In this document: piece by piece, positions 1 to 33,023 of the stretch | Position numbering within the stretch: the stretch's first letter is position 1 | Layout: each line of letters starts with the position of its first letter | Assembly: GCA_949297275.1 (NCBI GenBank) | Contig: CASFQR010000009.1 | Coordinates: 1-33,023 of the forward strand | Length of the DNA stretch: 33,023 nt | Source of the DNA: an uncultured bacterium | GTDB lineage: Bacteria; Bacillota_I; Bacilli_A; RFN20; CAG-826 | Direction: 5' to 3' | The notes under the pieces: model-generated | The model's input: only the letters and a program-made list of their open reading frames with translations | Told to the model about the DNA's origin: nothing | Databases searched by the model: none | Made by a program: the position numbers and the translations under genes

Positions 1-2
1 TG

Positions 3-92
3 GCAAATATGAACTACAGGTACACAGCATATAGAAATTATAGCCTAGAAAGGAGAAGTTATTCAGTCATCAAACTAGGCTTAACTGAATAA
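3..92 (+). CDS. C-terminal end of an upstream gene (partial), probably another component of the sugar ABC transporter
   Basis: Reading from base 3, the frame stays open for 29 codons, contains many Tyr and Arg residues, and stops with TAA at 90-92. The MalG-type permease starts 10 bases later and has no ribosome binding site of its own, which fits translational coupling to this upstream gene. In transporters of this class a MalF-type permease usually precedes the MalG-type one, so that is the most likely identity. The visible tail is too short to show any domain, so the assignment rests on position only. Confidence 0.4.
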   Translation, partial: ANMNYRYTAYRNYSLERRSYSVIKLGLTE

Positions 93-102
93 TACGATAG
101 AT

Positions 103-993
103 ATGAACGATAATTATCTCGATTTAGCCCTTTATAAACGATATTCTCCTTCTTTTAAAAAAGCTAAACATATCGTCGTTTATATTGTTTTATTTGTTTT
201 ATGTCTAGTGATTAGTCTAGCGTTCGCTTTCCCTTTTATTTACATGGTTTTGATGTCTTTTATGAAAGATAGCAATTCTATTTTCTTATATCCTCCCGTT
301 CTTTATAGTGGGGAGTTAAGATTTCAAAATTATGTTGAAGCGTGGCAATATATTGATTTAGGTCAAAAGTTATTAAATACCATCATCATGGTCATTGCGA
401 CGATGGGAATTGGTATTGTCGCTTCCATTTTAATTGCTTATGGTTTTTCTAGATTCCGCAATCGCTGGTCGAATTTATTTTTCAATATTTTACTTTCAAC
501 GATGATGATACCTTGGGTCATCACGATGATTCCTGCCTATGTTGAGTATGAATTTTTCGGCTGGATTGGCACGCGCTTGCCCCTAATTATTCCTTGGATT
601 GGCGGTAGTGCTTTCAATGTCTTCATGTTGCGTTCTTTTATGGATGATATTCCTCTTGAACTAGATGAAGCCGCGAAGATGGATGGTAGTTCTTCTTTTA
701 GAATCCTTTGGCAAGTAATTTTACCGCAATTAAAGCCTTGTCTAGCTACCCTTTTTGTCTTTAGTTTTATCAATGCTTGGTCGGACTATGTCGGGCCTAG
801 TATCTATTTACAATCTTCGCCAGAATTATTTACTTTATCGTTAGGCATGCAACAATTTTTCTCATCAACCGGTCGCGTTGATTGGAATTTAGTAATGGCA
901 GCATCAGTGATTTTTTCTGTCCCGATGGTCATTGTAATATCTTTAGCCCAAAATGCTTTCGTTAGAGGTATTGTTCGTAGTGGCATCAAATAG
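103..993 (+). CDS. Carbohydrate ABC transporter permease, MalG/MsmG type
   Basis: A 296-residue inner-membrane permease subunit of a binding-protein-dependent sugar importer. Six hydrophobic segments are visible, the first at about residues 23-52. The EAA loop that contacts the ATPase is at about 188-210, with the core E189-A-A and G195 ([13 protein letters not shown]). Length and layout match the MalG/AraQ/MsmG family. The start is ATG 103, because the frame has a stop at 82-84. There is no usable Shine-Dalgarno; an AAAGGAG at 49-55 is too far away. The ATPase gene follows after 11 bases, so the two form an operon. The substrate cannot be read from the sequence. The neighbouring rhaD/araC remnants make a rhamnose-containing or plant-derived saccharide possible, but that is inference. 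Confidence 0.9.
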
Positions 994-1004
994 GGGAGGT
1001 CAAA

Positions 1005-2618
1005 ATGAAATTTCAAGAATGGTGTAAGAAAATTTTTAAAATTAAATCAGAAGAAGAAAAGATTGTTTTAAAAGAACGCAATCGCGTTTATCTTAATATG
1101 AAAAACGCCCAAAAAGAAAATTTATCCGCTCAAAAAGATTTGCCTAGTGATGAAGCGTATATTTCTTTAAGACATATCAATAAGATTTATGAGAATCGCG
1201 TTCAGGCCGTTTATGACTTTAATTTAGATATTAAAAAGAATGAATTTATTGTTTTTGTTGGTCCAAGTGGCTGTGGCAAATCAACAACTTTAAGAATGAT
1301 TGCTGGCTTAGAAAGTATCACTTATGGTGATCTATTTATCGATAAAATATTAGCGAATAATCTTGAACCAAAAGAAAGAGATATTGCGATGGTTTTCCAA
1401 AGTTACGCTCTTTATCCCCATATGACGGTTTATGATAATTTAGCTTTTTCTTTAAAGATTAAGAAATTTAAAACTTTAATTAAAAATCGCGATGGTTCAC
1501 CTAAAATCGCTATCGATCAAAAGATTGTTAAATATTTAAAAAAGCGCATTAAACATCTCGATAAAGATAATCTTAGCGAAGAAGAAAAAATCAATGTCTT
1601 AAATTCCTTAAAAGAATCATTAGAGTATTATCAAAACACTCCGATTGAGATTTATCGTCTTCGCCATAAAAAACACGATGAAATCGATGAGCGAGTTAAA
1701 GCTGTCGCTAAAATTTTAGAACTTACCCCATATTTATCAAGAAAACCTAACGCCCTTAGCGGTGGTCAAAGACAACGGGTGGCACTAGGAAGAGCAATTG
1801 TTCGTAACGCGAAGCTTTTCTTAATGGATGAACCCTTATCTAATTTAGATGCGAAACTTCGCGTCCAAATGCGTTCTGAAATTGTTAAACTTCATCGCTC
1901 AATTGATGCGACAACTATCTATGTTACGCACGACCAAACCGAAGCGATGACGATGGCGGACCGCATTGTAGTGATGAAAGATGGTTATATTCAACAAATT
2001 GGTTCACCAAAAGAAATCTACACCAAACCAGCGAATTTATTTGTCGCGATCTTTATTGGTTCACCAGCGATGAATTTAATCGATGTTAAATATCAACAAA
2101 AACAGTTATTGTTAGGAAATGGTTATGCCTTGAAGCTAAATTACAATATTGAAAAAGTTGTAAAAGAATATTATCAAGGCGAAATTGCAGCGTTAAAGGT
2201 GCAGAACGGGGATATTTTAACCGAAATTAATAGTCTAAACCATGAAGATAAGCGTCAACAAATGCGCCTAAAATATCTCCAAAATTTAGAAGAACAAAAT
2301 TCTCTTTTATTAAATAAATATCAAGATGCCTTGTTGAGTAAAGATGATGTGATTACCTTAGGTATTCGCCCGGAAGATATTTATCATCAAGAATATATTG
2401 AAGCGAAAGCGGAAGTCTCTTTTCCAATTACTATTAAAGTTGATGTCGCCGAATTAGTGGGCAATGAATATTATATTCATTTCCAATATCAAGGTGTTGA
2501 AATGATTGCTAAAGTTCCCTCGACTATCGACTTTAAAGAGGGCAATGAATTAAAGATTGTCTTTAATCTAAATCGTCTCCATTTATTTGATAAAATTTCT
2601 TCTAAACGAATTATTTAA
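1005..2618 (+). CDS. Sugar ABC transporter ATPase, MsmK/UgpC type, with two large insertions
   Basis: This is the ATP-hydrolysing subunit that energises the neighbouring permease. All motifs are intact: Walker A GPSGCGKS at 86-93, Q-loop Gln132, signature LSGGQ at 251-255, Walker B LFLMDE at 271-276 and switch His309. At 537 residues it is about 165 longer than typical MsmK/MalK proteins (about 370). The extra length comes from an N-terminal tail of about 48 residues, a charged helical insertion at about 153-228 between the Q-loop region and the signature, and a coiled-coil-like insertion at about 380-445 in the C-terminal TOBE/regulatory domain. Similar insertions occur in mycoplasma homologues, known from the family rather than tested here. 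A strong SD, GGGGAGGT, precedes ATG 1005. The TAA overlaps the convergent araC remnant by 4 bases. Confidence 0.93.
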
Positions 2619-3073
2619 TTATTTAAACGATATTGATTCGGGGTTTGACCGGTAAATTTTTGAAAAGTGCGAGTGAAATGACTCTGATTAACAAAGCCGA
2701 GATAATCGCTTATTTTTGCGACGCTTTTATCACTAAATTTTAAGAGATATTGGGCCTCATTAATTTTACATTCTAAGATGTAATCAATAAGTTTTTTACC
2801 TGTTTCATTTTTAAATTTCGTTGATAGATATGATCGACCCATATATAGATTTTTAGCAATCTCACTAGTCTTAATCGGTTCTGAAAGATGGTGATAGATA
2901 TAATTACTTACATCATTCACTAATTTTGATTTTCTTTGGCCATTATTTATTTTATGGACGCGCGTTGTATAATCTAAAACCATGTGATGGAGCAAATTGG
3001 TAATTTTTTCTAAATCATTAAGCGATTCACATTTTTGAATATAAACATCACTCCGATAGACTATCTTATTCGT
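2615..3073 (-). pseudogene. AraC-family transcriptional regulator, 5'-truncated remnant
   Basis: The C-terminal AraC/XylS DNA-binding domain with its two helix-turn-helices is intact, ending in the family's typical GQTPNQYR motif. Family-like sequence continues upstream of the first possible start (TTG at 2995, ATG at 2985), back to an in-frame stop at 3074-3076. That upstream stretch includes the linker YIQKCESLNDLEKI. About 152 residues remain, against about 270-300 in full AraC regulators, so the N-terminal sensor domain is gone. No start with a ribosome binding site is seen. Just beyond the break, in divergent orientation, lies a rhaD remnant. This suggests the lost regulator controlled rhamnose use. 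A short expressed DNA-binding fragment from the internal starts cannot be excluded. Confidence 0.75.
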
Positions 3074-3093
3074 TTAGGCAAATATTTTGTAAT

Positions 3094-3525
3094 GTGAAAA
3101 GAAATCCATTGATAATTTAGGCATTATTCGCATCCCACTAATCTATTAGCCATGAATTATGTTCACTCTTTAGATGAAAAAGAATTAACGCTTACCTTAT
3201 GGCAAATGTCGACGGAATGTATTGTAGTTTTTCCTGATGGGGTAGGGGTATTACCTTGGATGTTATGCGGAACAAAAGAGATTGGGGAGGTGCCCGCCTT
3301 ATAGATGAAAGAATATCGCCTAGTTATCTGGGCAAATCATGGAGTGTATGCTTCTGGTAAAACCCTTGATGAAACATTTGTTTAATTGAAACAATGAAAA
3401 AAGCTACCTCGATTTATATGTTAATCGGTAATCGCCAAGTTATTAATACGATTAGTGACGCGAATTTAAAACTTTTAGCAGACTTTTTTAATGTCACTCC
3501 TAAAGCTGGTGTGTTAAAAGATTAA
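3094..3525 (+). pseudogene. rhaD: Rhamnulose-1-phosphate aldolase remnant
   Basis: Conceptual translation across frames gives the C-terminal half of RhaD, the zinc aldolase that splits L-rhamnulose-1-phosphate into dihydroxyacetone phosphate and lactaldehyde. From 3122 one frame reads [11 protein letters not shown], then [16 protein letters not shown], which is a RhaD hallmark. It is interrupted by TAG at 3302-3304, continues with EYRLVIWANHGVYASGKTLD, and breaks again near 3380 by loss of one base. It resumes at 3382 (LIETMKKATSIYML) to TAA 3523-3525. A further frame change lies near 3117-3122. The first ~130 residues of the usual ~270 are missing. The upstream edge meets the truncated divergent araC. 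Recognition is from the conserved motifs; the exact 5' edge is approximate. Confidence 0.85.
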
Positions 3526-3540
3526 GAGTTTTAACATTAA

Positions 3541-3639
3541 CTTTACACGTTTTTACAACTTTTCTTTTACTTTTATTCCACATTTTTACAACTTATTTTT
3601 CTTCACTTTTACACATTTTTACAACTTAGCGAACTTAAA
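3541..3639 (+). repeat. Three tandem imperfect 33-bp units
   Basis: The core TTTTACAACT occurs at 3551, 3584 and 3617, exactly 33 bases apart, each preceded by an ACAC/CCAC-TTTTT stretch. The units are T-rich and non-coding, just downstream of the rhaD remnant. An 8-bp hairpin with arms TGTTAAAA/TTTTAACA lies just before them at 3512-3536, over the old rhaD stop codon. Function unknown. Confidence 0.6.
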
Positions 3640-3695
3640 ATTAAATTAGATAAACCTAATCAAAACGCTTGATTTTATTAATTAATTATCGCTTT

Positions 3696-3711
3696 AGATT
3701 ATTAATAATCT
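3696..3711. repeat. Perfect 16-bp AT palindrome at the 3' end of the membrane-protein gene
   Basis: AGATTATTAATAATCT is self-complementary and overlaps the stop codon of the minus-strand gene. It contains little GC and has no clear U-tract, so it is not a convincing terminator. It may be fortuitous in this AT-rich context. Confidence 0.3.
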
Positions 3712-4768
3712 ATTGTTTCTTTTTGAATAATTTATCTTTAATAATTTTAATTAATAAATTGATATATTTGCTTATAAAAGGAACAAGTAATAGAACACTA
3801 AAGAGGGCAATTGGGATAATAAACATCATCTTAGTGTAATTATCCGCTGTTATTAAAATATTAAAATGTCGCATTAAGAAACTTAATCCGATGCCTACGC
3901 CCACTCCTAAGATATTAAGGATTTCTACGCATAATAAAACTATCTTAAATCTCTTTTTATTATCAGGTAATTGATCAATCGTAAAATCAAAAGAGATAAT
4001 AATTAAAATAATTGCAATTAAAAAGAAGATAGCGGAGACAACGATTAATAAAACTTTATTTAATAATGAATCATCATTAAAAGATGGGATTATCGCGCTT
4101 GAAAAAGCAATTAAAAATGTATTTGCAATTAAACTAATTAAAAATATTAACCAATTATTAACAAAGAATTGCTTGAAGCGATAACTAGTGGGTTTATCTT
4201 GATTATTACTAAATAGATAAAAATAATTCGTTTTCTTTTTCGGTTTGTCTTCCTTTTTAATTAAATTCAATTCTCCTTCTTCTTCTAGGGCTAAAAGGGG
4301 ATAATTTAAATCTTTTAAATTCGTAATATATAATCTATTTTCAATAAAATAATCTTCATTGATCATCTCATTTAGATTAATTAAAAGAGCGATAGGGTGA
4401 TATTTATTTAAGACTTTAAATATTTCTTCTCTTTTATTATTTCTCTCTTCTAATGTCTCAACTTTTAAATCTCTTAAATTAGATAATTCCTGATTTATTA
4501 AACCCTTATTTATTTCATCATTAAGAACAAAAATTGCCATTAATGATATCACCCTCGCGTTTATCTTTAAGAAATATAAATATTGATTATTTCCTTGTTT
4601 ATATAATTGTTCATCGATTAAGATATCAAAGGAAAGTTTTTTAATATCGCCTTGATATAAATATTTAAAAATCTCAAGATTATCTTTATTAATAAAACTA
4701 ACACCATTTTCAAAAATGTAATCTTTTAGAATATCTTTTTTAACTTGATAATTTTTAATAGTAAGCAT
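3710..4768 (-). CDS. Unknown protein with a soluble N-terminal domain and four C-terminal membrane helices
   Basis: This 352-residue protein is not recognised. Residues 1-195 look soluble, with alternating beta and charged helical stretches and a Lys-rich linker at about 170-182. Four hydrophobic segments follow at about 205-228, 238-260, 278-303 and 317-338, and the tail is strongly basic (KDKLFKKKQ). No catalytic motif was found. The start is ATG 4768. A TATAAT on the minus strand at 4787-4782 ends 13 bases upstream of the ATG and there is no Shine-Dalgarno, so the mRNA leader would be very short. It stands alone between the rhamnose-gene scar and the polysaccharide locus. Confidence 0.7.
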   Translation of the reverse strand: MLTIKNYQVKKDILKDYIFENGVSFINKDNLEIFKYLYQGDIKKLSFDILIDEQLYKQGNNQYLYFLKINARVISLMAIFVLNDEINKGLINQELSNLRDLKVETLEERNNKREEIFKVLNKYHPIALLINLNEMINEDYFIENRLYITNLKDLNYPLLALEEEGELNLIKKEDKPKKKTNYFYLFSNNQDKPTSYRFKQFFVNNWLIFLISLIANTFLIAFSSAIIPSFNDDSLLNKVLLIVVSAIFFLIAIILIIISFDFTIDQLPDNKKRFKIVLLCVEILNILGVGVGIGLSFLMRHFNILITADNYTKMMFIIPIALFSVLLLVPFISKYINLLIKIIKDKLFKKKQ

Positions 4769-4781
4769 TGCTAACGGGTTA

Positions 4782-4787
4782 ATTATA
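4782..4787 (-). promoter_or_regulatory. Candidate -10 box for the unknown membrane-protein gene
   Basis: TATAAT on the minus strand, 13 bases before ATG 4768. No good -35 hexamer is seen at the normal spacing. The expected transcription start leaves a leader of only about 6 nt. Confidence 0.45.
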
Positions 4788-5118
4788 ACAAAAGAAGATT
4801 AGTTTGTTTGATAAATTGTGGTTATATTAGAAAAATTCTAAATCAATAGTAGGGGAATAAGATAGATAAAGTAAAAGCAAATGTTTTACCATTGTTTACC
4901 ATAAAAAATTTTTGAAGTATAAAAATTTAAAAAATGTATTAAGGCTCTCTAAAAAAGCATTATCTTAAAATCTTAGATATTTTTTCTCAATTTGAAAAAA
5001 TGACTAAATATCACCAAATAGCATTATGATTAAGCATAATTAAAATTAAACTAAATGGGAAACTTTTATGGATAACTATTACCTATAAGTAACTATCGAT
5101 ATCGCCCTATTTTTAACA

Positions 5119-5146
5119 TTGACAAAATTTATTGTCTTGCTATATT
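5119..5146 (+). promoter_or_regulatory. Sigma-70/SigA-type promoter of the first glycosyltransferase
   Basis: A consensus TTGACA (5119-5124), a 16-base spacer and TATATT (5141-5146). Transcription should start near 5153, about 9 nt before ATG 5162. A longer reading frame beginning at TTG 5132 would lie inside the promoter, so the ATG is preferred. Confidence 0.75.
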
Positions 5147-5161
5147 AACAACGGGTATTTT

Positions 5162-6091
5162 ATGTCTGATTACAATGTCTTATTAATCTTCTTTAATAAC
5201 TTAGAACGACTCCGTCAAACATTTATAGCAATCAAAAACGCTAAGCCAAAAAAACTTTTCCTTTATCAAGATGGACCTAGAGACGCTAATGATGTTGCTA
5301 CTATAATGGCTTGCCGCGAATTTATCGAAGAAAATTTAGATTGGGAATGTCAAGTTTATAAAAAATATCAAGAAAAGAATCTAGGTTGTGATCCATCGGA
5401 ATATATTGCCCAAACTTGGGCGTTTTCTATTGTCGATAAATGTATTGTTTTAGAAGATGATGATGTTCCTGCTCCGGCTTTTTTTGAATTTTGTTGGGAA
5501 TTATTACTTAAATATGAAAACGATGAAAGAATTGCCATGATTTGTGGCATGAATCATTTTGAAACCTATAAAGAAGAATATCCCTATGACTACTTTTTTA
5601 CGACGAGTGGTAGTATTTGGGGTTGGGCGTCCTGGCGAAGAGTCATCAATTCTTTCGATTCAAAATATTCTTGGTTAGATGATAAGAATCAACTTGAAGT
5701 TATTAGACAAAATTTTTCGTCAAAAAAGAAATTTGATAATTTTATTAAAATAGCTACGAAACGCCGAAATTCAGGAATTGAATATTATGAAACCATTTTA
5801 GGTGTCGCGTGTATGCTAAATAAACAATTAAATATTGTTCCGACGAAAAATCTTATTTCTAATATCGGTGCTTATGGTGGAACACATACAGGCAAAAACC
5901 ATTTTGTTGGATTAAAAAAATCCAAGAGCCTCTTTAACATGCCAACCTATAATTATGATTTTCCTTTAAAACATCCTAATTTCATTTATGAAGATGTTAC
6001 TTATAAAGTGAAAGTTGAAAAGAAAATCACTTATAATTTCTTCGAAAAAGTTTTGCTTAAATTGAAGAACCTTTTCATTAAAAATAAATAA
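5162..6091 (+). CDS. GT-A-type glycosyltransferase, sugar transferase of a surface polysaccharide
   Basis: A 309-residue protein with a nucleotide-diphospho-sugar transferase (GT-A) pattern. There is an N-terminal beta strand (VLLIFFNN), a YQDGPR segment at 35-40, an acidic metal/donor site LEDDD at 97-101 and an aromatic acceptor region SGSIWGWASWRR at about 149-160. This arrangement is common in capsule-locus transferases related to the HlpA-like group. The C-terminus is basic and probably membrane-associated. The donor and acceptor sugars are unknown. The start is ATG 5162, just after a near-consensus promoter and without an SD. It is the first gene of a run of transferases in the polysaccharide locus. 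Confidence 0.8.
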   Translation: MSDYNVLLIFFNNLERLRQTFIAIKNAKPKKLFLYQDGPRDANDVATIMACREFIEENLDWECQVYKKYQEKNLGCDPSEYIAQTWAFSIVDKCIVLEDDDVPAPAFFEFCWELLLKYENDERIAMICGMNHFETYKEEYPYDYFFTTSGSIWGWASWRRVINSFDSKYSWLDDKNQLEVIRQNFSSKKKFDNFIKIATKRRNSGIEYYETILGVACMLNKQLNIVPTKNLISNIGAYGGTHTGKNHFVGLKKSKSLFNMPTYNYDFPLKHPNFIYEDVTYKVKVEKKITYNFFEKVLLKLKNLFIKNK

Positions 6092-6138
6092 TGTTTTATT
6101 GCCGATAAAATTAAGATAGATAATGTTTACAAATAATT

Positions 6139-6144
6139 TATAAT
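6139..6144 (+). promoter_or_regulatory. Candidate -10 box for the second glycosyltransferase gene
   Basis: TATAAT, 24 bases before ATG 6169, with no convincing -35 at 16-18 bases. The leader would be about 17 nt, with only a weak GGA as possible ribosome binding site. Confidence 0.35.
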
Positions 6145-6168
6145 TTTGTTGTGTCACTCGGATTAAAA

Positions 6169-6960
6169 ATGAATAAATTAGCCATTATTATTACTACTTG
6201 TGATAAATTTTGTGATCTTTGGAAAAATAATTCTTTATTGATTGGTAAATTTTGGCCCAATCATCCACCAGTTTATCTTGTTAGTGATAAAGATAATCCT
6301 TTAGGTAAACAAACTTTTGAGAATTTTATGTTCTTTGATGGCGACTATTCTTTTAGATTAAAGCAAGCTTTAAATCACATCGATGCGGAATATGTTTTTT
6401 TAACTTTAGACGATTATCTATTGTCTAACTATGTTGATAAGAAAAGAATAGATTTTCTCTTTTCTTTTATGCAAAAGAATGAATTATCCTATTTACGCTT
6501 TTTTAAGCGAACCTTAACTAAAGGATGGATTGATAAAGAAAATCAAATTCATTTATTGCCATTAACTAAATGCGTTTATGAAGTCAATCTTTATCCATCT
6601 ATTTGGAAAAAAGAAGATCTCTTAAAAATGATAGTTAATGATGAAAGTCCTTGGAAATTTGAAGTGAGATTAACTAGAAGAGCGCGCGAGCATAAGCTTT
6701 TTTGTGGTTGGGTAGAAAATAAAAAAGTTTTCCCCTTTGTTGACACGATTAGAAAAGGTAAATATTTAAGAAAAGCCTACCGCTTCTTAAATAAAAACAA
6801 TCTTTATATTAGTAGTAGACCCAAGATGACAATTTTTGAGACGCTTCGTCTTGATATTAGAACATTTATTTCTAGACACGCTCCTAAAAAAATTAAAAAT
6901 TGGCTGAAAAAGATGTCAAAAGGTCAGTATTATTCCGATTATTATAACAGTGATGATTAA
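6169..6960 (+). CDS. Putative glycosyltransferase with an LDDY motif
   Basis: A 263-residue protein beginning with a typical GT-A strand-turn (LAIIITTCDKF). A probable donor-metal motif LDDYLL sits at 80-85 after a hydrophobic strand (EYVFLT). The C-terminal third is basic and helical, suggesting peripheral membrane attachment. Proteins with this pattern occur in Firmicutes polysaccharide clusters, usually annotated only as glycosyltransferase or hypothetical; sugar specificity is not predictable. ATG 6169 is preferred over GTG 6151 because the extra six residues lie in the leader after the -10 box. The next gene begins 6 bases after the stop. Confidence 0.65.
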   Translation: MNKLAIIITTCDKFCDLWKNNSLLIGKFWPNHPPVYLVSDKDNPLGKQTFENFMFFDGDYSFRLKQALNHIDAEYVFLTLDDYLLSNYVDKKRIDFLFSFMQKNELSYLRFFKRTLTKGWIDKENQIHLLPLTKCVYEVNLYPSIWKKEDLLKMIVNDESPWKFEVRLTRRAREHKLFCGWVENKKVFPFVDTIRKGKYLRKAYRFLNKNNLYISSRPKMTIFETLRLDIRTFISRHAPKKIKNWLKKMSKGQYYSDYYNSDD

Positions 6961-6966
6961 ATTAAA

Positions 6967-8214
6967 ATGGACAAAGAAGCGAAAATATTAATTGTTGGAA
7001 CTCAACCATATAATAAAACAGTTCAATCACGAGCGTTTGATTCCTATTTTCACCAATTTAAAAGGACTAATCTCGCTCAGATTTTTTCTGATGCCCGCAT
7101 TCCATGTAAAGGTCACTGTGGAGAATTATTTCAAATTACAGATTACCGTTTATTAAAACGCCGGTTTAATCCAAAGATTAAGACTGGAAGATTATTTAGA
7201 TATGATGAATTATTAGAAGAGTGGACCGATTTAAGTGTTAAAACTTATAAGCCTAAAAAGCGCGGGCCAATATATCGCTTTATGCGTAAATGGATTTGGA
7301 AGAAAAAATATTGGGACACTTTAGAATTAGAAGAATTTGTCGCTGAGTTTTCTCCTAATTATATTTTTATCGCTTTTTCCAAAGATTTTTTTATTTTCGA
7401 TATTGCTATCCACTTTGCTGAAAAGTATCACACCAAATTAATTTTATCGATTGCTGATGATTATGTTTTTTATGATGCTTATCGAGGGCATTTATTCAAT
7501 CGCCTATATCGAAAAAAGTATCTTAAAATAATAGATAAAGTTATGAATATGAATGCTTTTTGCATTTTCGAATCTGAAAAAATTAAAAAATTGTATTTAA
7601 ATCATTACCCTAGTGTTGCTGGTGAAGTTGTTTATATTGCATCAAATATTTCGCCAAAATTATGCGAAGGCTTTAATTTAACAAAAGACTGGTATTATTT
7701 TGGAAATCTAGAATATGGTCGCTATGAATCTATTTTAGAGATTGCAAAAACATTGCAAGGTTTTAATTCCACTATCAAAATTCATGTCTATTCTCGCGAC
7801 ATTGAAAAAATTAAAAATAATTGCCAAAACATTATTCTTCATTCTCCAGTTAATTATAACAAGATGATTGAGATTTCATTAAACGACGCAGGAGCGTTAT
7901 TGCTCGTTGAAGGTTTTGCAAAAAAAGATGTTAAGATGGTTGAATATTCTTTATCAACAAAAGTTGGTGATTCTTTATCCCTTGGTAAGCCAGTGATTGC
8001 TTACGGGCATCAAAATAGTGGGGCGATGGAGTTTTTATTAGAGAAGAAATGTTGTTTCCTAGCAACAAATAAGAATGATTTGTCTCATTTAATAAATGAT
8101 ATTATCGGTGGCTTAGAAGATAAAAATATTTACCTCAACCAATTCGACACTGCTAAAAAGTGTTTTGCACTTATAGAACAATCACAAAAATTTTTTCATC
8201 TTTTTAACAAATAG
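6967..8214 (+). CDS. Putative GT-B-fold glycosyltransferase of the polysaccharide locus
   Basis: A 415-residue cytoplasmic protein. The N-terminal part has a strand ILIVGTQPYN and the block RAFDSYFHQFKRTNLAQIFS (about 22-41), followed by a G-H-C and QITDYRLL region. This pattern belongs to a family of unnamed capsule-locus transferases. The C-terminal half has GT-B features: a strand-loop WYYFGNLEYGRYESI, and near residue 325-350 the donor-binding-like EYSLSTKVGDSLSLGKPVIA. It starts 6 bases after the preceding gene without an SD, so translation is probably coupled. Its end abuts the convergent transferase gene. Family-level identity is moderate; the substrate is unknown. Confidence 0.65.
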   Translation: MDKEAKILIVGTQPYNKTVQSRAFDSYFHQFKRTNLAQIFSDARIPCKGHCGELFQITDYRLLKRRFNPKIKTGRLFRYDELLEEWTDLSVKTYKPKKRGPIYRFMRKWIWKKKYWDTLELEEFVAEFSPNYIFIAFSKDFFIFDIAIHFAEKYHTKLILSIADDYVFYDAYRGHLFNRLYRKKYLKIIDKVMNMNAFCIFESEKIKKLYLNHYPSVAGEVVYIASNISPKLCEGFNLTKDWYYFGNLEYGRYESILEIAKTLQGFNSTIKIHVYSRDIEKIKNNCQNIILHSPVNYNKMIEISLNDAGALLLVEGFAKKDVKMVEYSLSTKVGDSLSLGKPVIAYGHQNSGAMEFLLEKKCCFLATNKNDLSHLINDIIGGLEDKNIYLNQFDTAKKCFALIEQSQKFFHLFNK

Positions 8215-9024
8215 TTATTTCCAATATAATTTTGTAATTGATTTAACAATTTTAGACGGGAGTTTTTGCCTTAAAAAATAGACCAGTTTATTCCAAAAAT
8301 ATCTAGGTTTACTAATATAGTGAGTATCAAACATATATTTATTTAGCCATAATGCACTTTGATAAACTTCCATTTTCTTCCTTTTTAAAAATGTCCCGTC
8401 GTCAGTACGCATTGCTACTAGATAATCTTTTGTATTATTAAAGGTAGAACCATTTTGAATCATTCTAACCCAAAGATAATAATCCTCTTTAAACAAAAGA
8501 TTTTTATATCCACCCGCGGCAAGAACTTTACTTTTTTTAAATATCGTTGAAGGATGATTGAAAGGTGAACGCGTCTTGGAACATTTTATAATATCTTTTT
8601 TTAATATTGGGACATTGCGTTTACCTATAATTTCATCTGGAGAATTTTTAAATAATTCAATGCAGGTCGATGATATATCAACATTATCCAAAATAAATTT
8701 ATTTACTTGTATTTCAGCCCGCTGAGGTTTTGAATAATCATCCGAATCCATCCGCATGACAATTTCATTTTTACAATAATTTAAGCCAAAATTAAGGGCA
8801 TATCCTAATCCCTTATTTGTTTTATATCCGACTACATTGATAATTTTTGGATATTTCTTTTTATAAAATTGCAAGATTTCATATAAATCTTTTGTTAGAT
8901 TTCCGTCATGAACAATAACGAAGTCATTTGTTAAAAAGGTTTGATTTAGAATACTTTCAATTGCTATTTTTAAGAAAACAGGATTTTCCTTATGATAAAC
9001 CGACATCAAAACCGAGTAATCCAT
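8215..9024 (-). CDS. Family 2 glycosyltransferase
   Basis: A 269-residue GT2 (GT-A fold) protein: SVLMSVYHKENP at the N-terminus, a KTNKGLGYALNFGL helix, then the DxD metal site RMDSDD at 91-96. A NHPS motif lies near 156 and a KEDYYLW motif near 180. It resembles AmsE/SpsJ-like transferases of exopolysaccharide loci, which add one sugar to a lipid-linked intermediate at the membrane. It is the only intact gene of the locus on the minus strand and is convergent with the preceding one, with no intergenic space. ATG 9024 follows a TATAAT by only 9 bases and has no SD, so the transcript is probably leaderless or nearly so. Confidence 0.88.
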   Translation of the reverse strand: MDYSVLMSVYHKENPVFLKIAIESILNQTFLTNDFVIVHDGNLTKDLYEILQFYKKKYPKIINVVGYKTNKGLGYALNFGLNYCKNEIVMRMDSDDYSKPQRAEIQVNKFILDNVDISSTCIELFKNSPDEIIGKRNVPILKKDIIKCSKTRSPFNHPSTIFKKSKVLAAGGYKNLLFKEDYYLWVRMIQNGSTFNNTKDYLVAMRTDDGTFLKRKKMEVYQSALWLNKYMFDTHYISKPRYFWNKLVYFLRQKLPSKIVKSITKLYWK

Positions 9025-9033
9025 AACTATTTA

Positions 9034-9039
9034 ATTATA
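9034..9039 (-). promoter_or_regulatory. -10 box for the minus-strand GT2 gene
   Basis: TATAAT on the minus strand with 9 bases to the ATG. The expected start site falls 2-3 nt from the initiation codon. The -35 region is not clear. Confidence 0.5.
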
Positions 9040-9299
9040 TAATAAAAAAGCAAACTATTTGATAACTTGTTAAGTTATAACTGCAAAATGAAAAAACGAC
9101 AAATAAAAAATCATCCTTATTTATTGCTATATTATTAGCTAGAGAATGGGACTTTTTAATATTCAAAAATTGCTTCTTATTTTCTTAAATAATATTTAAA
9201 TACATACGGATTTGCGTCTAATAAACAGCAAAACGCCAATATTATATTCATTTTTAATCTTGCCTATAAACTAACATAATTGCCAACCATCATTTAATA

Positions 9300-9327
9300 T
9301 TGATTATTTAATTTTATTAACTAAAAT
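9300..9327 (+). promoter_or_regulatory. Promoter of the flippase-polymerase operon
   Basis: TTGATT (9300-9305), a 16-base spacer and TAAAAT (9322-9327), only 7 bases before ATG 9335. Transcription would start at or next to the ATG, giving a leaderless message. Confidence 0.55.
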
Positions 9328-9334
9328 TATTTTC

Positions 9335-12184
9335 ATGGAAGTAGCGGTTGGCTCAACAAAAAAAATTAAAAAGGGCGCGATATTTTCATATCTAACAATC
9401 ATCTTTGAAGTTTTAGTAAATTTTCTTCTTCTACGCTATTTAACTAGAGGCTTAGGAGATAGTTATGGTTTATATACACTCGCACTTAATACGATAAGCA
9501 TTTTTTTAATTGATTTCGGTCTAAGTCAATCCGTTACTAGATTTATCGCTAAATATCGCATAAACAACGACGCTGAATCTGAAAATAGATTCTTGGGTTT
9601 AATAGCTAAAATTTATTTAATTATTGATGCTTTTATCGTTATAGCGTGTGTAGTCGTCTTCTTTTGTATCCCATATATCTATGGTGGTTTAACATCTACT
9701 GAAATCGGCGACTTTAAAATAGTTTTTATTATTGTTGCAATTTATTCTTGCCTTTCTTTCCCATTTTTACCTTTAAATGGGATTTTAAATGGTCATGAAG
9801 AATTCTCAATTATCAAAATTTTATCAATGGTGCAGAAGGCTCTGACCACAATATTATTAGCCTGTTGTTTAATTTTTAATTTAGGCCTTTATTTTGCTGT
9901 GTTTACAAATGTGATATCTTCAGTGATAATCATTACCATTAAAGCGTTTTTTGTCTTTAAAAAATGTCACATTCGACCAAAATTAAATTATCGCGATAAA
10001 AAATTATTAAAAGGCATCATTGGTTTTACAATTTGGATTGCTATATCTTCGATTGCGTCGCGAATTTCTTTAAGCATTATGCCGACTCTTTTAGCTACAA
10101 CTCGCGATTCGGCTACGGTTGCTATCTTTGGCATTGCAATTACCTTTGAGACTTATGCTTTTATGTTTTCATCTGCTATCTCTAATTTATTCTTGCCGAA
10201 GGTGACAACATTAATAAGCCAAAACAATTTTGATGCAATTAATAAATCGTCAATTAATATCGGCAAATTTCAAATTATGATTGCTGGGCTCATTGCTAGT
10301 GGCTTCATCATTTTTGGACAAGATTTTCTTAATTTATATTTAGAACCGATCTATTCTGCCTCTTATTTACCGACGATCCTTTTGCTTATTGATGTTATCT
10401 TTAATACCATTTTTATAATTCAACAAAATGTTTCTTTTGCGATGGGGACCATCAAGCAAGCCTCAATTATTGAACTCACCGTATCAATTGTGCGTCTAGG
10501 CTTATGCTGGATGTTTGGTTATTTTTACGGCATTCTTGGTTTAACCATTTGTTATTTATGTGGCACGATAATTATTAATGGTCTGAAATGTTATTTTGTG
10601 TATTATCGCCGACAAAATTTTGATATTAAAAAATTTTTATTAAATGTTTTTGCTTTATATCTATTTCCTTTCGCGTTATCTCTATTAGCTGGTTTTCTCC
10701 TAGTTTACACTTTTGATACTTCAACCTGGGGTTATTTAATTGCTACAATCATCATTTATACAATCGTCTATTTATTCATTATGTTTGTTTTATTCCTTTC
10801 TAAAGGCGAACGAGCATCAATTGTTAATACCTTGTCTAAACGCACCCCTTTTGTTCAAAAAATTAGTGACGCGTTAATTAAAGTCGATAGTAAAGATGCC
10901 TTTGTGCCTAGATCATTAGCAATTGTTTTGCTAATTCTATCCTTTTTTGCCTCTTCATATCCTTTGAATGATATTTCTTTATTAGCTGTCTTATTTTTTG
11001 CTGTTATTGCTCTTATTGCCTACATCTATTTTCGTTTTCCTCTTGCTTTATTTAAAGATAAAAAGGTTGCCAAAAAATATTTTAGTGATGTCTCTTTATG
11101 GTATGTGATTATTTTTAGTATTTTAGTAGTGGTGTCAATGCTTGCAACTAGGAGTTTTAATACAGTTTTTGGCGTTGGCAAATTTCTCATTACAATTTGG
11201 TCAGCCTATTTGTTTGTTAAACTATTTTCATTTAAAACATTCTATAAATTATTCAAAAATCTCTTTTTTGCCATTTGCATTATTTCACTTTTCTTTACCC
11301 TCATTATCTTTATTAACGGCGAAAACTTTTCTAATTTAATTGTTAATGATTTATATTTCAATTATTTTTATATTTTCTTCTCGATCACTTCTTCTAGTAT
11401 TTTAGGAAACAATTGCGCGATCTTTTGGGAACCAGGTATTTTTGCCTCTTTTTGTTTGATTGCTTTAGCAATGCTAATTATTTTTGATAAAGATAAATGG
11501 TATAAACAATTACCATATTACTTGGTATTTGGTGTTTCTTTAATTAGCACTGGCTCACTAGCGGGATATATTTTAATTGTCTTTTTAGTTCCGCTTTTTT
11601 TGGTTAAAATCAATAAAAAAATTACAACAGTTTTGGCTTGGATTATCACCGTTATATTTGGTATTGGTGTTATTGTTTGCATCCCAATGATTGGCACAAT
11701 CTCGGAACTTTTCCCATATATTGCCGAAAAAGGCGTGAGCCTAACAACAAGAATATATGCGATGTTTGTTGATTTTGAAATCTTCTTAAAATTTCCTCTT
11801 TTTGGAGCGGGAAGTTCCTATCAATATTATTTCCAACTGATTTCTGAAACCAAATATCCTGGTTTACTAGATACTTCTTTAAATACATTTACCTACCTAT
11901 TAGGTGCTTATGGTATAGCGGGTATTTTATTTATTTTATTCTTTTGTTTTGCTTTTTTAATGAACAAAAAAGTTAGCCTTATTAATCGATTATTATGTTT
12001 TCTTTTAGTAATTTTAATATTTATTAAAGAACCACATCAAATGTCCTTATTATCAAATATCTTCATCTTTTATCTTGCTAACGACAATTATCTAACATCC
12101 GATAATAAAAATAACCCAAAATTTGTTCATTCAACCATCTTTCAAAAATTAAAGGATAAGAATCATGAAAAAGAACTGGCTTAA
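9335..12184 (+). CDS. Fused Wzx-type flippase and Wzy/O-antigen-ligase-like polymerase
   Basis: One uninterrupted 949-residue integral membrane protein. Residues 1 to about 490 match the polysaccharide/oligosaccharide flippase family: an N-terminal KKGAIFSYLTIIFEV helix, a FLIDFGLSQSVTRF loop at about 57-70, and roughly 12-14 helices. These would flip lipid-linked repeat units. A basic, soluble linker at about 490-523 leads to a second block of about ten helices with Wzy/ligase features: EPGIF at 699-703, STGSLAGY at 738-745, FPLFGAGSS at 820-828, and NTFTYLLGAYGI at 850-861. This block should join exported units. Flippase and polymerase are normally separate genes, so the fusion is unusual. 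The next gene overlaps by 20 bases. Domain calls are by motif and hydropathy; the fusion itself is seen directly. Confidence 0.85.
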   Translation: MEVAVGSTKKIKKGAIFSYLTIIFEVLVNFLLLRYLTRGLGDSYGLYTLALNTISIFLIDFGLSQSVTRFIAKYRINNDAESENRFLGLIAKIYLIIDAFIVIACVVVFFCIPYIYGGLTSTEIGDFKIVFIIVAIYSCLSFPFLPLNGILNGHEEFSIIKILSMVQKALTTILLACCLIFNLGLYFAVFTNVISSVIIITIKAFFVFKKCHIRPKLNYRDKKLLKGIIGFTIWIAISSIASRISLSIMPTLLATTRDSATVAIFGIAITFETYAFMFSSAISNLFLPKVTTLISQNNFDAINKSSINIGKFQIMIAGLIASGFIIFGQDFLNLYLEPIYSASYLPTILLLIDVIFNTIFIIQQNVSFAMGTIKQASIIELTVSIVRLGLCWMFGYFYGILGLTICYLCGTIIINGLKCYFVYYRRQNFDIKKFLLNVFALYLFPFALSLLAGFLLVYTFDTSTWGYLIATIIIYTIVYLFIMFVLFLSKGERASIVNTLSKRTPFVQKISDALIKVDSKDAFVPRSLAIVLLILSFFASSYPLNDISLLAVLFFAVIALIAYIYFRFPLALFKDKKVAKKYFSDVSLWYVIIFSILVVVSMLATRSFNTVFGVGKFLITIWSAYLFVKLFSFKTFYKLFKNLFFAICIISLFFTLIIFINGENFSNLIVNDLYFNYFYIFFSITSSSILGNNCAIFWEPGIFASFCLIALAMLIIFDKDKWYKQLPYYLVFGVSLISTGSLAGYILIVFLVPLFLVKINKKITTVLAWIITVIFGIGVIVCIPMIGTISELFPYIAEKGVSLTTRIYAMFVDFEIFLKFPLFGAGSSYQYYFQLISETKYPGLLDTSLNTFTYLLGAYGIAGILFILFFCFAFLMNKKVSLINRLLCFLLVILIFIKEPHQMSLLSNIFIFYLANDNYLTSDNKNNPKFVHSTIFQKLKDKNHEKELA

Positions 12185-13427
12185 ATATCTCATTTCTTCA
12201 ATAATATCTCTCTTGGTTTTTTCCGCCACTTTAGTTTCTTTTTCTTTCGGTTCACAAAATCAGCTTTCTTTATTAAAGGACGATTTAATTAATTACGCCT
12301 CTAGTATTGAAGAAAGATTATATTTTTCTATTGATAACGCTCCTAATAAAATCTCATCGCTTTTGAATTCTTCTGCTTTATATAATTTAGAAAATCGTTA
12401 TCGAACATACGCCTTAGCGACTAGGATGTTTACTGAAAACTTTTATTTTTCTATTTCTTATGATGATTCGATATTAGAAAAAGATATCAATTTATTAGAA
12501 AGTAAAGAATCGCCACGCGATAACCAAGATTTTATTTATCTAGGTAATCTACCTATTTTAGATGGCGAAAGATTAGATTTAGATAATGATAATTATTATT
12601 CTCGTTATAGTTTTTTATCTAGTAGTGATGATGCAATATATATCCCAGAAGATTTCGCTAACGAGATATGTGAACAATTTAATTTAGATGGCTACAAAGA
12701 TATTATATTTTCCGATGATGTTAATTCGGGTTATCTATCAAAAATTAAGGTTGAATTAAAGAATGTTTTAGATGATGAATTTTCTTATGAATGTAAATTG
12801 CGCGGAGTTTATTCTAATGAAAGCCAATTAGCGAATGAATTAAAACATATTCCTAATAATCAAAATATTCCTAATATAATTTGTTCGCCAGCCCTTTTTG
12901 ATAATATTGATTGGGCAATGGACACACTTTTATGTGTCTTTAAGCCGCCGCTATCAGCAATTTATGTTGAAAATTATGGTCGCTTTTTAAATGTTTTAGA
13001 AAGTGCGAGTCAAAATAAAAAAATTAATATTAATTTTGATTGTAACCTGAATGAAGAAATTGCTAATTATTTTAATAGTAGAGTTGAAACAATTAATAAT
13101 TATTTCTTTTTTAATTATCAGTGGATCTATTATCTAATTGGTGCAATTTTAGCCCTTTCTTATCTAGGTGTTATCATCTTCTATTTACGAAAGTTTAAAA
13201 CTAATTTTTATATCAATATAGCTATCTTAGTTGGAACTTTCTTGATATCTTTTATCGTTTTACATTTTATTAATTTCCCCAATATAATTATTCCTTCTAA
13301 TTCATCGTTGTATTGGACAATATTATGTCTAGCTTTTTATCTTATTCCTTTGTTTTTACTATGTTATCCAAAGTCCAAACCAGAAAAAAATCAACTACAA
13401 AATCTTTATGAGGAAATTTATATTTAA
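12165..13427 (+). CDS. Membrane protein with FtsX/MacB-like topology, function unknown
   Basis: A 420-residue protein with an N-terminal helix at about 6-28, a large extracytoplasmic domain (30-315) and three C-terminal helices (about 318-340, 348-369, 380-400). This one-plus-three layout, together with a DDAIYIPEDFANEI segment near 155-168, recalls MacB/FtsX-like ABC permeases and their external core domain. No ATPase gene is adjacent, and sequence similarity is too weak for a firm call. It starts within the end of the flippase-polymerase gene after an AAGGA, so the two are translated together. A role in export or length control of the polymer is inference from position. Confidence 0.6.
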   Translation: MKKNWLKYLISSIISLLVFSATLVSFSFGSQNQLSLLKDDLINYASSIEERLYFSIDNAPNKISSLLNSSALYNLENRYRTYALATRMFTENFYFSISYDDSILEKDINLLESKESPRDNQDFIYLGNLPILDGERLDLDNDNYYSRYSFLSSSDDAIYIPEDFANEICEQFNLDGYKDIIFSDDVNSGYLSKIKVELKNVLDDEFSYECKLRGVYSNESQLANELKHIPNNQNIPNIICSPALFDNIDWAMDTLLCVFKPPLSAIYVENYGRFLNVLESASQNKKININFDCNLNEEIANYFNSRVETINNYFFFNYQWIYYLIGAILALSYLGVIIFYLRKFKTNFYINIAILVGTFLISFIVLHFINFPNIIIPSNSSLYWTILCLAFYLIPLFLLCYPKSKPEKNQLQNLYEEIYI

Positions 13428-13435
13428 GAAGTAAT

Positions 13436-14575
13436 ATGTCTAAATCCAAATGTTTTATTTTATGTAATGTAAATAATGCGCTGTCATCATACCTTTTTGC
13501 GTCCAATGCCGGTAGTAATTTATCCTATTATATCGCTAATTCACTTCCAAAAAATTATGATGTATACCTTTTAAATGTCGGTGCGCCTATAAAAAGATGG
13601 CCATTTAAAGAAAAAAACCATCAATTCCAAGTTAATTCATTAACAATAATTGAATTTGCTGGTGGATTAACTATTTTACCTACAAGAATTAAAGCCAAAT
13701 TAATTATTAAACGCGCGATTAAATTCGCTTTAAAAAACAAAGAAACAGGTGATAAAATCATTGTTTATCATTCATTGTCATTCTCAAAATATTATCAAAC
13801 TCTTATTGATTCATTCTCTCCTAAGAACGCAGTTTTATTTGTTGCCGAGTTATATTCTGATGTAGGTAATATAAAATATCCAGTTATAAAAGAAATCGAT
13901 TATATTAAGGAATTTAAAAAGACGATCATGATTTCGCGTTCTCTTTATCGCAAGATCTTTAAAGAGTCAAAGGAGAATCAAACAATATTTTTATATGGTG
14001 CATATAATTCACTTAAAAATCTTGCTCATAAAAGTAATAGTGATTTAATTCATGTTGTCTATGCTGGCACTGCCTCGAAAATTAAAGGTGGACTTTTTAA
14101 TATTCTTAATGCGTCTAAATTGTTACCTAAAAATTATCTTATTCATATCTTTACCCAGGCTGATGAGTCACTAATAAATTATTTAAAATCGTTCCCGGTT
14201 AGCTATGATGGTTATGTTAATGAAAACGAATTATTAGAAATCATTCAGCTTTACGATATCGGTTTAGCCACTCAAAATCCGCATTTAGTATTTAATGAAA
14301 GTTCCTTTCCTTCAAAGATTATTACTTATTTAGCGTGCGGCTTAAATGTTGTCTCCTCTAAATCCATCAGCGTTACCGATTCCCCCTTTTTAGATAAGGT
14401 TATCTTTTATGATGAAGATGAAAGTGGAGAGAATTTAGCCCAAGCAATTATTAAATCAGCAAATCACATTAATAGAGCAGAAAACGCGAAATATATTTCT
14501 CAATTAGATGATGAATTTAAAGCAAATTTATCAAATTTATTAGAAGGGGGATCTGATGAAAGTTTTTATCATTAA
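13436..14575 (+). CDS. GT-B-fold glycosyltransferase
   Basis: A 379-residue protein with an N-terminal region that could bind acceptor (CNVNNALSSYLFASNAGSN, then YYIANSLP) and a clear GT4-like C-terminal domain: VVYAGTASKIKGG at about 203-215, a GYVNENELLEII helix near 260, and the donor-site block NESSFPSKIITYLACGLNVV near 286-305. The Glu and the SFPSKI element are typical of retaining GT-B enzymes that act on lipid-linked saccharides at the inner face of the membrane. It lies 8 bases after the FtsX-like gene, with a weak AAGAAG as ribosome site, and overlaps the next transferase by 20 bases, so it is within the operon. Sugar specificity is unknown. Confidence 0.75.
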   Translation: MSKSKCFILCNVNNALSSYLFASNAGSNLSYYIANSLPKNYDVYLLNVGAPIKRWPFKEKNHQFQVNSLTIIEFAGGLTILPTRIKAKLIIKRAIKFALKNKETGDKIIVYHSLSFSKYYQTLIDSFSPKNAVLFVAELYSDVGNIKYPVIKEIDYIKEFKKTIMISRSLYRKIFKESKENQTIFLYGAYNSLKNLAHKSNSDLIHVVYAGTASKIKGGLFNILNASKLLPKNYLIHIFTQADESLINYLKSFPVSYDGYVNENELLEIIQLYDIGLATQNPHLVFNESSFPSKIITYLACGLNVVSSKSISVTDSPFLDKVIFYDEDESGENLAQAIIKSANHINRAENAKYISQLDDEFKANLSNLLEGGSDESFYH

Positions 14576-15737
14576 CGGTAACGCGAAAATTTCCTCTTGG
14601 CAAATTTGTCAGAATATTTCTGAAGCGCTTACTAAGCGCGGCAATCAAGTATATGTTGCTACTCCAGATGAAAAACCGCATGACTGTAATTTTAATTATT
14701 ATCAAATTGGAAATAATATAAATCGTCGATTCAACCGTCTATTAACTCATTTAGATGGTTCCGATGGTTTTAGAAATTATTTAGTTACTCGTAAATTGAT
14801 TAGATATATTAATAAGATAAAACCAGATGTAGTCCATTTACATACATTGCATGGTTATTTTATTAATGTTTCTTTGCTTTTAACTTATTTAAAAGATAAC
14901 CATATTAAAACAATCATAACTTGTCATGATTGTTGGTGGTTTACTGGTCGCTGCGCGCATTTTTTTAAAGACAATTGTGATAAATGGCAAACGCTTTGTC
15001 AAAATTGTCAACATAAAGCAAATTACCCTAAAACTATATTAATAGATCGTTCTAAGAAATATTTTTTACTGAAAAAAAGAATATTTGCCGCCTACGATAA
15101 TTTGATTATTACGTGTGTCTCTAATTGGTTAACTAATTTATGTTCACAATCACCATTTTTTCAAAATAAACGCCTTGTTACCATCTATAATGGCGTTGAT
15201 CCTAGTGTTTTTCAATTAAAAAAGATCAGAGAAAAATCTTCGCAGATTAATTTAATAAGCGTTGCTAATCAGTGGGGAAAAAGTAAAGGCTTAGATATGA
15301 TTCTAGATCTTGCCAATAATTTCCCAACGATTAATTTTACTCTTGTTGGTCAAATAAATAGCAACATCCATCTTCCTAAAAATATTAACCATCTTGAAAG
15401 AACATTAACTATTCAAGAATTAAATGACTTATATTGCGCGCATGATGCTTTGCTTAATTGCTCTAAGCAAGAAACTTTCTCTTTGATAAATATTGAAGCC
15501 CAAATGTGCGGCTTGCCGGTTATTTGTTTAGCGGACACTGGTTGTCTAGAAACAATTGATTTACAAAATTCTTTTCCGGTTGAGCGTTATGATCTTGCGT
15601 CTTTTAGTGCAGTAATCAAAAAATTTCTTGAGCTAAAAGATAATATTAATCATCAGGCATTACGAGAATTTAGTGAAAGATTTTCAAAGGATATAATGGT
15701 TGAATCTTATTTAAAACTTTATGATAAAGACTATTGA
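14556..15737 (+). CDS. Family 4 glycosyltransferase
   Basis: A 393-residue GT4 enzyme. The acceptor domain has HLHTLHGYFIN at about 94-104 and the Cys/Trp-rich block TCHDCWWFTGRCAHF at 122-136, followed by further cysteines at 141, 148 and 151. These features mark a GT4 subgroup found in exopolysaccharide and capsule loci (WcaC-like). The donor domain has YNGVDPSVF at 211-219 and the EX7E pair E306/E314 (KQETFSLINIEAQMCGLPV). SD AAGGGGG lies just before ATG 14556, inside the preceding gene. It stops with TGA, which argues against TGA being read as Trp here. It probably transfers a hexose or deoxyhexose to the growing repeat unit; which one is not visible. Confidence 0.88.
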   Translation: MKVFIINGNAKISSWQICQNISEALTKRGNQVYVATPDEKPHDCNFNYYQIGNNINRRFNRLLTHLDGSDGFRNYLVTRKLIRYINKIKPDVVHLHTLHGYFINVSLLLTYLKDNHIKTIITCHDCWWFTGRCAHFFKDNCDKWQTLCQNCQHKANYPKTILIDRSKKYFLLKKRIFAAYDNLIITCVSNWLTNLCSQSPFFQNKRLVTIYNGVDPSVFQLKKIREKSSQINLISVANQWGKSKGLDMILDLANNFPTINFTLVGQINSNIHLPKNINHLERTLTIQELNDLYCAHDALLNCSKQETFSLINIEAQMCGLPVICLADTGCLETIDLQNSFPVERYDLASFSAVIKKFLELKDNINHQALREFSERFSKDIMVESYLKLYDKDY

Positions 15738-15766
15738 TGCAAATTTAATTTTTACTAATCATGATA

Positions 15767-15774
15767 GGGGGGGG
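15767..15774 (+). repeat. G8 homopolymer in the ribosome-binding region
   Basis: Eight consecutive G residues in a very AT-rich background, ending 7 bases before ATG 15782 of the asparagine-synthase-like remnant. The tract acts as an extended SD, and a change in its length would change the spacing to the start codon. Confidence 0.7.
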
Positions 15775-15781
15775 ATGAAAT

Positions 15782-16311
15782 ATGAATAACTCAATTGAAA
15801 GATGCATTGCAACCTACTTAGTGCTACGCGATATGCCAAAAAACATTAGTCCTTTAAGTGGGCAGAAAATTGATTTAAGTCTCGAATCTCACCCAAGAGT
15901 TAACATTAAAACAAAATTAGACTTAAATAGTTATTTAAAAGAATATTTTAGTGAACTTGATTTTACTAAAACTGGCATTTGCCTTAGTGGTGGTATCGAT
16001 AGCGCTCTCCTTGCTTCTTATTTGCCTAAGGGCACACTTGCTTCACATTAAAATATCCAGAAGTGACAGGCGTAGATGAAGTTCAACAAGCCCGCATCTA
16101 TGCAGAAAAATTTGGTTTAAGATTAATTGAAGTGCCAGTAACCTTTCAAGATGTCTTAGATTTTCAAGACGATTTGATGTTACAAAAGGGTGAACCATTA
16201 TCACCAATTGAAATTGGTCTATATAAAATGGCTATCCGGGCTTTAGATTTTGGTTTAGAAAATCTAATTACTGGTTCAGGCGTTAATTTCAATTGCTTTG
16301 CTGCCTTTTAG
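15782..16311 (+). pseudogene. Asparagine-synthase-like PP-loop protein, frameshifted and 3'-truncated
   Basis: The first frame (15782-16051) contains the ATP-pyrophosphatase loop GICLSGGIDSALLASYL. It then needs a one-base shift near 16040, after which the frame from 16042 reads FTLKYPEVTGVDEVQQARIYAEK-type sequence on to ITGSG and stops at 16309-16311. The family normally continues for roughly another 100 residues, so the 3' part is missing. Family members of this short type lack the glutamine amidotransferase domain and occur beside licD and sugar-nucleotide genes in capsule loci, where an amide-forming modification is plausible. The truncation point meets the equally truncated convergent licD. 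The assignment is by motif; non-function is inferred from the two lesions. Confidence 0.8.
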
Positions 16312-16319
16312 CATAACTT

Positions 16320-16652
16320 TTAAAGCAAAAAAGCGTTTTGGTGGTAATTTTCAAACAAACCCGCAAATTCATATTTATTTGGATAATCTTCTAAAATTGC
16401 TGCCTTAATTTTATCAAAATCTTCTAGATATGCTGCGGTATCAATATCATCATCCCAAGGTATAAAGCCTTGATGTCTTATTGCACCTAGCATTGTTCCA
16501 TGCATTAAATAAAAGGGAATTTTTCTTTTTCGACATGCTTGATAAATATCATCAAAGATTTCTAGTTCAACATCCTTTAATAGTTGGAGTTTTTTATCGC
16601 TGAGAAGATACTCATTTAAATTATTAGTTAAAACATTTTTTGTAGATTTCAT
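16320..16652 (-). pseudogene. LicD-family phosphotransferase, 3'-truncated
   Basis: The intact N-terminal part of a LicD/FKRP-like nucleotidyl/phosphocholine transferase: the LMHGTMLGAIRHQGFIPWDD block with the catalytic Asp cluster WDDDID. About 110 residues remain of the usual ~260-280; the reading frame ends soon after ENYHQNAF. LicD proteins attach phosphocholine or related groups to surface glycans. The remnant has lost its C-terminal domain and is probably inactive. Promoter and SD are still present: GAGGT lies 5 bases before ATG 16652, which is preferred over TTG 16658. The end lies 8 bases from the end of the convergent asparagine-synthase-like remnant, so one deletion probably truncated both. 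Confidence 0.8.
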
Positions 16653-16664
16653 TTTCAACCTCGA

Positions 16665-16688
16665 AAGTATTATATAGAGATAATACTT
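16665..16688. promoter_or_regulatory. Inverted repeat over the licD promoter
   Basis: Perfect 8-bp arms AAGTATTA/TAATACTT around an 8-base centre. The minus-strand -10 box TATAAT (16674-16669) of the licD remnant lies inside it, the normal place for a repressor operator. A similar but shorter sequence, AAGTAT-atta-ATACTT, occurs at 32819-32834. Confidence 0.5.
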
Positions 16689-16780
16689 AATTTTTAAGTC
16701 GATAACACTAATTGATTGTTTTATGCAGAATAATTGTATAAATAAATAATAATGTATTATGCAAAACTTGCATTCCCAAT

Positions 16781-16809
16781 TGCGTACTCACTTGATATTT
16801 GTTAAAATA
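16781..16809 (+). promoter_or_regulatory. Promoter of the capE-capG-capF operon
   Basis: TTGCGT (16781-16786), a 17-base spacer and TAAAAT (16804-16809). An SD, GAGGT, follows just before ATG 16827. It is divergent from the licD promoter, so the 175-base interval may hold shared control sites. Confidence 0.65.
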
Positions 16810-16826
16810 AGGCGAGGTAAACGAAG

Positions 16827-18020
16827 ATGAATTTAAAAGAAATACGCAAAAACTGCAAATTAACTCAAAAAGAAGCTAGTGAAGTTATCGGCATGCCTTT
16901 ACGCACATATGTATTGTATGAACAAGATGAAATCCACGCTGATCAACTTAAATTAGAAAGAATTAAAGAAAAATTGATGGAATATATCGCTAAAGATACA
17001 TCAATTTTAAAAGATAAAATTTTATTAATTACGGGTGGAACCGGATCTTTTGGGCACGCTGTTGTTGATCGTTTTCTAAATACTGATATTAAAGAGATAA
17101 GAATTTTATCGCGCGATGAAAAGAAACAAGATGATATGCGAAAAGCATACAATAATGAAAAATTAAAATTCTATATTGGGGATGTGAGAAATTTAGATTC
17201 AATTATCGATGTCTTTAGAGGTGTTGATTATTGTTTTAGCGCAGCTGCTTTAAAGCAAGTGCCTTCTTGTGAATTTTATCCAATGGAAGCCGTTAGGACC
17301 AATGTCTTAGGTTCAGATAATGTCATCACCGCCTGTGTGCGTAATCATGTTAAAAAAGCCATTTTCTTATCAACCGATAAAGCCGCTTACCCCATTAACG
17401 CGATGGGTATTTCAAAAGCTTTAATGGAAAAAAATGTTATTGCTCGCAGCCGTCAATTATTAGAGGGTGATACAATCTTATGTTTAACTAGATATGGTAA
17501 TGTTATGGCGAGTCGCGGCTCAGTCATCCCCTTATTCTTAAATCAAATTCATGAAGGCAAACCAATTACTATTACTAATCCCAATATGACGCGCTTTATG
17601 ATGACGCTTGATGATGCTGTCGACTTAGTGCTCTATGCTTTTGAACATGGAGAGCAAGGCGACTTATTCGTGCAAAAAGCTCCATCAGCCACTATTGATA
17701 CTTTAGCGAAAGCTATCATTAATTTAACAAATAGTGAGACCGGTGTAACTTATATTGGCACGCGACATGGCGAAAAATTATATGAAACACTCGTCACCCA
17801 AGAAGAGATGCTCAAAGCCATTGATTTAGGTAATTTCTTTTGTATTAAAGCTGATAATCGCGATTTAAATTATGATAAATATTTCTCTAAAGGCAACAAA
17901 GCATTAAATTTAGGGGAAAGTTATACTTCGCATAACACAAAGCGACTAGATGTAAAAAGCATGGAAGAATTATTAAAGAAATTAGAGCTTTTTGGTGGAC
18001 CAGTTAAACAACATGAATAA
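16827..18020 (+). CDS. capE: UDP-N-acetylglucosamine 4,6-dehydratase/5-epimerase (CapE/FnlA type) with N-terminal HTH
   Basis: This enzyme performs the first step to UDP-N-acetyl-L-fucosamine: dehydration and C5 epimerisation of UDP-GlcNAc. The SDR domain starts at about residue 62: Rossmann GGTGSFG at 70-76, SAAALKQVP at 138-146, STDKAAYPINAMGISK at 182-197. Met193 takes the position of the usual YxxxK tyrosine, as in CapE-type enzymes, and Lys197 is kept. The C-terminal RHGEKLYETLV signature is present. Unusually, residues 3-35 form an XRE/Cro-like helix-turn-helix (IRKNCKLTQKEASEVIGMPL). This makes the protein 397 residues against about 340-345 for CapE/FnlA. It may bind DNA, for example its own promoter; that is inference. 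SD GAGGT precedes ATG 16827, and capG follows 15 bases after the stop. Confidence 0.92.
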   Translation: MNLKEIRKNCKLTQKEASEVIGMPLRTYVLYEQDEIHADQLKLERIKEKLMEYIAKDTSILKDKILLITGGTGSFGHAVVDRFLNTDIKEIRILSRDEKKQDDMRKAYNNEKLKFYIGDVRNLDSIIDVFRGVDYCFSAAALKQVPSCEFYPMEAVRTNVLGSDNVITACVRNHVKKAIFLSTDKAAYPINAMGISKALMEKNVIARSRQLLEGDTILCLTRYGNVMASRGSVIPLFLNQIHEGKPITITNPNMTRFMMTLDDAVDLVLYAFEHGEQGDLFVQKAPSATIDTLAKAIINLTNSETGVTYIGTRHGEKLYETLVTQEEMLKAIDLGNFFCIKADNRDLNYDKYFSKGNKALNLGESYTSHNTKRLDVKSMEELLKKLELFGGPVKQHE

Positions 18021-18035
18021 AGGAGACTAATAGCA

Positions 18036-19187
18036 ATGAAGAACTTTCTTAGTAATGGCAAAATCAAATTATTAATTATTGTTGGCACTAGACCTGAGAT
18101 TATTCGTTTATCATCAATCATTAATAAATGTCGCGAATATTTTGATACTCTTTTAGTTCATACTGGTCAAAATTATGATTATTCTTTAAATGGTATCTTC
18201 TTTAAAGATTTAGGAATTGCTGAACCTGATATTTATCTTGACGCTGCTAGAGATGATTTAGGTGCAACAATTGGAAATATTATTGCTAGGTCCTATCAAG
18301 TGATGGTGGAAGTAAAGCCTGATGCCTTATTAATTCTTGGTGATACGAATAGTTGTTTATCCGCTATCAGTGCTAAAAGGCTACATATTCCTATCTTCCA
18401 TCTAGAAGCTGGTAATCGCTCGAAAGATGAATGTTTACCCGAAGAAACTAACCGCCGCATCGTTGATATCATTAGTGATGTTAACCTCGCTTATAGTGAA
18501 CACGCTCGTCGCTATTTAATTGAATGCGGCTTTCCTAAAGAAAGAATTTATGTGATTGGTTCACCAATGACGGAAGTATTAACTAATCATCTATCTAAAA
18601 TAGAGCAAAGCGATATTTTAAAAAGATTAAATTTAACGAAGAATAAATATATATTATTAAGCGCGCATCGCGAAGAAAATATTGACACTGATGAAAATTT
18701 TTATTCATTATTTAACGCTATTAACGCCTTAGCAATTAAATATGATATGCCGATATTATATTCGTGCCACCCTAGATCAAAAAAGAAATTAATGAAAACA
18801 AACTTTCAACTTGATCCTCGAGTCATTATGCATGAACCATTAGGGTTCATTGATTATAACAATTTACAATTAAATGCTTATTGTGTAGTGTCTGATAGTG
18901 GAACATTACCTGAAGAAAGTTCCTTCTTTACTTCAATTAATCATTCCGTTGCTGCCGTCTCAATCCGCACCTCAACTGAGCGACCCGAAGCCCTTGATAG
19001 TGCTTCCTTTGTCCTTGCGGGCATTAATGAAAAAAGTTTATTACAAGCCGTGGAAGTCGCGACTAAAAATAAGAATGGTAATGGGGTATGCCAAGATTAT
19101 CTAGCTTTAAATGTTAGTGATAAAGTGATTAAAATCGTCCAATCTTATGTTGATATCGTCAACAAAATGGTTTGGAGAAAAAGATAA
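18036..19187 (+). CDS. capG: UDP-N-acetyl-L-pneumosamine/FucNAc-forming 2-epimerase (CapG/FnlC, WecB family)
   Basis: A 383-residue UDP-GlcNAc 2-epimerase-family enzyme that completes UDP-FucNAc synthesis. Motifs are intact: VGTRPEIIR at 16-24, HTGQNYD at 42-48, GDTNSCLSA at 102-110, HLEAGNR at 122-128, PEETNRR at 135-141, and SDSGTLPEESS in the C-terminal substrate site. The last has TLP where WecB proteins have GGIQ, which fits the CapG/FnlC branch. Placement between capE and capF supports FucNAc specificity rather than ManNAc. SD AGGAG lies 10 bases before ATG 18036. The TAA overlaps the capF ATG by one base (TAATG), indicating coupled translation. In Staphylococcus aureus the order is capE-capF-capG, so the last two are swapped here. 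Confidence 0.9.
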   Translation: MKNFLSNGKIKLLIIVGTRPEIIRLSSIINKCREYFDTLLVHTGQNYDYSLNGIFFKDLGIAEPDIYLDAARDDLGATIGNIIARSYQVMVEVKPDALLILGDTNSCLSAISAKRLHIPIFHLEAGNRSKDECLPEETNRRIVDIISDVNLAYSEHARRYLIECGFPKERIYVIGSPMTEVLTNHLSKIEQSDILKRLNLTKNKYILLSAHREENIDTDENFYSLFNAINALAIKYDMPILYSCHPRSKKKLMKTNFQLDPRVIMHEPLGFIDYNNLQLNAYCVVSDSGTLPEESSFFTSINHSVAAVSIRTSTERPEALDSASFVLAGINEKSLLQAVEVATKNKNGNGVCQDYLALNVSDKVIKIVQSYVDIVNKMVWRKR

Positions 19188-20293
19188 TGCTTAAGATATT
19201 AGTAACTGGATCAAAAGGCTTTATTGGTGAACATCTTGTTAATTTGTTAAAGCAACAAAATTATGTTGTTTTAGAATATGATTTAAATTCCACTCTTCAT
19301 GAATTAAATGACTATTTAATTAAATGTGATTTGATTGTTCATCTCGCTGGTGTTAATCGCCCCTTAAATAAAGAAGAATTTTATCGCGGGAATTTTGATT
19401 TAACGAAATATCTTGTGAAAACTTTAAAGCAACATGATAAAAAAACACCGATTATATTTTCTAGTTCCATTCAAGTGACCCTCGATAATGATTATGGTAA
19501 ATCTAAAAAATTAGCGGAAGATCTTCTCTTAAATAGCGGCTTACCGGTTTATATCTATCGCTTAAATAATGTTTTTGGACCTAAATGTAAACCTAATTAC
19601 AATTCAGTAGTCGCGACTTTTTGTTATAACATCGTGCATGATTTAGCTATTAATATTCATGATGAGAATCGTCTTGTTTATTTTAATTATGTTGATGATG
19701 TCATTAAGGAATTTTTAAAGATTATTAATTCTAACAATCATCAAGGTCAAAAAGATCTTCTATCTTTAGCAAACACATATGAATGCTCTATCGGCAAATT
19801 AGCGAATTTAATTTATTATTTTAAGCAAGAAATAACATCTAGCCGTCATCTACCCTTAATTCATGATGAATTTGAATTAAAATTATTTAAAACATTTTGT
19901 TTCTATTTTAGTGATGAAGGTTTTACTTTTAATTACGCCTCTGATGAGCGAGGTTATTTCCTCGAATTATTTAAATCTCGTAAGTATGGACAAATTAGTG
20001 AAAATATGTCATATCCTGTAATTAAAAAAGGCGGGCATTATCATACATATAAAGAAGAAATCTTTTACACCGTGATTGGTAAAACTAAAATTATCCAACA
20101 AAATATTAATAGTGGGGAAATAAGTGAAAACATCGTCGATGGTAATCATCCGCAATTAATTAATATTAAACCTCTTTATACCCACACAATTGAAAACATT
20201 GGTCAAGATAATTCTTATACTTTGATGTGGATTAGTGAAATTTATCAGCCACAAACAGCGGATACATTTCGTCAAGAGATAATAAATAACTAA
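19187..20293 (+). CDS. capF: CapF/FnlB-type bifunctional reductase and cupin epimerase
   Basis: The second step of UDP-L-FucNAc synthesis: a C-terminal cupin epimerises and the N-terminal SDR reduces the 4-keto sugar. From ATG 19187 the protein has 368 residues, almost exactly the length of S. aureus CapF (369), which supports this start over TTG 19172. The SDR part shows TGSKGFIG at 7-14, HLAGVNRP at 52-59 and the catalytic Tyr103-x3-Lys107. The cupin holds the metal-binding GGHYHTYKEEIF at 282-293 (His284, His286) with a further His333. The ATG overlaps the capG stop, and GGAG sits 9-12 bases upstream. It ends the operon; an intergenic region without a clear terminator follows. Confidence 0.92.
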   Translation: MLKILVTGSKGFIGEHLVNLLKQQNYVVLEYDLNSTLHELNDYLIKCDLIVHLAGVNRPLNKEEFYRGNFDLTKYLVKTLKQHDKKTPIIFSSSIQVTLDNDYGKSKKLAEDLLLNSGLPVYIYRLNNVFGPKCKPNYNSVVATFCYNIVHDLAINIHDENRLVYFNYVDDVIKEFLKIINSNNHQGQKDLLSLANTYECSIGKLANLIYYFKQEITSSRHLPLIHDEFELKLFKTFCFYFSDEGFTFNYASDERGYFLELFKSRKYGQISENMSYPVIKKGGHYHTYKEEIFYTVIGKTKIIQQNINSGEISENIVDGNHPQLINIKPLYTHTIENIGQDNSYTLMWISEIYQPQTADTFRQEIINN

Positions 20294-20531
20294 TTTTTAT
20301 TTAATAATGGCTTTTTGCGGGGTTTTACTTGCAAAATCATAGTTTTTTATAATATATATTTTTGTTTATTGGTAATTTATTTTGTGAATCTTATATAACT
20401 TTTGCGAAATCCCTAATAATTAATTTTCTTTTATATTGTTCCCTATATAAACAAATTATCGTCGATATATTCTTGCTTATCTTCATGGCTCTATTGAGTT
20501 ATTACTAATAATAATTTATAATTCAAGTCAT

Positions 20532-20554
20532 TAGATATATCAAAAATATATCTA
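20532..20554. promoter_or_regulatory. Inverted repeat just upstream of the second polymerase gene
   Basis: Perfect 9-bp arms TAGATATAT/ATATATCTA with a 5-base centre (caaaa), ending 10 bases before ATG 20565. It overlaps the only reasonable -10-like sequence (TATATC, 20547-20552), so it could be an operator. No SD precedes the ATG. The remainder of 20294-20531 is AT-rich; I saw no gene there and only a weak TTTTGC/GCAAAA stem near 20310-20335. Confidence 0.45.
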
Positions 20555-20564
20555 TCAGCTAGAT

Positions 20565-23462
20565 ATGATTAATAAAAGATTATTTATTACCAATGGCTTA
20601 ATATATTTCACTTTTATCCTTGCATTTATTTTTACATCTAATTTAGCCATCTTTGATTTTGGAGCGTATAATCGCCCTTTTTCAACAGTTGAATATTCTT
20701 TACTTTTTAGCGTTCTTACTATTCTAATTGGTTTAACTTTATATCTCGAATTTAAGAAAAACAATATTCGGCCAAACTATCTTGTTCTCATCTTATTTTT
20801 AGGATTATTTATCTCTAATATCATCGCAACCTTTTTAGTGCCCTCAAATGTCGATATTACCTTTGTGGGCACGGATGGTTTAACTTATATTACTAATGTC
20901 ACATCTTCTCTAAGTGATCGAATTTATAATATCTTAAATAATGGTGTCACCATTTTATTAACATATTTCCTCTTCTTTATTTTGCCCCATAAATTCCATT
21001 ATCGAAAGCAATTAAATTATTTGTTTTACGCTGTTACAATCTTTACTATCGTTATTATTGCTTATACTTTTTTTGCTGAACTTGAAACTTATCGGACGAT
21101 TTGGGATGGTCTAATTCGCGGGTTAGATGTTGCCTATCAAAAAGTTAAATCAATCTTTATTAATGGCAATAATTATGGTTTTGTCATTTTATTAGGTATT
21201 ATCGCTTTAATTTATTTAAATAATAATCGCCCGAATGTTATCTGGTATCTCTTAATGATTGTTTTTTATTTAGCGATGATTTTCTCTTTATGCAAAACGA
21301 CAATTGCTATTGCCACGATAGTTTTGCCATTTTATATGATCGCGCGCTCAATCGTGACGATGAAAAAACATCAAATTCGTAATATCTTTCTTTTAGTTAC
21401 TCTTTTATCAATCATCACTGCTTTTGTTATTATCGTTGGCCTATCAACTAAATATGATAATTTACCGATTTTAAAGCAAATCAATTTCTTCTTAAATGAC
21501 ATTTTTAAAGATCATGGTACATCAACGATGGATTCTCGCGGCTATTTATGGTCGCTTGGTTATCAAATCATTAAGCAATTCAATTTATTTATTGGGGTCG
21601 GGAAGAATCAATTTGGAGAATTGCTCTCTAATATGCAAGACGGCAACGGTCAATCATTAAATAATTTAATCTATGTTCATAATGGTTATTTAAATATTTT
21701 AGGTGAAGGCGGACTTTTATTAGCCTTCTTTTCCTTAGGAATGTTTATTTATGTTTTATATGTTGCGATTAAAACCTTTAAATATGATAAAAATATCGTC
21801 TTTTATAGCGCTTTAGGTTATGCGATTTTATTTGTCTATATGTGGGCAGAAACCCCCGCCTTTATTTTTGCCTCTTCTTTAGAGCACTTCTTATTTATTG
21901 CAATGATTAATTTACCATTATTTAGTCGTTATTATTATTTTAATCACCCTTATTATAATCACGAAATTCTTTATTATGGTTTAAATGATGAATTATATCA
22001 GGTCAAAGAAGATAATAATTTTAGTTTAATTAAACCATTCTCGTTTATTCTTCTTCCCTTATTAGGTGTCGCTTTATCGTTTTTATTTTATTTAGCAATT
22101 ACTAACAATATATCTTGGATACCGTTTTATAGTGTTTTAGGTATAACTTTATTCCTCTTATTAGTGTTACCAATCTTTTTAGAAGGTATTCGTTACCGTG
22201 TTAAAAAACTAAAAATAAATAAAAAGAAATTCTTTCTTGAATGTTATCTTGTTCCATTTATTTATCTTATTAGTGTTCTCTTTATTACTAATCTTGTCTT
22301 TTATTTATTACCTAATCCCACCTTTACTATTTTATGTTATGTAACAATTTTACTTGTTGTTATTTTTTATGCTTTAAGTGCGTTAATTAAACCTTTAAAT
22401 CATTTATTAGGCGTGAATGCTTTCTTTAATCATCTCAATAACCTCTTTATTAAAATTTATTGTCGTGGAATTAAAAAAGATCTTAGTCAAAAGATTGAAA
22501 TTAATCCTTATACTCCTGATGAAAAGCGGCATCTATTATTAATTGCTCCTAAAAAGACTTATCACCTAGATGAAATTATTACTGGCATAACAAAAATGAA
22601 TTTTGTTGTTGAAGTCTATTCAAACGATTTAATCTTAAATAAATTTGAAAAATTATTAGTAAAAATTAATCCTAATTTAATCTCTTATCAAAGCGAGCTA
22701 TATTTAGAAGATATCGCCATTAAAGTTTTAAATAAAAAATATACCCATATCGTTATAATCGATGAACCTTATTTAAATAAGCGTTTATTAAAGAATCTAT
22801 TTTTAACTCACCTAAGCGCGCATAAGATTTATTTAAGGTGGCATAAGATGAATCGCTCACGCGCTTTTATTAAATTATTTGATAAAGCTTATTTAGTGGC
22901 AAAAGAAAAAGCTAAACAAAAGAAATATTATCATCAAATTGAACAATTCGCCTCGACAAAATTTTTAATTAATCATCAAGAAAATAATCAATTTGTCTAC
23001 GGCAATTTATTAACTAAAAATAATCTTAATTTACTCAATAAACTCAATGCTTATTTAGTTAATCCTTTAAGCGGTTATTTTGTTAAAGAAGGCTATGATT
23101 TGCATCAATTCGCGACGCCTGATTTTTTAATTAAATATCATGGTCACGCGCATTATGAAAAATCTTTCGCGGATGTTTATCAAACTTTTGTGAACGCTAA
23201 ATATGTGTTGTTATTAGAAAAGAATAATTATTTCATTATTCATAATTATTTAATTGAAACATTATATTCTTATCGCAAAATTATTGTGCCTTATCTAGAA
23301 CAATTAACTTCCGATGAATTATATCAAGAAAATAATCTTTATCTTTATGATCAAATATTAAATTATGATCATCCTTTCTTCCGCGATAATTATCGCTTAT
23401 TTCCGCAAGAAATTTATCGACGATATCATATTAACCAATTCTTAAAAGAAGTATTAAAATAG
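20565..23462 (+). CDS. O-antigen-ligase/Wzy-like membrane protein with a large C-terminal cytoplasmic domain
   Basis: A 965-residue protein in three parts. Residues 1 to about 455 form a Wzy_C/O-antigen-ligase-like block of around 11-12 helices with DSRGYLWSLGYQII at 323-336, GVGKNQFGELL at 344-354 and the hallmark HNGYLNILGEGG at 372-383. A second set of about four helices spans 490-615. Residues about 640-965 are soluble, begin with a strand KRHLLLIAPKK followed by alternating strands and helices, and resemble a degenerate transferase or nucleotide-sugar-binding fold, but I cannot assign a family. It could polymerise the repeat unit or ligate the finished glycan to an anchor. Transcription is probably separate from capF, with no SD at ATG 20565. 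It is followed after 16 bases by the flavodiiron gene. Confidence 0.75.
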   Translation: MINKRLFITNGLIYFTFILAFIFTSNLAIFDFGAYNRPFSTVEYSLLFSVLTILIGLTLYLEFKKNNIRPNYLVLILFLGLFISNIIATFLVPSNVDITFVGTDGLTYITNVTSSLSDRIYNILNNGVTILLTYFLFFILPHKFHYRKQLNYLFYAVTIFTIVIIAYTFFAELETYRTIWDGLIRGLDVAYQKVKSIFINGNNYGFVILLGIIALIYLNNNRPNVIWYLLMIVFYLAMIFSLCKTTIAIATIVLPFYMIARSIVTMKKHQIRNIFLLVTLLSIITAFVIIVGLSTKYDNLPILKQINFFLNDIFKDHGTSTMDSRGYLWSLGYQIIKQFNLFIGVGKNQFGELLSNMQDGNGQSLNNLIYVHNGYLNILGEGGLLLAFFSLGMFIYVLYVAIKTFKYDKNIVFYSALGYAILFVYMWAETPAFIFASSLEHFLFIAMINLPLFSRYYYFNHPYYNHEILYYGLNDELYQVKEDNNFSLIKPFSFILLPLLGVALSFLFYLAITNNISWIPFYSVLGITLFLLLVLPIFLEGIRYRVKKLKINKKKFFLECYLVPFIYLISVLFITNLVFYLLPNPTFTILCYVTILLVVIFYALSALIKPLNHLLGVNAFFNHLNNLFIKIYCRGIKKDLSQKIEINPYTPDEKRHLLLIAPKKTYHLDEIITGITKMNFVVEVYSNDLILNKFEKLLVKINPNLISYQSELYLEDIAIKVLNKKYTHIVIIDEPYLNKRLLKNLFLTHLSAHKIYLRWHKMNRSRAFIKLFDKAYLVAKEKAKQKKYYHQIEQFASTKFLINHQENNQFVYGNLLTKNNLNLLNKLNAYLVNPLSGYFVKEGYDLHQFATPDFLIKYHGHAHYEKSFADVYQTFVNAKYVLLLEKNNYFIIHNYLIETLYSYRKIIVPYLEQLTSDELYQENNLYLYDQILNYDHPFFRDNYRLFPQEIYRRYHINQFLKEVLK

Positions 23463-23478
23463 AAACGAGGATTATAAA

Positions 23479-24678
23479 ATGATTAAAGAAATTGTTCCAA
23501 ATGTTTATGGCTTATTTCTCGCAAATAAGGATGAAAAGACTTTTGAAGGAGTTTTGCCTTTAGAAAAGGGAATGAATTACAATTCCTATTTAATTAAAGC
23601 GCAGGATAAATATATTTTATTTGATACCGTTGATAGTTCAGTGATTGATGAATTTCAACAAGATTTAAATACTTTATTAGGTGATCATCCCCTTGATTAT
23701 TTCTTCATTCAACATTTAGAAAGCGATCATTCTGCTTTTGCCTATCACATTATTAAAGATCATCCAGGTGTTGAAGTGATTACTTCACCATTAGGCTTTA
23801 ATATTTTAAAGCGCTTCTTTGATTTAGATGGTCTATCTTTTAAGACTCATCTTATTAAAGATAATGAACATATAGTGATTGGTGATCGCGAATTTATTAC
23901 TATGACCGCTATGATGGTCCATTGGCCAGAAGTCTTTGTGACTTATGACACAAAAGACAAAATCTTATTTTCCGCGGATGCTTTTGGTAGCTTTAATCAT
24001 CTTGATCAAGATGTTTTTACTTCCGCTTTTAATTATGAAGAAGTGTGGTTAGCACCCGCGCGAAGATATTACACTAATATTGTTGGTAAATATGGCCCCC
24101 AAGTCCTTTCCTTATTAACGAAAGCAAAAGATCTTGAAATTAAATATCTTTGTCCTTTACATGGCCCAGTCTTTGATAACTTAAAAGACATTAATTTTAT
24201 TATTAATAAATATCTTTTATGGGCAGCCTATCAAGCAGAAGAAGCAGGTGTTTTAATCTTATCCGCTTCGATTTATGGCCATACTTATCAAGTAGCGCAG
24301 AAGATTTATCAAACTTTATTAGATCATCATCTAAATGCTTGTTTAATTGATTTAAATACCGTCGATGTTTCTTATGCCTTAAGTTCGTCCTTTATTTATC
24401 AAAAAATTGTTTTATGTGCTTCAACCTTTAATATGGGTATCTTTACTTCGATGGAACATTATTTACATGATATGAATAATCATCTAGTAAAGAATAAAAA
24501 ATATTATTTAGTAGAAAATGGTTCTTGGGCGCCTAGTAGTGGCCGCTTAATGAAAGAATTAATTAGTCGCGTTCCTGGTAATGAAATTGAAGAAGAAATT
24601 TACACTATTTGTAGTGCGCATCATCTTCAAGACGATGAACGCTTAAATAATTTTATTCAAAAGATTATCAATTCCTAA
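23479..24678 (+). CDS. Flavodiiron protein (FprA/ROO type)
   Basis: This cytoplasmic enzyme reduces O2 (or NO) to water (or N2O) and protects anaerobes. The N-terminal beta-lactamase-like domain keeps all diiron ligands: His79-x-Glu81-x-Asp83-His84, His148 (MVHWPE), Asp167 (SADAFGSF) and His228 (PLHGPV). The C-terminal flavodoxin domain starts at about 257 with VLILSASIYGHTYQVAQ, the FMN phosphate loop, and has an NGSWAPSSGRLM loop near 350-361. The length of 399 residues is standard, with no rubredoxin extension, so an external electron donor is needed. SD CGAGGA precedes ATG 23479. The presence of this gene points to an anaerobe or microaerophile. It lies immediately upstream of a small membrane-protein gene in an operon-like arrangement. 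Confidence 0.95.
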   Translation: MIKEIVPNVYGLFLANKDEKTFEGVLPLEKGMNYNSYLIKAQDKYILFDTVDSSVIDEFQQDLNTLLGDHPLDYFFIQHLESDHSAFAYHIIKDHPGVEVITSPLGFNILKRFFDLDGLSFKTHLIKDNEHIVIGDREFITMTAMMVHWPEVFVTYDTKDKILFSADAFGSFNHLDQDVFTSAFNYEEVWLAPARRYYTNIVGKYGPQVLSLLTKAKDLEIKYLCPLHGPVFDNLKDINFIINKYLLWAAYQAEEAGVLILSASIYGHTYQVAQKIYQTLLDHHLNACLIDLNTVDVSYALSSSFIYQKIVLCASTFNMGIFTSMEHYLHDMNNHLVKNKKYYLVENGSWAPSSGRLMKELISRVPGNEIEEEIYTICSAHHLQDDERLNNFIQKIINS

Positions 24679-24691
24679 GGAGGATAAAATA

Positions 24692-25363
24692 ATGCTTGAA
24701 AAAATTGATACCTTAATTGAAAAAGCCCGTCTTAAAAAGGTAGCTATCATTGTCGTTTTAGCCGCAACTAGTCTATCATTTCTCTTTTATTTAATTGGCT
24801 ATATCTCTGCCTGGGCAATTAATGGTTTTAGTTTAACTACTTTCTTCCCCTTTCTCCTTTATCTTATCTTAGCGACCTTTGTCATCGTGGCTCTATTGCT
24901 TAATCGTGGGACTTTAATTAAGACGGCGGTGGCCTTATTTATTCTTGCGGCTGGGGTTTTGTCATTTATCAATTTAGCGGATGGTGAGATTATTTCCTTA
25001 TGTTTTGATGTGGCTGTTCGACAATATTTTTGGGCGCATGGTGCTGCTTCTATCTTCGCTTTAATTGTGTGCATTTTTAATGTCATCATTACCGCCTTAT
25101 TTATTGTTGCTTTTTTCTTTGGCAAAAGAGCGTTAAATTTATTTGGCTTTTTAGGTGGCGTTATTAATATTATTTTTGAATGTTTCGCCTTCTTATTTGT
25201 TTTGATCTGCACGATTATTTTAGGAGTGAATCAGAACGCAATTCCTGGTGTGGTTGATGCTTATTGGCCAATGTTAATTATTTTCTTAGGCCATATCTTT
25301 GCCTTAAGCGCTTTGACCTTTGTTTTGCTAAGAGCTTACGATATCGATCTTGGTAATTTCTAA
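24692..25363 (+). CDS. Small polytopic membrane protein, function unknown
   Basis: A 223-residue protein with about six hydrophobic helices, at roughly 18-40, 50-67, 76-95, 113-140, 146-175 and 190-214. It has no recognised motif and few charged residues inside the helices. A strong SD (AAGGAGG) precedes ATG 24692, and the gene starts 13 bases after the flavodiiron gene, so the two are probably co-transcribed. A role linked to oxygen protection or electron transfer is conceivable from position only. Confidence 0.7.
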   Translation: MLEKIDTLIEKARLKKVAIIVVLAATSLSFLFYLIGYISAWAINGFSLTTFFPFLLYLILATFVIVALLLNRGTLIKTAVALFILAAGVLSFINLADGEIISLCFDVAVRQYFWAHGAASIFALIVCIFNVIITALFIVAFFFGKRALNLFGFLGGVINIIFECFAFLFVLICTIILGVNQNAIPGVVDAYWPMLIIFLGHIFALSALTFVLLRAYDIDLGNF

Positions 25364-25379
25364 GTTTTAATTCATTTTT

Positions 25380-25438
25380 ACTTCTAGATTTACTTCTAGA
25401 TTTTTGCCATTTTACTTCTAGGACTTCTAGATGATGAA
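25380..25438 (+). repeat. 59-bp direct repeat, copy A
   Basis: It matches copy B (26914-26972) at 57 of 59 positions in the same orientation. It contains the unit ACTTCTAG four times, at 25380, 25391, 25414 and 25423. It overlaps the last codons and the TAG stop of the AlbA_2 gene and covers most of the short gap after the membrane-protein gene. Confidence 0.9.
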
Positions 25439-26869
25439 TACTTCATCGCGATTTGTTAAATAAGTATCAGCCTTATTGGAAACATCTTTTTCTAAAAGAT
25501 GTTGATTCACTAACTTACCGAGGATGTCGTTTCTTAAATAAGAAGATATTTTAATACCAAGTAAAGCCGCTATTTCCGATATCGTCTTCTTTTCATAATA
25601 ACAATAACTTAGGATTTTTCTTTCTTTTTCACTTAGTTGATAACCATTATTTGTTTGGAGTTTTAGATCTGTTGTTGTGCTTTTAATTACGCCAGAAGCA
25701 AAATTAACATTTGGCATTGTCAAAGCAAAAAATGAAGAATCGGCATTGACAAATGGTTGATGATTTCGATCATAAAGCGAATATTCTTCCTCAATTAAAT
25801 CAAAGCCACTGCCTTTTTGTTCCATATATTTTATTAATCTTAATATTTCCGAAATTAAAGGGTTTCTTCTAGTAGGAAGAATTGAGGCAATATCATATTC
25901 ATTCTTTAATTCGCGATAATTTAATAAAGATCCCGGTGAAACAATTTCTAAACGATCAGGATAAATATTTATTTCAATTGGAGCATTTAAATAATAATTC
26001 TTATGAGCGTAAGCATTAATAATACCTTCAAATACCGCGCGTTGAGGATAAGAATAAATTGTTTCTCGCCCACGATTTTTCTTCTTTTCTAGTGTGTAAT
26101 TATATTTGTTGATAAAATCTAATATTAAGTCGATATTTTCTAAAATATTTTTATTTAAATCACCACTTGTGAGGTATTTTTTGCCGCCTTTAGATACATT
26201 GAACCAATATTGACAAGTCGTTAATGTTTCTTCAAGGTGGAGATTATCTTGGAATAATGTCGCTCCGCGGGCTAAAAAACCTTCTTGATCAAAAAAGCCG
26301 ATTGAGGAAAGAATCTTTTCATTTAATGCTTCACCATTATTTTCGTAATATACCTTGTAAAGTTTAGTAAAGTTATTTTTATCAAATTTGATATCAGTTT
26401 TTTCTTTATCATATGGATACATGGCCTTATTAGCAAATAAAGCATTCATTTGGCTAGGGGTTGCTAAAGAGGTGCGACCTTCTTCGCGAATAAAGACGCT
26501 CGAAAAACCATTAAATTTTAAATAATATATTTCATTTCGTTTAGTGATGTTTATTTTTAAAATGTAGAGTTTTTTATCATCATGTAAAAAAGGTAAATAT
26601 TCAAAATTATAGACGATAGGGGGATAAATATGTTCTTTAACTTCGCGAATAAATAATTGTACTTGTTCATCAATTATTTTACTTGTTAACCCACTTTTAG
26701 CGACATCACTTTGATTGACTCCGATATATAAGGATCCACCTAAAGTATTCGCAAATCCAACAACCGTTTTTAACCAAGATAAGGCCTTATCTCCGCTATT
26801 AAGGATTTGCTTCAATTCTGTCGTTTTTGTTTCTAATTCTGGTATTTCTAATAATTCTCTTTCTACCAT
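25427..26869 (-). CDS. AlbA_2 / HATPase_c_4 / winged-helix putative regulator
   Basis: A 480-residue protein of the former AAA_4 (divergent Schlafen-related AlbA_2) family. The N-terminal AlbA_2 domain has ETKTTELKQ near 12-20 and VVGFANTLGGSLYIGV near 34-49. The middle has an HATPase_c_4 domain with FEGIINAYAHKNY and DRLEIVSPGSLL, then EQKGSGF. The C-terminal part (about 415-480) is a winged helix, KERKILSYCYYEKKTISEIA. Such proteins are commonly annotated as putative DNA-binding regulators and sometimes lie in defence or mobile regions. ATG 26869 is chosen over GTG 26875 because AAAGGAG then has normal spacing. A -10 box lies at 26897-26892. The gene sits exactly between two 59-bp direct repeats, so it may be a mobile cassette or may bind those repeats. 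Confidence 0.85.
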   Translation of the reverse strand: MVERELLEIPELETKTTELKQILNSGDKALSWLKTVVGFANTLGGSLYIGVNQSDVAKSGLTSKIIDEQVQLFIREVKEHIYPPIVYNFEYLPFLHDDKKLYILKINITKRNEIYYLKFNGFSSVFIREEGRTSLATPSQMNALFANKAMYPYDKEKTDIKFDKNNFTKLYKVYYENNGEALNEKILSSIGFFDQEGFLARGATLFQDNLHLEETLTTCQYWFNVSKGGKKYLTSGDLNKNILENIDLILDFINKYNYTLEKKKNRGRETIYSYPQRAVFEGIINAYAHKNYYLNAPIEINIYPDRLEIVSPGSLLNYRELKNEYDIASILPTRRNPLISEILRLIKYMEQKGSGFDLIEEEYSLYDRNHQPFVNADSSFFALTMPNVNFASGVIKSTTTDLKLQTNNGYQLSEKERKILSYCYYEKKTISEIAALLGIKISSYLRNDILGKLVNQHLLEKDVSNKADTYLTNRDEVFII

Positions 26870-26891
26870 AATCACTCCTTTGCTAGTACAT

Positions 26892-26897
26892 ATTATA
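26892..26897 (-). promoter_or_regulatory. -10 box for the AlbA_2 gene; -35 position inside repeat copy B
   Basis: TATAAT on the minus strand, 22 bases before ATG 26869. The -35 position at 17-base spacing (26920-26915) reads TAGAAG, a poor hexamer that is the first ACTTCTAG unit of repeat copy B read on the other strand. A protein bound to the repeat would therefore touch the promoter. Confidence 0.5.
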
Positions 26898-26913
26898 TCT
26901 TAAATCATTATCA

Positions 26914-26972
26914 ACTTCTAGATTTACTTCTAGATTTTTGCCATTTTACTTCTAGAACTTCTAGAAGATGAA
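26914..26972 (+). repeat. 59-bp direct repeat, copy B
   Basis: The second copy, on the promoter side of the AlbA_2 gene, 1534 bases from copy A. The first 42 bases are identical. In this copy the last unit forms the perfect palindrome CTTCTAGAAG. The rest of the interval to 27145 is AT-rich, without a supportable gene. Confidence 0.9.
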
Positions 26973-27111
26973 AATAGCTCTTGATGTTAATAGTCAAAAT
27001 CTTACTGGCAAAATAATAATTAATCTCTTAGTAATATTATTTTTTAATAACAAAAGGTTATAATTAGGCATTACGCAAGCATTTACCTATTAAAATTATT
27101 AAATTTTAGTA

Positions 27112-27117
27112 TATAAT
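27112..27117 (+). promoter_or_regulatory. -10 box for the metalloprotease lipoprotein
   Basis: TATAAT, 28 bases before ATG 27146, with a weak TTAAAA at 16-base spacing (27090-27095). A good SD, GAGGAGAGG, follows at about 27129-27137. Confidence 0.5.
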
Positions 27118-27145
27118 AACCTTCCCGCTGAGGAGAGGGAAAATT

Positions 27146-29260
27146 ATGAAACAATTATCATCATTAATTAAATTATTATCAATAAGTGCAGCCTTAATCT
27201 TATCAAGCTGCGATTTTATCAATATAGATTCTAGCAGTAATAGTGTTACCACTAGTGAAGAAAGTATTACTAATAGTGAATCTACTAGTGAGGTCACTAA
27301 TGAATTAATGCATTTATCTATTACTAATTCTCAAAGCCAATATTATGTTGGTGATATCTATTTAGCTAATAATCATTTAGTAGTTAAAGCCCATTATTCT
27401 AATGGTGATCAAATCACCTTAAATTATGATGAAAATGGGACAACTGGTTATTCTTTAAGCGCCTATCAAGCAATTAATCATCAAGCAATTAATTTAAATG
27501 AACCTTTTTTAACTGCTGGTTTAGTTTATCTTAAGGCATCATATCTAGGCATAACTAGCGAAGAAATATCATTAAATATCATTAATCAAGATACACCTAT
27601 CGTCTATGTCCAAAATATTATATCTGATGTTGTTTCTTTAACTTTAGATGAAGGTGAAAGCCAAACAATCGCAGTGACGGTTTTACCGCAAAATGCGACT
27701 AATAAGATTTTAAATTATAGTTCGAGTGATACGAAAGTCGCGACCTTTTCTAATGGGGTAGTTAAGGCAATTAAGCAAGGTAACGCTATTTTAACAATCG
27801 CCTCTAGTGATGGTAGTAATGTTACTTTATCTATTCCTTTAACGGTTAATGAAGTTGTTAGTGATAACGAAGGTTATTATCGCTATCAAAATCCTTTAAA
27901 ACACACTGTGAAAGATTATCAAGATTCAATGGGTTATGATTCTTTATATACAACCGGTGAACAAAAACTTTTAATTGTCCCTGTTAAATTTAGTGATGGT
28001 CCTGCTTTCACTAATGAGATGTTAAATAATCTTGAGATTGCTTTCTTTGGGGACGCTAGTGAGACAAATTATTGGGAAAGCGTTAAAAGTTACTATGAAA
28101 AATCAAGTTATGGTCAACTCACCTTTAGTGGTGAAGTTACTTCCGTTTTAAATATTAATATTTCTTCGTCGACATTTGCTACTAGATATAATAGTGAATA
28201 CGAAAATGGTGTTGAAACTTATATTAGTGAACAATTTTATCGTCAGGCCGATAGTGCCCTCTTAAAAGAATATGACGCTGATAATAATGGCCATGTGGAT
28301 GCAACGGTCTTTATCTATTCAAATAGTTATGGTGATTATAGCGATAGTGAAGCCTATCAAAATGCTTTCTGGGCTTGGGTTTTTTATATTAGTAATGCGG
28401 CCAATTTAAATAAGCCGACGATCGCTAATTATATGTGGGCGTCCTATGACTTTTTATTAGAAGGCACTTCTAGCGGTCTAGATACCCATACTTATATTCA
28501 TGAAACTGGTCATTTATTAGGTTCAGATGACTTTTATAGTCGCGATAGTTATGATCCGGTCGGCTCATTAGAAATGCAATCTTATAATGTTGGTGATTTA
28601 TCAATCTTTTCCAAATTCCAATTCAATTGGGTTGAGCCTTATTTATTAGATGCCACTATCGATGAGGTGGAAATTCCCCTTCGTTCGAGCGCCTTATATG
28701 GCGATGCTATTTTAATTAATGATAATTGGAATGGCGGTAGCGGCGATGAATATTTATTGATTGAATACTATACACCTGAAGGGAATAATACTTTAGATAG
28801 CAAAACGGCCTATAATGGTCGCAATCGAATGTATACTGAAACTGGTTTAAGAATCTATCATGTGGATGCTAGACTAGTTAAAATAGAAGTCGATAATTGG
28901 GGATATTATACGACTTATGGTTATAGCGATGAAATTAAAGATGATGGTTATGTTTATTTCCCCGGCGCTTCTAACTATTACACCCAATTGAGTTATTTAG
29001 ATTCCCCTTATAATAGCGTCTATAAATTAGTGGAAATCATTCAGGCTAATGTCACTTCTAGTAGTGATCGCGATTCAGTTAAAAACGGCGGAGATGTTTC
29101 AAATGCTTCTTTATATCAAATAGGCGATAAATTTACTCCTGCCTCATATTATTTCTATAATGGTTATAATAAATTTAACGATAATAGTAATATCGGTTAT
29201 ACCATCGAACTTGTAAAAGAAAATAGTGGGGTTGCTACCGTTAAAATAACAAAAATTTAA
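27146..29260 (+). CDS. Secreted lipoprotein with Big_2 domain and M6-like zinc metalloprotease domain
   Basis: A 704-residue predicted surface lipoprotein. The signal peptide ends in a lipobox (LILSSC, lipid-modified Cys22), followed by a Ser/Thr-rich spacer to about residue 52. A bacterial Ig-like (Big_2) domain spans about 165-236, with the family pattern VLPQNATNK then YSSSDTKVAT. The catalytic domain begins near 270 (KLLIVPVKFSDG) and contains the zinc site HETGH at 452-456, then GSDDFY. A later block, DEYLLIEYYTPEG, followed by GLRIYHVD, is typical of the M6/immune-inhibitor-A-like group. It probably degrades extracellular proteins. It has its own promoter and a strong SD. The end overlaps the convergent phosphodiesterase gene by 4 bases. 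The protease family is assigned by motif; the substrate is unknown. Confidence 0.88.
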   Translation: MKQLSSLIKLLSISAALILSSCDFINIDSSSNSVTTSEESITNSESTSEVTNELMHLSITNSQSQYYVGDIYLANNHLVVKAHYSNGDQITLNYDENGTTGYSLSAYQAINHQAINLNEPFLTAGLVYLKASYLGITSEEISLNIINQDTPIVYVQNIISDVVSLTLDEGESQTIAVTVLPQNATNKILNYSSSDTKVATFSNGVVKAIKQGNAILTIASSDGSNVTLSIPLTVNEVVSDNEGYYRYQNPLKHTVKDYQDSMGYDSLYTTGEQKLLIVPVKFSDGPAFTNEMLNNLEIAFFGDASETNYWESVKSYYEKSSYGQLTFSGEVTSVLNINISSSTFATRYNSEYENGVETYISEQFYRQADSALLKEYDADNNGHVDATVFIYSNSYGDYSDSEAYQNAFWAWVFYISNAANLNKPTIANYMWASYDFLLEGTSSGLDTHTYIHETGHLLGSDDFYSRDSYDPVGSLEMQSYNVGDLSIFSKFQFNWVEPYLLDATIDEVEIPLRSSALYGDAILINDNWNGGSGDEYLLIEYYTPEGNNTLDSKTAYNGRNRMYTETGLRIYHVDARLVKIEVDNWGYYTTYGYSDEIKDDGYVYFPGASNYYTQLSYLDSPYNSVYKLVEIIQANVTSSSDRDSVKNGGDVSNASLYQIGDKFTPASYYFYNGYNKFNDNSNIGYTIELVKENSGVATVKITKI

Positions 29261-30240
29261 TTACTTTTATTTAGCTTATCGATTACTTCTTTTAAAACAT
29301 CTGGTGCGTTTGTGGTGATGACATCCGCGCCTAATCTAACTAAATTTTCCATTTGTTTTTGATCGTTAATTGTCCAATAAATTGTTGAAATGTTTCTTTG
29401 ATTAGCGATATCAATTAAATCTTTTCTCGCTAAATTAATCCCGGAAAAGGAATATTGCATCTGAATGCCATGATATGGTGGCAAATAGAAACTTGATACG
29501 CCTAAGACGGCTGTGCCAACATAGGGAACGATGTTGTAGCCTAGTGGCGAAACATACATATCGTGATATGTATCAGCAATATATTTAATTACTGGATCAT
29601 CAAATGAGATAATCATCGTTCTATTTTGATACCATTTATTTTCTTCTTGATTTAATAGTGCATGCAGATAATCTGCGGTTTTGATTGCTTCCTCGCCCGT
29701 TTCCTTTATTTCGATAAACAATTTAAATTCTCTTTTTCCTTTATATTTATTCAAGAAACCAGTTAAGGTCATAATCGTTAGACCATCATTTTCTGCTTCT
29801 TGTAGCGATAAATTGCGGTAGGGATATAAATTATCTCGACTCAAGAAATTAATCCCTAAATTATATTCTCTTAATTCCTCTAACGTGTGCTCTTTTATAT
29901 AGATAGGATCTTCTTCCTTTTCTTCTAAAATTCCCGTGCGATTAATTGTGTCATCGTGGTTAATAACATAGACATTATCTTTCGTTTTATGAATATCGAT
30001 TTCGATAATATCCGCATAAGTAGTTTCTAAAATGACATGGTCAAAAGCTTTTTCGGTATTTTCGGGATTAAGAAAAGCTCCGCCGCGATGCGCGCTTATT
30101 AAGGTTACATCATTTTTTTTAAAAGGATTAACTCCTTCGACCACAGCCTTTTTAGGTATCATATTAATCACCATAAAGAACGTTAAAATAAAAGCAAAAA
30201 TACTCGATGTAATAATTAGGGCTTTCCTTTTCTTTGTCAC
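29257..30240 (-). CDS. Membrane-anchored glycerophosphodiester phosphodiesterase
   Basis: A 327-residue GDPD-family enzyme that hydrolyses glycerophosphodiesters to glycerol-3-phosphate and an alcohol. A single N-terminal helix (about 8-28) after a basic start anchors it with the catalytic domain outside. Active-site residues are present: HRGG at 51-54 with N61-T62, metal ligands E80 and D82 (EIDIHKTKD), and His95 in the VINHDDTINRTG block. The C-terminal ISTIYWTINDQKQMENLVRLG and GADVITT elements are also typical. It could recycle lipid head groups or teichoic-acid-like polymers. Start is GTG 30240 with AGGAAAG upstream; the overlapping ATG is out of frame and meets a stop at once. The exact substrate is unknown. 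Confidence 0.92.
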   Translation of the reverse strand: MTKKRKALIITSSIFAFILTFFMVINMIPKKAVVEGVNPFKKNDVTLISAHRGGAFLNPENTEKAFDHVILETTYADIIEIDIHKTKDNVYVINHDDTINRTGILEEKEEDPIYIKEHTLEELREYNLGINFLSRDNLYPYRNLSLQEAENDGLTIMTLTGFLNKYKGKREFKLFIEIKETGEEAIKTADYLHALLNQEENKWYQNRTMIISFDDPVIKYIADTYHDMYVSPLGYNIVPYVGTAVLGVSSFYLPPYHGIQMQYSFSGINLARKDLIDIANQRNISTIYWTINDQKQMENLVRLGADVITTNAPDVLKEVIDKLNKSN

Positions 30241-30275
30241 ATTCTTTCCTCTTTTCCTTTTTAATTATAACAAAT

Positions 30276-30307
30276 AATAAAAAGGCGGCGAAGAGTAATT
30301 CGCCACC
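30276..30307 (-). terminator. Rho-independent terminator of the Big_2 surface-protein gene
   Basis: On the minus strand GGTGGCGAA, a 6-base loop and TTCGCCGCC form a 9-bp stem with one G-T pair, followed by TTTTTATTATTT. It lies just after the stop of the surface-protein gene and is the clearest terminator in the window. Confidence 0.88.
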
Positions 30308-30333
30308 TAATAGTATTACTTATTATTTAACTA

Positions 30334-31983
30334 TTATTCTGCTTTATTTCTTTTACGGAAAGTAATGAGAATTGTAGAACCTAACGCAACAACAACTATG
30401 AGTGGTAAAACAATATAGAGAATTGTGTAATTACTATTGTTATTTAATACCGTATTAGCGTTTGCAACAGTAACATCTCGGCCGATGAAGTTGTTATAGC
30501 CGTATTTACGGATGATGTATTCATATCTTTCGATGAATTTTTCAATATCAGTATAAATTTCATCACCTAACACCGTTTCTTTTAAAATGTTTTGTTGTTC
30601 TTCGTCTAAAGCATTATACTCACTTTCGAGTTCGTTCCAAGTGCTTTCTTGTACATCTAAAGCCTCACATTCTGCTATTAAACGAGTGTTAGCGCTTGTA
30701 ACATAATTTCTAACTGCTTCCATATCAGGATCAGCTATTTCAATAATAATTTTATCAAGATACGTAGTCGAACCTGCGTCTTTTACATCAAAATATTTTG
30801 CGCCTGGCACTTGTGTCTCTACATCATATACCCAGTAATTGCCAACTAATGTATTAGTCAATTTTTCGCTCGCAGATGTGACACCAGCATAAACATTTGG
30901 CTCCGTATCACCTTTAATTGATATTCTTTTAATTGGATTAAAATATTCGACTTTATTCCTAATAGAACCTTTGTCCCTTTGCATTTGAATCTGAGCCGAA
31001 CCGTTCTTTAAATAAGATTGATTAGTAACGAAAGTGTAATTACCAACGACATGGTCGCCGTTATTATTAACATAACTACTACTATCGAATCCTAAAGTTG
31101 CGGCAGTTAAAACATGATCGGTTTCGACGTATGCTTGAAGCGCTTCAACAGTTAATGTTGCGTGACCGTTGACATTTTCGTCTGCCACACAGGTTGCAAT
31201 AATATTAGCAGTCCCATTTCCAGTAATAGTTACTAAACCTGTATTGGCATCGACAATTGCAACACTCGTATCAGAGGACGACCATATAACTGTTTTGTTT
31301 GTTGCTTCTTCTGGTAGAACAGTTGCGGTGGCTTGAGTTGTTTTACCTAAACTTGTAAAACTATTTTCTGCTAGAGAAACTGTGACAGTAGTGGGCAAAA
31401 TTACTTCAACAAGAGAAGTGTACGTAACACTTAATGTTTCTATTCTTAATTGTTCGTAATTACTACTATCATCTTTATAACTATTTTGAATAACGACAGA
31501 TTTTGCATCGTTTAAAATGAAATTCATCGTCACAGCAGAAGTCATTGTTTGATAGCCATCAGTAGGTTTTGATGTGCCAGAGAAAGCAACCGCTCCATTT
31601 GCCTCAGTACTTTCTTGGTATGTGATATCAGATCCATATTTGCTATCTGTTGCAGTTATTTCAATATTATTTATTACTGCATTATTATTCGTTTCAAAAC
31701 GAAGATAGTGTCCAGCGTACATTCTAGGGCGAGCAATATACTCACTATTGACATTAGTTTGACTATTCCCTTTGTTTTGTGTAATTGTTATAACATTGTC
31801 TAAATTCCACTCAATTGCACCATCAGAAAATGTTCCAGCCGTTAAATTAACAGCGCTTTCTACCGGTTCATTAGCAGCATCCACCTTCATTACTTCGTTA
31901 ACGCTGCTACTTCCTATTCCAACTAGCATCGCTAAACCCAAAGTAAGAGCAAAGATACTTTTGAGTTTGTTTGATAATCTCAT
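30334..31983 (-). CDS. Cell-surface protein with Big_2 domain and C-terminal membrane anchor
   Basis: A 549-residue secreted protein: signal peptide 1 to about 37 (cleavage near VDAANEP), a beta-rich domain at about 45-190, a Big_2 Ig-like domain at about 195-280 (VLPEEATNKTVIWSSSDTSV), a second beta-rich domain at about 290-420, a helical stalk at 420-490, then a membrane helix at about 522-542 and the basic tail RKRNKAE. The two beta-rich regions resemble adhesin-like modules often seen in surface proteins of gut Bacilli, with patterns such as EYIARPRMYAGHYLRFETNN and GSAQIQMQRDKGSIRN. There is no LPXTG, so the anchor is the membrane itself. Strong SD AAAGGAAG lies before ATG 31983, and a terminator follows. 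Function is probably binding or surface structure; no catalytic motif is seen. Confidence 0.85.
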   Translation of the reverse strand: MRLSNKLKSIFALTLGLAMLVGIGSSSVNEVMKVDAANEPVESAVNLTAGTFSDGAIEWNLDNVITITQNKGNSQTNVNSEYIARPRMYAGHYLRFETNNNAVINNIEITATDSKYGSDITYQESTEANGAVAFSGTSKPTDGYQTMTSAVTMNFILNDAKSVVIQNSYKDDSSNYEQLRIETLSVTYTSLVEVILPTTVTVSLAENSFTSLGKTTQATATVLPEEATNKTVIWSSSDTSVAIVDANTGLVTITGNGTANIIATCVADENVNGHATLTVEALQAYVETDHVLTAATLGFDSSSYVNNNGDHVVGNYTFVTNQSYLKNGSAQIQMQRDKGSIRNKVEYFNPIKRISIKGDTEPNVYAGVTSASEKLTNTLVGNYWVYDVETQVPGAKYFDVKDAGSTTYLDKIIIEIADPDMEAVRNYVTSANTRLIAECEALDVQESTWNELESEYNALDEEQQNILKETVLGDEIYTDIEKFIERYEYIIRKYGYNNFIGRDVTVANANTVLNNNSNYTILYIVLPLIVVVALGSTILITFRKRNKAE

Positions 31984-32154
31984 AAATACTTCCTTTCTTT
32001 TTTGTTAATTAATGAATAAATATTCACCTGAAGATTAGGATTTTCCTAGTAGATAACAGAATATTAAATAATACCAGCCGTTAATTTTGTTAGTTGTTTT
32101 TAATTGCTTTTATCTGTTGTTAATTAATTATTTAGTTAATTGAAAACATCTATT

Positions 32155-32176
32155 AATTAATTATTAATAATTAATT
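32155..32176. repeat. Perfect 22-bp AT palindrome upstream of the recombinase gene
   Basis: AATTAATTATTAATAATTAATT is fully self-complementary and lies 32 bases before ATG 32209. Neighbouring bases contain more TTAATTAAT copies; TTGTTAATTAAT occurs at about 32003 and 32117 in direct orientation. It is the divergent control region between the surface-protein and recombinase genes (31984-32208), where no other feature was found. It could be an operator or a recombination site, or simply low-complexity AT DNA. Confidence 0.5.
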
Positions 32177-32208
32177 GTCCTATGATTAATTATATTGGAG
32201 GATTAAGT

Positions 32209-32808
32209 ATGATTTATGCGTATATTAGAGTTTCAACTGATAAACAATTTATGGACAATCAATATTTTGAAATAACAGAGTTCGCTAAAAGAGAAAATAT
32301 TCATATCGACAAATTTATTTCAGAAGAAGTTTCGGGTGCGAAAGATTATCACAATAGAAACTTAGGTAAATTGCTTAAGAAATGTAAAAAAGATGACATT
32401 TTAATATGTTCAGAATTATCAAGATTAGGAAGATCTCTATTTATGATTATGGACATTTTAAGTTTATGTTTATCTAATGGCACGCAGGTATGGACAATTA
32501 AAGAAAATTATCGTTTAGGTGATGACATTTCATCAAAAGTCTTAGCGTTTGCATTCGCCCTATCTAGTGAAATTGAAAGAAAACTTATATCAGAAAGAAC
32601 CAAAGAAGCACTTAAAAGGGTTAAAAACGAAGGGAAAATCTTAGGAAGACCACCAGGAAGCAAGAATAAAACATATAAATTAGATGGAAAAGATATCTAC
32701 ATCGATAAATTATTAGCAAAAGGTTTCAAGAAAAAACAAATAGCAAAGAAATTAAAAATTCACCCGAATACTCTCTATATCTATTTAAGAAATAGAAATG
32801 CTTTGTAG
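32209..32808 (+). CDS. Small serine recombinase (resolvase/invertase family)
   Basis: A 199-residue protein with the resolvase catalytic domain: IRVSTDKQ with nucleophile Ser9 and Arg7, SELSRLGRSLFMIM carrying the active-site Arg pair, and EIERKLISERTKEALK ending in the long E-helix. The C-terminal GRPPGSKNK linker leads to an HTH_7-type DNA-binding domain (KKKQIAKKLKIHPNTLYIYL). Size and layout match Hin/Gin invertases and Tn3-type resolvases. It could invert or resolve a local DNA segment; the adjacent gene encodes a surface protein, a common target of phase variation. ATG 32209 is preferred over ATG 32182 because GGAGG sits 8 bases upstream. No partner transposase is visible. Confidence 0.92.
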   Translation: MIYAYIRVSTDKQFMDNQYFEITEFAKRENIHIDKFISEEVSGAKDYHNRNLGKLLKKCKKDDILICSELSRLGRSLFMIMDILSLCLSNGTQVWTIKENYRLGDDISSKVLAFAFALSSEIERKLISERTKEALKRVKNEGKILGRPPGSKNKTYKLDGKDIYIDKLLAKGFKKKQIAKKLKIHPNTLYIYLRNRNAL

Positions 32809-32817
32809 ACAAAAATA

Positions 32818-32835
32818 TAAGTATATTAATACTTA
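32818..32835. repeat. Interrupted palindrome after the recombinase gene
   Basis: TAAGTAT-atta-ATACTTA, 7-bp arms, 10 bases after the recombinase stop. It could be a weak terminator or a recombinase half-site pair. The remaining bases to 33023 hold no supportable gene. They include a CTTAAAAA/TTTTTAAG stem at 32961-32981 and separated TGTAGC/GCTACA arms at about 32870 and 32942. Confidence 0.35.
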
Positions 32836-33023
32836 CTTGATTTAGGCAATTATAGTGTTATCATATTGATGTAGCAGACAAAAGAAGAAAATTATGCATT
32901 CGACAAATTATTATTCTCTGTCAATATTTGTTATGTTGATCGCTACAACGACAACAGAATCTTAAAAACCACTTTTTTAAGGGCCGATATTTTCTTTTAA
33001 GTTTTTGTTGTTATAAGCATAGA

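Follow-up and report, generated by a model that had tools for sequence, protein, structure and literature searches.

Natural fusion of a Wzx-type flippase and a probable polymerase of the Wzy_C superfamily in one reading frame of a surface-polysaccharide locus, with related fusions in other genera

The closest described counterpart of the locus considered here is the Wzx/Wzy-dependent pathway, in which the flippase Wzx (PF01943) and the polymerase Wzy (PF04932) are separate proteins acting with an initiating phosphoglycosyltransferase (PF02397) and a chain-length regulator of the Wzz/PCP type. A Wzx-Wzy-Wzz complex has been proposed on genetic evidence (Marolda 2006, as cited in PMC10030265), and in Rhizobium PssP has been proposed as the bridge between flippase and polymerase in a PssL-PssP-PssT assembly (PMC5748678). 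Data on the physical cooperation of Wzx and Wzy are rated as fragmentary in a review (PMC5748678). Within the openly readable full-text literature no report of a natural Wzx-Wzy fusion was found, and an uncommented entry in architecture databases is possible.

The window analysed here (the whole stretch of 33,023 nucleotides, contig CASFQR010000009.1) is contig 9 of a reduced source genome (G000) of 1.04 Mb in 38 contigs, estimated as 85% complete. As in the described pathway, the PF01943 and PF04932 families stand beside glycosyltransferase and nucleotide-sugar genes, but in the window they form one polypeptide, which probably serves a surface-polysaccharide pathway of the Wzx/Wzy type as a natural single-chain flippase-polymerase. 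The idea of flippase and polymerase in one assembly is shared with the proposed Wzx-Wzy-Wzz and PssL-PssP-PssT complexes; in those, Wzz or PssP is the proposed bridge and the evidence is genetic or two-hybrid, whereas the link in the window is covalent. The parts of the protein are as follows.

9335..12184, plus strand: Wzx-Wzy fusion CDS of 949 aa; a single ORF with PF01943 and weak PF04932 matches, kept in a second species (G045)
9335..10840, plus strand: Wzx/MOP flippase half, residues 1-502; PF01943 and a match to the stand-alone flippase of G087
10799..10897, plus strand: junction, residues 489-521, net basic by its count of K/R against D/E, probably cytosolic
10853..12157, plus strand: Wzy_C-superfamily polymerase/ligase half, residues 507-941; weak PF04932 and a relative in G004

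The original prediction of one unbroken frame, free of stops and frameshifts, holds: the ORF starts with ATG, runs in one frame with zero internal stops, and has the same layout in the second species. The motifs that it quoted (EPGIF, STGSLAGY and FPLFGAGSS) are all present in the translation, and the short basic linker that it described is found at residues 489-521, SKGERASIVNTLSKRTPFVQKISDALIKVDSKD, with seven K/R against four D/E. Its division of the protein into two parts is retained, and only the limits have moved, from residues 490 and 523 to about 502 and 507, where the profiles place them. The basic residues fit a cytosolic linker, in which case both halves would start and end in the cytosol and could be joined in either order.

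The N-terminal half was predicted to be a Wzx-type flippase, and residues 1-490, scanned apart, bear this out with 75.0 bits against Polysacc_synt (PF01943; cut-off 28.2), the match spanning residues 12-285. Many stand-alone flippases of 500-580 aa among the ORFs of relatives match this half, the best being a 510-aa flippase of G087 (33% identity, E 1.3e-78). In NCBIfam the fusion protein has a weak WZX_like match alone (24.7 vs 300 bits). A PDB search with the flippase half itself returned no match, and a PDB profile search with the Wzx alignment returned nothing credible. By its family, the half would flip a glycan linked to Und-PP. A flippase 34% identical to it is also found in a 6.9-kb record from human faeces filed as 'Bacteriophage sp.' (MT837923.1:5513-6907), although its DNA may be of bacterial origin; scans of viral contigs with single proteins found no relatives.

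The C-terminal half had been read as Wzy- or ligase-like. Its 427 residues reach 25.2 bits (E 1.6e-5) against Wzy_C (PF04932), under the cut-off of 31.7, so that better evidence was sought in its relatives. These are the N-terminal 440 residues of proteins of 840-933 aa, the best at about 30% identity and E 1e-30 (G004); the G004 protein carries Wzy_C at 44.8 bits, above the cut-off, followed by Polysacc_synt at 24.9 bits, just under it. When 18 relatives are aligned, 13 match PF04932 at E<=0.01, two of them (G004 and G051) above the cut-off, and F, E, S, K, R, G and G are invariant throughout. Judged by these homologues, the half very probably belongs to the Wzy_C polymerase/ligase superfamily; the assignment thus stands through homologues above the cut-off and not through the protein's own score. 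A PDB profile search with the Wzy alignment gave nothing credible, the number of solved structures matching either half by sequence being zero, and an AlphaFold2 model of the single 949-aa sequence was unusable (pLDDT 41.5, pTM 0.27).

The fusion is the first of four closely spaced genes, the other three being as follows.

12165..13427, plus strand: 420-aa membrane protein with 1 TM, an ectodomain of ~290 aa and 3 TM; its CDS shares 20 bp with the 3' end of the fusion CDS
13436..14575, plus strand: putative glycosyltransferase with a weak GT1 match (PF13692, 17.6 bits), in the same operon
14556..15737, plus strand: GT4-type glycosyltransferase (PF13439/PF00534 above cut-off), in the same operon

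Both glycosyltransferases have counterparts next to fusions elsewhere. The gene that immediately follows the Wzy-Wzx fusion of G012 encodes a protein 34% identical to the first (E 4e-46), and the one that immediately follows the Wzy-glycosyltransferase-Wzx fusion of G005 a protein 32% identical to the second (E 2e-55). Farther along the locus lie genes for a UDP-GlcNAc 4,6-dehydratase-like protein, a UDP-GlcNAc 2-epimerase and a CapF-like protein, and these suggest that the locus makes a FucNAc-type sugar. The dehydratase-like protein (Polysacc_synt_2; 16827-18020) has an N-terminal Xre-type HTH_3 domain at residues 3-46. At 25427-26875, on the minus strand, a single protein combines Schlafen AlbA_2, RecG-like HATPase_c_4 and sigma-70 region 4-like matches. 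Promoter-like sites show no excess over shuffled sequences. Initiating phosphoglycosyltransferases (PF02397), as in the described pathway, were found in 12/12 fusion carriers tested, two of them in G000. The described pathway also has Wzz/PCP (PF02706), in contrast to G000 (85% complete) and G045, where no match was detected, and to most other carriers: the family was not detected in 12 of 15 and matched in three.

The 420-aa protein is of interest in this respect. Behind Wzy-Wzx fusions the next CDS usually overlaps by 4-31 bp, and behind most of them it encodes the same topology of 1 TM, ectodomain and 3 TM; several of these downstream proteins are themselves fused on to a glycosyltransferase. 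The link in sequence between the 420-aa protein and these counterparts is weak (hhalign probability 82.5), and it weakly suggests that they are one family. FtsX/MacB-type proteins share the arrangement of 1+3 TM with an ectodomain, but the operon in the window has no ABC ATPase gene beside the 420-aa protein, for which there is also no MacB_PCD/FtsX profile match; of 14 such 1+3-TM proteins, one matches MacB_PCD weakly (E 0.029, below any cut-off). A PDB profile search with the alignment of 1+3-TM proteins gave nothing credible. In G101 a flippase and an ectodomain/3-TM module form one protein of 952 aa (L144:5024-7882), with which a Wzy_C gene overlaps by 73 bp. The 420-aa protein is a candidate third component of a flippase-polymerase machine. 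That the family uses a three-part machine free of Wzz, in which a dedicated 1+3-TM ectodomain protein, the product of the next and overlapping gene, accompanies the joined flippase-polymerase and either stands in for the chain-length regulator or leads the chain out, is a tentative idea, and on balance an unlikely one.

In the working proposed for the locus, the neighbouring glycosyltransferases would make an undecaprenyl-PP-linked repeat unit, which the N-terminal MOP half would flip, while the short cytosolic linker would tether the Wzy_C half to the flippase half. Hand-over would be local: once freed by the flippase in the outer leaflet, the lipid-linked unit would lie next to the polymerase, and the Wzy_C half would take it up at the outer face, in the same membrane patch, and polymerise it. 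The product of the overlapping gene that follows, the 1+3-TM protein, would be part of the same machine, perhaps helping to set chain length where Wzz is undetectable. We infer the two activities, the physical hand-over and the membership of the 1+3-TM protein in the machine, and it is from the fusion itself that a coupling of export to polymerisation and an enforced 1:1 stoichiometry would follow.

A search for the same architecture in related genomes, as the original prediction had proposed, yielded the second species and repeated fusions in related genera. Wzx and Wzy_C are joined in 22 genomes from 12 of the 35 genera sampled, all in the same GTDB family as the window, and in four layouts.

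Wzx-Wzy: three genomes (G000, G045 and G037, the last from another genus)
Wzy-Wzx: 15 genomes, with 14 complete proteins and one split between contigs (G056)
Wzy-glycosyltransferase-Wzx, 1371-1390 aa: three genomes (G058, G005 and G019)
Wzy-Wzx-pyruvyltransferase, 1213 aa: one genome (G131)

The G037 fusion (995 aa) has Wzy_C at 44.7 bits in its C-terminal half, its Wzx half being recognised by a custom-built profile only. In the triple fusion of G058 Wzy_C reaches 41.2 bits, above the cut-off, and in G131 all three Pfam matches exceed their cut-offs (54.2, 79.4 and 92.8 bits). Profile-profile comparison links the C-terminal halves of the Wzy-Wzx proteins to the N-terminal half of the window's protein over 392 columns (16% identity, hhalign 99.1%, E 9e-19), and a comparison of the Wzy profile with the Wzx profile gave no match. 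Since the custom-built profiles included the window sequence, their E-values for the window are not independent. The teichoic-acid flippase TacF (PDB 9xzn), a stand-alone protein, matches the Wzx part of the G131 fusion in sequence (E 6e-10); the likeness is to that part and not to the flippase half of the window.

With these subfamilies as queries, limited class- and phylum-wide samples gave no match in a fused frame outside the family, where Wzy and Wzx are separate neighbours; wzy and wzx overlap there by 11 bp in G534 and by 8 bp in G406. A flippase tree of 56 rows needs five changes between being fused and unfused to Wzy. The 14 flippases of the Wzy-Wzx layout form one clade beside the unfused G576, G534 and G381, and the window pair, G037, the triple fusions and G131 each fall outside it; according to well-supported branches the Wzx-Wzy order must have arisen twice, once for the window and once for G037. 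Some rows are long-branched (G131 and G037), and the number of origins is therefore given as about five, in both orders and in different flippase subfamilies. The window's Wzy may or may not descend from a Wzy-Wzx fusion whose flippase was exchanged; the Wzy tree is too poorly resolved to favour either, and the test of the Wzy-Wzx polymerases as one clade gave p-AU 0.10.

Other joined proteins are encountered in these genomes. Fusions of Acyltransferase_3 and a Wzx flippase, 866-875 aa long, occur in G133, G102 and G094 (L048, L049 and L050), and Wzy_C-GT4 fusions of 787-809 aa at L137:2387-4798, L138:3046-5466, L147:3335-5698 and L142:4003-6432, one of the genomes with such a fusion (G424) being outside the family. 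A 937-aa protein of G184 (L057:4330-7143) consists of a flippase and a C-terminal stretch, ~420 residues long, with the look of a repetitive extracellular domain.

At a rather low probability, gene overlap and the compaction of reduced genomes may have produced the fusion incidentally, and the halves would then act as if separate, free of mechanistic coupling. Consistent with this, Wzy_C frames of at least 600 aa make up 19 of 35 in the window's family and 4 of 115 in other families (phylum sample, among the matches listed), wzy and wzx genes overlap in relatives, and acyltransferase and other domains are likewise found joined to Wzx. Against it, about five joinings have brought together the same pair of functions, in either order and with flippases of different subfamilies, where accident would have given mixed partners more often, a comparison biased by the use of Wzx and Wzy queries in the searches. 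The fusion may nonetheless partly reflect a general fusing habit, because the family also joins Wzy_C and Wzx to glycosyltransferases, acyltransferase and ectodomains.

PF04932 is common to Wzy polymerases and ligases, and the O-antigen ligase WaaL, which has a conserved catalytic His within an HN motif, shares with the C-terminal half both the superfamily and the conserved R...G.G region. The half could thus be a ligase or O-oligosaccharyltransferase, the fusion coupling flipping to transfer on to an acceptor and the polymerase being another protein, for example the following one, 8 kb downstream in the same locus.

20565..23462, plus strand: second Wzy_C protein, 965 aa, with a C-terminal extension of ~500 aa, a possible ligase; PF04932 33.2 bits, above cut-off

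The His-Asn motif of ligases bears on this choice. Three other fusions (G037, G131 and G058) keep it where ligases have their conserved His, which favours a ligase. The window's subfamily differs from WaaL in this stretch: all 18 rows aligned for the half lack His-Asn, the window reading LNTFTYLLGAYG and the typical row AQTSTxxYxL, whereas the 965-aa protein retains it (YVHNGYLNILGEGG) and is thereby the better ligase candidate. A ligase in the fusion is accordingly rated as improbable, and the C-terminal half is likely a polymerase, one that would polymerise lipid-linked repeat units to judge from family, gene context and the missing ligase-type His. A paralogue of the 965-aa protein (973 aa; G000:C2, L056:3600-6521) lies directly behind an initiating phosphoglycosyltransferase gene; both have Wzy_C at the N-terminus and a C-terminal part of ~500 aa with no Pfam match. 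A flippase remnant in the middle of the 965-aa protein, hinted at by BLAST (E 5e-4), was dropped after profile comparison (probability at most 2.7).

Internal initiation, or proteolysis at the linker, could also yield two proteins from the one ORF. Candidate starts exist in or near the junction (GTG at codon 524; TTG at codons 500, 532 and 544), but no ATG lies between codons 483 and 602, no Shine-Dalgarno-like sequence was seen upstream of the alternative codons, and the linker is intact in both species, which makes such a separation very improbable.

The whole protein was matched in one further genome only, G045 (CASFSG010000016.1), a second species of the genus, with the same 949 aa at 96% identity over residues 1-949. 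The two ORFs differ by 142 nt and 35 aa with no indels, junction included; 105 of the 142 changes lie at third codon positions, and dN is 0.016 and dS 0.192. The resulting dN/dS of about 0.09 means that purifying selection acts across the junction. No match to the fusion was obtained in G018 (100% complete), a third member of the genus, and such patchy presence within a genus is usual for surface-polysaccharide loci. An assembly error joining two genes, suggested by nothing except that the contig is an assembled one of metagenomic type, can be dismissed almost entirely, since assemblies this far apart would not share one and related fusions occur in many genomes. Of the two outcomes named beforehand as refuting the original prediction, neither was encountered; the prediction mentioned neither the other layouts nor the membrane protein that accompanies the fusion.

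Taken as a single-chain flippase-polymerase, the protein bears on a long-standing question, as physical cooperation of Wzx and Wzy has long been argued from genetics, and natural fusions that arose about five times, with either partner first, argue strongly, by the logic of gene fusion, for a direct link. Their repeated joining in different orders suggests that flippase and polymerase really work side by side. The fusion offers one protein for purifying, imaging and assaying flipping and polymerising together, and it brings a structure of the Wzx-Wzy pair within reach without the trapping of a transient complex.
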